A DNA stretch of 64,000 nucleotides from Pseudomonadota bacterium (GTDB lineage: Bacteria; Pseudomonadota; Gammaproteobacteria; Burkholderiales; Thiobacillaceae), in contig JAJZTS010000001.1 of NCBI GenBank assembly GCA_021848725.1, positions 62,001-126,000 of the forward strand, written 5' to 3'. The notes under the pieces were generated by a model. It saw only the letters and a program-made list of their open reading frames with translations, ran no database searches and was not told where the DNA came from. The position numbers and the translations under genes are program-made. This document shows positions 1-64,000 of the stretch, piece after piece (within the stretch, counting starts at the first letter, position 1; every line of letters begins with the position of its first letter).

Positions 1-330
1 GAGCAAGACATCCAAAAGCAAGTCAAGCAAGCACGGGACCTACAGGCTAGCCTGGAAAAAGAATCGCTCACCCTGCCTGATTCGGAACGATCCAAAAAAG
101 AGCGCGATGTCGCCAACCTCAACCGCGACATCCAACGTGCTCAACGCGAGCTGCGCGAAGACCTCAACCAGCGCAAGAACGAAGAATTCGCCAATATCCA
201 TGAAAAGGCGCGCAATGCCATCCTGGATATCGCGAAGAAGGACGGCTTCGACTTGATCGTCGAAAATGCCGTCTACGCCGGTCAACGCGTAGACATCACC
301 GACAAAGTCTTGAAGGCGCTGGAGCGCTGA
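1..330 (+). CDS. skp: Periplasmic chaperone Skp/OmpH, 3' part only
   Basis: The reading frame is open from the window's first base to a TGA at 328-330, giving 109 C-terminal residues; the start lies outside. The visible part is a charged, Gln/Lys/Glu/Arg-rich coiled coil followed by the family's C-terminal core ([16 protein letters not shown], then [11 protein letters not shown]). Skp is a trimeric periplasmic holdase that carries unfolded outer-membrane proteins to the BAM complex. It sits 10 bases before lpxD, the usual bamA-skp-lpxD order, so bamA is expected just upstream of the window. Recognition rests on the C-terminal motif, the coiled coil and the context. Confidence 0.9.
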
Positions 331-340
331 GAGCCCACAC

Positions 341-1378
341 ATGCCCGGCTACACCCTGGCCGAATTGGGGGCCTGCCTGGGCGGCGCACTGGTGGGGGAT
401 GTCGGCCGTCGTTACACCGGCGTAGCCTCGCTCGAGCAAGCCACTTCGGAACAAATCAGCTTCGTCACCGGCGAAAAGCATTTGGCGGCTGCCCAGCGCT
501 CGCGTGCAGGCGCCCTGCTGGTTTCCAGCCGGCTGAGTCCGCAGATCACACAGCCGCATCTGGTGGTGGCCAACCCGCACGCAGCCTTTGCCCGTGCGGT
601 CGACTTGTTCCATCCCGAGCCTGAGATCGCGCCCGGCATCCACCCTAGCGCACATATCGCCGATAGCGCGCAGATCGCGGCCGATGCCTGGATCGGGCCG
701 CATGTCCATATTGCTGACAATGCACGCATCGGTGCGCGCAGCCGTATCGGCGCCGGTTGTTCGATCGGGGCGCAGAGCCAAATCGGCGACGATTGTGTGT
801 TGCATCCGAACGTGACCGTCTATAGTCACTGCCGCCTGGGCCACCGCATCATTCTGCATTCGGGTTGTGTGATCGGTTCGGACGGCTTCGGTCTGGCCTG
901 GGAAGACGATCATTGGCTCAAGGTGCCGCATATCGGTGGTGTCGTGCTCGAAGACGATGTCGAGGTCGGCGCCAACACCACCGTGGACCGCGGCGCCCTC
1001 GACGACACCGTGATCGAGCGCGGGGCCAAGCTCGACAACCTGATTCAAATCGCGCACAACGTACGGATCGGTGCCCATACCGCCATCGCCGCCTGCACCG
1101 GCATCGCCGGCAGCACCCATATCGGCGCCTACTGCCAAATCGGCGGTGCGGCGATGATCATCGGCCATTTGGAAATCGCCGATCGGGTCGTCATCTCGGC
1201 CGGCACCTTCGTCGGCAAGTCTATCCGCGAGGCCGGCACCTACACCTCGGTCCAGCCCTTGATGGCGCATGCCGACTGGAAGCGTAATGCCGCTCAGCTA
1301 CGGCATCTGGACAGGATGCACGAGCGCATCAAAGAACTTGAAAAGAAATTATCTGAATTGGAAAGGAAATCCTCGTGA
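341..1378 (+). CDS. lpxD: UDP-3-O-(3-hydroxyacyl)glucosamine N-acyltransferase
   Basis: Third step of lipid A synthesis: transfers a second 3-hydroxyacyl chain from acyl-ACP to the amino group of UDP-3-O-acyl-glucosamine in the cytoplasm. The 345 residues match the usual length (E. coli 341). An N-terminal uridine-binding domain (1-100) precedes a left-handed beta helix of hexapeptide repeats (about 100-280) and a helical C-terminus ([13 protein letters not shown]). His239 in QIAHNV falls exactly where the catalytic His239 lies in the E. coli enzyme. ATG start at 341, ten bases after skp; the stop overlaps the fabZ GTG by four bases, implying translational coupling. Confidence 0.97.
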
Positions 1379-1830
1379 GCACCGACACGGTTATGGATAT
1401 CAAGGACATCATGCGCCACCTGCCGCACCGCTACCCCTTCCTGTTGGTCGATCGGGTATTGCAGCTCACCAAAGGCGAGCGCATCGCCGCCTTGAAAAAT
1501 GTCACCATGAACGAGCCGTTCTTCCCGGGCCATTTCCCGCACCATCCGGTGATGCCAGGCGTGCTGATCATCGAGGCGCTGGCCCAAGCTGCCGGTATCC
1601 TCGCCTTCCAGAGTTCCGACACCCCGGTGACCGACAACACGGTGGTCTATTTCGTCGGCATCGACAACGCCCGCTTCAAGCGACCGGTCACGCCGGGCGA
1701 TCAGTTGCGTCTGGAGGCGACCATCACCAAGAATATGCGCGGCATCTGGAAATTCACTGCCCAGGCACTGGTCGATGGTCAAGTGGCCTGCGAGGCCGAC
1801 CTGATGTGCACCTTGCGCACCGTGGAGTGA
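1375..1830 (+). CDS. fabZ: 3-hydroxyacyl-[ACP] dehydratase FabZ
   Basis: Dehydrates 3-hydroxyacyl-ACP to trans-2-enoyl-ACP in fatty acid elongation, competing with the Lpx enzymes for 3-hydroxyacyl-ACP. The 151-residue hot-dog protein has the [11 protein letters not shown] opening motif and the catalytic pair His53 ([12 protein letters not shown]) and Glu67 (EALAQ), one residue off the E. coli numbering. The chosen start is the GTG at 1375, overlapping the lpxD stop and preceded by a GGAAAGGAA ribosome site. An ATG at 1393 would give a protein six residues shorter and is the alternative. Confidence 0.96.
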
Positions 1831-1843
1831 GCAGGACCCGCAG

Positions 1844-2614
1844 ATGATCCACCCCACCGCCATCGTTCATCCCCAGGCCAAGATCGGCGCCAACGTCGAG
1901 ATCGGCGCCTACACCCTCGTCGGCGAGCACGTCGAGATCGGCGACGACTGCCGGATCGGCCCGCACGCCGTGATCACCGGCCACACCCGCATCGGCCGCG
2001 GCAACCGCATCTTCCAGTTCGTCTCGTTGGGCGAGGAACCGCAAGACAAGAAATACGCCGGCGAACCGACCCGGCTGGAGATCGGCGACCACAACACCAT
2101 TCGGGAGTTTTGCACCTTCAACACCGGCACCGTGCAAGACAAGGGCGTCACCCGTATCGGCAACCACAACTGGATCATGGCCTATGTGCATATCGCCCAC
2201 GATTGCGCGGTCGGCGACCATACCATCTTCGCCAACAATGCCTCGCTGGCCGGGCATGTCGAGGTTGCCGATTACGCCATCCTCGGTGGCTTCACCGGCG
2301 TGCACCAATTCTGCCGGGTCGGCGCCCATGTCATTACCGGTATCGCCTCGGTCGTGCGTCAGGACATCCCGCCGTTCATCACGGCTTCCGGCAACCCGGC
2401 CGCACCGCATGGCCTGAATGCCGAGGGTTTGAAGCGCCGAGGCTTCAGCACCGAGGCGCTGGCCGCGCTCAAGCGTGCCTACAAGACGCTCTACAAGTCA
2501 GGCCTGGGCATGAACGAGGCCGCCGACGCGATCGCCCAAGAAGCCGCCAAGCAACCAGAGCTGCAGCCCTTGGCCGATTTCCTCCGTCTACCGGGGCGTG
2601 GCATCGTTCGATAA
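1844..2614 (+). CDS. lpxA: UDP-N-acetylglucosamine acyltransferase LpxA
   Basis: First step of lipid A synthesis: moves a 3-hydroxyacyl chain from ACP to the 3-OH of UDP-GlcNAc. At 256 residues it is close to the E. coli length (262). The first 180 residues are hexapeptide repeats forming a left-handed beta helix, and the rest is the helical C-terminal domain. His119 in VHIAHDCAVGDH corresponds to the catalytic His125 of E. coli, and ILGGFTGVHQFCRVG is typical of the acyl-chain pocket. It starts 13 bases after fabZ and abuts lpxB directly. Confidence 0.97.
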   Translation: MIHPTAIVHPQAKIGANVEIGAYTLVGEHVEIGDDCRIGPHAVITGHTRIGRGNRIFQFVSLGEEPQDKKYAGEPTRLEIGDHNTIREFCTFNTGTVQDKGVTRIGNHNWIMAYVHIAHDCAVGDHTIFANNASLAGHVEVADYAILGGFTGVHQFCRVGAHVITGIASVVRQDIPPFITASGNPAAPHGLNAEGLKRRGFSTEALAALKRAYKTLYKSGLGMNEAADAIAQEAAKQPELQPLADFLRLPGRGIVR

Positions 2615-3817
2615 ATGGCGGCTGGAATGAACCACGACAACCATGAGAACCTGGCCACACCGCTCGCTGCGACTGTGCCTACTCAAACGGTCGCTATCGT
2701 CGCCGGTGAGGCGTCCGGCGACTTGCTAGGGGGGCTGCTGATCGAGGCGACACGACAGGCCCACCTGCCGCTTCGGTTTGAAGGCATCGCCGGCCCGAAG
2801 ATGCAGGGCATGGGTGCCCGTTCCTGGTTTCCGATGGACACCTTGGCCGTGCGCGGTTATGTCGAGGCACTGTCCGGCCTGCGTAAGATCCTAGGCATTC
2901 GCCGCCAACTCAAGCGAAAACTGCTGCAAGACAAACCGGCGTTATTCGTCGGAGTCGATGCTCCCGATTTCAACCTCTCGCTCGAAGCCACGCTGAAGCG
3001 GAATGGCATTCCAACCGTGCATTTTGTCAGCCCCTCGATCTGGGCCTGGCGCCGGGGCCGGATAAGGAAAATTCGCAAGGCCGTCTCGCACATGCTGCTG
3101 ATCTTCCCGTTCGAAGAGGCACTCTATGCCCAGGCCGGCATCCCGGCTACTTTTGTCGGCCATCCCCTCGCCCACGCCTTGCCGGCCCAGCCCGATCGCA
3201 AGGGGGCTCGCGAACGGCTGGGCCTCAAACCGAATGGCGAATATGTGCTGTTGATGCCGGGTAGTCGCCGGAGCGAACTCAATCTCATGGCCGAGATCTT
3301 CATCGAAACCGCCCGCAAGATCCATGCCCAGCGCGGTCACGTCCAATTCCTGGTGCCGTTGATCAGCCGTGAAACGCGGCTGCAATTCGAGGAGGCCATT
3401 TATCGGCTTCAGGCACACGATCTCCCGATTCGCATCCTGTTCGGCCATGCCCACGATGCCATGCAGGCGGTCGATGCCGCCCTGATCGCCTCCGGCACGG
3501 CAACCTTGGAAGCCGCATTGCTAAAATGCCCGCACGTGGTTACCTACAAGGTACCTTGGCTGACCTATCAGATCATGCGCCGGCAAGCCTATTTGCCGTA
3601 TGTCGGTCTGCCCAATATCTTGGCAGGCCGCGCAGTCGTACCGGAACTGATCCAAAAGCAGGCCACGCCTGAAGCTTTGGCCGACGAAGTCGTACGGCTA
3701 TTGCAAGATCGTACGGCACGCGAAGCCATGCAGGATGTATTCGAAGCCATCCGCCGCGCGCTCAAACGCGACACCCCGCGCCTGATTGCCGAGGCCCTCG
3801 CGCCGTTTCTCCGATGA
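2615..3817 (+). CDS. lpxB: Lipid A disaccharide synthase LpxB
   Basis: Family GT19 glycosyltransferase that joins UDP-2,3-diacylglucosamine and lipid X into the tetraacyl disaccharide at the inner membrane. The 400 residues contain the N-terminal [15 protein letters not shown] motif, the [11 protein letters not shown] segment, [12 protein letters not shown], the PGSRRSELN motif and the donor-site [10 protein letters not shown]. The ATG at 2615 directly follows the lpxA stop; a second in-frame ATG at 2627 is equally near the GGCTGGA stretch, so the first four residues are uncertain. The stop overlaps rnhB by four bases. Confidence 0.96.
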
Positions 3818-4404
3818 CAGCGGCACCGTATTTAATCTGTGGCGTCGATGAAGCCGGCCGTGGCCCCTTGGCCGGCCCGGTCTGTGCCGCTGCGGTCATC
3901 CTCGACCCAAACAAACCGATCGATGGCCTGAAGGATTCGAAAAAACTCTCCGCCAGCCGCCGCGAACGGCTGGCCGATGAGATTCGTGCCAAGGCCCTCG
4001 CCTGGGCCGTGGCTTGGGCGACGGTCGAGGAAATCGACCAGATCAACATCCTGCAAGCCAGCCTACTGGCGATGCGACGCAGCGTCATGGATTTAGCCGT
4101 CGCCCCCAAGGAAGTGTGGGTGGACGGCAATCGTTGCCCTGAACTGCCCTATCCGACTCGGGCTATCATTAAGGGCGATGCGCTCGAACCGGCCATCTCG
4201 GCGGCATCGATCCTGGCGAAAACCGCACGCGACAAGACAATGTTGGAACTTGCTAGGTATTATCCCGGCTATGGCTTCGAGCAGCACAGCGGTTACCCTA
4301 CTGCCGCGCATCTGGAGGCCCTGAGGCGGCATGGCGTAACGCCGGTGCATCGCAAGACCTTCGGCCCCGTCAGGCGGATATTGGACGAATGCAATACGAA
4401 TTGA
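3814..4404 (+). CDS. rnhB: Ribonuclease HII
   Basis: Removes ribonucleotides embedded in DNA and RNA primers of RNA-DNA hybrids. The 196-residue protein starts with the signature [15 protein letters not shown], with Asp12 and Glu13 as the first acidic catalytic residues. Further acidic residues sit in [12 protein letters not shown] and in the [21 protein letters not shown] block, and [13 protein letters not shown] is the family's C-terminal substrate motif. It is the last gene of the lpx block (ATGA overlap with lpxB), the usual place in proteobacteria. Confidence 0.96.
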
Positions 4405-4433
4405 ACGTTGATGCCAAAGAGGAGTAACAAGGC

Positions 4434-5297
4434 ATGCTGGTAATCATTGGCTGGATCGTCGCCTTAGCGAGCGTGTTCGGCGCCTTTGCCGCTGGCGGCG
4501 GTCATCTGGCTTCGTTGTTCCAGCCGTTGGAACTGGTCATGATCGGTGGCGGTGCGTTCGGCGCCTTCATGGCGGCCAATGGCGCCAAGGGTATGAAGGC
4601 CTTCGTTTCCGCCATGCCTGGCGTTTTCAAAGGATCCAAATACACCAAGGCCTTTTACATGGAATTGCTGGCACTCCTGTTCGAAATCTTGAACAAGGTG
4701 CGCCGCGAGGGCCTGATGTCGATCGAGCCGGATGTCGAGAACCCGGAAGAAAGCGCGCTGTTCGCCAAATATCCCGCGGTTCAGGCCGATCACCATTTGA
4801 TCGAATTCATTGCCGACTATTTGCGCCTGATGGTCGGCGGCAACCTGAATGCCCTCGAAATCGAGAACCTGATGGATGCCGAGATCGAGACGCACCACCA
4901 CGAAGGCATGGGGCCCGCCCAGGCCGTGCAGCGCATGGCCGACGGCATGCCGGCCTTCGGTATCGTCGCCGCGGTGATGGGCGTGGTACATACCATGGAG
5001 TCGCTGTATCTGCCGCCATCTGAACTGGGGGTGCTGATTGCCCACGCCCTGGTCGGTACCTTCCTCGGTATCTTGTTGTCCTACGGCTTCGTATCGCCAG
5101 TCTCGACGGCCATGGAAGTCAAAGTCGAGGAAGGCGGCAAGGTTCTACAGGCCGTAAAAACAGTCATTCTCGCCAGCCTCAACGGTTTCTCGCCGCAGGT
5201 CTGCGTCGAATTCGGGCGCAAAGTGCTCTATTCCACCGAGCGGCCGACCTTCCTCGAATTGGAAGAAGACATCAAGGCGCGCAAGGCGGCTAAGTGA
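4434..5297 (+). CDS. motA: Flagellar motor stator protein MotA
   Basis: Proton-channel subunit of the flagellar stator, in the inner membrane. The 287 residues (E. coli 295) show the four-helix layout: two N-terminal helices (1-55), a cytoplasmic domain with charged residues (about 65-165), and two C-terminal helices holding MPAFGIVAAVMGVVHT and LIAHALVGTFLGILLSYGF. The conserved proline-rich turn SLYLPPSELG lies between them. A good ribosome site (AGAGGAGT) precedes the ATG. It lies 29 bases after rnhB and 11 before motB. No flagellar or chemotaxis genes adjoin, so motAB forms its own locus here. Confidence 0.97.
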   Translation: MLVIIGWIVALASVFGAFAAGGGHLASLFQPLELVMIGGGAFGAFMAANGAKGMKAFVSAMPGVFKGSKYTKAFYMELLALLFEILNKVRREGLMSIEPDVENPEESALFAKYPAVQADHHLIEFIADYLRLMVGGNLNALEIENLMDAEIETHHHEGMGPAQAVQRMADGMPAFGIVAAVMGVVHTMESLYLPPSELGVLIAHALVGTFLGILLSYGFVSPVSTAMEVKVEEGGKVLQAVKTVILASLNGFSPQVCVEFGRKVLYSTERPTFLELEEDIKARKAAK

Positions 5298-5308
5298 GGC
5301 GATAGGCC

Positions 5309-6235
5309 ATGGCGGATGATACCCAACGCCCAATAGTCATTAAGCGCATCAAAAAAGGCGGGCATGCCGCGCATGGCGGCGCCTGGAAGATCGCCTATGC
5401 CGACTTCGTCACGGCCATGATGGCCTTCTTTCTGTTGATGTGGCTATTGGGCTCGGTCAACAAGGCCAAGCTGCAAGGCATCTCGGACTACTTCAAGACC
5501 CCGCTTAAGGTCGCGCTGAGCGGCGGCCAGGGGGTCGGCGAGCAAACCAGCATCATCAAAGGCGGCGGCGACGACATCACTAAAAAGACAACGCTGGATA
5601 CCAAACGCAGTGAGGAGTCCGAACAAACCAAGAAGAAACCTGAAGAAAATACGGAACAAAACAAGGCACAAGAAGCCGCACGCCTGTCCGAACTGAAGGA
5701 AAAGCTCAATACGCTGATCGAGAGCAACCCCAAGCTTCAGCAGTTCAAAAACCAGATCAAAATCGACATCACCAGCGAGGGCCTACGCATCCAGATCGTC
5801 GATGACCAGAATCGGCCGATGTTCGACTCCGGCAGCGCGGTCATGAAATCTTATACGCGTGACATCTTGCACGAGATCGGCCGCACCCTGAACGATGTCC
5901 CGAACCGCATCAGCCTGTCCGGCCACACCGACTCGGTGCAATACGCCTCCGGCCTGCGCGGCTACAGCAACTGGGAACTGTCGGCCGATCGGGCCAACGC
6001 CTCGCGCCGCGAGCTGCTGACCGGCGGATTGCTACAGACCAAGATACTACGAGTCGTCGGCTTGGCCGACGCGGTCCCCTTCCTTAAAAACGACCCTGCC
6101 GCCCCGATCAACCGGCGCATCTCCATCATCGTGATGAAGAAAGAGGCGGAAGAGGCCATCACCAAGGAAAGCCAGCAAACCGAGGCCTTGACCGCCAAAC
6201 AGGTCGAGGAAAAGCTTGGCAGTGTCAAACCTTAA
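5309..6235 (+). CDS. motB: Flagellar motor stator protein MotB
   Basis: Stator partner of MotA that couples proton flow to torque and anchors the complex to peptidoglycan. The 308-residue protein has the N-terminal motif WKIAYADFVTAMMAFFLLMW, where Asp32 is the proton-binding residue at the same number as in E. coli. A plug-like segment and a charged, low-complexity linker (about 85-130, rich in Lys/Glu/Thr) lead to the OmpA-like peptidoglycan-binding domain (about 150-285; LSGHTDSVQY and NWELSADRANASRRELL). The 3' end overlaps the next gene by 20 bases. Confidence 0.97.
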   Translation: MADDTQRPIVIKRIKKGGHAAHGGAWKIAYADFVTAMMAFFLLMWLLGSVNKAKLQGISDYFKTPLKVALSGGQGVGEQTSIIKGGGDDITKKTTLDTKRSEESEQTKKKPEENTEQNKAQEAARLSELKEKLNTLIESNPKLQQFKNQIKIDITSEGLRIQIVDDQNRPMFDSGSAVMKSYTRDILHEIGRTLNDVPNRISLSGHTDSVQYASGLRGYSNWELSADRANASRRELLTGGLLQTKILRVVGLADAVPFLKNDPAAPINRRISIIVMKKEAEEAITKESQQTEALTAKQVEEKLGSVKP

Positions 6236-6998
6236 ATTCCCCATATCCAGCCCCCGCCTGCCGCCCACGCTACAGGCTGGACTGATCCATCTCTTGGCCT
6301 GGGCACTCGTCCTCGGCCTCGCGTCAGGCGCCCAGCAGATCGAACTCGATCTGAATTGGCGCGGATTAACCCTGATGCAGGGCCTACTCGCAGGGAGCGT
6401 CAGCTATTTCTTCGCACTACCCGCGTGGTGGCTAGTCATCAATCTGCTCTTCTTCCCCTTGCTTGCCCAGGCCCAGCAATGGGAACTCGCCCCACACTGG
6501 TATCTAGCGGGCCTGGCCGCATTATTGCTGACCCAGTTGGGCGCCGTGCGCAACCGGGTGCCGCTCTATCTGTCGAGCCATCGCGCCAAAAGCGAGTTGC
6601 TGCGTCTACTGCCGACGAGCCCGGGGCTGCGTTTTTTGGATATCGGCAGCGGCACTGGCGGCCTGCTCGCTTTCTTGGCAAAAAATCGGCCCGATCTGGT
6701 GCTCAACGGCATCGAATCCGCACCCGCGCTCTGGCTCCTGAGCCGCTTACGGCTCGGGACGCGTGCCTCTATCGCACTGGGCGATCTGTGGCACGTCGAT
6801 CTATCCCGCTATGACGTCGTGTATGCCTTTCTCTCGCCGGAACCGATGCCCCGGCTCTGGCAAAAAGCCAAACGCGAAATGCCGCCGGGTAGCTTGTTCG
6901 TCAGCAATACCTTTGAAGTACCCGGCGTGAAGCCGGATGCAAGCATCGAATTGCATGACCTCCATCGTGGACGTCTCCTGCTATGGCGAATGGCATAA
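6216..6998 (+). CDS. Membrane-anchored class I SAM methyltransferase-like protein
   Basis: The N-terminal half (residues 20-110) holds about three hydrophobic segments, and the C-terminal half a Rossmann-type methyltransferase fold with SAM-binding motif I LDIGSGTGG at 141-149, an acidic residue in NGIES (about 167) and a motif IV-like stretch ending YAFLSPEPM. The start is uncertain: TTG at 6216 or GTG at 6222, both inside motB. The 3' end overlaps the next gene by 16 bases, so it is translationally packed between motB and the HDOD-GAF gene. The substrate is unknown; a small membrane-bound methylase is inferred from sequence only. Confidence 0.7.
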   Translation: MAVSNLKFPISSPRLPPTLQAGLIHLLAWALVLGLASGAQQIELDLNWRGLTLMQGLLAGSVSYFFALPAWWLVINLLFFPLLAQAQQWELAPHWYLAGLAALLLTQLGAVRNRVPLYLSSHRAKSELLRLLPTSPGLRFLDIGSGTGGLLAFLAKNRPDLVLNGIESAPALWLLSRLRLGTRASIALGDLWHVDLSRYDVVYAFLSPEPMPRLWQKAKREMPPGSLFVSNTFEVPGVKPDASIELHDLHRGRLLLWRMA

Positions 6999-8479
6999 CC
7001 GACCCCAAGCCGTGGCTGGAAAAGCTCGGGCCGAGCCAGGTAGCGGTATTTCGTCGTACGGCACGCCTGCTGGCGGAGCTTGCCCAGCAAGGCGATAAGG
7101 TCAACAGCAACGATATCGCCAATGTCATCCTGGCCGACCCGTTGATGACCCTGCGCATCCTACATGACGCCAACGCCCTGCGTTCCAAGCGACTTGGCTC
7201 GGAAACCGGCACGGTCCAACATGCCTTGATGAGAATCGGCGTCAATGCATTTTTCGATAAGTACAAAGAGTTAGCGACCGTCGAAGAGGCATTGAGCAGC
7301 CAGCCAATGGCCCTGCGGATCGCCTATCGACTCCTACAGCGCAGTTTCCATGCCAGCTGGCAGGCGCGCGATTTCGCCGCATTGCACCTCGATATCCAGG
7401 CAGAGGAAGTCGAGGTCGCTGCGCTGCTAGGCTGCATTACCGAGCTGCTGCTCTGTCTGGCAGCGCCCGAAACCATCGGCAAATTGCAACGCCTGCGCCG
7501 TAAAAAATCGGCGGCCATGGCTGAGCTCGAGCTACTTGGCAGTCCGCTGGATGCGCTCCAACAAGCGGTGCTCGCCGCTTGGCAAATGCCGGAAGAGTTA
7601 CGGGAGATGTTGGCGCTAGGCCAGCAGCCAAGGCCGCGCCAAATCATGCTGCGCACCGCCTTTGAAATCGATCGCTGGGCCGAACAAGGCTGGTGGCATG
7701 AGGAGCTGGCCGCGGCCTATGGCGATCTGGCCGAATTGTTGGGGCAATTGCCGCAGCAGGTGGCGCGCATCGTCCATTCCAATGCCGTCCATGCCGCACG
7801 GGCTGGGGCCTGGATACCTGCCCCCGCTGCCGCGCGCTGGTTGCCCATGCTGCCGGGCGCATGGCCGCATGAACCGGAAGATGAAGAAGAACCACACCAA
7901 GAAGCCACCCCTGCCGCGAGCGCAAAAGCCGCCACTGCGGCAGATTCAAGCATGGCCCATCCGGTTCCCAATAAGCGCATCTTCGAGGAAAGCCTCAAGG
8001 CCATCGAGAACCATTTGGATGGCTCACTCACCTTGACGCAGATGAGCGCACAGATCTTGCGTGGCCTGCACAGCGGTCTTGGGCTGTCGCGCATCCTGTT
8101 CGCGATGCTGACGCCCGACGGCACGCGGGTGAAATCGCGCTTCACCTTGGGGGTCGCGGCGGATGACCCCTTGCGCCATTTCGAGATCAAGCTAGCCGCC
8201 AAGGACATGTTCGGCCAGCTCATGTCCAGGATGCAGGGCGTTTGGCTGAACTCGAGCAACCGCGGCCGGATGTGGCCGCTGGTCCACCCCAATCTCCAGC
8301 AGCTCATCGGCGAAGGGGACTTCTATGCGATGTCCTTGTTCGCCGGCAACAAACCCATCGGCCTGATCTATGCCGATCGCGGTCACGGCAATTTCGACCT
8401 CGACCCTGCCACCTACACCGACTTCAAACTCTTATGCTTACAGGCCGCGCGTGGCCTAGCCAAGGCCAAACCCGGCTGA
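6983..8479 (+). CDS. HDOD-domain signalling protein with C-terminal GAF-like domain
   Basis: A 498-residue cytoplasmic protein. The first 220 residues resemble an HDOD domain (VILADPLMTLRILHDANALRS, HALMRIGV), a catalytically dead relative of HD hydrolases found in regulators of motility, cell cycle and c-di-GMP signalling. An acidic, Ala-rich linker (about 285-325) leads to a second domain (about 330-495) with a GAF-like pattern: LSRILFAMLTPDGTRVKSRF and an end typed AMSLFAGNKPIGLIYADR. The ATG at 6983 overlaps the methyltransferase-like gene. It converges on ppsA with one base between stops. Its position after motAB suggests, but does not show, a motility link. Confidence 0.8.
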   Translation: MANGITDPKPWLEKLGPSQVAVFRRTARLLAELAQQGDKVNSNDIANVILADPLMTLRILHDANALRSKRLGSETGTVQHALMRIGVNAFFDKYKELATVEEALSSQPMALRIAYRLLQRSFHASWQARDFAALHLDIQAEEVEVAALLGCITELLLCLAAPETIGKLQRLRRKKSAAMAELELLGSPLDALQQAVLAAWQMPEELREMLALGQQPRPRQIMLRTAFEIDRWAEQGWWHEELAAAYGDLAELLGQLPQQVARIVHSNAVHAARAGAWIPAPAAARWLPMLPGAWPHEPEDEEEPHQEATPAASAKAATAADSSMAHPVPNKRIFEESLKAIENHLDGSLTLTQMSAQILRGLHSGLGLSRILFAMLTPDGTRVKSRFTLGVAADDPLRHFEIKLAAKDMFGQLMSRMQGVWLNSSNRGRMWPLVHPNLQQLIGEGDFYAMSLFAGNKPIGLIYADRGHGNFDLDPATYTDFKLLCLQAARGLAKAKPG

Positions 8480-8480
8480 C

Positions 8481-10850
8481 TTAAGCTACGCCCTGCCCCG
8501 CTAACCGTAGCCAAGTGGCTACCACCGTATCGGGGTTGAGCGACAGGCTGTCGATACCTTCGGCCATCAGCCACTCTGCCAGATCGGGGTGGTCCGACGG
8601 GCCCTGACCGCAGATGCCGATGTACTTACCGTTGCGCTTGCAGGCGGCGATGGCCTCATGCAGCAACTTCTTCACCGCAGGGTTACGCTCATCGAAGGCG
8701 GCAGCCACTAAACTAGAGTCCCGATCCACGCCCAAGGTCAGCTGGGTCAGGTCATTCGAGCCGATGGAAAAACCGTCGAAGCGCTGCAGGAACTCGTCAG
8801 CCAACAATACGTTGGACGGAATCTCGCACATCATCACCACCTTGAGCCCACGCTCGCCGCGCTTGAGGCCGTTGTCGGCCAGCACGGCCAGGGCGGCGTC
8901 GGCATCCGCCAAGGTGCGGACAAAGGGCAGCATAATCTCGATATTGCTCAGCCCCATGTCCTCGCGTACGCGATGGATCGCACGGCATTCCAGCTCGAAC
9001 GCGCGCCGGAACATCGGGTGAGCATAGCGCCCGGCGCCACGGAAGCCGAGCATCGGGTTCTCCTCGGTCGGCTCATAGGCGCGGCCTCCGAGCAGATTGG
9101 CATATTCGTTCGACTTGAAATCGGATAGGCGGACAATGACCCGCTTGGGCCAAAAGGCCGCACCGATGGTGGCGATACCCTCCGCCAACTTCTCCACGTA
9201 GAACTCGACCGGCCCGGCATAACCCTGAGACTTCGCTTCCAGTGCTTGCCGTAAACCTGCGTCGATGTTGGGATAATCCAGTGCGGCGTTGGGGTGAACA
9301 CCGATGTCGTTGTTAATGATGAATTCCAAGCGTGCGAGCCCGACGCCCGCATTCGGCAGCATGGCAAAATGGAAGGCTTGTTCGGCATTGCCGACGTTCA
9401 TCATGATTTTGACCGGCAGGTCCGGCATCGCCTGCAAAGCGAATTCGCTGCGTTCGAAACGTAGCTTGCCGGCATAAACTCGGCCCTCCTCGCCCTCGGC
9501 ACACGATACCGTCGCCTCCTGGCCATCCGGCACGGTGCGCGTGGCATCGCCGGCGCCGACCACGGCCGGCACGCCCAGTTCGCGGGCGACGATGGCAGCA
9601 TGGCAGGTGCGGCCGCCGCGGTCGGTCACGATGGCCGCGGCCCGCTTCATCACCGGCTCCCAATCCGGGTCGGTCATCTCGGTGATGAGCACATCGCCCG
9701 GCTCGACCAGATGCATGTCGGCCGCACTGCGGATCACCCGCGTTCGCCCCTGCCCGATCTTGGCGCCGATCGCCCTGCCCTTGGCCAAGACCGGCCCCTG
9801 CTCCAGCATGCGGTAGCGCACCTGTACCTGGCCCACACGCGACTCCACCGTTTCCGGCCGCGCCTGCAGGATATAGAGCCGGCCGTCGATGCCGTCGCGG
9901 CCCCATTCGATATCCATCGGCCGGCCGTAATGCCGTTCGATGGTCATGGCATAGCGTGCCAGCTCCAGGATCTCCGCCTCGCTCAAGGCGAAGCGATGAC
10001 GCTCCGCCTCCGGCACCGGCTCGACTCGGGTGGAATGATCGGCCCGCCGGTCGTCGGCGAAGACCATGCGGATCGCCTTCTCGCCCAGCTTGCGACGCAC
10101 CAGCGCGCGTTTGCCGGCGGCTAGCCCGGGCTTGTGCACGTAATATTCGTCCGGGTTGACCGAACCTTGCACCACGGTTTCACCCAGACCGTAGGCGGCG
10201 TTGATGAACACCACGTCGCGAAAGCCCGATTCGGTATCGAGCGTGAACATCACCCCGGCCGCTCCGGTATCCGACCGCACCATGCGTTGGATGCCCGCCG
10301 ACAGGGCGACATGGCTATGCTCGAAGCCATGATGCACGCGATAGGCGATGGCGCGGTCGTTGTAGAGCGAGGCGAAACAACGCTTGACCGCATCGAGCAG
10401 ATTGTCGGCACCGTGGATATTGAGGTAGGTCTCCTGCTGGCCGGCGAAGGAGGCATCGGGCAGGTCCTCCGCCGTCGCCGACGAGCGCACCGCGAAGGTC
10501 GCGGCATCGCCCATTCCCGCACACATTTCCTGGTGCGCAACACGGATCGCCGCTTCCAGCCCGGCGGGCAAATTGGCCGCTAGGATCATCTCGCGGATGG
10601 CCAAGCCGCAACGGGCCAAGGCTTGGACATCGGCCACGTCCAGCCCCTGCAGTTTGTCGGCGATACGGCGGTCCAAGCCATCCTTGGCTAAAAACTCGCG
10701 GAATGCGTCGGCCGTGGTGGCGAAGCCATCCGGCACGCGAATGCCCTCGCTCTGCAATTGGCCGACCATCTCGCCCAGCGAGGCATTCTTGCCGCCCACC
10801 TTGTCCACATCGTGCATGGACAGCTCATGAAAACGCAAGATATAGTCCAT
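8481..10850 (-). CDS. ppsA: Phosphoenolpyruvate synthase
   Basis: Converts pyruvate and ATP to PEP, AMP and phosphate for gluconeogenesis. The 789 residues (E. coli 792) have the N-terminal ATP-grasp nucleotide domain ([32 protein letters not shown]), the swivelling phosphohistidine domain with the catalytic His in [19 protein letters not shown], and the C-terminal TIM-barrel PEP/pyruvate domain ([48 protein letters not shown]). It diverges from ppsR with 26 bases between start codons, so both promoters must overlap or lie within the neighbouring gene. Confidence 0.98.
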
Positions 10851-10876
10851 CGCAGCTCCTGTTCAGGTTTCGAGTC

Positions 10877-11692
10877 ATGAGCGCTACGCGCCCCGTCTTT
10901 TTCGTGTCAGACCACACAGGCATCACCGCCGAAGTCGTTGGTAAAAGCCTGTTATCGCGCTTTTCGGAGCACAGCTTCACTGTCAGCAGTTTACCGTTCA
11001 CCGACGATATGGAGAAAGTCGAGCATGCCGCCCGCCTCATCGAGGCTGCCACGCGCGCGCACGGCCAACGGGCCCTCGTCATCTCCACCCTGACCGATAG
11101 CCGTTTGCGCCAGCGCTTGGTGCAAACCGACTGCTTATTGCTCGACGTCTTCTCTTTATTTCTAGCGCAATTAGAAAGTGAATTGGGCGAAAGCGCGACG
11201 CCGGCACTCGGACAGGCTCATGGCCTGCGCGACCACGGCCTCTATCGCGCCCGCATGGAGGCTGTGAATTTCACCCTGGCGACCGACGATGGCCTCGCCA
11301 TTGAGCGCTACGATCAAGCCGATTTGATCCTGGTCGGCGTATCGCGCAGCGGCAAGACCCCCACCTCGCTCTACATGGCCATGCAATATGGCCTTAAGGT
11401 CGCCAACGATCCGCTGACCCCCGAGGACCTGGAACAAGGGACCTTGCCGCAGCGCCTGGATAAATACCTGGTCAAGCTGCGGGGCCTGACCTTGTTGCCC
11501 GAGCGCTTGGCTCAAATTCGGGAGGAGCGCCGGCCAAGGAGCACCTACGCCAGCCTGGCCAATTGTCGCCAAGAATTGCATGCCGCGGAACGCATGCTAC
11601 GTGCACGCGGCATACCGCTGATCGATAGCACGCAGCGCTCGGTGGAAGAGATCGCTGCCCGCTTGAAACAGTCGCTCGGCTCGGCCCCTTAG
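10877..11692 (+). CDS. ppsR: PEP synthase regulatory kinase/pyrophosphorylase
   Basis: Bifunctional DUF299-family enzyme that inactivates PpsA by ADP-dependent phosphorylation of a threonine next to its catalytic histidine and reactivates it by phosphorolysis. The 271 residues match the family. N-terminal FFVSDHTGITAEVVGKSLLS and the P-loop-like GVSRSGKTPTSLYMA are diagnostic. The frame is open well upstream, but the ATG at 10877 gives the standard N-terminus and lies just outside ppsA. Divergent pairing with ppsA couples enzyme and regulator. The stop overlaps the convergent TrmH-family gene by four bases. Confidence 0.96.
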   Translation: MSATRPVFFVSDHTGITAEVVGKSLLSRFSEHSFTVSSLPFTDDMEKVEHAARLIEAATRAHGQRALVISTLTDSRLRQRLVQTDCLLLDVFSLFLAQLESELGESATPALGQAHGLRDHGLYRARMEAVNFTLATDDGLAIERYDQADLILVGVSRSGKTPTSLYMAMQYGLKVANDPLTPEDLEQGTLPQRLDKYLVKLRGLTLLPERLAQIREERRPRSTYASLANCRQELHAAERMLRARGIPLIDSTQRSVEEIAARLKQSLGSAP

Positions 11693-12459
11693 CTGCTTTG
11701 CCTCTGGCGCACCCGTTCGAACAGGCAAATCGCCGCCGCCGCCGCGACATTGAGCGATTCGACACGGCCCGGCATCGGCACGGAAAAGGGCCGGCAGGCC
11801 TCGCGCAAGGCCGCACTTAGCCCGGCCCCTTCATTCCCGAACGCAAAGGCAACATCTTGCCGCAAGTCCAATTGGTAAAGGCTGGTCTCGGCGCCCAGCG
11901 TCGCCGCGTAGGTGCTGCCGGCAAAAGCCCTCGCCACCTCGGTCAACGCCATGCGTTCATGAATAGCCAGTTGGAAATGCGCGCCTTGGCCACCGCGCAA
12001 GGCCTTGGGTGACCAGGCATCGGCGCAGCCCGCCGATAAATACGCCGCATCGACCCCGGCCGCTGCGGCTGTGCGCAACAAGGCGCCGAGATTGCCGGGG
12101 TCTTGGATGTCTTCTAGCAGGATTGCAAATGGCGATGCCTGTGGCACAGGCTGCGGAATATCGATCACCGCGATCAGTCCAGTCGGACTTTTGACCGGCG
12201 ATAGCGCACGCATCAAGGCCCCGCTCACGATCAATTGCGGGATTTCGCCTAGCACGCCATGCATCTCGCTCGGCCAGGACTGGCCTTCGACCGCAATCAG
12301 CTTAGTCGGCAGGCAACCGGCCTGCAGCGCAGCCTCGATCAAGTGCCAGCCATCGAGCAGGGTCTGGCCGGTCTCGCGTCTGGCCTTGGCCTCATCGGCC
12401 AGGCTCAGTAAGTGTCGAAACTCGGGGTTGTCGCGGGATGTGACAGACTTTATAGGCAT
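11689..12459 (-). CDS. TrmH/SpoU-family RNA 2'-O-methyltransferase
   Basis: SPOUT-superfamily methylase acting on rRNA or tRNA ribose. With the ATG at 12459 the protein has 256 residues: an N-terminal substrate-binding region (IKSVTSRDNPEFRHLLSLAD; LLDGWHLIEAAL) and the trefoil-knot catalytic domain with motif 1 DPGNLGALLRTAAAAG, motif 2 FAFGNEGAGLSAAL and motif 3 ESLNVAAAAAICLFE. An upstream in-frame start at 12483 would add eight residues but runs deeper into the preceding gene. Start overlaps the end of the GYF-pentapeptide gene by ten bases. The exact target nucleotide cannot be read from sequence. Confidence 0.9.
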   Translation of the reverse strand: MPIKSVTSRDNPEFRHLLSLADEAKARRETGQTLLDGWHLIEAALQAGCLPTKLIAVEGQSWPSEMHGVLGEIPQLIVSGALMRALSPVKSPTGLIAVIDIPQPVPQASPFAILLEDIQDPGNLGALLRTAAAAGVDAAYLSAGCADAWSPKALRGGQGAHFQLAIHERMALTEVARAFAGSTYAATLGAETSLYQLDLRQDVAFAFGNEGAGLSAALREACRPFSVPMPGRVESLNVAAAAAICLFERVRQRQSS

Positions 12460-13715
12460 GCGCCGATCGAGCCTTCGGCACAAATACGGCCATCGATCCA
12501 GGTTGCCTTATCGAGCCTCGCCCCTATCAGGCGCACGCCATCGACCAGCGCGCCGGTGAATACCGCATAGCTCAAATCGCTGGTGCCCAGATTGGCACCG
12601 GTTAGGTCCGCACCGCTGAAGTCCACCGCGCGCAGCACGGCGCCTTCCATATTGGCCGACCTTAGGCTCGTGCGTACGAGATTGGCATAGCTCAGGTCCG
12701 CGCCACTGAGATCGGCATTATCGAGCTTGGCGGAATTCAGCTGGCTTTGCTTCAGCTGCGCGCCGCGCAGATTGGCCCCAGTTTTGACACAGTTGGTCCA
12801 ATTGACCCCCGGCCCGTTGGTACTGCAATTCGGTTGCGCCAGCGGCCGCGCTGGCGGGGCGATCACCAACCCTTCGCCCTGGCCGCCATACCAAACACCG
12901 GCAACGATCGCGCCCAGCACCAAGAGCGCAACTAGGCCCTGCCAGATCTTGGGCTTTTGTTCGCGCTCGGCCTGGATCATCGCCTGCGTAACTTGATGAT
13001 CGTGCCGTAAGGATTGGAATGCCTCCGGCGTGGCTGCCGGTCCCGGGGCCGTATCGCCTTCGGCATAAAGACGCTCGTCCAGCCAACGATGTTTGGCCCG
13101 TGCGCGTTCAACCTCCCAAGCATTCTCTTCGTCGGTGCCTTCGGTGGGCTGGACAAGGCTTGGACCTTCTGGGAAATGCCCGCTTTCCTGAATCGTGTGC
13201 CACGCCACCCGATCATCGCTGATCTCGTCGCTGCGCGACAGCTTGCCCAGCATCAGGTACTCCGCGATCTGCGCGTGGGGAAAAGGGCCGATCAATTTAC
13301 TGTTACGGCGCACATACCAGCGGTGATGCGAGGCCGGCTTGCCCGAGACGCCATCCGGTGTGAAATAGCCGCTGTGCTCAATGCTAGTCCAGGACTCGTT
13401 GTCGTAGCTGATCTCGTCGCTACGGGTGCGCACCCCTTGCGCCAAGTCTTCTTCTATTTGCGGTTGTGGGAAAGGTCCGCTGACCTTGCCATCTTTACGC
13501 ACATACCAAAGGCGATGCAAAACGGATTTGACTTCGGTTTTCTCTTCGGAAAAATCCACGCACCGCTCTATCGTGGTCCATACCTCGCGATCATGGCTGA
13601 CTTCATCGTGGTTTACGAGCTTGCCCTGCGCTAGATATTCCTGAATCTGCGCGCGTGGGAAGGGTCCCACGACTTTGTTGTTTCTGCGGACATACCAAAA
13701 ATTATGCGATGTCAT
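12450..13715 (-). CDS. Triple GYF-like domain / transmembrane / pentapeptide-repeat protein
   Basis: A 421-residue protein with an unusual architecture. Three tandem GYF_2-type modules occupy about 5-55, 67-118 and 131-182; each opens with W-Y-V-R-(R/K), carries (V/I)-(S/V/I)-GPFP, then Q-I-x-E-x-L, and ends S-W/A-W-x-T/S-I. A charged linker (185-255) precedes one transmembrane helix (257-277), a Pro-rich stretch, then A(D/N)LxX pentapeptide repeats (about 313-405) forming a predicted right-handed beta helix. Four Cys (297, 309, 412, 420) flank the repeats and could pair. If the GYF modules are cytoplasmic, the helix would be periplasmic. Function unknown; a scaffold is plausible. Confidence 0.75.
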   Translation of the reverse strand: MTSHNFWYVRRNNKVVGPFPRAQIQEYLAQGKLVNHDEVSHDREVWTTIERCVDFSEEKTEVKSVLHRLWYVRKDGKVSGPFPQPQIEEDLAQGVRTRSDEISYDNESWTSIEHSGYFTPDGVSGKPASHHRWYVRRNSKLIGPFPHAQIAEYLMLGKLSRSDEISDDRVAWHTIQESGHFPEGPSLVQPTEGTDEENAWEVERARAKHRWLDERLYAEGDTAPGPAATPEAFQSLRHDHQVTQAMIQAEREQKPKIWQGLVALLVLGAIVAGVWYGGQGEGLVIAPPARPLAQPNCSTNGPGVNWTNCVKTGANLRGAQLKQSQLNSAKLDNADLSGADLSYANLVRTSLRSANMEGAVLRAVDFSGADLTGANLGTSDLSYAVFTGALVDGVRLIGARLDKATWIDGRICAEGSIGACL

Positions 13716-13763
13716 ATCTGTCGGGAGCGGGGTGACATGCGCATTCTAAACCGAGCTGCAGTA

Positions 13764-13795
13764 CAAAAAAAAAGCCCGGTGACTTGACCGGGCTT
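13764..13795 (-). terminator. Rho-independent terminator of the sRNA
   Basis: Perfect 9-bp stem, 13787-13795 with 13772-13780, loop of six, followed on the minus strand by a run of about nine T (13765-13773). It ends transcripts coming from the sRNA and would also catch readthrough from dnaE. Confidence 0.9.
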
Positions 13796-13868
13796 GAAAT
13801 CCACCAAAGGAGGAGGATGGAGGAGACAACGCTGATGGCACTAAGGGGAGAAGTGCGACATCAGCGTT
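13764..13868 (-). ncRNA. Predicted small RNA with exposed anti-Shine-Dalgarno repeats
   Basis: Read on the minus strand, the predicted transcript begins with a long hairpin: a perfect 10-bp stem (13859-13868 with 13828-13837), then after a 2-nt bulge a 5-bp stem (13852-13856 with 13838-13842) capped by the C-rich loop UCUCCCCUU. A single-stranded stretch follows (about 13801-13827) containing CCUCC, CCUCCUCC and CCUCCUUU, complementary to Shine-Dalgarno sequences and copying the 16S rRNA 3' end. It ends in a perfect 9-bp GC-rich hairpin with a run of nine U. From memory this resembles the toxic anti-SD sRNAs reported in Betaproteobacteria; family membership is inference. Confidence 0.7.
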
Positions 13869-13874
13869 ATAAGA

Positions 13875-13903
13875 ATTCTCTAATATTATTATTCTTTGTG
13901 CAA
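13875..13903 (-). promoter_or_regulatory. Candidate sigma-70 promoter of the anti-SD sRNA
   Basis: Minus strand: TTGCAC (13903-13898), a 17-base AT-rich spacer, then GAGAAT (13880-13875). Counting seven bases on from the -10 box places the start at 13868, exactly the first base of the sRNA's long hairpin, which supports the call. The -35 match is only three of six and the -10 four of six. Confidence 0.5.
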
Positions 13904-14000
13904 CATTTTTTTGCACCAAGATCGAAATTAATTTGCTGGGGCTGACCCGGGCTGTAAGCCCAGGGATTGAATTTCGTTTAAGTTGTTGTTTTTATTACGA

Positions 14001-17462
<3,462 letters not shown>

Positions 17463-17593
17463 GCTTGGGTGTCGATTCGATGCGGCAGTTTTCTATGCTG
17501 TATTTTACCCGCATTCATGCCGGCGGACCGAGTTAGAAAACGCTTTAGGTATTTTGTTTTTCTTTATTTTAAACAACCCATTAACGGCTACTC

Positions 17594-17788
17594 CTACACC
17601 TCGTCGTCGATATTTTTCGAGCCATTTTCCGCATCGCCCAGTGGCTGATTCTGCCCATCCTGCGGCGTGTGCCTCGGTCGCTGCTTGCGCTTGTCCGGCA
17701 CCACCTGCATGCGAAAGGCCGGGGTGCGCACGGCCTTGGCCACCGGGTTGCGCGGCCGACGCGGCGGGCCGGAAACGCGCTTGGACAT
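17594..17788 (-). CDS. arfA: Small basic protein, probable ArfA-type ribosome rescue factor
   Basis: A 64-residue, very basic protein starting at ATG 17788, one base after the rfbD stop. Residues 14-36 (NPVAKAVRTPAFRMQVVPDK) match the ArfA core pattern in which N-A-(h)-xx-A-(L/V)-xx-P-x-FR-x-(R/Q)-V-(V/E) is followed by Lys-rich residues. ArfA enters the empty A site of ribosomes stalled on stop-less mRNA and recruits RF2, backing up tmRNA. The usual GKGSYxRK block is poorly kept (RKQRPRH), and an acidic tail (NGSKNIDDEV) follows. Identification rests on one motif; a basic unknown protein is the alternative. Confidence 0.5.
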   Translation of the reverse strand: MSKRVSGPPRRPRNPVAKAVRTPAFRMQVVPDKRKQRPRHTPQDGQNQPLGDAENGSKNIDDEV

Positions 17789-17789
17789 T

Positions 17790-18665
17790 TCAATCGTCCA
17801 GGCAGAGTGCCAACGCCTGGCGCCAGTCGGGCAGGGTGAGGCCGAAGGTCGCCGCCAACTTGGCATTGGACAGGCGCGAATTGGCCGGTCGCTTGGCCGG
17901 CGTCGGGTAATCGCTGCTGGGAATCGGCAACAGTTGGGGTGCCGAGCGGATGCCGCTCAAGTCGGCAATGGCCTGGGCGAAGCCGTACCAGGAGGTCTCG
18001 CCACCGCAAGTCAGGTGATAGGTACCCCAAGGCGCGAAGTCGGCGCGCCGGGCCGGTCCGACACATTGCGTTAGCATCTGCGCGGTCGCCTCGGCGATCA
18101 GCCGGGCCCAGGTCGGCGCGCCGAACTGGTCGGCGACGATCTTGAGTTCCGGCCGCTCACGCATCAGCCGCTGCATGGTGAGCAAGAAGTTGCCGCCGCG
18201 TCGGCCATAGACCCAACTGGTACGCAGGATCAGATGTTTCGGGTTGGCCGCCCGCACGGCCTGCTCCCCCGCCCACTTGGTCCGGCCGTAGACATTCTGC
18301 GGATTGGCCGCATCGTCCTCGACATAGGCTACGGCCTTGCTGCCATCGAAGACATAGTCAGTCGAGTAATGCACGAACAGGGCCCCCGACTTGGCGGCCT
18401 CCTCGGCCAGGATGCCGGGCGCGGTCGCGTTGATCGCTGCGGCCAGCTCGGCCTCGGACTCCGCCTTGTCCACCGCGGTGTGGGCCGCCGGGTTGACGAC
18501 GATGTCGGGCCGCCAGTCGCGCACGGCCCGGCGGATCGAATCGGCATTCGTTAAATCCACCGCCTCACGGTCCGGCGCCCGCACCTCGCCCAGGCAGGCC
18601 AAGGTGCGCCGCAGCTCCCACCCGACCTGGCCGCTGCCGCCGGTCAGCAGGATACGCAGACTCAC
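17790..18665 (-). CDS. rfbD: dTDP-4-dehydrorhamnose reductase
   Basis: Last step of dTDP-L-rhamnose synthesis, reducing the 4-keto group with NAD(P)H. With the GTG start at 18665 (overlapping the rfbC stop) the protein has 291 residues, normal for the family; the frame continues upstream but gives no sensible sequence. The Rossmann motif ILLTGGSGQVGWEL begins at residue 4, and the SDR catalytic Tyr/Lys lie in NVYGRTKWAGEQAV. HYSTDYVFDG and RTSWVYGRRGGNFL are characteristic. End of the rfbBACD block. Confidence 0.96.
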   Translation of the reverse strand: MSLRILLTGGSGQVGWELRRTLACLGEVRAPDREAVDLTNADSIRRAVRDWRPDIVVNPAAHTAVDKAESEAELAAAINATAPGILAEEAAKSGALFVHYSTDYVFDGSKAVAYVEDDAANPQNVYGRTKWAGEQAVRAANPKHLILRTSWVYGRRGGNFLLTMQRLMRERPELKIVADQFGAPTWARLIAEATAQMLTQCVGPARRADFAPWGTYHLTCGGETSWYGFAQAIADLSGIRSAPQLLPIPSSDYPTPAKRPANSRLSNAKLAATFGLTLPDWRQALALCLDD

Positions 18666-19204
18666 GGGTAGACCTCGGCGTCCTTCAGCAGCACGCCGGC
18701 ACGGTCCTTGGCCGACAGCAGCGGCTCGCCGTCCAGCGGCCACTGGATGCCGATGGCCGGATCGTTCCACAGCACGCTGCGTTCGTGCTCCGGCGCGTAG
18801 TAATCGGTGGCCTTGTACAGGAAATCGGCCGAATCGGACAGGACCAGGAAGCCGTGACCGAAGCCGGGCGGGATCCAGGCCAGGCGCTTATTCTCGGCCG
18901 ACAGTTCGAAGCCGGTCCAACGACCGAAGGTCGGCGAGCTTCGGCGCAGGTCGACCGCCACATCGAACACCCGGCCGGCCACCACCCGCACCAACTTGCC
19001 CTGCGCCTGCTGCAATTGATAGTGCAGCCCGCGCAGCACGCCCTTGGCCGAGCGGGAATGGTTGTCCTGGACGAATTCGGCCTGGATGCCGACCCCGGCC
19101 AGTACCCGCTTGTTGTAGCTTTCCATGAAAAAGCCGCGGTCGTCGCCGAACACCTTGGGTTCGAGCAGGACCACCTCGGGCAGATCGGTAGCGATGACGT
19201 TCAT
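18662..19204 (-). CDS. rfbC: dTDP-4-dehydrorhamnose 3,5-epimerase
   Basis: Epimerises C3 and C5 of dTDP-4-keto-6-deoxyglucose. The 180-residue cupin protein has the family's FGDDRGFFMESYNKRVL opening, the catalytic-histidine stretch GVLRGLHYQLQQAQGKLVRV, the VAVDLRRSSPTFGRW block and the C-terminal FGHGFLVLSDSADFLYKATDYY. It starts four bases after the rfbA stop. The order rfbB-A-C-D is the common compact arrangement feeding rhamnose into LPS or exopolysaccharide. Confidence 0.97.
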   Translation of the reverse strand: MNVIATDLPEVVLLEPKVFGDDRGFFMESYNKRVLAGVGIQAEFVQDNHSRSAKGVLRGLHYQLQQAQGKLVRVVAGRVFDVAVDLRRSSPTFGRWTGFELSAENKRLAWIPPGFGHGFLVLSDSADFLYKATDYYAPEHERSVLWNDPAIGIQWPLDGEPLLSAKDRAGVLLKDAEVYP

Positions 19205-19208
19205 ATTC

Positions 19209-20087
19209 CTAGAACACTTGGTCTTTGAGCATGGCCAACAGATATTGACCGTAGGCGTTCTTCTTCAGGGGCTCCGCCAGTCGCTCGACCTGTTCGGCGT
19301 CGATGTAGCCCAAGCGAAAGGCGATCTCCTCGGGGCAGGCGATCTTCAGGCCCTGCCGGCGCTCGATGGTCTCGATGAAGTGCGCCGCCTCCAATAATGA
19401 TTCGTGCGTACCGGTATCGAGCCAGGCATGACCGCGGCCCATGACCGAAACATCCAGCTCGCCCCATTCCAGGTATTGGCGGTTGACGTCGGTGATCTCC
19501 AGCTCGCCGCGTGGCGAGGGCTTCAGCCCCTTGGCGATGTCGACCACGCGGTCGTCGTAGAAATACAGTCCGGTCACGGCATAGCGCGACTTCGGCTGCG
19601 TCGGCTTCTCTTCGATACTGACCGCCCTACCGTGCGTATCGAACTCGACCACGCCATAACGTTCCGGGTCAGTGACCGGATAGGCGAACACCGTCGCCCC
19701 CTGCCCTTTGCTCATCGCCTTCTGCAAATCCTGGCCCAGGTCGTGGCCGTAGAAGATGTTGTCGCCCAATACGAGGGCGCTCGGACTGCCGTCGAGAAAG
19801 CCCTCACCGAGGATGAAGGCCTGGGCCAGGCCCTCAGGTTCGGCCTGCACCGTGTAATAGAGGTTGAGGCCCCACTGCCGGCCGTCGCCCAACATGCGCT
19901 CGAAGCGCGGCGTGTCGTCCGGCGTCGAGATAATCAGGATGTCACGGATACCGGCCAGCATCAGGGTGGTCAGCGGGTAATAAATCATCGGCTTGTCGTA
20001 GACCGGCAATAGCTGCTTACAGACCGCATGGGTCACTGGATAGAGCCGGGTGCCGGAGCCGCCGGCCAGGATGATGCCTTTCCTCAT
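19209..20087 (-). CDS. rfbA: Glucose-1-phosphate thymidylyltransferase
   Basis: First step of the dTDP-sugar pathway: glucose-1-phosphate and dTTP give dTDP-glucose. With ATG 20087, overlapping the rfbB TGA, the protein has 292 residues. The nucleotidyltransferase signature [16 protein letters not shown] opens the protein; [17 protein letters not shown], the [11 protein letters not shown] block and [20 protein letters not shown] follow. The frame stays open far upstream through rfbB, but that part is a shadow of rfbB. Confidence 0.97.
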
Positions 20088-21163
20088 GCCGACTCCCTCG
20101 CCTGATAGTTTTTTTCCAGCCAATGCCGGTACTCTCCGCTGGCGATATGCTCGACCCATGCCAGGTTGTCCAAATACCAGCGCACCGTCTTGCGGATGCC
20201 GGTGTCGAAGGTCTCGGCTGGGCGCCAGCCGAGTTCGCGCTCGATCTTGCGCGCATCGATGGCATAGCGCCGGTCGTGACCGGGCCGGTCCTTCACATAG
20301 CTCAGCAGCCGGGCGTGCGGCCCGGCCGGGTCGGGCCGCATCTCGTCGAGCAAGGCGCAAACGGTTTTGACGATCTCGATGTTCGGCTTCTCGTTCCAGC
20401 CGCCGATGTTGTAAGTCTCGCCCAGGCGGCCACGGGCCAGCACCTCGCGGATCGCCGCACAATGGTCGCCGACATAGAGCCAGTCGCGCACGTTCATGCC
20501 GTCGCCGTAGATCGGCAGCGGCTTGCCCTGGGTGGCGTTGAGGATCATCAGCGGGATCAGCTTCTCCGGGAACTGATACGGGCCGTAGTTGTTCGAGCAA
20601 TTGGTGGTCAGGGTCGGCAGGCCATAGGTGTGGTGATAGGCCCGCACCAGATGGTCCGAGGCCGCCTTGGACGCCGAATATGGGCTGTTCGGTGCGTAGG
20701 GCGTGGTCTCGGTGAAGGCCGGATCGTTCGGCCCGAGCGAACCGTAGACCTCGTCGGTCGAGACATGCAGAAAACGGAAGCCCGCCTTCTCCGCTTCCGG
20801 CAGCCCACCCCAATAGGCGCGGGTCTCTTCGAGCAGGTGGAAGGTGCCGACCACGTTGGTCTGGATGAAGTCCTCCGGGCCGTGGATGGAGCGATCGACA
20901 TGCGACTCGGCGGCGAAGTTGACGATCGCCCGCGGCCGGTGTTCCTTGAGCAGACGCTCGACCAGCGCGCGGTCGCCAATATCGCCCTGGACAAAGATGT
21001 GCCGGGCATCGCCCTGCAACGCCGCCAGGTTTTCCAAATTGCCGGCGTAGGTCAGCTTATCTAAGTTGACCACCGGCTCACCGGCATCGCGCAGCCAGTC
21101 CAAGACAAAATTGGCGCCGATAAAACCCGCTCCACCCGTAACTAAAATCATCGAGTCACTCAC
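20084..21163 (-). CDS. rfbB: dTDP-glucose 4,6-dehydratase
   Basis: Second step of the pathway, forming dTDP-4-keto-6-deoxyglucose with bound NAD. The 359 residues show the extended SDR features: [15 protein letters not shown] at residue 6, the [12 protein letters not shown] motif, and catalytic [20 protein letters not shown]. The ATG at 21163 is used; an ATG four codons on (21151) is also possible. It follows the phoH-like gene by only six bases, so the rhamnose genes may be cotranscribed with phoH. Confidence 0.97.
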
Positions 21164-21169
21164 AAAAAA

Positions 21170-22570
21170 TCAAAGTACGCCAGCGGCGTGGTCGGCCAAG
21201 CGCGAACGTTCACCACGGGCCAGGGTGATGTGGCCACTGTGCGGCCAGCCCTTGAACCGATCGACCACATAGGTCAGGCCCGAGCTGCCCTCGGTCAGGT
21301 AAGGCGTGTCGATCTGGGCGATGTTGCCCAGGCAGACCACCTTGGTGCCGGGACCGGCGCGGGTGATCAGGGTCTTCATCTGCTTCGGCGTCAGGTTCTG
21401 CGCCTCGTCGATGATCAGGAACTTGTTGATGAAGGTGCGGCCGCGCATGAAGTTGAGCGACTTGACCTTGATTCGGGAGCGAATCAGATCCTGGGTCGCG
21501 GCCCGACCCCACTCGCCGGCCTCGTCGTCGGTCTTGTTCAGCACGTCGAGGTTGTCCTCCAGCGCGCCCATCCACGGCGTCATCTTCTCTTCCTCGGTGC
21601 CGGGCAGGAAACCGATGTCCTCGCCCACCGGCACGGTCACCCGGGTCATGATGATCTCGCTGTAGATCTTGCTCTCCAGGGTCTGGGTCAGGCCCGCGGC
21701 CAGGGTGAGCAGGGTCTTGCCGGTGCCGGCCTGGCCGAGCAGTGTGACGAAATCGATCTCCGGATTCATCAGCATATTGAGCGCAAAGTTCTGCTCCCGG
21801 TTACGCGCGGTGATGCCCCAGACCGCATTCTTGTGGTGGGTATAGTCCTTCGCCGTGGCCAGCACCGCGGTCTTGCCGGCAATCTCGGTGACAATGGCAT
21901 GCAACGGCTGCTCGCCTTCCTGATAGACGAATTCGTTGATCAGCAGCGAGCTGGTCAACGGGCCGGTGACCTTGTAGTAGCTATGGCCGTCCTTCTGCCA
22001 CGATTCCATGCCCTTGCCGTGGGTTTCCCAGAAATCGGCCGGCAGCTCGCGTACGCCGGTATACAGCAGATCGGTGTCTTCCAGGACCTTGTCGTTGAAG
22101 TAGTCCTCGGCCTGGATGCCCAAGGCACGCGCCTTGATGCGCATATTGATGTCCTTGGACACCAGCACGACCTCGCGTCCCTGATGCTGCGACTTGAGGT
22201 AACTCACCACACCGAGGATCTGGTTGTCGACCTTGCTGTGCGGTAGCACGGCGACGGCATCGCCGGTGATCGGATGGGTTTGCAGGATCAACCGGCCGGT
22301 CGCCGCATTGTGGCTGTGTTGTGCCAGCGGTGCGCCGTCACCGATGTCCAACTCACAAGCGCTGACGATCTCCTCGATGAAGCGGCTGGCCTGGCGTGCA
22401 TTACGCGACACCTCGGACATGCCTTTCTTGTTGTGATCCAGCTCCTCCAGCGTTGCCATCGGTAGGTAGATGTCATGCTCTTGGAAGCGGTACAGGCAAG
22501 TCGGATCGTGCAGCAGAACGTTGGTGTCGAGGACGAAGAGTTTGTTCAACTTGGCGGATTTTTTGGCCAT
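21170..22570 (-). CDS. PIN domain-PhoH ATPase fusion (YlaK type)
   Basis: A 466-residue protein with an N-terminal PIN-like nuclease domain (about 10-155; FVLDTNVLLHDP and EELDHNKKGMSE carry acidic metal ligands, later VSKDINMRIKARALG) and a C-terminal PhoH ATPase domain with Walker A GQAGTGKTLLTLAAGL and Walker B FLIIDEAQNLTPKQMK. PhoH2-type PIN-PhoH fusions have been shown to unwind and cleave RNA, so an RNA helicase-nuclease role is likely. Fifteen bases follow the peroxiredoxin gene, a pairing often kept in betaproteobacteria. Confidence 0.93.
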   Translation of the reverse strand: MAKKSAKLNKLFVLDTNVLLHDPTCLYRFQEHDIYLPMATLEELDHNKKGMSEVSRNARQASRFIEEIVSACELDIGDGAPLAQHSHNAATGRLILQTHPITGDAVAVLPHSKVDNQILGVVSYLKSQHQGREVVLVSKDINMRIKARALGIQAEDYFNDKVLEDTDLLYTGVRELPADFWETHGKGMESWQKDGHSYYKVTGPLTSSLLINEFVYQEGEQPLHAIVTEIAGKTAVLATAKDYTHHKNAVWGITARNREQNFALNMLMNPEIDFVTLLGQAGTGKTLLTLAAGLTQTLESKIYSEIIMTRVTVPVGEDIGFLPGTEEEKMTPWMGALEDNLDVLNKTDDEAGEWGRAATQDLIRSRIKVKSLNFMRGRTFINKFLIIDEAQNLTPKQMKTLITRAGPGTKVVCLGNIAQIDTPYLTEGSSGLTYVVDRFKGWPHSGHITLARGERSRLADHAAGVL

Positions 22571-22585
22571 CTGCTTAGGTCGCCT

Positions 22586-23053
22586 TTACGCTGTTTTCGT
22601 GGAAGTTCTGATGAAATCGAGTACTGCCTGGGCATGGCCCGGCGCTTTGACGCCACGCCATGATTGCACCAACCGGCCCTGGCCGTCGATCAGGAAGGTG
22701 CTGCGTTCGATGCCCCGCACCTGTTTGCCATAAAGAGTCTTCAACTTGATGACATCGAAAGCCTGGCAGGCGACCTCTTCGCTGTCCGACAGCAGATCGA
22801 AAGGCATGGCAAGCTTAGCCTTGAAGCCCGCATGTGACTTCAGGCTATCGCGCGAAACTCCGTAGACATCCCAACCCTGGGCTTGAAACTCGGAGTAGAG
22901 CCGAGCGAAATCCTGCCCTTCCGTCGCGCAGCCGGGCGTGTTGTCCTTGGGGTAAAAATACAGAACGTATGGCTTGCCTTGCTGCTCGGCGAAACGGAAC
23001 GTTTGGCCTGAAGTACTGGGTAGCTCGATAGCTGGAACGGGCTGGGTTTTCAT
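22586..23053 (-). CDS. bcp: Thiol peroxidase of the PrxQ/Bcp family
   Basis: Reduces hydrogen and organic peroxides with a thiol donor. From ATG 23053 the protein has 155 residues. The peroxidatic Cys42 lies in YPKDNTPGCATEGQDFA. The usual resolving Cys five residues later (position 47) is replaced by Gln, so it is either a 1-Cys enzyme or resolves through the Cys in EEVACQAFDV. Conserved RSTFLIDGQGRLV closes the fold. The frame is open upstream but residues there are not conserved. Lies 79 bases after the EAL-HDOD gene and just before phoH. Confidence 0.93.
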   Translation of the reverse strand: MKTQPVPAIELPSTSGQTFRFAEQQGKPYVLYFYPKDNTPGCATEGQDFARLYSEFQAQGWDVYGVSRDSLKSHAGFKAKLAMPFDLLSDSEEVACQAFDVIKLKTLYGKQVRGIERSTFLIDGQGRLVQSWRGVKAPGHAQAVLDFIRTSTKTA

Positions 23054-23132
23054 GGATGCTTGGTTTCCCTCTGCCCGATTATGCGCAATGTGCCCTGGCG
23101 CTTCAATAGGACACCGCGCCTTGCCTCCTAAT

Positions 23133-24350
23133 TTATTCGAGCAAGAGGTCTTCCGTCCAGGCCAGGGCCTTGAGCTGCGCCGCATTGACGTCGTCTGGGC
23201 TGCATTCCAGGGCCTTGGCATTGAGTTCGACCTTATCGAAGTCCTGCTGCTCACAGGCCTCGGCCAGGCTCAGATAGGGTGCGTAGCGCCCTGCCCGATG
23301 CAGCAGGGCCTCTTTTACCGGCTCGGCCAACGGGGTGCGGTCGAGGACATCCGCCATCGGCATTTCCATCAATACATCCAAGAGGGAAAACAGGCCGACG
23401 ATAAACAAGTCGTCCTGCTCGTGCCTGCCGACCCGTCCTTCACCCAACAGTTCGCATATACGGCCGCGGTTTACCGCCATGCGCGCCAGCAAGGAGCCTG
23501 TCTTGCTATCGCTAGCCGAAACCAGAAGCAAAGACAGCCAGCGATAAAGCGAGTTCAGGCCAATGACCGCTAAGGCTTGGCGGATGTTGTGGACTTCCCG
23601 TGGCAGGCTGAACGTGGCGGAATTGACAAAACGCAGCAGCCGGAAGGTCAGCGCCGCATCGCGCCGCAGCGGCTCCTCCAACTCTTTCAAATCCTCGCAA
23701 ATACGAACCCGGTTCATCAATTCCAACACCGTCACCTGCGTCGGTTTGATGGTTTTATTGGCAATATTTTCGGGGTGGGCAAAGTAATAGCCCTGGAAAT
23801 ATTCGATGCCCTCCGCTTTACACAGCTCGAACATCTCGCGCGTTTCGACCTTTTCGGCCAGCAGCTTGCCCTTATAGATCGAGCGGACATGACGGATGAT
23901 CTCCACCGTCTTGTCCGGCGGCTGTTCCAACACGTCCAGCTTGATGTAATCCACCAAGGGCATCAGTACTTTGTATTCGGGCAGGCAGACGAAATCGTCC
24001 AAGGCAAAGCGAAAGCCGCGCTGGCGGAGCTCATGGATGCGCGCCACCAACACCTGGGACACCTTTACCGTCTCCAGAATCTCAAACACCACATGCTCTT
24101 GCGGCAGCAAGGTGATGTATTCGCTCATCAGCGTCGATTCGTCGAGATTGATAAAGGCTAGGCTGCCTTGCAGCAGCCAATCGGTGCCAAGGCATAGCGT
24201 ATTACTGATCACCTCGACGCCGGCCTGAAGCGGATCACGCACGTCGGCAGAAAGGCTGGCCGCCGTCTGTCGGAACAACAACTCATAAGCGATAAGCTTA
24301 TGTTCCCCATCCACAATCGGCTGCCGAGCCAGATAGCTCACCGCGTTCAT
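23133..24350 (-). CDS. EAL-HDOD signalling protein with degenerate EAL domain
   Basis: A 405-residue protein of the YuxH type. The N-terminal EAL-like domain (about 1-200) starts LARQPIVDGEHKLIAYELLFR and keeps FINLDES, the Glu of VFEILETV, YIKLDV and AEKVET, but the metal-binding loop DDFGTG reads DDFVCL, so phosphodiesterase activity is doubtful. The HDOD domain follows (about 200-400; LRRDAALTFRLLRFVNSATFSL). Such proteins usually act as binding regulators in c-di-GMP or motility networks. Single start ATG at 24350; long upstream gap suggests its own promoter. Confidence 0.9.
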   Translation of the reverse strand: MNAVSYLARQPIVDGEHKLIAYELLFRQTAASLSADVRDPLQAGVEVISNTLCLGTDWLLQGSLAFINLDESTLMSEYITLLPQEHVVFEILETVKVSQVLVARIHELRQRGFRFALDDFVCLPEYKVLMPLVDYIKLDVLEQPPDKTVEIIRHVRSIYKGKLLAEKVETREMFELCKAEGIEYFQGYYFAHPENIANKTIKPTQVTVLELMNRVRICEDLKELEEPLRRDAALTFRLLRFVNSATFSLPREVHNIRQALAVIGLNSLYRWLSLLLVSASDSKTGSLLARMAVNRGRICELLGEGRVGRHEQDDLFIVGLFSLLDVLMEMPMADVLDRTPLAEPVKEALLHRAGRYAPYLSLAEACEQQDFDKVELNAKALECSPDDVNAAQLKALAWTEDLLLE

Positions 24351-24529
24351 TTATCGTTTGCTCTCCATCCGCCCATTTGACTTCTGGGCTTATCCCACCA
24401 CGGCGCGAGTAAAACACTATGCCGCACCAGAGATCAAGAACAAAATTGCGGATCAAGCGAAAATTCCGCCATTTGGAAAAATGGCAAAACAATCTTACCG
24501 GTCAGGAATGACAGAGCGAAAACGAGGGC
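24351..24529. other. Intergenic region upstream of the EAL-HDOD gene
   Basis: No protein gene is convincing. On the minus strand TTGATC, 17 bases, TTTTAC forms a weak promoter-like pair for the EAL-HDOD gene. A 7-bp inverted repeat (GCCATTT ... AAATGGC, near 24470-24486) is the only clear structure. The 54-bp tRNA-derived repeat begins at its right edge. Confidence 0.4.
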
Positions 24530-24583
24530 AATAAAAAAAGGGGCACAAGGCCCCATTTTTTATCTGGCGGAGAGGGCGGGATT
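24530..24583. repeat. Direct repeat, distal copy of tRNA-Ser 3' end plus terminator
   Basis: Fifty-four bases identical to 24721-24774, offset by exactly 191. In tRNA orientation (minus) it carries the last bases of tRNA-Ser (AATCCCGCCCTCTCCGCCA) followed by the terminator hairpin. Upstream of this copy the tRNA body is missing, so it is a non-functional tail, as left at the far end of an element integrated at a tRNA 3' end. Confidence 0.9.
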
Positions 24584-24720
24584 GTTCGCGTCTCGCCTCA
24601 AGGCGACCCACGAATCCCTCCGCTGCGCTCCGGGACCGCAGCCTAAGGCTAGCGTCCTTCGCGGCCCGTGGCCGCTCAGCGAACCCGGACGGCTTCTCGA
24701 AGTACCCACACGCCCCACCA
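24584..24720. other. 137-bp palindrome-rich segment between the two 54-bp repeats
   Basis: Enclosed by the direct repeats next to tRNA-Ser. It contains three short perfect palindromes, TCGCCT-CA-AGGCGA, AGCC-TAA-GGCT and GCGGCC-CGT-GGCCGC. No plausible gene: an open frame crossing it (24495-24737, minus) reads through the terminator copies and is not protein-like. Either the scar of a lost integrated element or a short non-coding mobile repeat. Confidence 0.5.
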
Positions 24721-24774
24721 AATAAAAAAAGGGGCACAAGGCCCCATTTTTTATCTGGCGGAGAGGGCGGGATT
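24721..24774. repeat. Direct repeat, proximal copy within tRNA-Ser and its terminator
   Basis: Identical to 24530-24583. This copy spans the real tRNA-Ser 3' end (24756-24774) and the adjoining terminator (24723-24753). Confidence 0.9.
24723..24753 (-). terminator. Rho-independent terminator of tRNA-Ser
   Basis: Stem 24731-24735 (GGGGC) with 24741-24745 (GCCCC), loop ACAAG, extended by flanking A and T runs, so it can work in both directions. It starts three bases after the CCA end. An exact second copy lies at 24532-24562. Confidence 0.85.
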
Positions 24775-24846
24775 CGAACCCGCGTTAGGGTATTACCCTA
24801 AACACGCTTTCCAGGCGTGCGACTTAAACCACTCATCCACCTCTCC
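24756..24846 (-). tRNA. tRNA-Ser (anticodon GGA)
   Basis: Minus strand, 91 bases including an encoded CCA. The acceptor stem pairs GGAGAGG (24846-24840) with CCTCTCC (24766-24760), then discriminator G and CCA (24758-24756). The anticodon arm reads CACGCCT-GGA-AAGCGTG, the long variable arm TTAGGGTAATACCCTAA is typical of class II serine tRNAs, and the T arm is GCGGGTTCGAATCCCGC. Reads UCC and UCU. Confidence 0.97.
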
Positions 24847-25022
24847 AGATACCGTTTCGTCTAGTGGGGCCAACCGCCCGATGCCAGACGACCGAAAGCG
24901 CGCGAGAATACACGTAAGCCGGTCTCGAAGCAAGGCGACACAAGCATTTCGGCCAGGAACCGCGGCCATACTGGATGCTAGAATGCGGCGTTTTCGCTCG
25001 CCGATCGGCTTTAAGCATCCGC

Positions 25023-25718
25023 ATGAACTATCGCACCATCCTCCGTGGCCTCGTCGTGATCGCTTCCCTGGCATTGCTGGGCTATATGGCCAGCACCGCC
25101 CAGTTCGCCGGCCTGCTCGACGAGAAATGGATCGACCACGAAGTGCGCGGCCACGGTTTCACTGGCGACTTCCTGTTTTTGGCGGCCGGCGGCTTATTCA
25201 CCGCCGTCGGCCTGCCTCGGCAGCTGATCGCCTTTCTCGGCGGCTATGCCTTCGGCATCTGGACCGGCACCGTGCTCGCCACCCTGGCGGCGGGGATTGG
25301 CTGCATCCTGGCCTTCTACTACGCTCGCTTTCTGGGACGCGCGATGTTGGCAAAGCGTTATTCCTCACGGATTCAAAAGCTGGATGATTTTGTCCATGGC
25401 CATCCATTCAGCATGACCTTGCTGATTCGGCTGTTGCCCGTGGGGAGCAATCTGATAACCAATTTGCTTGCCGGCGTTTCCAAGGTACGCGCCCTGCCGT
25501 TCTTCGTCGGCTCAGTGCTGGGTTATCTGCCGCAAAGCCTCGTATTCGCGCTGGTCGGCGGCGGCGTGCAAGTGGACAATCAGTGGCGCATCGCCCTGGC
25601 AGCCGGTCTATTCATCGTGTCTAGCATCTTGGGCGTGCGCCTCTATCAGCACTACCGCCATGGCAAGAGCTTCGACGAACAGGTGGACGAGAAGCTAGGC
25701 GAGTCAGCTAACAACTGA
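25023..25718 (+). CDS. TVP38/TMEM64-family membrane protein
   Basis: A 231-residue inner-membrane protein of the VTT/DedA superfamily. It has an N-terminal helix (about 7-27) and further helices at 50-105, 150-185 and 190-215. The family motifs are visible: AAGGLFTAVGLPRQLIAFLGG, the GxxxG-like LAAGIGCILAFYYARFLG, and RLLPVGSNLITNLLAGVSKV. VTT proteins are proposed phospholipid scramblases or transporters. The frame opens at 24975, but the ATG at 25023 gives the natural signal-anchor start. A TAGAAT (24978-24983) is a candidate -10 box without a good -35. Converges on amt with no obvious terminator. Confidence 0.88.
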   Translation: MNYRTILRGLVVIASLALLGYMASTAQFAGLLDEKWIDHEVRGHGFTGDFLFLAAGGLFTAVGLPRQLIAFLGGYAFGIWTGTVLATLAAGIGCILAFYYARFLGRAMLAKRYSSRIQKLDDFVHGHPFSMTLLIRLLPVGSNLITNLLAGVSKVRALPFFVGSVLGYLPQSLVFALVGGGVQVDNQWRIALAAGLFIVSSILGVRLYQHYRHGKSFDEQVDEKLGESANN

Positions 25719-25742
25719 TCTGCGCCTAACGCTCGAATCGGC

Positions 25743-26945
25743 TTACCAGTTGGTTTCTCGTTCCGGTGTCGCCGAGATCTTGTGGATGGACAGATCGGCA
25801 CCGTTGAATTCCTCTTCGGCATCGAGCCGTATCCCGACGAGCAACTTAAGCAGGCCATAGACCAAGGCACCGCCCAGCAAGGCGACGACAATGCCGACCA
25901 GGGTGCCAACCGTTTGCGCACCGAGCGTGACCCCCCCGACCCCACCCAAGGCCTTCGCGCCGAAGATACCCGCTGCGATCCCGCCCCAGGCACCACACAG
26001 GCCATGCAAGGGCCATACACCGAGCACGTCGTCGATCCTCCATTTGTTCTGGGTAATCGTGAACATCCAGACGAACAGCGCACCGGCCACGATACCGGTC
26101 ACAAGCGCGCCGGCCGGATGCATCAGGTCCGAGCCGGCACAGACGGCCACTAGCCCAGCCAAAGGACCGTTATGAATGAAACCCGGATCGTTGCGGCCGA
26201 TGACCAGGGCCGCCAAGGTGCCGCCCACCATCGCCATCAAAGAATTGACCGCCACCAGGCCGGAAGCCGCCTCGACAGTCTGCGCCGACATCACGTTAAA
26301 GCCGAACCAGCCGACGGTCAGAATCCAAGCACCCAGCGCTAGAAATGGGATGCTGGACGGCGGATGGGCCGAAACCATGCCGTCCTGGCGATAGCGGCCG
26401 CGCCGCGCACCGAGCAAAAGCACCGCCGGCAAGGCAATCCAACCGCCGACCGCGTGCACAACGACCGAGCCGGCAAAATCATGGAACTTGGCTCCGAACA
26501 CCGTATTGAGCCAGGCCTGAAAGCCCAGGTTTTCATGCCAGACCAGGCCTTCGAAGAAAGGGTAAACAAAGCCGACCAACAAGAACGTGGCGGCCAATTG
26601 CGGATTGAATCTTGCCCGTTCGGCGATGCCGCCGGAAATAATGGCCGGAATCGCTGCAGCAAAGGTCAGCAAGAAGAAAAACTTCACCAGTTCGTAGCCG
26701 TTTTTCTGGGCCAATACATCGGCACCGGACATGAAGTCGACGCCATAGGCCAGGGTATAGCCGATGAAGAAATAGGCGATGGTCGAGACGCTGAAGTCGG
26801 TCAGAATCTTGACCAAGGCATTCACCTGGTTCTTCTTGCGTACCGTCCCTAGTTCAAGAAATGCAAAGCCTGCATGCATGGCCAGCACCATGACTGCGCC
26901 TAACAGCAGGAATACCACGTCGGAACCAGATTTAAACACTTCCAT
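25743..26945 (-). CDS. amt: Ammonium transporter Amt
   Basis: Trimeric inner-membrane channel for ammonium/ammonia. From ATG 26945, preceded by GGAGG at 26955-26951, the protein has 400 residues and about 11 helices. Family marks: GAVMVLAMHAGFAFLELGTV, FFIGYTLAYG, the DFAGSVVVHAVGGW pore segment with one of the twin histidines, and WRIDDVLGVWPLHGLCGAWG with the other. The C-terminal tail (about 375-400) contains DLSIHKISATPE, the region a PII protein normally contacts, yet no glnK adjoins. Start at 27008 would add a hydrophilic unconserved piece and was rejected. Confidence 0.96.
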   Translation of the reverse strand: MEVFKSGSDVVFLLLGAVMVLAMHAGFAFLELGTVRKKNQVNALVKILTDFSVSTIAYFFIGYTLAYGVDFMSGADVLAQKNGYELVKFFFLLTFAAAIPAIISGGIAERARFNPQLAATFLLVGFVYPFFEGLVWHENLGFQAWLNTVFGAKFHDFAGSVVVHAVGGWIALPAVLLLGARRGRYRQDGMVSAHPPSSIPFLALGAWILTVGWFGFNVMSAQTVEAASGLVAVNSLMAMVGGTLAALVIGRNDPGFIHNGPLAGLVAVCAGSDLMHPAGALVTGIVAGALFVWMFTITQNKWRIDDVLGVWPLHGLCGAWGGIAAGIFGAKALGGVGGVTLGAQTVGTLVGIVVALLGGALVYGLLKLLVGIRLDAEEEFNGADLSIHKISATPERETNW

Positions 26946-26978
26946 CAGAGCCTCCAATACAAACTGGAAAGACTGCAA

Positions 26979-26992
26979 GCAAGAGTCATGCC
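26979..26992 (-). promoter_or_regulatory. Sigma-54 (RpoN) promoter of amt
   Basis: Minus strand AGGCATGACTCTTGCT: GG (26992-26991) and GC (26980-26979) are separated by exactly ten bases, and GGCA...TTGC matches the consensus TGGCAC-N5-TTGCW at most positions. It lies 33 bases before the amt ATG, giving a leader of roughly 20 bases that ends in GGAGG. This predicts NtrC-dependent induction in low nitrogen. Confidence 0.65.
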
Positions 26993-27040
26993 TTAAAATA
27001 GTGCACAAAAAAACAGTTACTTACCAGCTACGCACCAAAA

Positions 27041-27067
27041 CAAAACGCCCCGTATTGGGGCGTTTTG
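27041..27067 (-). terminator. Rho-independent terminator after tatC
   Basis: Perfect 11-bp stem, 27041-27051 with 27057-27067, loop of five. The stem itself ends in four A/T pairs and is followed on the minus strand by TTTTGG, so it can end the long his-tat transcript before the amt promoter. It is symmetrical enough to work in both directions. Confidence 0.85.
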
Positions 27068-27092
27068 TTGAACTATGCACCTATTAAGAACA

Positions 27093-27899
27093 TTACGTCC
27101 TATTTTGGTCGCTTTCAATGCTATCCAACTCGCTGTCGAGTTCACCCTCGCTCAAAGGGCGATAGGCCTCCTCATCCGCAACTCCTGCCTTCTTCTCGAC
27201 CCAGCTGGCGACCAGCACCCCTAACTCATAAAGCAGCCAAAGCGGCACCGCCAGCATGATCTGGGAAATGACATCAGGCGGTGTGAAGATCGCACCGACG
27301 ACGAAGGCACCGACAATCACATAAGGCCGTGCCTGCTTGAACTGCTCAACACTCACCATGCCCATCCGGGCCAAGGCCACCACGACAATAGGCACTTCGA
27401 AAGTGATGCCGAAAGCGACAAACAAGGTAATGACGAAATCCAGATATTTGCTGATATCCGTCATCACCGCGACGCCTTGCGGCGCAATGCCCACGATAAA
27501 ACCGAACACCACCGGAAACACGAAAAAATAGGCGAAGGACATGCCGCAAGCGAAAAGCACCACACTGGATATCACCAGTGGCAAGATGAACTTTTTCTCG
27601 TGCGCGTACAGTCCGGGCGCGATAAACGACCACAATTGATAGAGGATATAAGGCAAGGCGCCGAGAAAAGCCGTCATCATCGCCACCTTGATTGGCACGA
27701 AGAACGGCGTTACCACCTCGGTCGCGATCATCTGCCCCCCTTTGGGCAACTTCGCCAACAAGGGTTGGGCCAACAGGGCATACAAATGATTGGCAAAGGG
27801 CACAAGGAGCACAAACCACAGCACCCAAGCCAGCACCGCCTTGAGGAGGCGATTGCGCAGTTCGATCAAATGCGAAATGAAGGTCTCTTGGCTATCCAT
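27093..27899 (-). CDS. tatC: Sec-independent translocase subunit TatC
   Basis: Core receptor of the twin-arginine export system, recognising RR signal peptides. The 268 residues have six membrane helices and the family's [17 protein letters not shown]-terminus, the [13 protein letters not shown] loop with the conserved Glu, the [14 protein letters not shown] helix and the FEVPIVV block. A hydrophilic acidic tail of about 25 residues ([13 protein letters not shown]) extends the C-terminus. The start overlaps tatB by eight bases. Confidence 0.97.
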
Positions 27900-28338
27900 G
27901 GTCGTGAGATTTCGATCCGGCGGCAGGCGGCTCGGGCTCGAGGCTTAACTCAAGCTGTGCCTGGGCAGGCGTCGCTTCAGAGGCCATACCCTCCGCCTTG
28001 ATCGGCTCGCTCTCGTGCAACGCCAACCCGCCATCCGTGGCCGCCATGGCCTCGGCCACTTTTTCGACCTGACTTAACTCTTGGTGGATGGTCTGGCCGG
28101 TTTCCTCGGCCACGATTTCGAATTGCTGCGCCTGCGCCTGCATCTCGCGCTGCGTTTTACGCAACTCATCCAACTGCATGTCGCGCTCAACATCCTGCTT
28201 GACCTGAGAAACGTAACGATTCAAACGGCCAAGCAGGCTACCGACCGTGCGCGCGACCTTAGGAAGCCGCTCCGGGCCAAGGACAACCAAGGCCACGACG
28301 CCGATCAACAGGAGTTCGGAGAAACCGATATCAAACAT
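27892..28338 (-). CDS. tatB: Sec-independent translocase subunit TatB
   Basis: Forms the substrate-binding complex with TatC. 148 residues: one N-terminal helix with [20 protein letters not shown] and the hinge PERLPKVAR, then an amphipathic helix and a Gln/Glu-rich coiled segment (about 50-85), and a Pro/Glu-rich tail. The FSELLLIG and GPERLP motifs separate it from TatA. Lies 61 bases after tatA. Confidence 0.95.
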
Positions 28339-28399
28339 GATTGGGGAGGCGTGAGGGGTCCGGCGAGGCAGTTACCTTCACCCTGCCCTCACTGAATGA

Positions 28400-28627
28400 T
28401 CAGCTATGTTGCTTGTCCTTGACCTCACCCTCGATCGTGCTGCCGCCGGCCTCGCCTTGACGCGGCAGTTCGGTCGGTTTGTTCTGCTCTTCCTTCATCG
28501 CATCCTTGAAGCCTTTGACCGCGCCGCCCAGATCGGTGCCGATGTTACGCAGCTTCTTAGTGCCGAAAATCAGCAACACGACCACTAATACGATCAGCCA
28601 ATGCCAAATACTAAAACCGCCCATCAC
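28400..28627 (-). CDS. tatA: Sec-independent translocase subunit TatA
   Basis: Pore-forming subunit that assembles at the TatBC receptor. 75 residues: a single N-terminal helix ([20 protein letters not shown]), the [14 protein letters not shown] hinge and an amphipathic helix with the conserved VKGFKDAM, then a short charged tail. It follows the HIT gene by 27 bases and precedes tatB. Confidence 0.96.
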
Positions 28628-28654
28628 CCTACTCCTTTAAAAATTCGATCCGGC

Positions 28655-28990
28655 TTACAACGGTCGAGGCCCAGCCCCGCCCAGCACATGCACATGCAGA
28701 TGAAAAACTTCCTGCCCGCCGCCCTTGCCCGTATTGATCGAGGTACGGAAGCCCGTACCCAGCCCCTGCTCCTTGGCCAGCTTAGGCGCCAATACGAGGA
28801 TTTTACCTAGGATATCCCGATGCGCATCAGTACATTCGGCCAGGGAATCGACATGGGCCTTCGGGATGATCATGAAATGTACCGGCGCCGCCGGGTTGAT
28901 GTCGTGAAAGGCCAGCACCTCGTCGTCCTCGTAAACCTTGCGGCTGGGGATCTGGCCGGCCACGATCTTGCAGAAGATACAGTCGCTCAT
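28655..28990 (-). CDS. HIT-family purine nucleotide hydrolase (HinT-like)
   Basis: A 111-residue histidine triad protein. [13 protein letters not shown] opens the protein, [18 protein letters not shown] contains the nucleoside-binding loop, and HLHVHVLGG near residue 100 is the histidine triad with the catalytic His. HinT enzymes hydrolyse adenosine phosphoramidates and aminoacyl-adenylates. Its ATG overlaps the hisE stop; the hisE-HIT-tatABC order is common in betaproteobacteria and does not imply a role in histidine synthesis. Confidence 0.95.
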
Positions 28991-29310
28991 ACGCCCTCCT
29001 TACGGGATGCCTTCTCTGCCAATCCTGACAGCCCTTCCCGCCGGGCCAGTTCGTTCAAAATTTCATCAGGATGGATACCTTGTTGGGCCAGCAGCACCAA
29101 GCTGTGAAACCACAGATCGGCCGTCTCATAGATGATCTTGTCGCGCTCGCCGTCCTTGGCCGCCATGATGGTCTCGGCCGCCTCTTCCGCCACCTTCTTC
29201 AGGATGGCGTCGAGGCCCTTGGCATAGAGCTTGGCCACGTAGGAGCTCTGCGGGTCCGCCTGCTTGCGGGCCTCCAGGGTCTGGGCCAGTCGATCGAGGA
29301 TGTCGCTCAT
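28987..29310 (-). CDS. hisE: Phosphoribosyl-ATP diphosphatase
   Basis: Second step of histidine synthesis: splits pyrophosphate from phosphoribosyl-ATP. From ATG 29310 the protein has 107 residues, matching free-standing HisE, an all-alpha MazG-like enzyme. Metal-binding acidic residues appear in [17 protein letters not shown] and in [16 protein letters not shown]. It overlaps hisI by four bases; in enterobacteria the two activities are fused, here they are separate genes. Confidence 0.96.
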
Positions 29311-29690
29311 TTGTAGATATCCTTGGGGTCCTTCAGCACCGGCTCCACCGCCCGCCAAGTGCCATTCTCCAGCTTCTGGAAAAAGCAGCTGTGCCGCCCG
29401 GTATGGCAGGCGATGCCCCCCTGCTGCTCGACCTTGAGCAGGATCACATCCTCGTCGCAGTCGGTGCGGATGTCCAATACCTTTTGGGTATGGCCGGATT
29501 CCTCGCCCTTGTGCCACAGCTTCTGGCGCGAGCGCGACCAGTATACGGCCTCGCCCAGCTCGGCGGTCTTGGCCAGGGCCGCGCGGTTCATCCAGGCCAC
29601 CATCAGGATGTCGCCGCTGGCGGCGTCCTGGGCGATGGCCGGCAGCAACCCATCGGCCGGCCAGTTCAATTTATCCAGCCAGTCGCTCAT
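29307..29690 (-). CDS. hisI: Phosphoribosyl-AMP cyclohydrolase
   Basis: Third step of histidine synthesis, opening the purine ring of phosphoribosyl-AMP. From ATG 29690 there are 127 residues. Signature stretches: [39 protein letters not shown], the DTDC-like [13 protein letters not shown] with metal ligands, and [11 protein letters not shown] with the zinc/catalytic Cys. Four-base overlaps at both ends (with hisF and hisE) show tight coupling. Confidence 0.96.
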
Positions 29691-30454
29691 AAGCGCATTT
29701 CTATTCCATGCTGGGCCATGTATTCCTTGGCCTGGCGCACGGTGTATTCGCCGAAATGGAAGATGCTGGCCGCGAGCACAGCGTCGGCGCCGCCGATCTG
29801 CACGCCGTCGACCAGGTGCTGCAAATTGCCGACGCCGCCGCTGGCGATCACCGGCACCTCGACCGCGTCGGAGATGGCGCGGGTCAGCTCCAGGTCGAAG
29901 CCGATCTTGGCGCCGTCGCGGTCCATGCTGGTCAGCAGGATCTCGCCAGCCCCGTAGGCCTGCATCTGCTTGGCCCACTCGACGGCATCCAGCCCGGTGG
30001 CCTTGCGCCCGCCGTGGGTGAACACCTCCCACTTCGGCTCGGGGCCGGCCACCCGCTTGGCGTCGATGGCGACCACGATGCACTGGTTGCCATAGCGGTC
30101 GGCGGCATCCCGCACCAGCTGCGGATTGACCACGGCCGAGGTGTTGATCGACACCTTGTCGGCCCCGGCATTGAGCAGACGGCGGACATCGTCGACCGCG
30201 CGCACGCCGCCGCCGACGGTGAGCGGAATGAAGACCTGGGCCGCGACCTCCTCGATGATGTGCAGGATGATGTCGCGCTCGTCGGAGCTGGCGGTGATAT
30301 CGAGGAAGGTCAATTCGTCGGCACCCTGATCGTCATAGCGGCGGGCGATCTCGACCGGATCGCCGGCATCGCGCAGTTCGACGAACTGCACGCCCTTGAC
30401 CACCCGGCCGGCGGTCACGTCGAGACAGGGGATGATGCGCTTGGCCAGACCCAT
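29687..30454 (-). CDS. hisF: Imidazole glycerol phosphate synthase, cyclase subunit
   Basis: Uses ammonia channelled from HisH to make imidazole glycerol phosphate and AICAR from PRFAR. From ATG 30454 the (beta/alpha)8 barrel has 255 residues. The catalytic Asp near 11 is in [17 protein letters not shown], the second (about 130) in VVAIDAKR. Phosphate-binding loops appear in [10 protein letters not shown] and [11 protein letters not shown]. The ATG shares one base with the hisA TGA. Confidence 0.97.
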
Positions 30455-31197
30455 CAGGCGTTTCCGAGTTCGTCGGCCAGCTTCTGGGCCGCGGCGAAAT
30501 CGAGCGAGCCTTCGTAGATGGCGCGGCCGGTAATCACGCCCTCGATGCCCTCGCCCTCGACCGCGCACAGGCGGCGCACGTCGTCCAAATTGGTCACGCC
30601 GCCGCTGGCGATCACCGGGATGTGCAGGGCCTGGGCCAGCTTCACCGTGGCCTCGATGTTGACACCGGAGAGCATGCCGTCACGGCCGATGTCGGTGTAG
30701 ATCACCGACTCGACGCCGTAATCCTGGAAGCGCTTGGCCAGGTCGATCACGTCGTGGCCGGTCACCTTGGACCAGCCGTCGACCGCGACCTTGCCGTCCT
30801 TGGCATCGAGGCCGACGATGATATGGCCGGGAAAGGCGTTGCAGGCATCGTGCAGGAAGCCCGGGGTCTTCACCGCGGCACTGCCGATGATGACGTAGCT
30901 GATGCCGTCGTCCAAATAGCGCTCGATGGTCTCCAGGTCACGGATACCGCCGCCCAGCTGCACCGGGATATCGTCGCCGACCGCCTCGGTGATGGCCTGG
31001 ATCGCCACTTCGTTGACCGGCTTGCCGGCGAAGGCGCCGTTGAGGTCGACCAGGTGCAGCCGGCGCGCGCCGCTATCCAGCCACTTCTTGGCCATCACCG
31101 CCGGCTCCGAGGAAAACACCGTGGCACTGTCCATTTCGCCCTGCTTCAGGCGCACGCACTGACCGTCTTTGAGATCGATGGCAGGAATGATCAACAT
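30454..31197 (-). CDS. hisA: ProFAR isomerase
   Basis: Amadori isomerase converting ProFAR to PRFAR, in histidine synthesis. The 247-residue half-barrel-duplicated protein has catalytic Asp8 in [15 protein letters not shown] and the second Asp near 130 in [15 protein letters not shown]. Phosphate loops are [11 protein letters not shown] and [11 protein letters not shown]. Adjacent to hisH (two bases between) and hisF, the enzymes before and after it in the pathway. Confidence 0.97.
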
Positions 31198-31199
31198 CG

Positions 31200-31841
31200 C
31201 TACTTGCCTTCCCAGGTAATGAAATTGCCGAGCAAGCGCAGACCGGCCGCCTGGCTCTTCTCCGGATGAAACTGCACTGCAAACAGGTTATCGCGCGCGA
31301 CCGCGCAGGTGAAAGCGAAGGGATAGTGACTCACCCCCGCCACCACCTCGGCTGTCGCCGGCTCGACGTAATAGCTGTGGACGAAATAGAACCGGGCGCC
31401 GTCGTCGATGCCGGCCCACATCGGATGCTCCATCATCCGGTAGACGTTGTTCCAGCCCATGTGCGGCACCTTGAGCCGCTTGCCCTTGTCGTCGCGCATG
31501 GCCGCGTCGGGAAAGCGCAGCACCCGGCCGGGCAACAGGCCCAGGCAGGCGGTATCGCCCTCCTCGCTGTGTTCGAACAGGACTTGCAGGCCCATGCAGA
31601 TACCGAGGAAGGGCTTGCTCTTCGACGCCTCGACGATCACCTCGCGCAGACCGCGCCGGTCGATCTCGGCCATGCAGTCGCGCGCCGCACCCTGGCCGGG
31701 GAAGACCACGCGACCGGCCTGGGCGATCACGGCCGGATCGCCGGTCACCACCACCTCGGCCTTGGGTGCCACATGCTCGATGGCCTTGGCCACCGAGTGC
31801 AGATTGCCCATGCCGTAATCGATGACCGCGACGTCCGGCAC
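31200..31841 (-). CDS. hisH: Imidazole glycerol phosphate synthase, glutaminase subunit
   Basis: Class I glutamine amidotransferase supplying ammonia to HisF. The 213 residues contain the nucleophile Cys in [19 protein letters not shown] and the His/Glu of the triad in [16 protein letters not shown]. The oxyanion strand motif [11 protein letters not shown] is present. The ATG directly follows hisB stop (adjacent genes with no gap). Confidence 0.97.
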
Positions 31842-32429
31842 TTACAGTGTCCCCTTGGTACTGGGCACCACATTGGCCATGCGCGGGTCGGCCTCCAGGG
31901 CCATGCGCAGGGCGCGGCCCAGGGCCTTGAACACCGTCTCGGCCTGGTGGTGGGCGTTGATGCCGCGCAGGTTGTCGACGTGCAAGGTCACCTGGGCATG
32001 GTTGACGAAACCCTGGAAGAATTCGCGGAACAAGTCGACATCGAATTCGCCGATGCGGGCGCGAGTGAAATCGACGTGGAACTCCAGGCCCGGCCGGCCG
32101 GAGAAATCCACCACCACGCGCGACAAGGCCTCGTCCAGCGGCACATAGGCATGGCCGTAACGGCGGATGCCCTTCTTGTCGCCCACCGCCTTGGCCACCG
32201 CCTGGCCCAGGCCGATACCGATGTCTTCCACCGTGTGGTGGGCATCGATGTGCAGATCGCCCTTGGCCTGGATGTCGAGGTCGATCAAACCGTGGCGGGC
32301 GATCTGGTCCAGCATGTGGTCGAGAAAGGCCACGCCGGTCGCCAGCTTGGCCTGGCCGGAGCCATCCAGGTTCACCTTCACGGTGATCTGGGTCTCCAGG
32401 GTGTTGCGGCTGATTTCGGCCGTACGCAT
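31842..32429 (-). CDS. hisB: Imidazoleglycerol-phosphate dehydratase
   Basis: Sixth step of histidine synthesis, dehydrating IGP to imidazole acetol phosphate with two Mn ions. The 195-residue monofunctional form lacks the phosphatase domain found in enterobacteria, so histidinol phosphatase must be encoded elsewhere. Duplicated metal motifs: [16 protein letters not shown] and [31 protein letters not shown] is also diagnostic. Five bases separate it from hisC. Confidence 0.97.
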
Positions 32430-32434
32430 CGTGT

Positions 32435-33520
32435 CTATCCTCTCGCTTCCAATTCGGCAGTCAGCGCGGCGAGGAAGGCATCGTTCTCCTCGGGCGCGCC
32501 CACGGTTACACGCAAGCAGTCGTTGAGCAGGGGGTGCGCGCCATGCAGGTTCTTGATCAGCACCCCGCGGGCCTTGAGCCCAGTGAAGACTTTAACGGCA
32601 TCCGCCACCCGAAGCAGCAGAAAGTTGGCCTGGCTGTCGAACACGGTCACGCCCGACTGTTGTGCCAGGGCCGCATGCAAGCGGGCACGCTCGGCCACGA
32701 TGCTGGCCGCCTGTGCCTCCAACTCGCCGACATGGCGCAAGGCGAACTCGGCCGCCACCTGGGTCAGCACGTTCACGTTGTAAGGCAGGCGCACCTTGTC
32801 GAATTCCTGCAGCCAGGCGGCCTTGCCGACCAGATAGCCCAGGCGCAGGCCGGCCAGGCCGAGCTTGGACACCGTGCGCATCAAGAGCAGATTGTCGTAA
32901 CGGCCGAGCGCATCAAGAAAGCTCAGGCCGCCGGCGAAGGCGTGATAGGCCTCGTCCAGCACCACCAAGCCGGGCGCGGCCTCGATGATGCGTTCGATCG
33001 CGCCGCGATCGAAGACATTGCCGGTCGGATTGTTCGGATAGGCGATGAAGGTCAGCACCGGCTCGTGCCGGTCGATGGCCGCCAGCAGCGCCGCCTCGTC
33101 CAGACTGAAGTCGCTCTTGAGCGGCACGCCGACATAGTTGAGCCCGGCGAACTGGGCGATCATCCGGTACATGACAAAGCCGGGCTCGACCGACAGCACC
33201 GTGGCACCGGGCCGGGCCACGGCCAGCGCGAGGATCTGCAGAATCTCGTCCGAACCGTTGCCGAGCAGGATGTCGAGCCCGGCGGGAATGGCGAAGGCCG
33301 CGCGCAAGGCCGCCTTCAATTCCGGCGAGCGCGGGTCAGGGTAACGGTTGATCGCCGCCTCGGCCAGGAGGCCGCCCAGTTCGCTGCGCAAGCCCTCGGA
33401 CAAGCGGTAGGGATTTTCCATCGCATCGAGCTTGACCATGCCGCTCGCGTCGGCCACGTGATAGGCCGACAGCGCGCGGATATCGGCGCGGATGATCTGG
33501 TCGGGTGTGATGGAAGACAT
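32435..33520 (-). CDS. hisC: Histidinol-phosphate aminotransferase
   Basis: PLP enzyme of fold type I converting imidazole acetol phosphate and glutamate to histidinol phosphate. The 361 residues show [11 protein letters not shown], the NNPTGN substrate/PLP loop, the [11 protein letters not shown] motif with the PLP-contacting Asp and Tyr, and the Schiff-base Lys in [15 protein letters not shown]. Sixty-six bases lie between hisD stop and this start, the largest gap inside the his block, AT-richer than its surroundings but with no clear promoter. Confidence 0.96.
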
Positions 33521-33586
33521 GTCGTCTATGCCAGTCTGGAAGTGTTATTGCTTCAATGCCAAATAAATAAACAGGCAGTCGAAGAA

Positions 33587-34894
33587 TCAATGCTCCATTC
33601 TGAATTCGGCTGAGCGGGCATGCGCCTGCAAGCCCTCGCCATAAGCCAGGGCCGACGCGATCTCGCCCAGGGTTTTGGCGCCAGCGGCCGAGACGTGGAT
33701 CAGGCTGGAACGCTTCTGGAAATCGTAAACACCTAGCGGCGACGAGAAGCGCGCGGTGCGCGAGGTGGGCAGCACGTGATTCGGCCCGGCGCAGTAGTCG
33801 CCCAGGGCCTCGCAGGTGTTGCGGCCCATGAAGATGGCGCCGGCGTGGCGAATCTTGGGCAACATGGCCTCGGGGTCGGCCACCGACAATTCGAGGTGTT
33901 CGGGGGCGATGAAGTTGCTGATTTCAGCCGCCTGATCCATATCCTTGCACAGGATGAGACCGCCGCGATTGACGATCGAAGTGCGGATCACCTCCTGGCG
34001 CGGCATGCTGGGCAGCAGCTTGTCGATGCTGGCCTGCACCGCATCGAGGAAGGCGGCATCCGGCGAGATCAGGATGGACTGGGCCAGCTCGTCGTGCTCG
34101 GCCTGGGAGAACAGGTCCATCGCGATCCAGTCGGGATCGGTCTGGCCATCGCAGATCACCAGGATTTCGGACGGGCCGGCGATCATGTCGATGCCGACGG
34201 TGCCAAACACCCGGCGCTTGGCCTCGGCGACATAGGCGTTGCCGGGACCGACGATCTTATCGACTTGGGGCACCGTCTCGGTGCCATAGGCCAAAGCCGC
34301 CACGGCCTGGGCGCCGCCGATGGTAAACACGCGGTCGACACCCGCCACGGCCGCCGCCGCCAACACCAGGTCGTTCTGTACGCCGTCCGGCGTCGGCACC
34401 ACCATGACCAGTTCCTTGACCCCCGCCACCTTGGCCGGGATCGCGTTCATCAGCACGGACGAGGGATAGGCCGCCTTGCCGCCTGGCACGTAGAGACCGA
34501 CGCGGTCCAATGCCGTGACCTGCTGGCCCAGCACGGTGCCGTCGGCCTCGGTATAGGTCCAGGACTGCTGTAGTTGTTTCTCGTGATAGACGCGCACCCG
34601 CTCGGCCGCCGCCTTGAGCGCGGTCTCCAAACGCAGCGGCAGCGATTTCAGCGCCTGCTGCAGGCGTGCCTGCGACAGCTCCAGGGCCGCCATGTTGGCC
34701 GCCTGCAGGCGGTCGAACCGTTGAGTATATTCGACCACCGCCGCATCGCCCCGCTTGCGCACGGCGTCGAGGATTTCCGCAACCGCCCGATGGATGGCCG
34801 CATCGGTGTCGGCGGAAAAACTCAGCAAAGCGGCCAGCTGCTTCTGGAAATCAGCGGCTTGGGCATCGAGGCGGGTGATAGCGACGCGGGACAT
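33587..34894 (-). CDS. hisD: Histidinol dehydrogenase
   Basis: Zinc enzyme carrying out the last two oxidations from histidinol to histidine with NAD. The ATG at 34894 gives 435 residues; a TTG three codons upstream is possible but less likely. Family motifs: [20 protein letters not shown], the [18 protein letters not shown] block, [13 protein letters not shown], and the zinc/catalytic region [18 protein letters not shown]. Fits the normal 430-440 length. hisG lies 30 bases upstream. Confidence 0.97.
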
Positions 34895-34924
34895 GCTGTG
34901 CAAGCAGGCTTTGTTAAAGCCGCA

Positions 34925-37057
<2,133 letters not shown>

Positions 37058-37076
37058 GGGAACGCTTAGAAGGAAA

Positions 37077-37828
37077 TCAGTGGCGGAGTTTATAGCCCGA
37101 GCGCAATAGCTGCAAAGTCAGGCCGGCTAGAATCAAGCCGATCGGCAACACCGCGGCCAACGATTGCCAGGGGTCGACATCGGATACGCCATGGAAACCG
37201 TAGCGGAAGCCGTCGATCATGTAGAACACCGGGTTGTAGTGCGATACCGCCTGCCAGAAGGCCGGCAGCGAATGGATGGAGTAGAACACGCCGGACAGGA
37301 AGGTCAGCGGCATGATGACGAAGTTCTGTACCCCGGCCAGTTGGTCGAACTTCTCGGCCCAAATCCCGGCGATGATGCCGAAACAGGCGAACACCGCGCT
37401 CGCGACCAGGGCGAAGACCATGACCCAAAGCGGGTGCACAAGCGATAAATCGGTGAACAGCAGGCCGCTCACCGCCACACCCAAACCGACAACCAAACCG
37501 CGCACCATGGCCGCAAGCAGATAGGCCAGAAAGAACTCGAGATAAGACAGCGGCGGCAGCAGGAAAAACACGATATTGCCGCTGATCTTGGACTGGATCA
37601 GGCTGGACGAGCCGTTGGCGAAGGCGTTCTGCAGGATCGCCATCATCACCAGGCCTGGGATCAGGAAACTGGTATAGGACACCCCTGGATAGACCTGGAC
37701 GTGCGCTTCCAGCACATGGGAGAAGATCAAGAGGTAAAGCAAGGTGGTCAGGATCGGTGCTGCCACGGTCTGCATCAACACCTTCCAGAAGCGCAGCACC
37801 TCCTTGCGAAATAGGGTCAAAAAGCCGG

Positions 37829-37832
<4 letters not shown>
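37077..37832 (-). CDS. ABC-2 type exporter, permease
   Basis: A 251-residue membrane subunit with six predicted helices. The N-terminus FLTLFRKEVLRFWKVLMQT and the FLSGVFYSIHSLPAFWQ and YNPVFYMIDGFRYG blocks are typical of the ABC2_membrane family that includes YadH. ATG 37832 overlaps the ATPase stop by four bases; the open frame upstream lies inside the ATPase gene. Partner of the next gene. Substrate unknown. Confidence 0.92.
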
Positions 37833-38733
<901 letters not shown>

Positions 38734-38734
<1 letters not shown>

Positions 38735-39006
38735 TACTGCAGAAACTCGGCCACGCCATAGAGCGTGGCCAGACTGGACAGACTAGCGGGGATATTGCGA
38801 AAGGCCAGGGGCCGGTCTAGCGTCAGCGCGGCACGCCGCCAAGCCATCAATAGACTCAAGGCCGACGAATCCACGCGCCCAACGCCCGCCAGATCGAAAC
38901 AGGCGCAGCCTTGCTCCAAGGCTTGCTGCCCTTCAGCCAGCCAACGGGTGGCATTGCTCAATACCCAGTCGCCTTCGGGATAGGCGGTATCAGCCTCGAC
39001 ACGCAT
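38734..39006 (-). CDS. mlaB: STAS-domain protein, MlaB
   Basis: A 90-residue cytoplasmic protein with the STAS pattern: a strand-rich start, CFDLAGVGRVDSSALSLLMAW (the loop contacting MlaF) and a final helix. MlaB stabilises the MlaF ATPase in the MlaFEDB complex. Six bases after mlaC, last of the mla genes here. Confidence 0.88.
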
Positions 39007-39012
39007 ACCGGA

Positions 39013-39630
39013 TCAACCGCCATTCGTCGCAGATTGGTTGCGCCGCACCAGCGACTGGATCAGGCCGGCAATACCGTTCTTGCGCACCTCGCTGTTGAAG
39101 GAGTTGCGATAGACCGTGACCAGGCTGACGTTGTCGACCAGTACGTCGTAGACCTTCCAGCCGCTGTCCTGTTTCTCCAGGCGATAGTCGATGGTGATCG
39201 GCGCCATGCCCGACTTGCTGACCTCGGTGCTGACCAGCACGTCGGTCTCGCCCGCTGGCATCTTGAGCGGCTTGAATTCGATCTTGTAGTCGGCCACGCT
39301 GGTGATCGCCGCCGAATAGGTACGCACCAGCAGCGCACGGAATTCCTTGGTCAGCTGCTGCTGTTCCTCGGGTGTGGCCTGGCGCCAATTCTTGCCGACG
39401 GCCAATTGGGTCATCTGACGAAAATCGAAGTGCGGCAGGATCTTCGACTCCACCAGGTCATAGACCTTCTTGCTGTTGCCGCCCTTGATATCCTTGTCCT
39501 GCTTGACGATGCGAATCACTTCGTTGGTCGTGTTTTTGGTCAAGACATCGGGCGGCGTCATCTCGGCCTGTGCCAGCGCGGCCGTGCCCGCCAAAGCCAG
39601 CGCAAGCAATCCCTTAACAATCTTCAACAT
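39013..39630 (-). CDS. mlaC: Phospholipid-binding periplasmic protein MlaC
   Basis: Soluble periplasmic carrier of phospholipids between outer-membrane MlaA-OmpC and inner-membrane MlaFEDB. With ATG 39630 (AGGAG five bases before) it has 205 residues; a GTG two codons upstream overlaps that ribosome site. An N-terminal signal peptide (about 1-22, cleaved near ALAQA) precedes the NTF2-like Ttg2D domain: LPHFDFRQMTQLAVGKNWR, LVRTYSAAI, YRLEKQDSGWKVYDV. Confidence 0.95.
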   Translation of the reverse strand: MLKIVKGLLALALAGTAALAQAEMTPPDVLTKNTTNEVIRIVKQDKDIKGGNSKKVYDLVESKILPHFDFRQMTQLAVGKNWRQATPEEQQQLTKEFRALLVRTYSAAITSVADYKIEFKPLKMPAGETDVLVSTEVSKSGMAPITIDYRLEKQDSGWKVYDVLVDNVSLVTVYRNSFNSEVRKNGIAGLIQSLVRRNQSATNGG

Positions 39631-39651
39631 ATTCACTCCTGAACAATCCGT

Positions 39652-40140
39652 TTATTTGGCGGCCTTATCCGACTCGCCACCGCCATCGCCCTTGTTGTAC
39701 AAGAACTGGCCGATCAAATTCTCCAACACGACCGCGCTCTGCGTGATCTTGAGGCTGTCGCCCGGTGCCAGCATCTTGTCGTCGCCGCCGGCTTCCAGTG
39801 CCACATACTGCTCGCCCAGCAAGCCCGAGGTCATGATCGCCACGCTGGAGTCCTTGGGAAACTTGAAGCGATCGTCGATGTTGAGCATCACTTCGGCTTC
39901 ATAGGTCTCGGGGTTGAAATGGATATCCGACACCCGGCCGACCACGACGCCGGCGCTCTTCACCGGCGCACGCACCTTCAGGCCACCGACATTCTCGAAG
40001 TCGGCCTTGATCGTGTAGCTCGACGCCACATCGAAGGCCCCCATGCTGCCCACCTTGAAGGCCAGAAACATCAGCGCGGCCAAGCCCGCCGCAACGAACA
40101 CTCCCACCCAAAGATCTAGCGTGGAACGCTTCATGGCCAT
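39652..40140 (-). CDS. mlaD: MCE-family lipid transport protein MlaD
   Basis: Hexameric periplasmic ring of the Mla transporter. 162 residues: an N-terminal membrane helix (LWVGVFVAAGLAALMFLAFKV), then one MCE domain (about 35-145: FENVGGLKVRAPVKSAGVVVG, and the GLLGEQYVALEAGG segment). A short acidic tail follows. Two bases separate it from mlaE. Confidence 0.96.
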   Translation of the reverse strand: MAMKRSTLDLWVGVFVAAGLAALMFLAFKVGSMGAFDVASSYTIKADFENVGGLKVRAPVKSAGVVVGRVSDIHFNPETYEAEVMLNIDDRFKFPKDSSVAIMTSGLLGEQYVALEAGGDDKMLAPGDSLKITQSAVVLENLIGQFLYNKGDGGGESDKAAK

Positions 40141-40142
40141 GA

Positions 40143-40940
40143 TCAGCCCACTCCCCTGAACATAAACGAGGTCAACACAAAATCCAGCGCCAATATGGCC
40201 AAACTGGAGGTTACCACGGTGCGCGTGGTGGCCCGGGACACCCCCTCCGCCGTCGGCGGCGCATCATACCCTTCAAACAGGGCGATCAGGGTAATCGCCA
40301 CCCCGAACACCGCGCTCTTGATGATCCCATTGACGATGTCATCCCGAAAATCGACTGCCGCCTGCATCTGTGACCAGAACGCGCCCTCGTCGACGCCGAG
40401 CAACACCACGCCGACCAGATAGCCGCCGAACACGCCCATCGCCGAAAACATGGCCGCCAGCATCGGCATCGAGATCACCGCGCCCCAGAACCGGGGGGCG
40501 ATCACCCGCGCGATCGGGTTCAAGGCCATCATCTCCAAGGCGGAAAGCTGCTCGGTCGCCTTCATCAGCCCGATCTCGGCGGTGATGGCCGAGCCGGCCC
40601 GGCTGGCGAACAGCAAGGCGGCGACCACCGGCCCCAGTTCCCGCACCAGCGACAAGGCCACCAGCACGCCCAGGGCCTCCTCCGAACCATAGGTCTGCAA
40701 GGTCTCGTAGCCTTGCAGACCCAGCACCATGCCGACGAACAGGCCGGAGACCAGGATGATGATGAGCGACAGCACGCCCGAGTTGAACACCTCCTTGATC
40801 ACCAATTGGAAGCGCCGGAAGCTGGTGCCGGAATAGATCAGGGTCAGCACCAGGAAGCGGCTGGCCATGCCCAGGCGCCAGACCGCATCGACAACGCGGG
40901 CACCCAATTTTCTTAGGCCGTGGGCCAAACCTTCCATCAT
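40143..40940 (-). CDS. mlaE: Phospholipid ABC transporter permease MlaE
   Basis: Membrane subunit of MlaFEDB. The 265 residues contain an N-terminal interfacial helix and five or six membrane helices, with LVRELGPVVAALLFASRAGS (the coupling motif), AEIGLMKATEQLSALEMM and the C-terminal FEGYDAPPTAEGVSRATTRT. Overlaps mlaF by four bases; starts with two successive ATG codons. Confidence 0.96.
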   Translation of the reverse strand: MMEGLAHGLRKLGARVVDAVWRLGMASRFLVLTLIYSGTSFRRFQLVIKEVFNSGVLSLIIILVSGLFVGMVLGLQGYETLQTYGSEEALGVLVALSLVRELGPVVAALLFASRAGSAITAEIGLMKATEQLSALEMMALNPIARVIAPRFWGAVISMPMLAAMFSAMGVFGGYLVGVVLLGVDEGAFWSQMQAAVDFRDDIVNGIIKSAVFGVAITLIALFEGYDAPPTAEGVSRATTRTVVTSSLAILALDFVLTSFMFRGVG

Positions 40941-41737
40941 TGCGTAAGTCCCAAGTCGGTGAGATAGGTCGGCGAAGGATAATGGAACGGCACCGGCCCA
41001 TCCATTTCGCCGTGCACGAACTGGTGCACATAGGGCAGGCCCGAGGCCTTGATCTCGGCCGGCGTGCCCTCGGCCTCGATCACCCCTTCCGAGATGAAAT
41101 AGACGTAATCGACGATCTTCAGCGATTCCTGGATGTCGTGGGTGACGACCAGCGAGGTCATGCCCAGGGTATCGGTCAGCCGGCGGATCAGGTTGCCGAT
41201 CACGCCGAGCGAGATCGGGTCCAGGCCGGCGAACGGCTCGTCGTACATCATCAGCATCGGGTCGAGCGCCACCGCGCGGGCCAGGGCCACCCGCCGCGCC
41301 ATGCCACCCGACAACTCGGACGGCATCAAGTCCTGGGCCCCGCGCAGACCGACGGCCTGCAGCTTCATCAACACCAGGTCGCGGATCATCGGCTCGGACA
41401 GGTCGGTATGCTCGCGCAATTGGAAGGCCACGTTGTCGTAGACCGTCATGTCGGTGAACAAGGCGCCGAACTGGAACAACATGCCCATGCGCCGGCGCAG
41501 GTCATACAGTTCGTGCAGTTCGAGCGCGCCGACCGAGATGCCGTCGACCAAGATTTGTCCGGCGCTGGGCCTGACCTGACCGCCGATCAAGCGCATCAAC
41601 GTGGTCTTGCCGCAGCCCGAATTGCCCATGATGGCCACCACTTGGCCGCGCCGGGCATTCAGGTTGATACCCTGAAGCACCATGCGATCGCCATAGGTAA
41701 AGGAGAGGTCCCTGATCTGGACGAGGTTATCCGACAC
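40937..41737 (-). CDS. mlaF: Phospholipid ABC transporter ATPase MlaF
   Basis: ATPase of the Mla system. The GTG at 41737 is chosen, with AGGA six bases upstream; a TTG further up (41791) would add residues overlapping the neighbouring stop. 266 residues: Walker A GNSGCGKTTLMRL, signature LSGGMARRVALARA, Walker B LMMYDEPFAGLDPIS and the His loop VVTHDIQESL. The C-terminus is the MlaB/handshake tail. Mla genes run F-E-D-C-B, without mlaA. Confidence 0.95.
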   Translation of the reverse strand: MSDNLVQIRDLSFTYGDRMVLQGINLNARRGQVVAIMGNSGCGKTTLMRLIGGQVRPSAGQILVDGISVGALELHELYDLRRRMGMLFQFGALFTDMTVYDNVAFQLREHTDLSEPMIRDLVLMKLQAVGLRGAQDLMPSELSGGMARRVALARAVALDPMLMMYDEPFAGLDPISLGVIGNLIRRLTDTLGMTSLVVTHDIQESLKIVDYVYFISEGVIEAEGTPAEIKASGLPYVHQFVHGEMDGPVPFHYPSPTYLTDLGLTQ

Positions 41738-41787
41738 GATTGGTCCTAGTTTTGACGCGATTCTAGCAAAAGCCCGCGCATCTTTAA

Positions 41788-42246
41788 TCAAAGTCCCATC
41801 AGCTCAATGGCCGTGCGCACCTGCTCCATCCGAGGTAGATCGGCATCCCGGCTGATCAAATAAACGGCGTTGCCGGCAACGCGTTCACGCACCCGCGCCA
41901 CCAGGGCGCGCAGATCGCTGGCCGCATCGAACCAGAGCAGCCTGGCATCCTGCGCCGAATCGACGAGCACCGCCCGGCCGCCAAAGGCCTCGGTCGCTGC
42001 CGCATCGATCTCGGCCGAACCGGACAACTCCAACACGAAACGGAAGCTTTCTTGGGTTTCCTGAGCCCATTGTGCCCAGATTTCCGGCGCCAAACCGGCC
42101 CAAGCCGCGCGCTCTAAATAATTACAGCGGAACTGGGTGTTGTAGAAAGCCAACCGCCAGTCCTCGGGCAGGTCCTCGGGATAGAACGCGTCCAGCCAAA
42201 CGGGATGCTGCCAGCCGGCCGCGCCCAGATAGACCGCGTAATTCAT
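41788..42246 (-). CDS. Short protein resembling the N-terminal part of DUF72
   Basis: 152 residues, start ATG 42246 overlapping the cysS stop. The opening [20 protein letters not shown] and [14 protein letters not shown] matches the DUF72/YecE pattern (GTAGW...FYP...LxxYA..F...E), but full DUF72 proteins are about 250 residues, so this is a reduced form. The second half ([36 protein letters not shown]) looks soluble, with no signal peptide. Function unknown. Confidence 0.6.
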
Positions 42247-43613
42247 TCCCGCCGCCAGAGCGTGCCCTGCGGCCCGTCTTCCAGCACGATGCCGGCCGCC
42301 TTCAGCTCGTCGCGGATCGCGTCGGAGCGCGAGAAGTCCTTGGCCTTGCGCGCGGCCAGCCGCTCCTGGATCAAGACTTCGATCCGCTCGGCGCTGTAGT
42401 CGCCCTCTTCGCCGCCGCCCTGAAGGAAGGCTTCCGGCGCGCGTTCGAGCAGGCCCAGCACCCCGGCCAGGGCCTTGAGCAGGCCGGCTTGCTTGGGCTC
42501 GCCGCCCTTGTTCAATTCGGCCGCCAGGTCGAACAGCACGGCCAAGGCCTCGGGCGTGCCGAAGTCGTCGTCCATCGCGGCCTTGAAACTGGCGGCATAG
42601 GGCTCGTGCCAGTCGATCGCCACGGCCGGCGCCGCAATGCCGCGCAAAGCGGTGTACAGCCGGGTCAGCGCCGCCTTGGCGTCGTCCAGGTGCTGGTCGG
42701 AATAATTCAGCGGGCTGCGGTAATGGGCGCGCAGGATGAAGAAGCGCACCACCTCCGGATCGTACTTGGCCAAAACTTCCCGAATCGTGAAGAAATTGCC
42801 CAGGGACTTGGACATCTTCTCGTCGTCCACCCGCACGAAGCCGTTGTGCAGCCAGTAATTGACGAACTTGCAGCCGTGCGCGCCTTCAGACTGGGCGATC
42901 TCGTTCTCGTGGTGCGGGAACTGCAGGTCCTGGCCGCCGCCGTGGATGTCGAAATGCCGGCCGAGCAGGTCCGAGCCCATGGCCGAGCACTCGATATGCC
43001 AGCCCGGCCGGCCGTCGCCCCAGGGCGAGGGCCAGGCCGGCTCGCCCGGCTTGGCCGCCTTCCACAGCACGAAGTCCAGCGGGTCGCGCTTGTACGGGTC
43101 CACCTCCACCCGCTCGCCGGCGCGCAGGTCGTCCAGCGACTTGCCGGAAAGCTGGCCGTAAGTCGCGAACTTGCCCACCGCGTAATAGACGTCGCCGTTC
43201 GGCGCCGGATAGGCGAGGCCGCGCTCGATCAGGGCCCGGATCATGTCGAGCATCTTGCCGACATACTCGGTCGCCCGCGGCTCATGGTCCGGCGCCTGCA
43301 CGCCCAGGGCGGCGCCGTCCGCGTGCATCGCGTCGATGAAGCGCTGGGTCAGCGCGGTATAGGGCTCGCCGTTCTCGTTGGCCCGTTTGATGATCTTGTC
43401 GTCGATGTCGGTGACGTTGCGGACATAGGTCACCTCGAAGCCCGAGGCCTTGAGCCAGCGGGTGATCATGTCGAACACCACCAGCACCCGGGCGTGGCCC
43501 AGGTGGCAATAGTCGTACACGGTCATGCCGCAGACATACATGCGCACCCGGCCGGGTTCGATGGGCACGAAGGCCTGCTTTTCGCGGGCGAGGGAGTTGT
43601 AGAGCTTCAGCAT
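42243..43613 (-). CDS. cysS: Cysteinyl-tRNA synthetase
   Basis: Class I synthetase charging tRNA-Cys. The 456 residues have the HIGH-type motif [14 protein letters not shown] near residue 37, [13 protein letters not shown], the zinc-site [15 protein letters not shown] and [15 protein letters not shown], and the KMSKS motif in [12 protein letters not shown] near 270. A DALR-type anticodon domain closes the protein. First gene of the leftward block; the upstream region contains REP palindromes. Confidence 0.98.
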
Positions 43614-43668
43614 GTCCGAGTCATTGCATCCGTTGAAAATTACCCATCGGCGGCGGCAGTAAGAACCC

Positions 43669-43696
43669 CGTCATTCCCGCGCAAGCGGGAATCCAG
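43669..43696. repeat. REP palindrome 1
   Basis: CGTCATTCCCGCG, then CA, then CGGGAATCCAG-type second arm: a hairpin ATTCCCGC/GCGGGAAT with conserved flanks CGTC and CCAG. Same unit, opposite orientation, at 43839-43866. Confidence 0.8.
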
Positions 43697-43765
43697 CCTT
43701 TATTGAGAAGAAACGCAGCAACTTGAAAACCCTGGAGCGCCGCGGCCCTACGGGCCTCGCGAAGA

Positions 43766-43803
43766 CGTCATTGCGAGGCGGCGGAGCTGCCGTGGCAATC
43801 CAG
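43766..43803. repeat. REP palindrome 2
   Basis: Same flanks (CGTC, CCAG) and an ATTGC...GCAAT stem around a GC-rich interior. In the same orientation as palindrome 1. Confidence 0.65.
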
Positions 43804-43838
43804 TCAGCATCAAGAACATTCGTTTCCATCAATAACCA

Positions 43839-43866
43839 CTGGACTCCCGCTTTCGCGGGAGTGACG
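43839..43866. repeat. REP palindrome 3, inverted
   Basis: CTGGACTCCCGC followed by GCGGGAGTGACG. Its reverse complement differs from palindrome 1 at three positions in the first 27, two of them compensating so that the stem is kept. Confidence 0.8.
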
Positions 43867-43959
43867 AAACCTAAACCACGCCCTGACCGATGCCATGGGC
43901 ATAAAGAGGCGGATTTTAACGGAAGCCGGCCCTATGCCCCAATGCGATAATCCCCGGCC

Positions 43960-45815
<1,856 letters not shown>

Positions 45816-45819
<4 letters not shown>

Positions 45820-46163
45820 ACAAGCCGCTACTCATACTCGCCACGCTCAGCCTCAGCACCGGCCTCGCCCAGGCCGAGGACGCGCCCCCACTACCGGCCC
45901 AGGCCACACCACCCGTGCAACCCCCGTTACCGATCGGCCGCTACCAAATCATCGACGCCAGCTTCTCCAACTCGCCCGACGCGCCGGAAAAACAGTTCCG
46001 CCGCCCGGTCATCCTGGACACCGTGACCGGCAGCATCAAGGTCTGCGACTACATCTACAAGGACATCGGCAAGCAAGCAGATGGCCGTGGCTACTGGTCT
46101 GCCACGCCCACCTGCTGGGCCTTTGTCACCGGGGAATCGGTGAAGGTGCCGAGGGTGAAGTAG
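45816..46163 (+). CDS. Small exported protein of unknown function
   Basis: 115 residues, with a clear signal peptide (LLILATLSLSTGLAQA, cleavage after residue 20). A Pro-rich stretch follows (about 24-40), then a compact region with RYQIIDASFSNSP, FRRPVILDTVTGSIKVCDYI and a C-terminal CWAFVTGE. Two Cys may form a disulfide. The motif VILDTVTGSIKVC resembles small proteins that bind or sense something in the periplasm, but I do not recognise a family. ATGA overlap with recQ gives coupling to a DNA helicase, which is odd for an exported protein. Confidence 0.75.
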
Positions 46164-46239
46164 CGCTGGCAGCGCATTAACATTTACTCGGACATTTTTT
46201 GTCTACATTATTACGTTAGAACTTCTTCTAGGAAGATTT

Positions 46240-47070
46240 ATGTCACTTGACGGCCTGTCACCAGAACAGATTGAAGCTAAACAGCAGGAACTACTAGCAG
46301 CCGTTCCTGCAGCTATGACAATCGGTAACAAGGCGCTACGCGAAGCACTCGGATCGGAGTGGAGCGAAGATTTGTTTTGGGAGATTCGCAGCCGACTGAT
46401 TGAGCGTGGACAACTTGAACCAGGGCGAGGCCGTGGTGGAAGTACAAAGCTTGTCCCTGCACAAGCCCAACCGGCAATCGAAGCATCGACAGTAGTTGCG
46501 CCGGTTCCTGGAGGGGCTCCTCTGGTGCCAGACTACTCAAAGGAATCCGAGCTATATGAACCAGTATCCTCTGTATTGAGAAATCACTGGTCAAAGGAGC
46601 AAGGGTTCGACAATTACCTAGTCGAAATAACGGCCAAACAAGGTTCGAGACAAACCGGTGGGAAATGGACAAGACCAGATGTAACGGTTGTCGGATATAA
46701 AACCTTTCCATATTTGCCCGGACGTTATCTCGAAGTCATCTCCTTCGAAGTAAAACCCACGAATACCTTAGACATAACTGCTGTATATGAGGCGCTTGCG
46801 CATCGTCGCTCTGCAACACGGGCATATGTTGTTGGACACATTCCCCATGATGCTCAAAACGAAATGGAAAGCGAACTAGAGGCAGTGACAGAGGAAGCGA
46901 AGAAGCTTGGGATTGGAGTGATCGTTGCCGATAATCCGGCCGACTTTGACACTTGGGAGACCCTTCTAGATGCTGATCGTTCCGAACCTGACCCAGCCCG
47001 CCTTAACGAGTTTATTGCCAGGCAGACAACCCCTGAACTCAGAGAACAAATTGTCCGGTGGTTTAAATAG
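46240..47070 (+). CDS. Putative wHTH plus PD-(D/E)XK nuclease-like protein
   Basis: 276 residues not assigned to a known family. Residues 5-70 look like a winged helix (NKALREALGSEWSEDLFWEI, then RGQLEPGRGRGGSTKL as the wing). After a Pro/Ala linker, a PD-(D/E)XK-like core shows Glu106 (YEPVSSVL), Asp147 in WTRPDVTVV and Glu170/Lys172 in ISFEVKP, with a following helix YEALAHRR. The gene is AT-richer than its neighbours, uses codons such as AGA and ATA, stands alone with its own leader (AGGAAG before the ATG) and lies in a REP/toxin-antitoxin region, so it is probably acquired. A restriction or anti-phage role is inference. Confidence 0.6.
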   Translation: MSLDGLSPEQIEAKQQELLAAVPAAMTIGNKALREALGSEWSEDLFWEIRSRLIERGQLEPGRGRGGSTKLVPAQAQPAIEASTVVAPVPGGAPLVPDYSKESELYEPVSSVLRNHWSKEQGFDNYLVEITAKQGSRQTGGKWTRPDVTVVGYKTFPYLPGRYLEVISFEVKPTNTLDITAVYEALAHRRSATRAYVVGHIPHDAQNEMESELEAVTEEAKKLGIGVIVADNPADFDTWETLLDADRSEPDPARLNEFIARQTTPELREQIVRWFK

Positions 47071-47240
47071 AACTAGCCCTCCGGCCAACCGGACATGCTG
47101 CAAGCGGCCGCTCGTACGGCAATAACGAACCATATTGCGCCGAATGCCGCCATGGCCGGGTAGCTAGACTTGCTTCATATTGAGCTTTAGCCCCAAGCGG
47201 GGTACGTTAAGATAGGATTACCTTCGCTGAGGATACCAAC

Positions 47241-47441
47241 ATGGGAAAAGTTGAAAGCATCGAAAAAGAGATTGCCTCGCTCGACGAGCAGGAACTGGCG
47301 CGCTTTCGCGACTGGTTTGTCCGCTTCGATGTGAATGCCTGGGATCGTCAGTTCGAACAGGATGTGGCCACCGGCAAACTGGATACCTTGGCCGATAAGG
47401 CCCTCTCGGCGCATCGCGCCAATCAAACCAAAGCACTGTGA
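47241..47441 (+). CDS. Antitoxin-like small protein
   Basis: 66 residues, acidic, all helical: SLDEQELARFRDWFVRFD then WDRQFEQDVATGKLD and a basic C-terminal helix (SAHRANQ). This pattern is that of small antitoxins paired with RelE/ParE-superfamily toxins. GAGGA lies nine bases before the ATG. A weak promoter pair TTGAGC-17-TACGTT (about 47178-47206) precedes it. The stop overlaps the toxin GTG by four bases. Confidence 0.75.
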   Translation: MGKVESIEKEIASLDEQELARFRDWFVRFDVNAWDRQFEQDVATGKLDTLADKALSAHRANQTKAL

Positions 47442-47692
47442 GGCACTTCGCCTCGCCCGATTTCTGGGCGGCTTATGACAAGCTGCCTTCGGCGGTTCGC
47501 GACCTTGCCGACAAGAACTTCGCCTTATTGAAGGCAGACCCTAAACACCCCTCGCTCCATTTCAAGAAAGTTGGACGCTTCTGGTCGGCACGAGTTGGGC
47601 TGTATCACCGCGTACTGGCGGTAGAGGCCGATGGCGATATAGTTTGGTTCTGGATCGGCAATCATGCCGACTATGACAAGTTGCTTGGCTAG
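47438..47692 (+). CDS. RelE/ParE-superfamily toxin
   Basis: 84 residues starting at GTG 47438. FWAAYDKLPSAVRDLADKNFALL and SLHFKKVGRFWSARVG, YHRVLAVEADGDIVWFWIGNH and DYDKLL follow the compact RelE/ParE fold: two helices, then a sheet with basic residues (Lys57-Arg68 region). Members are mRNA interferases or gyrase poisons; which one this is cannot be decided here. Adjoins its antitoxin, which comes first, the usual order. Confidence 0.8.
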   Translation: MRHFASPDFWAAYDKLPSAVRDLADKNFALLKADPKHPSLHFKKVGRFWSARVGLYHRVLAVEADGDIVWFWIGNHADYDKLLG

Positions 47693-47708
47693 AAAAAGCC
47701 TGAAGTCA

Positions 47709-47792
47709 TGGATTCCCGCCTTTACCCGCAAGGGGTAGGCCGTGGTTGTAAAGCCGCTAAAGCGGCAACAACCACGCTCCGCGGGAATGACG
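47709..47792. repeat. REP-like palindrome with a nested hairpin insert
   Basis: Outer arms TGGATTCCCGC (47709-47719) and GCGGGAATGACG (47781-47792) are the same unit as the palindromes near 43.7 kb. Between them lies a perfect nested hairpin: GTGGTTGT (47742-47749) with ACAACCAC (47768-47775) enclosing GCCGCT/AGCGGC. Lies between the toxin gene and the glnS stop, both transcribed towards it, so it may stabilise or terminate both transcripts. Confidence 0.65.
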
Positions 47793-47807
47793 GGAAAACA
47801 GGGCGCT

Positions 47808-49493
47808 TTAGCCCTGCTCTTTCGCCCACGAATCCTTCAGCGTCACCGTGCGGTTGAACACCGCCTTGCCCGCTGGGCCTTGGCCCGGCTGGTGGTCGAA
47901 GCGGTCGGCGCAGAAATAGCCCAGCCGTTCGAACTGGTAGCGTTGCTCGGGCGAGGCCTCGCGCACGGCGGGTTCGGCCCAGGCCTGCACGGTTTCCAGT
48001 GAATGCGGGTTGATGAATTCGAGGAAGTCGCGCTCTTTGTGGCCGTCCGGCTCGGGGTCGGTGAACAGGCGGTCGTACAGGCGCACTTCGATGGGCACGG
48101 CGTGTTCGGCCGAGACCCAGTGGATGACGCCCTTCACCTTGCGGCCCTGCGGGTTCTTGCCCAGGGTGTCGTGGTCGATGGAGCAACGCAGTTCGACCAC
48201 ATTACCGGCGGCATCCTTCACCACCTCGTCGCACTTGATGACATAGGAGTAGCGCAGGCGCACCTCGCCCCCTAGTGTCAGGCGCTGCCAGCCGGCGGGC
48301 GGCACTTCGGCGAAGTCGTCCTGCTCGATCCAGATGGTTTTGGCGATGGGCACTTCGCGCTCGCCGAATTCCGGGTGGTTGGGGTGGAAGCCGGCGCTGC
48401 GGCTACTGGTGACGCCGGCCTGGTAATTGCTCAGCGTGACCTTCAACGGCCGCACCACGGCCATGACGCGCGGGGCCTTGGCCTCTAAATCCTCGCGGAT
48501 GCAGCCTTCGAGCACGGCCATGTCGACCACGTTCTCGCTCTTGGAGATGCCGATGCGGCGGGCGAATTCGCGGATGCCCTCGGGCGTGTAGCCGCGCCGG
48601 CGCATGCCGTGGATGGTGGGCATGCGCGGGTCGTCCCAGCCGGCAACCCGGCCTTGGCTCACCAGTTGCAGCAGTTTGCGCTTGCTGGTGACGGTGTAGT
48701 GCAGCTCCAGCCGAGAGAATTCGATCTGCTGCGGGTGACAGGGCACCGAGATGTGGTCCAGCACCCAGTCGTAGAGCGGGCGGTGGTCTTCGAACTCCAG
48801 GGTGCAGAGCGAATGGGTGATGCCTTCCAGTGCATCGGAGATGCAATGGGTGTAGTCGTACATCGGGTAGATCAGCCAGGCATCGCCGGTGCGAATGTGA
48901 TGGGCCCGGCGGATGCGGTAGATCACCGGGTCGCGCAGGTTGATGTTGGGCGAGGCCATGTCGATCTTGAGCCGCAGGGTCTTGGCGCCGTCGGCGAACT
49001 CGCCGGCGCGCATGCGGGTGAACAGGTCGAGGTTCTCCGCCACGCTGCGCTCGCGGTAGGGGCTGTTCCGGCCCTTCTCGGTGAGGGTGCCGCGGTATTC
49101 GCGCATCTCGTCGGGCGTCAGGTCGTCGACGTAGGCCAGGCCCTTGCCGATCAGTTCGACCGCGAATTGATACAACTGCTCGAAATAATCGGAGGCCCAG
49201 CGCACCTCGCCGGCCCACTGGAAACCCAGCCAGTGCACGTCTTCCTGGATGGCGAGGGCGTATTCCTCGCTCTCCTTCTCCGGGTTGGTGTCGTCGAAGC
49301 GCAGGTTGCAGCGGCCGGCAAAGTCTTGCGCCAGGCCGAAGTTCAGGCAGATCGACTTGGCGTGGCCGACGTGCAGATAGCCGTTGGGCTCGGGCGGAAA
49401 GCGGGTCTGGATGCTGTTGTGCTTGCCCGTGGCCAGGTCGTTGTCGATGACGCTACGGATGAAGTGCTGAACGGGCGGTGTGTGGCTATTCAT
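47808..49493 (-). CDS. glnS: Glutaminyl-tRNA synthetase
   Basis: Class Ic synthetase. From ATG 49493 the protein has 561 residues; a start at 49523 would add ten unconserved residues. HIGH-type motif in [18 protein letters not shown], the [11 protein letters not shown] block, KMSKS-like SKRKL, and the anticodon-binding beta barrels at the C-terminus ([19 protein letters not shown]). Presence of GlnRS means glutamine is charged directly, the betaproteobacterial/gammaproteobacterial pattern. Confidence 0.97.
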
Positions 49494-49608
49494 GCCTAGG
49501 TTCTGGAAGGGTTTGTGCCGCAAGGGGCCGGCTGTGTGATATTTTCTGTTTGACTGCTAAAATTCAGGCAGTTGCGATCCCGCAAAAATCGAGAAAAAGT
49601 ATAGCACA

Positions 49609-50652
49609 ATGACCTCTGCACGCTTCTTCATCCTCGGCCTCGGCACCCTTCTCTGCAGTGCGGCATTCGCGGCCGCCACGCCCTCCCTGCAAGACGCCAG
49701 CCAGGCCTTCAAGCAAGGCCAATATCCGGCTGCGCTGGAGAAGGTTAACGCCTATCTGACCACGCACCCGAAGGAGGCCCAGGCGCGCTTCTTGAAAGGC
49801 CTGGTGCTGACCGAGCTGAACCGTACGCAAGACGCCATTCGCGTGTTCACCGACCTGACCGAGGACTACCCGGAACTGCCCGAGCCCTATAACAACCTGG
49901 CCGTGCTCTATGCCGCCCAGGGCCAGTTCGACAAGGCCAAGAACAGCTTGGAGATGGCGATCCGCACCCACCCCAGCTATGCCACCGCCCACGAAAACCT
50001 GGGCGACATCTACGCCAAGATGGCGTCGCAGGCCTACGACAAGGCCCTGCAACTGGACAAGGGCAATGTCTCGGCCCAGACCAAGCTGTCGCTGATCAAG
50101 GACATCTTCGGCCCGCCACGCTTGGCCGATGCCGGCAAGAACAAACAGCCGAGCAAGCCGGTCGCGGCCAAGACCGCCGCCTTGAGCACCGAGCCGGCTC
50201 CGCCGATCCCGGAAATGCCTGCGCGCGACAAACCGGCCCAAGCGGCCGCGACGACGGACAAGCCAGAGGCCAAAGCCGAGACCGCGCCGGCCAAGACCGT
50301 CAAGCCGCTGGCCCTGCCGGCCGACCCGAAGGCCGCCGCGCAAAAACTGCTGCAAGCCTGGTCCGAGGCCTGGAGCCGGCGTGATGCCGACACTTATCTG
50401 TCGTTCTATGCCGACGACTACAAGGCCAACAAACAGAGCCATGCCGAGTGGGCCGAGGAACGGCGCGGGCGGGTGACCCGGCCGACCAGCATCAAGGTCG
50501 AACTGTCGAATGTCAAAATCGAGGTCAAAGGCCATCAGGTCGTGGCGAGCTTCAAGCAGCGCTATGAGTCGAACATCCTGAAGGCCAATTCCAACAAGCG
50601 CATCACCCTGGCAAAACAGGGCGGCACATGGAAGATCGTCGAGGAACGTTAA
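49609..50652 (+). CDS. Exported TPR protein with C-terminal NTF2-like domain
   Basis: 347 residues: signal peptide (about 1-21, FFILGLGTLLCSAAFA), three or four TPR motifs (25-145: ASQAFKQGQYPAALEKVNAY, PYNNLAVLYAAQGQFDKAK, AHENLGDIYAKMA), a Pro/Ala/Lys-rich linker (about 150-235) and an NTF2/SnoaL-like domain (236-347: WSEAWSRRDADTYLSFYADDYK; KQGGTWKIVEER). No strong ribosome site is visible. The same final domain recurs in the next gene, an L,D-transpeptidase, six bases on, so the pair likely works together on the cell wall. Confidence 0.82.
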   Translation: MTSARFFILGLGTLLCSAAFAAATPSLQDASQAFKQGQYPAALEKVNAYLTTHPKEAQARFLKGLVLTELNRTQDAIRVFTDLTEDYPELPEPYNNLAVLYAAQGQFDKAKNSLEMAIRTHPSYATAHENLGDIYAKMASQAYDKALQLDKGNVSAQTKLSLIKDIFGPPRLADAGKNKQPSKPVAAKTAALSTEPAPPIPEMPARDKPAQAAATTDKPEAKAETAPAKTVKPLALPADPKAAAQKLLQAWSEAWSRRDADTYLSFYADDYKANKQSHAEWAEERRGRVTRPTSIKVELSNVKIEVKGHQVVASFKQRYESNILKANSNKRITLAKQGGTWKIVEER

Positions 50653-50657
50653 GCCAA

Positions 50658-51896
50658 GTGTTTTTTGTGCTGCGCAAACTGGGGTTTGCCGCTTGCTTGA
50701 GCCTGCTGGCCGGCTTGGCCCTCGCCGCTGAGCGGCCGGCCCAACTGGCCGACAGTAGCCGCTACCTGCCCTCGCCCGATGCGCTGATCGCGCAGACCCT
50801 CGAAGCCATTCGCGCCAGCCGTCTGGACGATGCGCTGAAGGAAGTCGACAAGGTCATCGCGATTCGGCCCGACTTCAAGCTGGCCCACCTGATCAAAGGC
50901 GATTTGCTGCTGGCCCGCAGCAAGCCGCTGCCGACCCTGGGCGCCGCGCCGGTGCGGGGCGCCGAGCAGCCGTTGTCCGATTTGCGCGAAGAGGCCCGGC
51001 TGCGGCTGATGCGCTATCTGGATCAACCCGGCGCCGATCTGCTGCCGAAGAACCTGCTGCAACTGGCCGCCGATCAAAAGTACGTGCTGTTGGCCGATGC
51101 CAGTCGTGCCCGGCTGTATCTGTTCGAAAACGTCAACGGCGAGCCGCGCCTGCGCCGCGACTATTACCTGACCATCGGCCGCAACGGCACCGACAAGCGC
51201 AGCGAGGGCGACAAACGCACGCCGATCGGCGTCTACAGCCTCACCGGCGAACTGCCGCGCGACAAACTGGCCGACCTCTATGGCGACGGCGCCTTCCCGC
51301 TCAGCTATCCGAACGAGTGGGATCAGTTGCAAGGCCGCAGCGGCCATGGCATCTGGCTGCACGGCACGCCGTCCAACACCTACAACCGGGCGCCGCGCGC
51401 CAGCGACGGCTGCCTGGTGTTGACCAATCCCGATTTGAACGAATTGGGCCAATGGGTCAGGCCCGGCACGCCCATCGTCATCACGGAACGGGTCGAATGG
51501 CTGGAGCGCAAGGCCTGGGGCGATTACCGCCAGGCCATGCTCGACGAGCTGGCGCAATGGCGGTCGGACTGGGAAAGCCGCAATGCCGAGCAATTCCTCC
51601 GTCATTACTCGAACGGCTTCCTGCAAGGCGCCGGCAAAACCTGGGCCGAAGGCAAGCGGCGCAACCTGTCGGACAAGACCTGGATTCGCGTCGCGCTGTC
51701 GGATGCCAGCCTCTATCTCTATCGCTTCGACGACGAGGACCTCGCCGTCGCGACGTTCCAGCAAGACTATGCCAGCGACAAATTCACCGACGCTTCGCGC
51801 AAGCGCCTGTATCTGCGCCTGGAAGACAAGGCATGGCGTATCGCGCTGGAAAAAACCATCGACGGCGAGAAACGCATCGCCGCCCTCACCCGCTAA
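50658..51896 (+). CDS. Periplasmic L,D-transpeptidase with NTF2-like C-terminus
   Basis: Makes 3-3 peptidoglycan cross-links or attaches proteins to the wall. With GTG 50658 it has 412 residues; an ATG at 50628 lies inside the preceding gene and would put ten residues ahead of the signal peptide. Order: signal peptide (GFAACLSLLAGLALAA), a TPR-like pair (LDDALKEVDKVIAIRPDFK), the YkuD domain (about 140-280) with HGTPSNTYNRAPRASDGC holding the catalytic Cys252 and its His, and a C-terminal NTF2-like domain (about 295-405: WESRNAEQFLRHYSNGF). The last domain matches the one in the preceding gene. Confidence 0.9.
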   Translation: MFFVLRKLGFAACLSLLAGLALAAERPAQLADSSRYLPSPDALIAQTLEAIRASRLDDALKEVDKVIAIRPDFKLAHLIKGDLLLARSKPLPTLGAAPVRGAEQPLSDLREEARLRLMRYLDQPGADLLPKNLLQLAADQKYVLLADASRARLYLFENVNGEPRLRRDYYLTIGRNGTDKRSEGDKRTPIGVYSLTGELPRDKLADLYGDGAFPLSYPNEWDQLQGRSGHGIWLHGTPSNTYNRAPRASDGCLVLTNPDLNELGQWVRPGTPIVITERVEWLERKAWGDYRQAMLDELAQWRSDWESRNAEQFLRHYSNGFLQGAGKTWAEGKRRNLSDKTWIRVALSDASLYLYRFDDEDLAVATFQQDYASDKFTDASRKRLYLRLEDKAWRIALEKTIDGEKRIAALTR

Positions 51897-51923
51897 TTTC
51901 ACTTCACCGTTAGGAAACACCCC

Positions 51924-52418
51924 ATGGTTATTCTGCATACCAATTTCGGCGCGATCAAACTGCAACTCGATGCCGAAAAGGCCCCGGACACCGTCAACAA
52001 CTTCCTGCAATATGTGCGCGACGGCTTTTACGACAACACCATCTTCCACCGCGTGATCGACGGCTTCATGATCCAGGGCGGCGGCTTCACCGCCGATATG
52101 CAACAGAAACCGACCCGTGCCGAAATTCAAAACGAGGCGCACAACGGCCTGAAGAACATGGCCTACACCATCGCCATGGCCCGCACCCCCAACCCGCACT
52201 CGGCCACGGCGCAGTTCTTCATCAACGTGAAGGACAATAATTTCCTCGACTTCACCGAGCCGTCGCCGCGCGGCTATGGCTATTGCGTGTTCGGCCAGGT
52301 GGTCGAAGGCCAAGACGTGATCGACCGGATCAAAGGCGTGCAGACCGGCAATCGCGGCGGCCACCAGGACGTGCCGACCGAGACCGTGCTGATCGAGAAG
52401 GCCGAGATCGTCGACTGA
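51924..52418 (+). CDS. ppiB: Cytoplasmic peptidyl-prolyl isomerase, cyclophilin B type
   Basis: 164 residues, no signal peptide. Cyclophilin core: [20 protein letters not shown], the active-site Arg/Phe block [15 protein letters not shown], and the [12 protein letters not shown] and [16 protein letters not shown] strands. Lies 27 bases after the transpeptidase and 22 before lpxH. Confidence 0.96.
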
Positions 52419-52440
52419 CACTCAAGCGCCGTTTCGATTC

Positions 52441-53175
52441 ATGTCCGCAGCCGGCCATAGCCTGTTCATCGCCGACCTGCATTTGAGCCCGGCGCTGCCC
52501 CGGGCGACCGCCTTGTTCAAGCAGTTCCTCCGCGATGCGGCGCCGCAGGCGGCGGCGCTGTATATCCTGGGCGACCTGTTCGAGGCCTGGGTCGGCGACG
52601 ACGACCTCGACCTGCCCTTCCATCTGGATATTGCCCAGGCCCTGGCCGAGTTGCCACGCCAGGGCGTGCGCGTCTACCTGATGCACGGCAACCGCGATTT
52701 TCTGCTGGGCGAGCGGTTCTTGCATGCCGCCGGCGCAAGCCTGTTGAACGACCCGCAACTGTTGGACATCCACGGCCGCCCGACCCTGTTGTCGCACGGC
52801 GATGCCTTCTGCACCGACGACCACCGGTATCAAGCCTTTCGCCGGCAAGTGCGCGAGCCCGCCTGGCAAGCGGCCTTCCTCGCCAAGCCTTATGCTGAAC
52901 GGCGACAGATGGCGCAAGCCCTGCGCGAACAAAGCGAACAGGAAAAGGCCGGCAAGGCGATGGCGATCATGGACGTGAACACCGAGGCCGTGGCCACCGC
53001 CCTGCGCGCGCACGGCTACCCGCGCCTGATCCACGGCCATACCCATAGACCGGCCCGGCATGTGCATGAGGTCGACGGCCAGCGCTGCGAACGTTGGGTA
53101 CTGCCCGATTGGTACGAAGGCGGCGGTTATGTGCGCTGCGATGCGGCCGGTTGCGCAGCGTTTACTTTAGATTGA
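52441..53175 (+). CDS. lpxH: UDP-2,3-diacylglucosamine diphosphatase
   Basis: Calcineurin-like phosphoesterase of lipid A synthesis, cleaving UDP-2,3-diacylglucosamine to lipid X and UMP, peripheral to the inner membrane. 244 residues with the metal motifs LFIADLHLSP, LGDLFEAWVGDDDLD, LMHGNRDFLLG, LLSHGDAFCTDD and LIHGHTHRPARH. Completes the lipid A steps lpxA, lpxD and lpxB at the window's start, far from that cluster. A cyclophilin gene precedes it, as in many betaproteobacteria. The 3' end overlaps the opposing gene by 14 bases. Confidence 0.96.
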   Translation: MSAAGHSLFIADLHLSPALPRATALFKQFLRDAAPQAAALYILGDLFEAWVGDDDLDLPFHLDIAQALAELPRQGVRVYLMHGNRDFLLGERFLHAAGASLLNDPQLLDIHGRPTLLSHGDAFCTDDHRYQAFRRQVREPAWQAAFLAKPYAERRQMAQALREQSEQEKAGKAMAIMDVNTEAVATALRAHGYPRLIHGHTHRPARHVHEVDGQRCERWVLPDWYEGGGYVRCDAAGCAAFTLD

Positions 53176-53800
53176 AGTGCTGGTAGCTCGCCGGCAGCAC
53201 GAATAGCTCGGGCCGCGCCTCGCGCGCCGTATGGCTGCGATAGCTGCGGCTGCGGCCATCGGCATAGCGGATCGCCAGCGGCAAACCGCCTTCATATTCG
53301 AACCCCGCCCTCACCCCATCCACCGCCAAGGCGCAAGGGTCGCGCAGATCGGCCGGGGTCGACTGCCAGGCCTTGGCCTGGCTCGCCGCCAAGGCGCGGC
53401 GCAGATCGGCCAGCAGGCGCGCCGCGTCCGGCAACAGCGGGGCCGAGCGCACCTCCAGGCAAAACTGGCCATTCACACTCAATTGCCGCGTCTGCGGTGC
53501 CGTGTCGGCCACATTCAAGCGCCAGCCCTTGGGCAAGGCGACCGGCTTTTTCGGCGCTGTAATTTCGGTGATGCGCTCGTTGTCGTGCGCGACGATATAG
53601 ACCTTGCCGGCGCGCCGGTCGAACAGCGTGAAGTCCTCGGCATCCACGCCGTAGTCCAAACGGAGCAGGTCGCCATAAGCCAGGATGCGGCTTAGATACG
53701 GCGCCTCGCCAGGATCGTTGTCCTGGTAGACGATCTCCGTCATCGTCGCCGCACCGGCCCATGCCGGCAGCAAGCCGAACATCAGCCAAAACGCCTTCAT
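53162..53800 (-). CDS. Exported protein of unknown function
   Basis: 212 residues from ATG 53800, which overlaps the metZ stop. A signal peptide (about 1-18, FWLMFGLLPAWAGA) is followed by a mostly beta domain: YLSRILAYGDLLRLDYGVD, FTLFDRRAGKVYIVAHDN, then ITEITAPKKPVALP, an organisation like proteins that fold around a lipid or metal (DUF4412/LolA-like). A Cys pair (NGQFCLEV, RDPCALAV) could be oxidised. I do not recognise a named family. The frame is open upstream but runs against metZ. Confidence 0.72.
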   Translation of the reverse strand: MKAFWLMFGLLPAWAGAATMTEIVYQDNDPGEAPYLSRILAYGDLLRLDYGVDAEDFTLFDRRAGKVYIVAHDNERITEITAPKKPVALPKGWRLNVADTAPQTRQLSVNGQFCLEVRSAPLLPDAARLLADLRRALAASQAKAWQSTPADLRDPCALAVDGVRAGFEYEGGLPLAIRYADGRSRSYRSHTAREARPELFVLPASYQHFNLK

Positions 53801-54972
53801 AGCTTGTCCAATCCGCGTGCCAGATCGGCCTTGAGGTCGACCACCGACTCCAGGCCGACCGCAATGCGGATCAGCCCGTCGCCGATGCCGGCGTCCATCC
53901 GCTGCTCCGGCGTCATCCGGCTGTGCGTGGTAGTGGCCGGATGGGTGATGGTGGTCTTGGTGTCGCCTAGGTTGGCGGTAATCGACATGAGCCGGGTCGC
54001 GTCGATCACCTGCCAGGCGGCATCCTTGCCGCCGACCACGTCGAAGGCGACGATGCCGCCGCCGGTCTTTTGCTGCCGCATCGCGAGCGCGTGCTGCGGG
54101 TGCGACGGCAGCCCCGGATACAGCACGCGGCTGACCTTGGGCTGCGTCTCGAGCCAAGTTGCCAGTTCCAGCGCATGGCGCGAATGCGCCTCCATGCGCA
54201 GGCTCAAGGTCTCCATGCCCTTGAGCAATACCCAGGCATTGAAGGCGGACAGCGTCGGCCCCGCCGTGCGCAGGAAGGTATACACCCCTTCCATCAGCTC
54301 CTTTTTGCCCAGCACCGCGCCGCCGAGCACGCGGCCCTGGCCGTCCAGATACTTGGTCGCCGAGTGGATGACGATGTCGGCGCCCAACTTAAGCGGCTGC
54401 TGCAAGGCCGGCGAACAGAAGCAGTTGTCGACCGCCAGCCAGGCACCCGACGTATGGGCGATGGCGGCCAAGGCGGCGATGTCGCTCACCTCGGTCAGCG
54501 GATTGGACGGCGACTCCAAGAAGAACAGCCGGGTGTTCGGCTTGACCGCACGGCGCCACTCCTCTGGATCGGTCGGCGAGACGAAGGTGGTCTCGATGCC
54601 GAAGCGGCCCAGGATGTTGTTGAACAATTGCACGGTCGAGCCGAAGATCGAGCGCGACGCGACGACGTGCTCGCCCGCCTTCATCAAACCCATCACCGTA
54701 GCGAGGATCGCGGCCATGCCGGAAGAAAATGCGACGCAACGCTCGGCCCCTTCCAACGCGGCCAGACGCTGCTCGAACATGGTTACGGTCGGATTGGTGA
54801 AGCGCGCATAGATATTGCCTGGCTCGGCACCGGAAAAGCGCGCGGCCGCCTCGGCGGCGCTGTTGAACACAAAGCTCGAGGTCAGAAATACCGCCTCGGA
54901 ATGCTCGTTGAACTGGCTGCGTACGGTACCCGCACGCACGGCCAGGGTCTCAAGCTCGAAATCGTCGATCAT
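53797..54972 (-). CDS. metZ: O-succinylhomoserine sulfhydrylase
   Basis: PLP enzyme making homocysteine from O-succinylhomoserine and sulfide, bypassing cystathionine. From ATG 54972 it has 391 residues; upstream in-frame residues lie in the terminator and are not conserved. Cys/Met-metabolism PLP family motifs: SSGMAAILATVMGLM, the PSNPLTEVSDI block, VDNCFCSPALQQPL and the PLP Lys in HSATKYLDGQGRVLGG. Transcription passes through a SAM-II riboswitch and terminator just upstream, so the gene should be off when SAM is plentiful. Confidence 0.96.
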   Translation of the reverse strand: MIDDFELETLAVRAGTVRSQFNEHSEAVFLTSSFVFNSAAEAAARFSGAEPGNIYARFTNPTVTMFEQRLAALEGAERCVAFSSGMAAILATVMGLMKAGEHVVASRSIFGSTVQLFNNILGRFGIETTFVSPTDPEEWRRAVKPNTRLFFLESPSNPLTEVSDIAALAAIAHTSGAWLAVDNCFCSPALQQPLKLGADIVIHSATKYLDGQGRVLGGAVLGKKELMEGVYTFLRTAGPTLSAFNAWVLLKGMETLSLRMEAHSRHALELATWLETQPKVSRVLYPGLPSHPQHALAMRQQKTGGGIVAFDVVGGKDAAWQVIDATRLMSITANLGDTKTTITHPATTTHSRMTPEQRMDAGIGDGLIRIAVGLESVVDLKADLARGLDKL

Positions 54973-54985
54973 CGTAATCCCCAAA

Positions 54986-55028
54986 AACAAAAAACCCGTT
55001 TTGCGCTTGCGCTGCCAAAACGGGTTTT
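54986..55028 (-). terminator. Rho-independent terminator, expression platform of the metZ leader
   Basis: Perfect 13-bp stem, 55016-55028 with 54991-55003, loop of 12, then on the minus strand TTTTTTGTTTTTGG. It lies immediately after the riboswitch and 14 bases before the metZ ATG, too close for a separate metZ promoter between them, so it is best read as the riboswitch-controlled terminator rather than the purF terminator. Confidence 0.88.
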
Positions 55029-55085
55029 CCCACGCTTTAGCTGGATTTTTTACGCGCCCGCAAGCTGTTCTCAAATCGGCGCGGC
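55029..55085 (-). promoter_or_regulatory. SAM-II riboswitch aptamer upstream of metZ
   Basis: On the minus strand the transcript reads CGCGCC-GAUUUGA at the 5' end, GCUUGC in the loop, GGCGCG closing the P1 stem, then A-rich AAAAAAU and AGCUAAAGCGUGGG. P1 pairs 55083-55078 with 55058-55053 (six GC pairs). GCUU in the loop can pair with AAGC in the 3' strand to form the pseudoknot. GAUUU, GCUUGC and GCUAAA are the conserved blocks of the SAM-II (metA) class as I know it, and metZ is a typical target. Confidence 0.85.
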
Positions 55086-55089
55086 TTCA

Positions 55090-55118
55090 AAATTACTCTG
55101 GCGGCGAAGCCATGTCAA
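55090..55118 (-). promoter_or_regulatory. Sigma-70 promoter of metZ
   Basis: Minus strand: perfect -35 TTGACA (55118-55113), 17-base spacer, -10 TAATTT (55095-55090). The predicted start, seven bases on at about 55083, is the first base of the riboswitch P1 stem. It lies in the gap just after the purF stop, so metZ has its own regulated transcript. Confidence 0.75.
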
Positions 55119-55123
55119 TCAGT

Positions 55124-56641
55124 TCATACGGTGCTCAGGTTCAAGTGCATCTGCCGTGTTGGCAACGATGCCGACGCCGACGACGCGCCGCTACGCTGCG
55201 CTTCCAAGCGAGCCAAGTACTCCTCCGACACATTGCCGGTGATGTAGTGGCCGTCGAAGCACGAGGCATCGAAGCGCTTGATATTCGGGTTGAGCCCTTG
55301 CACCGCCGCGATCAGGTCGGGCAGGTCTTGGTAGATCACCGCATCGGCCCCGATCTCGCGCGCGATCTCTTCGTCGGTACGACCGGTGGCGAGCAATTCC
55401 GCACGCGTCGGCATGTCGATGCCATAGACATTGGGGAAGCGCACCGGCGGGCTGGCCGACGCGAAGTAGACCGATCGCGCCCCCGCCTCGCGGGCCATCT
55501 GGATGATCTCGCGGCTGGTGGTGCCACGCACGATGGAATCGTCCACCAGCAGCACGTTCTTGCCCTTGAATTCCAACGCCATCGCGTTGAGCTTCTGGCG
55601 CACCGATTTCCGGCGCACGCCCTGCCCCGGCATGATGAAGGTACGGCCGATATAGCGGTTCTTGATGAAGCCTTCGCGGTAGTCGATGCCGAGCCGGTTG
55701 GCCAATTGCAGCGCGCTCGGCCGGCTGGTATCCGGGATCGGGATGACCACATCGATCTTCAGATGACCGAACTGGCGCTTGATCTTCTCGGCCAAATACT
55801 CGCCCATGCGCAGGCGGCTCTCATAAACGGATATGCCATCGATCACCGAATCGGGCCGGGCGAAATAGACATACTCGAAGATGCATGGATTCAACTGGGC
55901 GCCTTCGATGCACTTGCAATTGAAGAAGTGGCCGTCCAGGGTGACGACGATGGCCTCGCCCGGCTGCACGTCGCGCTCCAAGCGGAAGCCCATGGCGTCG
56001 AGGGTGACGCTCTCGGATGCCACCATCCATTCGGTGCCTGCCTCGCTTTCTTGCTTACCGATCACCAGGGGTCGGATGCCGAACGGGTCACGGAAGGCCA
56101 CCAGGCCGAAGCCCGCGATCATCGCCACCACGGCATACGATCCCTGGCAGCGGCGATGCACACCGGCGACCGCCTCGAATACGGCCTCGACCGTGAGGCG
56201 ATGGTCCTTGACCGCCGCATTGAGCTCATGGGCCAGGACATTGAGCAGTACTTCGGAATCCGAACCGGTATTCACGTGGCGCAGGTCCTGGCGAAAGATT
56301 TCTTCCTGCAGGCGTTCGGTATTGGTCAGGTTGCCGTTGTGTGCGAGCACGATGCCGAACGGCGAATTTACATAGAACGGCTGCGCCTCGGCCGAACTGG
56401 CCGCGCTGCCTGCGGTCGGATAGCGCACCTGCGCCACACCGGCATTGCCCACCAGATTGCGCATGTCGCGGGTGCGAAAGACGTCGCGCACCATGCCGCT
56501 GTTCTTGTGCATGTGGAACATATTGCCGTCGGCGGTAACAATGCCTGCGGCATCCTGGCCGCGATGCTGCAGCAGTTGCAAGCCGTCATACAGCAACTGA
56601 TTCACGGGCTGATGCGAAACGACTCCGATAATCCCGCACAT
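55124..56641 (-). CDS. purF: Amidophosphoribosyltransferase
   Basis: First step of purine synthesis: PRPP plus glutamine to phosphoribosylamine. The 505 residues (E. coli 505) start MCGIIGVVSH, where Cys2 becomes the N-terminal nucleophile of the glutaminase domain; the synthase domain has the PRPP motif VLLVDDSIVRGTTSREI and the FIKNRYIGRTFI block. Preceded by cvpA, the common operon pairing. Confidence 0.98.
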   Translation of the reverse strand: MCGIIGVVSHQPVNQLLYDGLQLLQHRGQDAAGIVTADGNMFHMHKNSGMVRDVFRTRDMRNLVGNAGVAQVRYPTAGSAASSAEAQPFYVNSPFGIVLAHNGNLTNTERLQEEIFRQDLRHVNTGSDSEVLLNVLAHELNAAVKDHRLTVEAVFEAVAGVHRRCQGSYAVVAMIAGFGLVAFRDPFGIRPLVIGKQESEAGTEWMVASESVTLDAMGFRLERDVQPGEAIVVTLDGHFFNCKCIEGAQLNPCIFEYVYFARPDSVIDGISVYESRLRMGEYLAEKIKRQFGHLKIDVVIPIPDTSRPSALQLANRLGIDYREGFIKNRYIGRTFIMPGQGVRRKSVRQKLNAMALEFKGKNVLLVDDSIVRGTTSREIIQMAREAGARSVYFASASPPVRFPNVYGIDMPTRAELLATGRTDEEIAREIGADAVIYQDLPDLIAAVQGLNPNIKRFDASCFDGHYITGNVSEEYLARLEAQRSGASSASASLPTRQMHLNLSTV

Positions 56642-56651
56642 GGCGAATCTC

Positions 56652-57140
56652 CTACTGAAACTGAATAAGCGCCGCCAAATCCTCAGGCAGCCACGGCTTT
56701 ATTGCGACTACCGCCGACTCCAGCCAGGAATGGCTCCAGGAGTCCTGCCACGCCTGGGTCTTCGGCAACGAGGTCAGCCCCGCAACGACGGTCAACGACA
56801 ACAACAATACCAGCGCTCGCGCGCCGCCGAACAATAAACCGACGGCCTTGTCATAGGCACCAAGGCCAACCATGTTGACCATGCCGCGCAGCAACATCGA
56901 GGCCAAGCTCGCCAGCAGCAGCACCACGACGAACACGAGCACCAAAGCGACGCCATAGCGCAAGGCCGGGTTATCGATGCCCGGCACCTCGGCGCTGAAT
57001 CCCGGCGCCAGGGTCTTGGCTGCATAGAAGGCCAGCACCCAGCCTGCCAACGACATCGCTTCGCGCACGAAACCGCGCATCAATCCGATCACACACGACA
57101 AGCCCCCGACGGCGAGAACGAGCCAGTCGACGACGGTCAT
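56652..57140 (-). CDS. cvpA: CvpA-family membrane protein
   Basis: 162 residues with four membrane helices: VVDWLVLAVGGLSCVIGLMRGF, REAMSLAGWVLAFYAAKTL, YGVALVLVFVVVLLLASLAS and the later ARALVLLLSLTVVAGL. In E. coli CvpA is needed for colicin V production and envelope-stress resistance. It stands directly before purF, as in many proteobacteria, and overlaps the SPOR gene by four bases. Confidence 0.93.
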   Translation of the reverse strand: MTVVDWLVLAVGGLSCVIGLMRGFVREAMSLAGWVLAFYAAKTLAPGFSAEVPGIDNPALRYGVALVLVFVVVLLLASLASMLLRGMVNMVGLGAYDKAVGLLFGGARALVLLLSLTVVAGLTSLPKTQAWQDSWSHSWLESAVVAIKPWLPEDLAALIQFQ

Positions 57141-57868
57141 GGCGCAATCAGGACCGGACTGAACGCCTTCGACTTCAGTTTAGCCTGCACTTCCAATGCT
57201 TGCTGCTTTTCGGCATAGGGCCCCACCCACACGCGGCTTTGGCCGCCGGCATGGACGATCTTGGCCTTGTAGCCGGTCTTGCCCAGCTTGTCGGCCAACT
57301 GCTTGGCGTTCTGTTCGTTGCCGAAAACGCCCAATTGCACGAAATAACCGGATTTTGCCGAGGCCGTAGGCGTCGGGCTGGCCGGCTTGGCCTCGTCCTT
57401 TTTGGCCGTTTTGTCGACCGGTTTGGCAGCAGGCTTTTCGATCGGCTTCGGCTCGGTCTTGCTCGGCTTGTCCGCTTTGGCGGGGGACGTGACAGCCTTG
57501 ACTGGCTCGGATTTGGCGGATTCGGCCTTGGCTGGCTGCGCTGTGGCCGCCTGGGCGACAACGCTGGGTGCGACCGGTTTGACCGTCGCATCGGCCATGG
57601 CCGCGGCCGGCGGCTGCGTTTGCTCGGCCGCAGCGGGCGCCGATGGCTTCAAATCGGGCGCCGGCGGGGCGACGGGCTGCTGAAATGGCGTGTCTTGGCC
57701 TGGAATGCGGATATCGACATCTTCGCCCAGCGGTTTGGGTTCCGGCTCGAACAGCATCGGCAGGACAACGATGACGACCAGTGCCAAGGCAATCGCGCCG
57801 ATCAAGCGGCGCCGCGCGCGGCGGCGCAGATCGAGTTCTTCAGAAGACGGGGTATTCGCAGCGGCCAT
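57137..57868 (-). CDS. SPOR-domain membrane protein (DedD-like)
   Basis: 243 residues: a cytoplasmic basic N-terminus, one membrane helix (about 22-40, LIGAIALALVVIVVLPML), a long Pro/Ala/Lys-rich periplasmic linker (about 65-165) of low complexity, and a SPOR domain (about 168-243: GYFVQLGVFGNEQNAKQLAD, YKAKIVHAGGQSRVWVGPY). SPOR domains bind denuded glycan strands at the division septum. The DedD-cvpA-purF order supports a DedD-type division role. Confidence 0.92.
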   Translation of the reverse strand: MAAANTPSSEELDLRRRARRRLIGAIALALVVIVVLPMLFEPEPKPLGEDVDIRIPGQDTPFQQPVAPPAPDLKPSAPAAAEQTQPPAAAMADATVKPVAPSVVAQAATAQPAKAESAKSEPVKAVTSPAKADKPSKTEPKPIEKPAAKPVDKTAKKDEAKPASPTPTASAKSGYFVQLGVFGNEQNAKQLADKLGKTGYKAKIVHAGGQSRVWVGPYAEKQQALEVQAKLKSKAFSPVLIAP

Positions 57869-57877
57869 TCAGATGTC

Positions 57878-59131
57878 CTAGGTGCGCGCCATGATTTGGG
57901 CAACGGTATAAAAGGAACCGAAGGCCGCAATTGTATCAGTCGGCTTCGCCGCTTCACAGGCCGACTGCCAGGCCGTGGCGACGTCCGCATGGACCGTATA
58001 GCTGCACCCGGCGGCTTGCAAGACCCTCGCCAAGGCATCGCCATCGTTCCCGCGCGGCACATTCAGCCCGGCGATATGCCAATGGCCGATCACCCTGCTT
58101 AACTCGGCCACTACCCCGGCGATATCTTTGTCGCCCAGCATGGCGAATACCGCATGGATTTCGCCCGGATTGGGCAGATCGCGCAGGTTTGCCGCCAAGC
58201 TGCGGGCCGACTCCGGGTTATGGGCGACATCGAGGAGGCGCCGGGGCTGCTCGCCGACGAGCTGGAAGCGGCCGGGCTGGCGAGCCTCATTCAGTCCTTC
58301 GCCGACGGCTTCGGAATCGACCGGCAAGCGTTGCCGCAAGGCCCACAATGCGGCGAGCGCGACGGCGGCATTGTTGTATTGATGCCGGCCCGGCATGCGG
58401 GGCTGAGGCAGGTTCGCATAGTCGACGCCGCCCACCCGGCAAGACCAGTGATCACGACCGATATCGAGCTGGATGTCCTGCCCGATCCTGATCAATTGGA
58501 CCCCCAGCGCGGCCGCATGCTTGAGCAGGCTTTGCGGCGGATTGGCCTCGCCACAGATCGCCGGCCGCCCTGCCCGCAAGACACCGGCCTTCTCAAGGCC
58601 GATGCATTCCCGGTCCGGCCCGAGATAATCCTGATGATCGAGATCGATGGTGGTGACGATGGCGCAATCGGCATCCCAGAGATTGACCGCGTCGAGCCGG
58701 CCGCCCAGGCCCACTTCCAGCACCATCGCCTCGACGCCCTGTTGCTGGAATAGCCAGACGGCCGCCAGGGTGCCTTGTTCGAAATAGGTCAGCGAGGTGT
58801 TGCCCCGCGCCTGCTCCACGGCATTGAAGGCGTTGGCGAGATCGGCGTCGCTCGCCTCCTGGCGGCCGATACGCACGCGTTCGTTGTAGCGCAGGAGATG
58901 CGGCGAGGTGTAACAGCCGACTTGATAACCCGCGGCGCTCAGCATGGCTTCGAGATAGGCGCAGACCGAGCCTTTGCCGTTGGTACCGGCCACCGTGATG
59001 ATCGGGCAAGCCGGCTGCAGGCCGAGCCGGGCCCGGACCGCTTCGGCGCGGTCGAGGCCGAGATCGATGGCTTTGGGGTGTCGGGTTTCGAGTAGCGCCA
59101 GCCACTCGGAAAGCGTTTTAGGTAGGCTCAA
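57878..59131 (-). CDS. folC: Dihydrofolate/folylpolyglutamate synthase
   Basis: Adds glutamate to dihydropteroate and extends folate polyglutamate tails. 417 residues of the Mur-ligase fold: the ATP loop TVAGTNGKGSVCAYLEAML, VGCYTSPHLLRYNERVRI, the LEVGLGGRLDAVN motif, VTTIDLDHQDYLG and the C-terminal domain with HAVFAMLGDKD. Nine bases before the SPOR gene and 16 after accD. Confidence 0.96.
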   Translation of the reverse strand: MSLPKTLSEWLALLETRHPKAIDLGLDRAEAVRARLGLQPACPIITVAGTNGKGSVCAYLEAMLSAAGYQVGCYTSPHLLRYNERVRIGRQEASDADLANAFNAVEQARGNTSLTYFEQGTLAAVWLFQQQGVEAMVLEVGLGGRLDAVNLWDADCAIVTTIDLDHQDYLGPDRECIGLEKAGVLRAGRPAICGEANPPQSLLKHAAALGVQLIRIGQDIQLDIGRDHWSCRVGGVDYANLPQPRMPGRHQYNNAAVALAALWALRQRLPVDSEAVGEGLNEARQPGRFQLVGEQPRRLLDVAHNPESARSLAANLRDLPNPGEIHAVFAMLGDKDIAGVVAELSRVIGHWHIAGLNVPRGNDGDALARVLQAAGCSYTVHADVATAWQSACEAAKPTDTIAAFGSFYTVAQIMART

Positions 59132-59147
59132 GTAGCTGGCGAGTGAA

Positions 59148-60014
59148 TCAGTTTTTCGGCGCGGGCTTTCGCATCATCGCCGTGCATAGACGGGCAATAT
59201 CGCCGCGCAGCTCGCGCCGATCGACGATCCTATCGATCGCGCCATGCTCGAGCAGGAACTCGGCGCGCTGGAAGCCCTCGGGCAGCTTTTCGCGCACGGT
59301 CTGCTCGATCACGCGCGGACCGGCAAAGCCGATCAGGGCATTGGGCTCGGCGATGATCACATCGCCGAGCGTGGCGAAACTGGCGGAGACACCACCCATG
59401 GTCGGATCGGTCAGCACCGAGATGAACGGCAGCCGATTGGCCGCCAACTGGGTCAAAGCCGCGCTGGTCTTGGCCATCTGCATCAGGGACAACAGGCCCT
59501 CCTGCATGCGGGCACCGCCGCTGGCGGAGAAGCAGACGAAGGGCTTCTTGCCCTTGATCGCGGCCTCGACGCCACGGACGAAACGTTCGCCGACCACCGA
59601 GCCCATGGAGCCGCCCATGAAGCGGAACTCGAAGGCGGCAGCGACCATGGCCACACCCTCGACCTTGCCTTCCATCACCACCAGGGCGTCGGTCTCCTTG
59701 GTCTCTTTGGTCGCGTCTTCCAACCGATCGACGTATTTTTTGCTGTCCTTGAACTTCAGGGTGTCGACCGGCACCACGTTGCCGGCGATCTCGCTGCCGC
59801 TGTCCTCGTCGAAGAACAGGCCCAGGCGCTGGCGGGCGCTGATCCGGTTGTGGTGGTTGCACTTGGGGCAGACCTGCATGTTGTTGTCGAGATCGGCCGT
59901 GTACAACACCGCCTCGCAACTCGGGCACTTGCTCCACAGGCCCTCGGGCATCGTCTTGCGCGATTCGGCGCGGCGCTTGATCTTGGGCGGGATAATCTTC
60001 TGGAACCAGCTCAT
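59148..60014 (-). CDS. accD: Acetyl-CoA carboxylase carboxyltransferase beta subunit
   Basis: Forms the transferase half of acetyl-CoA carboxylase with AccA, making malonyl-CoA. 288 residues: a four-Cys zinc ribbon (about 27-50; CPSCEAVLY and CPKCNHH), then a crotonase-like domain with [30 protein letters not shown] and [12 protein letters not shown]. Nineteen bases after trpA and followed by folC. Confidence 0.97.
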
Positions 60015-60032
60015 GGGGTCACCTCGAATGGG

Positions 60033-60833
60033 TTATTTCTTGTCCAGCGCGGCGCGCACGCCGGCGACGAATTGTTTGACGTTATCGACCACGCGCTCGC
60101 GCGGCGACTGTTCGATCTCCTGCACGATGCGGCTGCCGATCACCACGGCATCGGCCAGGTCGGCCACGCGGCGGGCGGTCTCGGCGTCGCGGATACCGAA
60201 GCCGACGCCGATGGGCAAGGCGATGTGCTTGCGCAGTTGCGGCAGTTTCTGCTCGATCGCGGACAGGTCGAGATGGCCGGCGCCGGTGACACCCTTGAGC
60301 GAGACGTAATAGACATAGCCGCGGGCGAGCTTGGCCACCTCGGCGATGCGCGCATCGACCGTGGTCGGTGCCAGCAGGAAGATCGGGTCGAGGCCGTGCG
60401 CTTCCAGATGGGCGAAGGCCGCGTGGCTCTCCTCCGGCGGGAAATCGACGGTCAATACGCCGTCGACGCCGGCCTCGGCGGCTCGCTGGGCGAACGCCTC
60501 CCAGCCCATAGCCTCGATCGGGTTGCCGTAGCCCATTAGCACCACCGGCGTGGTCGCATCCTGCTGGCGAAACTCGGCGACCATGGCCAGCACCGAACGC
60601 AGGGTCACACCGTTTTTCAGGGCGCGCTCCGAGGCGCGCTGGATGGTCGGGCCGTCGGCCATCGGGTCGGAGAACGGCACGCCCAGCTCCAGCACGTCCG
60701 CCCCGGCCCCGACCAGCGCATGGAGCAACGGCACGGTCAGCTGCGGATCGGGATCGCCGGCGGTGATGAAGGGGATCAGCGCCTTGCGCTGCTGCGCCTT
60801 CAACCTATCGAACACGGCCTGGATGCGGCTCAT
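60033..60833 (-). CDS. trpA: Tryptophan synthase alpha chain
   Basis: Cleaves indole-3-glycerol phosphate to indole for TrpB. From ATG 60833, overlapping the trpB stop, there are 266 residues. Catalytic Glu and Asp appear in [33 protein letters not shown] and [18 protein letters not shown] complete the barrel. The upstream open frame is trpB shadow. Confidence 0.97.
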
Positions 60834-62026
60834 AGGGTGATGCCCTTGATCCGCGCCACCGTGTTCATGTCCTTGTCGCCGCGGCCGGAGAGATTGACCA
60901 GCAGCGCCTTGTCCTTGCCCATGGTCGGCGCGATCTTGAGCGCGTGGGCCAGGGCGTGGCTGGATTCCAGGGCGGGGATGATGCCCTCGAACCGGCACAG
61001 CGCATCGAAGGCGGCGATGGCCTCGTCGTCGTTGATGGCGACGTATTCGGCGCGATGCAGATCTTTCAGCAGGCAGTGCTCGGGGCCGACGCCGGGGTAG
61101 TCGAGGCCGGCCGAGATGGAATGGGTCTCGACGATCTGGCCGTTTTCGTCCTGCATCAGATAGACCTTGTTGCCGTGCAGCACGCCGACCTTGGCGTTGC
61201 CGGTCAAGGGCGCGGCGTGTTGGCCGCTGCCGATGCCGTGGCCGCCGGCCTCGACGCCGATCAGGCGTACGCCTTCGACGTCGATGTAGGGATGGAAGAT
61301 GCCGATGGCATTGGAGCCACCGCCGACGCAGGCGATCACCGCGTCCGGCTGGCGGCCGATCATCTCCGGCATCTGCACCTTGGCTTCGTTGCCGATCACG
61401 CACTGGAAGTCGCGCACCAGCATCGGGTAGGGATGCGGGCCGGCCGCCGTGCCGAAGATGTAGAAGGTAGTCTCGACGTTGGTCACCCAATCGCGGATCG
61501 CTTCGTTGCAGGCGTCCTTCAGGGTGCGCGAGCCGCTCTCCACCGGCACCACGGTGGCGCCGAGCAGCTTCATGCGGAAGACATTGGGCGCTTGACGCTG
61601 CACGTCCTCGGCGCCCATGTAGACCACGCATTCCATGCCGAAACGGGCGGCCACGGTGGCGGTGGCGACGCCGTGCATGCCGGCGCCGGTCTCGGCGATC
61701 ACCCGCTTCTTGCCCATGCGGCGGGCTAGCAGGGCCTGGCCGATGGCGTTGTTGATCTTGTGCGCGCCGGTGTGGTTAAGGTCCTCGCGCTTGAGATAGA
61801 TCTGGGCGCCGCCGAACTGTTCGGACAGCCGCTTGGCGTGATAGATCGGGCTGGGCCGACCAACGTAGTGTTTCAGCTCGTAGGCGAACTCGGCCTTGAA
61901 TTCGGGATCGTCGCGGAAATGCTCATACTGACGGCGCAACTCGTCGACCGCCGGCATCAGCGTCTCCGCCATGTAGATGCCGCCGTAAGGGCCGAAGTGG
62001 CCGCCGTTATCGGGATAGTTGTACAT
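60830..62026 (-). CDS. trpB: Tryptophan synthase beta chain
   Basis: PLP enzyme joining indole and serine. 398 residues; PLP Lys in [39 protein letters not shown], the [15 protein letters not shown] phosphate loop and [16 protein letters not shown]. The ATG at 62026 lies inside trpF, giving a 20-base overlap. Confidence 0.98.
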
Positions 62027-62645
62027 CGACTCGTTTGACCTCGTTCACGAATGCCGCGATCCGCGCCGCATCCTTAATGCCTTTTGCCGCCTCGACCCCG
62101 CTGGAGACATCCACCGCCCAGGGCCGGACTTGGCGAATGGCCTCGGCCACGTTGCCCGGCGCCAAGCCGCCGGCCAGGACCACGGGTTTAGGCAGATCGT
62201 GCGGAATCAAGTCCCAGTCGAACCGCTGGCCGGTGCCGCCTGCCTCGCCGTCGACGTAGGCATCGAGCAACAGGCCGCGCGCCTCGCTGAATCGGGCCGC
62301 GTATTGTAGCAAATCCAGCCCCGGCTTCACCCGCACGGCCTTGAGGTAGGGCCGGCCGAAGCTGCGGCAAAACTCGGGCGATTCGTCGCCATGAAATTGC
62401 AAAAGATCGGGCTGTACCGCCTCGATCGCGGCTTTGACCTCGGCCGCCGTCGGATCGACGAACAGGGCAACGGTGGTGACGAAGGGCGGCAAGGCCGCGG
62501 CGATGGCCCGCGCCTGCTCCAGCCCGACCTTGCGCGGACTCTTGCCGTAGAAGACCAGGCCGATGGCATCGGTGCCGGCCTGGGCGGCGGCCAGGCCGTC
62601 TTCGATCGAGGTGATACCGCAGATTTTGACGCGGGTCTGGGTCAT
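62007..62645 (-). CDS. trpF: Phosphoribosylanthranilate isomerase
   Basis: Third step of tryptophan synthesis. 212 residues, one-domain (beta/alpha)8 barrel: catalytic Cys in [28 protein letters not shown], the [19 protein letters not shown] block and [15 protein letters not shown] with the phosphate loop. Free-standing, not fused to trpC. Confidence 0.97.
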
Positions 62646-62659
62646 AAAGGTAGCCGCAC

Positions 62660-63475
62660 TCAGAAAGTCGGCATGATGCCAGCCGCGCCCTCAAATGCCC
62701 AGCCGCTACGGTCGGCCGCAGTCGGCAGGCCCCAGGCCGGGTCGTAGCGCACCTCGCTCAGATATAAACCGTCCGCCGCGAAGGTGGCCGCGGCCTGGCT
62801 GCGGTCGCGCGACTCGAGTACCGCTTTGATCCAGTCCGGCGCGCGCCGGCCGAGGCCGACCCAGACCAGGGCGCCGACCATATTGCGCACTTGATGATGC
62901 AAAAAGGCGTTGGCACGAAACTGTAGGACGATGAAGTCGCCTTGGCGGACGATGCCGATCTGCCGCAACTCGCGCACCGGCGATTTGGCCTGACACTCGG
63001 CGGCGCGGAAGGCGGAAAAATCATGCTCGCCGACAATGTACTTCGCCGCCTCGGTCATCGCCGCCAAGTCGAGCGGCGCATGGACCCAGCCCACCCGGCC
63101 GGCCAGCAGTGCCGGTCGCACCGGATGATTGAGCAGGACATAGCGATAGACCCGCTCCAACGCGGCGTAACGGGCATTGAATTCACCGGCAACCGGCTGG
63201 GTCCAGACCACGGCCACGCCCTCAGGCAGCAGGGCATTGGCGCCGCGCAGCCAAGCGCTCGCGGGCCGGTCGTTGATCGTATCGAAGTGCACCACTTGGT
63301 TCAGCGCATGCACACCCGCATCGGTGCGGCCAGCCACGATCGTGGCGACCGGTGCGCCGTGCACCTTGGCCAGCGCAGCTTCCAGCGCATCTTGCACGGC
63401 GCAACCGCCAGGCTGGGTTTGCCAACCGCAGAACAGGCGGCCGTCGTATTCAAGACCAAGCGCTATGCGTGCCAT
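62660..63475 (-). CDS. truA: tRNA pseudouridine(38-40) synthase
   Basis: Makes pseudouridine at positions 38-40 in the anticodon stem. From ATG 63475 it has 271 residues; a TTG two codons up is the alternative. The catalytic Asp lies in [19 protein letters not shown], later [10 protein letters not shown]-type and [19 protein letters not shown] blocks. The start overlaps the preceding membrane gene. truA upstream of trpF is the usual betaproteobacterial order. Confidence 0.97.
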
Positions 63476-64000
63476 AGCCAAACCACGCCAATGAGAACGG
63501 CGAGCAGCGACACGCTATCGCGAGCGTGCCAGCGATAGCGCTGCACGGTGAGACTGGCCGGCAAGTCCGAGGCGCTCGCCGCCACCGCCGCCAGAGAAAA
63601 GCTCGGCAGACCCCGCCGTGCCGGCTGCGCCAAGGCATGTAGGGTTAGCCCCAGGCGTACCGCCAAGCGTTCGGCCGGCAGCCCCAGGCCGTTCAACGGC
63701 GACAGCAAGGCGAACAGGCCCGATAACAGGGTCACCGCCGGCAAACGCAGCACTAAAAGATCGATCAGCAGCAGCATCGTCGCCAAGCGCCAGGCCTGCA
63801 CGGCCCCGGCCACGACGCCAGGCTGGCTGGGGCCCCAAGCCCAGGCATCGAGCAAGGCCGGGCCTGGCAACTGGAAGGCATAGACCAGCACGATGCCGAG
63901 CAAAAGCCAACGGCTGCGGCGCAATAAGCCGAACAAACGCTGGGGCGAGATCAAACTGGCGAGCCAGAGCGGCATGCTCAAAACCGCCAAGTAAAAAAAA
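63463..64000 (-). CDS. EcfT/CbiQ-like membrane protein, N-terminus outside the window
   Basis: Runs off the right edge: the frame remains open to base 64000 and the only internal starts (TTG 63990, ATG 63975) would remove the expected first helices. At least 175 residues with several helices: [32 protein letters not shown] and [13 protein letters not shown]. The RLATMLLL...[26 protein letters not shown] stretch fits the coupling-helix region of energy-coupling-factor T components, though no ATPases or substrate-binding subunits are visible. Could also be an unrelated membrane protein. Confidence 0.55.

Follow-up and report, generated by a model that had tools for sequence, protein, structure and literature searches.

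The leader of metZ in the window, by which we mean the whole 64,000-nucleotide stretch of DNA analyzed, is very probably a SAM-II riboswitch sensing S-adenosylmethionine (SAM), judging from its sequence. We are confident that at high SAM it would switch metZ off by premature transcription termination. The leader itself is an ordinary new copy of an already known riboswitch class. On the minus strand from 55118 to 54970, TTGACA, a 17-nt spacer, and TAATTT lead into a SAM-II-like aptamer, after which come a U-run hairpin, GGGGA, and, at 54972, the ATG of metZ (Table 1).

Table 1. Features of the metZ leader and the flanking genes, in window coordinates.
Feature	Position	Strand	Evidence
-35 element TTGACA	55113..55118	minus	sequence; TTGAC conserved across leaders
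-10-like element TAATTT, spacer 17 nt	55090..55095	minus	sequence; weak, 3/6 to TATAAT
SAM-II (SAM_alpha) riboswitch match, whole model span	55020..55092	minus	Rfam RF00521, own model R1
P1 5' strand CGCGCC	55078..55083	minus	folds; P1 covariation in 25 aptamers, own copy included
Loop L1 block GAUUUGA	55071..55077	minus	sequence; nearly invariant in 25 aptamers
P2 pseudoknot 5' strand CAGCUUGC	55060..55067	minus	sequence; 99.4% of P2 cells paired
P1 3' strand GGCGCG	55053..55058	minus	folds; 25-aptamer alignment
P2 pseudoknot 3' strand GCUAAAGCG, also antiterminator 5' strand	55033..55041	minus	alignment and folds
Antiterminator hairpin, 11 pairs and one bulge; excludes P2 and terminator	55014..55041	minus	folds
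Intrinsic terminator hairpin	54991..55028	minus	folds, shuffles
U tract TTTTTTGTTTTT	54983..54994	minus	sequence
SD-like GGGGA	54978..54982	minus	sequence
metZ, O-succinylhomoserine sulfhydrylase, 391 aa	53797..54972	minus	NCBIfam NF006003 and TIGR01325 above cut-off, Pfam PF01053
purF, upstream neighbor, outside the switch	55124..56641	minus	TIGR01134, 519 bits, cut-off 350

A first-pass annotation of this DNA had placed a SAM-II aptamer ahead of metZ and proposed an Rfam covariance search as a check. That search (cmscan, Rfam 15) gave a significant match to RF00521 at 55092-55020 on the minus strand, with 40.9 bits against a curated cut-off of 36, so the assignment was not refuted. The E-value was 8.7e-6 with 64 kb searched and 4.8e-8 with 351 bases searched. 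The window's own genome (G000; 2.38 Mb, 107 contigs, 89% complete) has no RF00521 match at E<=0.001 apart from the metZ leader. We also built a covariance model, R1, from 25 aligned aptamers; it matched 55096-55031 with 78.8 bits, though the window copy was among its training sequences and its E-values are rough. Alignments to the RF00521 model and to relatives place the SAM-II blocks GAUUUG, GCUUGC, and GCUAAAG in the leader. The blocks that had been picked out by eye are intact where they were claimed to be: GATTTGA at 55077-55071, GCTTGC at 55065-55060, and GCTAAAGC at 55041-55034. Two gaps in its P2 region, one of 2 and one of 4 model positions, set the window copy apart from the RF00521 consensus. 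A methionine or SAM gene, as expected for SAM-II, lies downstream, as metZ was recognized by NF006003 (720.6 bits) and TIGR01325 (609.8 bits) in a profile search.

Across the 25 aptamers, the window's included, three of the six P1 pairs change on both sides. P2 is present, with its pairs kept in 99.4% of cells, yet five of its seven pairs are invariant and none changed on both sides. Covariation thus speaks for P1, and conservation without covariation for P2. Together the two helices are paired in 97.8% of cells versus 94.8% after shuffling, with none of 500 shuffles reaching 97.8%. Neither P1 alone (z -0.48) nor the whole leader (z -0.95) is unusually stable compared with shuffles.

Upstream of the aptamer, the proposed TTGACA-17-TAATTT promoter could be read at 55118-55090. 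Of 187 unique leaders, 141 carry TTGAC 25-60 nt ahead of GATTTGA, mostly at 40-46 nt, and 46 lack it in that range, while 50 mononucleotide shuffles gave a mean of 4.9 and a maximum of 9. This enrichment agrees with Corbino 2005 (PMC1273637), where P1 is described as closely preceded by near-consensus promoters and P2 as followed in many cases by putative terminators. A generic promoter scan requiring at least 4/6 per hexamer does not list the TTGACA-17-TAATTT promoter because TAATTT is only 3/6 to TATAAT. The same kind of scan picked a promoter-like match within the aptamer (55074-55045), rejected as the conserved TTGAC sits upstream of the aptamer. With the 5' end of P1 at 55083, 6 nt past the -10 element, it is plausible that transcription starts at the first aptamer base or its neighbor, near 55083-55084, as the first-pass annotation had suggested. 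We also rejected a reading of the leader as coding DNA, with metZ beginning from a TTG at 55074, because the blocks are common to metX, metH, and metK leaders. The gene order was given as cvpA-purF-metZ. For metZ and purF this is backed by scores above cut-off, while cvpA has below-cut-off support only (NF008100, 76.5 bits versus a cut-off of 264). As purF was found on 74 of 241 loci, duplicates included, an arrangement with purF beside SAM-II and metZ is common.

A U-run terminator had been noted before metZ, and the fold of 55027-54986 agrees, with a dG of -18.0 kcal/mol (z -3.1; one of 200 shuffles equal). The gap to the ATG had been put at 14 bases; counted from the end of the first U run (54994-54989), it is 16 nt. 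A generic terminator scan of the locus found none, and its rules for stems and loops are the probable reason. Part of the terminator 5' arm, CCCGUUUUGGC (55024-55014), is complementary to GCUAAAGCGUGG (55041-55030), and the resulting antiterminator hairpin has a dG of -15.2 (z -2.5; 6 of 200 shuffles equal; fold of 55042-55005). The folds are mutually exclusive. A transcript folded before the terminator 3' arm is made forms the antiterminator (-28.1). When the P2 strands of the same partial transcript are blocked, as a proxy for the SAM-bound state, the antiterminator is lost (-17.4). The complete leader folds into the terminator both unblocked (-36.5) and P2-blocked (-33.5).

The antiterminator pairing is enriched across leaders. 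Among 182 unique leaders, 131 have a terminator by our own criterion, and in 53 of these the GCTAAAGCG/GCUAAAGCG block pairs with the terminator 5' arm and loop better than shuffles do (p<=0.05). The control blocks reached that level in 20 (reversed), 0 (complement), and 8 (other P2 strand) of the 131. The reversed block is above the 5% expectation, so composition explains part of the pairing signal. In a larger set, 149 of 198 unique leaders have a terminator and 143 of the 149 carry the standard block, for which the mean duplex energy is -7.10 versus -5.01 for the reversed block (p 6e-11). Because the leaders are related, a comparison over 49 groups without a shared 10-mer is the fairer test; there the means are -6.34 and -4.85 (p 0.002). 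Six leaders have an altered block, and in these the arm does not follow: the leader's own block pairs better in one and worse in two. The by-eye complement of the terminator loop, CAGCUUGC, was rejected as the antiterminator strand, being at about chance (8/131).

In the model that we propose, transcription would begin at the aptamer. In the absence of SAM, free GCUAAAGCG would pair with the terminator 5' arm (55041-55030 with 55024-55014), and with this antiterminator formed the polymerase would read through and metZ would be made. In the presence of SAM, P2 would close round the ligand and sequester GCUAAAGCG, the terminator would form, and a leader RNA of about 100 nt would be released. SAM as the ligand, the start site, and the direction of control are the parts of the model that we infer.

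A leader of the same class and gene name, with the same prediction of SAM-dependent termination, has been described in Sinorhizobium meliloti (Scheuer 2022, PMC9373788). Its metZ SAM-II leader gave an approximately 100-nt RNA of termination size on Northern blots, more of it under high SAM (PMC9373788). That leader belongs to another proteobacterial class and was seen by experiment, whereas the window leader is known from its sequence. The same study also provides a reason to consider that the metZ leader, while a true SAM-II, acts mainly on translation or RNA stability with a terminator that does not respond to SAM: the terminator behind the S. meliloti metA SAM-II is predicted to be SAM-insensitive, and effects on mRNA stability are reported (PMC9373788). 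Some SAM-II-like leaders, such as the metK type described below, look translational as well, and 49 of the 198 leaders lack a terminator by our own criterion, so termination may not be the sole mode in the family. For the metZ leader this reading is unlikely, as its terminator 5' arm is complementary to a P2 strand and the metZ SD lies past the terminator, distant from the aptamer. SAM-responsive termination remains our preferred reading for metZ.

To determine how common such leaders are in the window's bacterial group, we searched related genomes. RF00521 matched 23 of 61 genomes at E<=0.001, the window's own included, and only five of the 61 had a match above the cut-off. R1 was run on 300 genomes sampled evenly across the order, a set including some that had supplied R1 training sequences, and 232 of the 300 had a match at E<=0.001. 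SAM-II leaders are therefore common but under-annotated in this group, and the Rfam threshold misses many of the betaproteobacterial copies. The window and the 300-genome set are from the same order, which we take to be Burkholderiales in the GTDB sense. R1 matches at E<=0.01 were also found in 16 genomes without an RF00521 match in the 61-genome search, from 32 hand-picked genomes that all matched and that give no estimate of prevalence. An exact pattern occurred in at least 119 stretches of named genomes. Among the matches listed are Nitrosospira, Novimethylophilus, Thauera, Zoogloea, Paraburkholderia, Herbaspirillum, and Halomonas, and also Alphaproteobacteria. Zeimonas, Parachitinimonas, and Aquitalea belong to the same order as the window. 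The view that the metZ leader has degenerated, no longer binds SAM, and is a fixed attenuator or a mere spacer between purF and metZ is very improbable given these related matches. SAM-II matches also precede metZ in four of five genomes of the same genus (G001, G003, G004, and G005, with none in the 71%-complete G002), and in the window copy the RF00521 score is above cut-off and the conserved blocks are intact.

The genes downstream are mostly of methionine metabolism. After 192 pattern matches, the longest ORF was of the metZ/metY type in 66 cases, metX in 28, metH in 14, metK in 4, and of a transporter type in 6; this grouping is crude, with duplicates included and many ORFs small or misread. 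For 28 R1 matches in 14 named genomes the gene was metX (nine), metZ (five), a distant metZ relative (one), metK (five), or metH (two, in one of which the metH match came only 841 nt further on). Four of the remaining matches precede a small unknown ORF, and at two nothing was recognized by ten reference proteins. Several relatives have double SAM-II arrangements, a layout already known from 44 examples (PMC9481103). Elsewhere in the window, whose Rfam 15 matches above cut-offs number three with RF00521 among them, are a Betaproteobacteria toxic small RNA (RF02278, 13766-13828, minus strand, 65.2 bits) and a tRNA with a long variable arm (RF00005, 24759-24846, minus strand, 57.3 bits).

The first-pass annotation took a betaproteobacterial SAM-II to be unusual. 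This was wrong, given the 232 genomes above and the inclusion of Bordetella bronchiseptica among the SAM-II examples of Corbino 2005 (PMC1273637). SAM-II with terminators in β-proteobacteria was also mentioned in 2007. The window copy shares with the SAM-II of Corbino 2005 the P1, L1, and P2 blocks, a promoter before P1, a terminator before the gene, and a methionine gene, and differs in being beta- and not alphaproteobacterial. In the open-licence literature searched, we found no paper that treats the SAM-II riboswitch, Betaproteobacteria, and metZ jointly, and one was listed for the riboswitch together with Betaproteobacteria.

Two other reports appear to concern the same leaders. A new "metXZ" element of β-proteobacteria, containing a pseudoknot and a terminator, was described in Leyn 2014: of 35 genomes, 30 have it before metX, and it precedes metZ in three Methylophilales, Nitrosospira multiformis, and Thiobacillus denitrificans. 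SAM_alpha is given there for two α-proteobacterial lineages (PMC4239095). The metXZ element is like the SAM-II leaders here in its metX and metZ genes, in overlapping taxa (for metZ, Methylophilales and Nitrosospira), and in combining a pseudoknot with a terminator. It is unlike them in being presented as new, with a different pairing scheme and no ligand named. In the window and its relatives we find these of its features: a position upstream of metX or metZ in β-proteobacteria, a pseudoknot, and a terminator. Since genes, taxa, and anatomy agree, we take the two as one, an identity that we infer from a comparison through text and legends and not letter by letter.

Khoo 2012 listed Bp2_Cand287_SIPHT among the candidates tested by RT-PCR (the body text once says Bp1), reported methionine genes downstream of it, drew purF, metZ, and metX in the figure of its neighborhood, and suggested a cis element (PMC3521395). 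The corresponding Rfam family, Bp2_287 (RF02424), is labeled an sRNA and its model fits the strand opposite to SAM-II; in lying upstream of methionine genes the candidate is like the SAM-II leaders. RF02424 matches the window at 54989-55110 on the plus strand with 25.0 bits (E 8.5e-4 in 351 bases), which would be expected if the functional transcript were a plus-strand sRNA of that family. This is scarcely credible for the metZ leader, as the match is far under the cut-off of 70 bits, the promoter and the methionine gene are oriented in the SAM-II direction, and Khoo 2012 itself proposed a cis element before methionine genes (PMC3521395). In addition, RF02424 gave 13 matches in 12 of 100 genomes of the order, none over the cut-off of 70, and all 13 overlie SAM-II matches on the other strand. 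Judging by these sub-threshold overlaps, RF02424 appears to be SAM-II leaders read from the opposite strand. One kind of leader has apparently entered the literature on three occasions: in 2005 as SAM-II, in 2012 as the "sRNA" Bp2_Cand287, and in 2014 as the orphan "metXZ element". A 2015 transcription-start study in B. cenocepacia compared long leaders with Rfam and reported a SAH riboswitch (PMC4603805), an outcome that would fit with the Rfam threshold missing SAM-II copies.

The window's own genome has a second R1 match, outside the window, at G000:C62:80268-80349 (locus L174:1513-1584; 29.1 bits, E 3.7e-6), and the gene right after it is metK (TIGR01034, 566.9 bits). Rfam gave no match at E<=1 at this leader and none to the metK element at E<=0.5 on fourteen further metK loci. 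A SAH riboswitch lies 3' of metK in this genome (L174:2870-2945, 60.5 bits, Rfam). The consensus of the metK type is GUUAA...GACAAMUUGC...GCUAAAGCGUC, followed by an anti-SD and the SD. It differs from canonical SAM-II in an L1 of GAGUUAA and in a P2 in which an A replaces the pairing G of the canonical form. A strict pattern for this type occurs in 57 of the 300 genomes of the order, and the reversed control gave none among the matches listed; being exact, the pattern misses variants. The 51 unique occurrences comprise 39 before metK and 12 before a small ORF. Of the metK alignments, A2 holds 23 of 25 leaders, L234 and L235 being omitted as inserts push P1 out of the stretch, and A3 misplaces P1 in some rows.

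All five P1 pairs are complete in 44 of 47 unique metK leaders, as CCGCC/GGCGG (32), TCGCC/GGCGA (7), TCGCT/GGCGA (2), CCGTC/GACGG (1), ACGCC/GGCGT (1), and GCGCT/AGCGC (1). The mean is 4.94 pairs out of 5, versus 4.65 with partners swapped among leaders (highest swap 4.74). In the 47 leaders, the stretch right after GCUAAAGCGUC pairs with the SD region with a mean of -14.0 kcal/mol, compared with -9.9 when partners are swapped (-11.2 in the best of 50 swaps) and -8.8 for a shuffled strand; the pairing is weaker than -7 in seven. Pairing above both controls fits a translational off-switch on metK, and we consider the metK leader a candidate for such control by SD masking. In 2014 metK was stated to be without a known methionine regulator in this group. 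We found no report of the diverged leader in the titles or abstract openings listed by searches of the open-licence literature, and it is not mentioned in the portions consulted of PMC2864571 or PMC12452182.

SAM-II-type leaders, some of them double, also lie before a small ORF of about 100 aa beginning MYDC or MFDC (L005, L075, L077, L157, L166, L264-L266, and L269-L271). Of the 12 small-ORF cases of the metK-type pattern, seven match MYDC/MFDC-type references and five match none yet also begin MYD. Two proteins of this type had no Pfam match (E<=0.1) or NCBIfam match (E<=0.001). From its leaders, this small protein is possibly under SAM control.

Within the window alone, this is routine annotation, with a familiar kind of switch ahead of a methionine gene. 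Beyond it, the result joins three separately reported elements into one class, and the antiterminator pairing offers a testable model in a riboswitch class of which the best characterized member probably works at the level of translation. The metZ leader also led to a metK variant unseen by Rfam, the less expected result and one that lies outside the window. Taken together, we think it likely that SAM-II is the main SAM sensor of betaproteobacterial methionine genes, overlooked because the Rfam model suits Alphaproteobacteria better, that the metXZ element and Bp2_287 are both SAM-II, and that a diverged subtype controls metK translation. The window's organism would then have both forms, with metZ controlled by termination and metK by SD masking.
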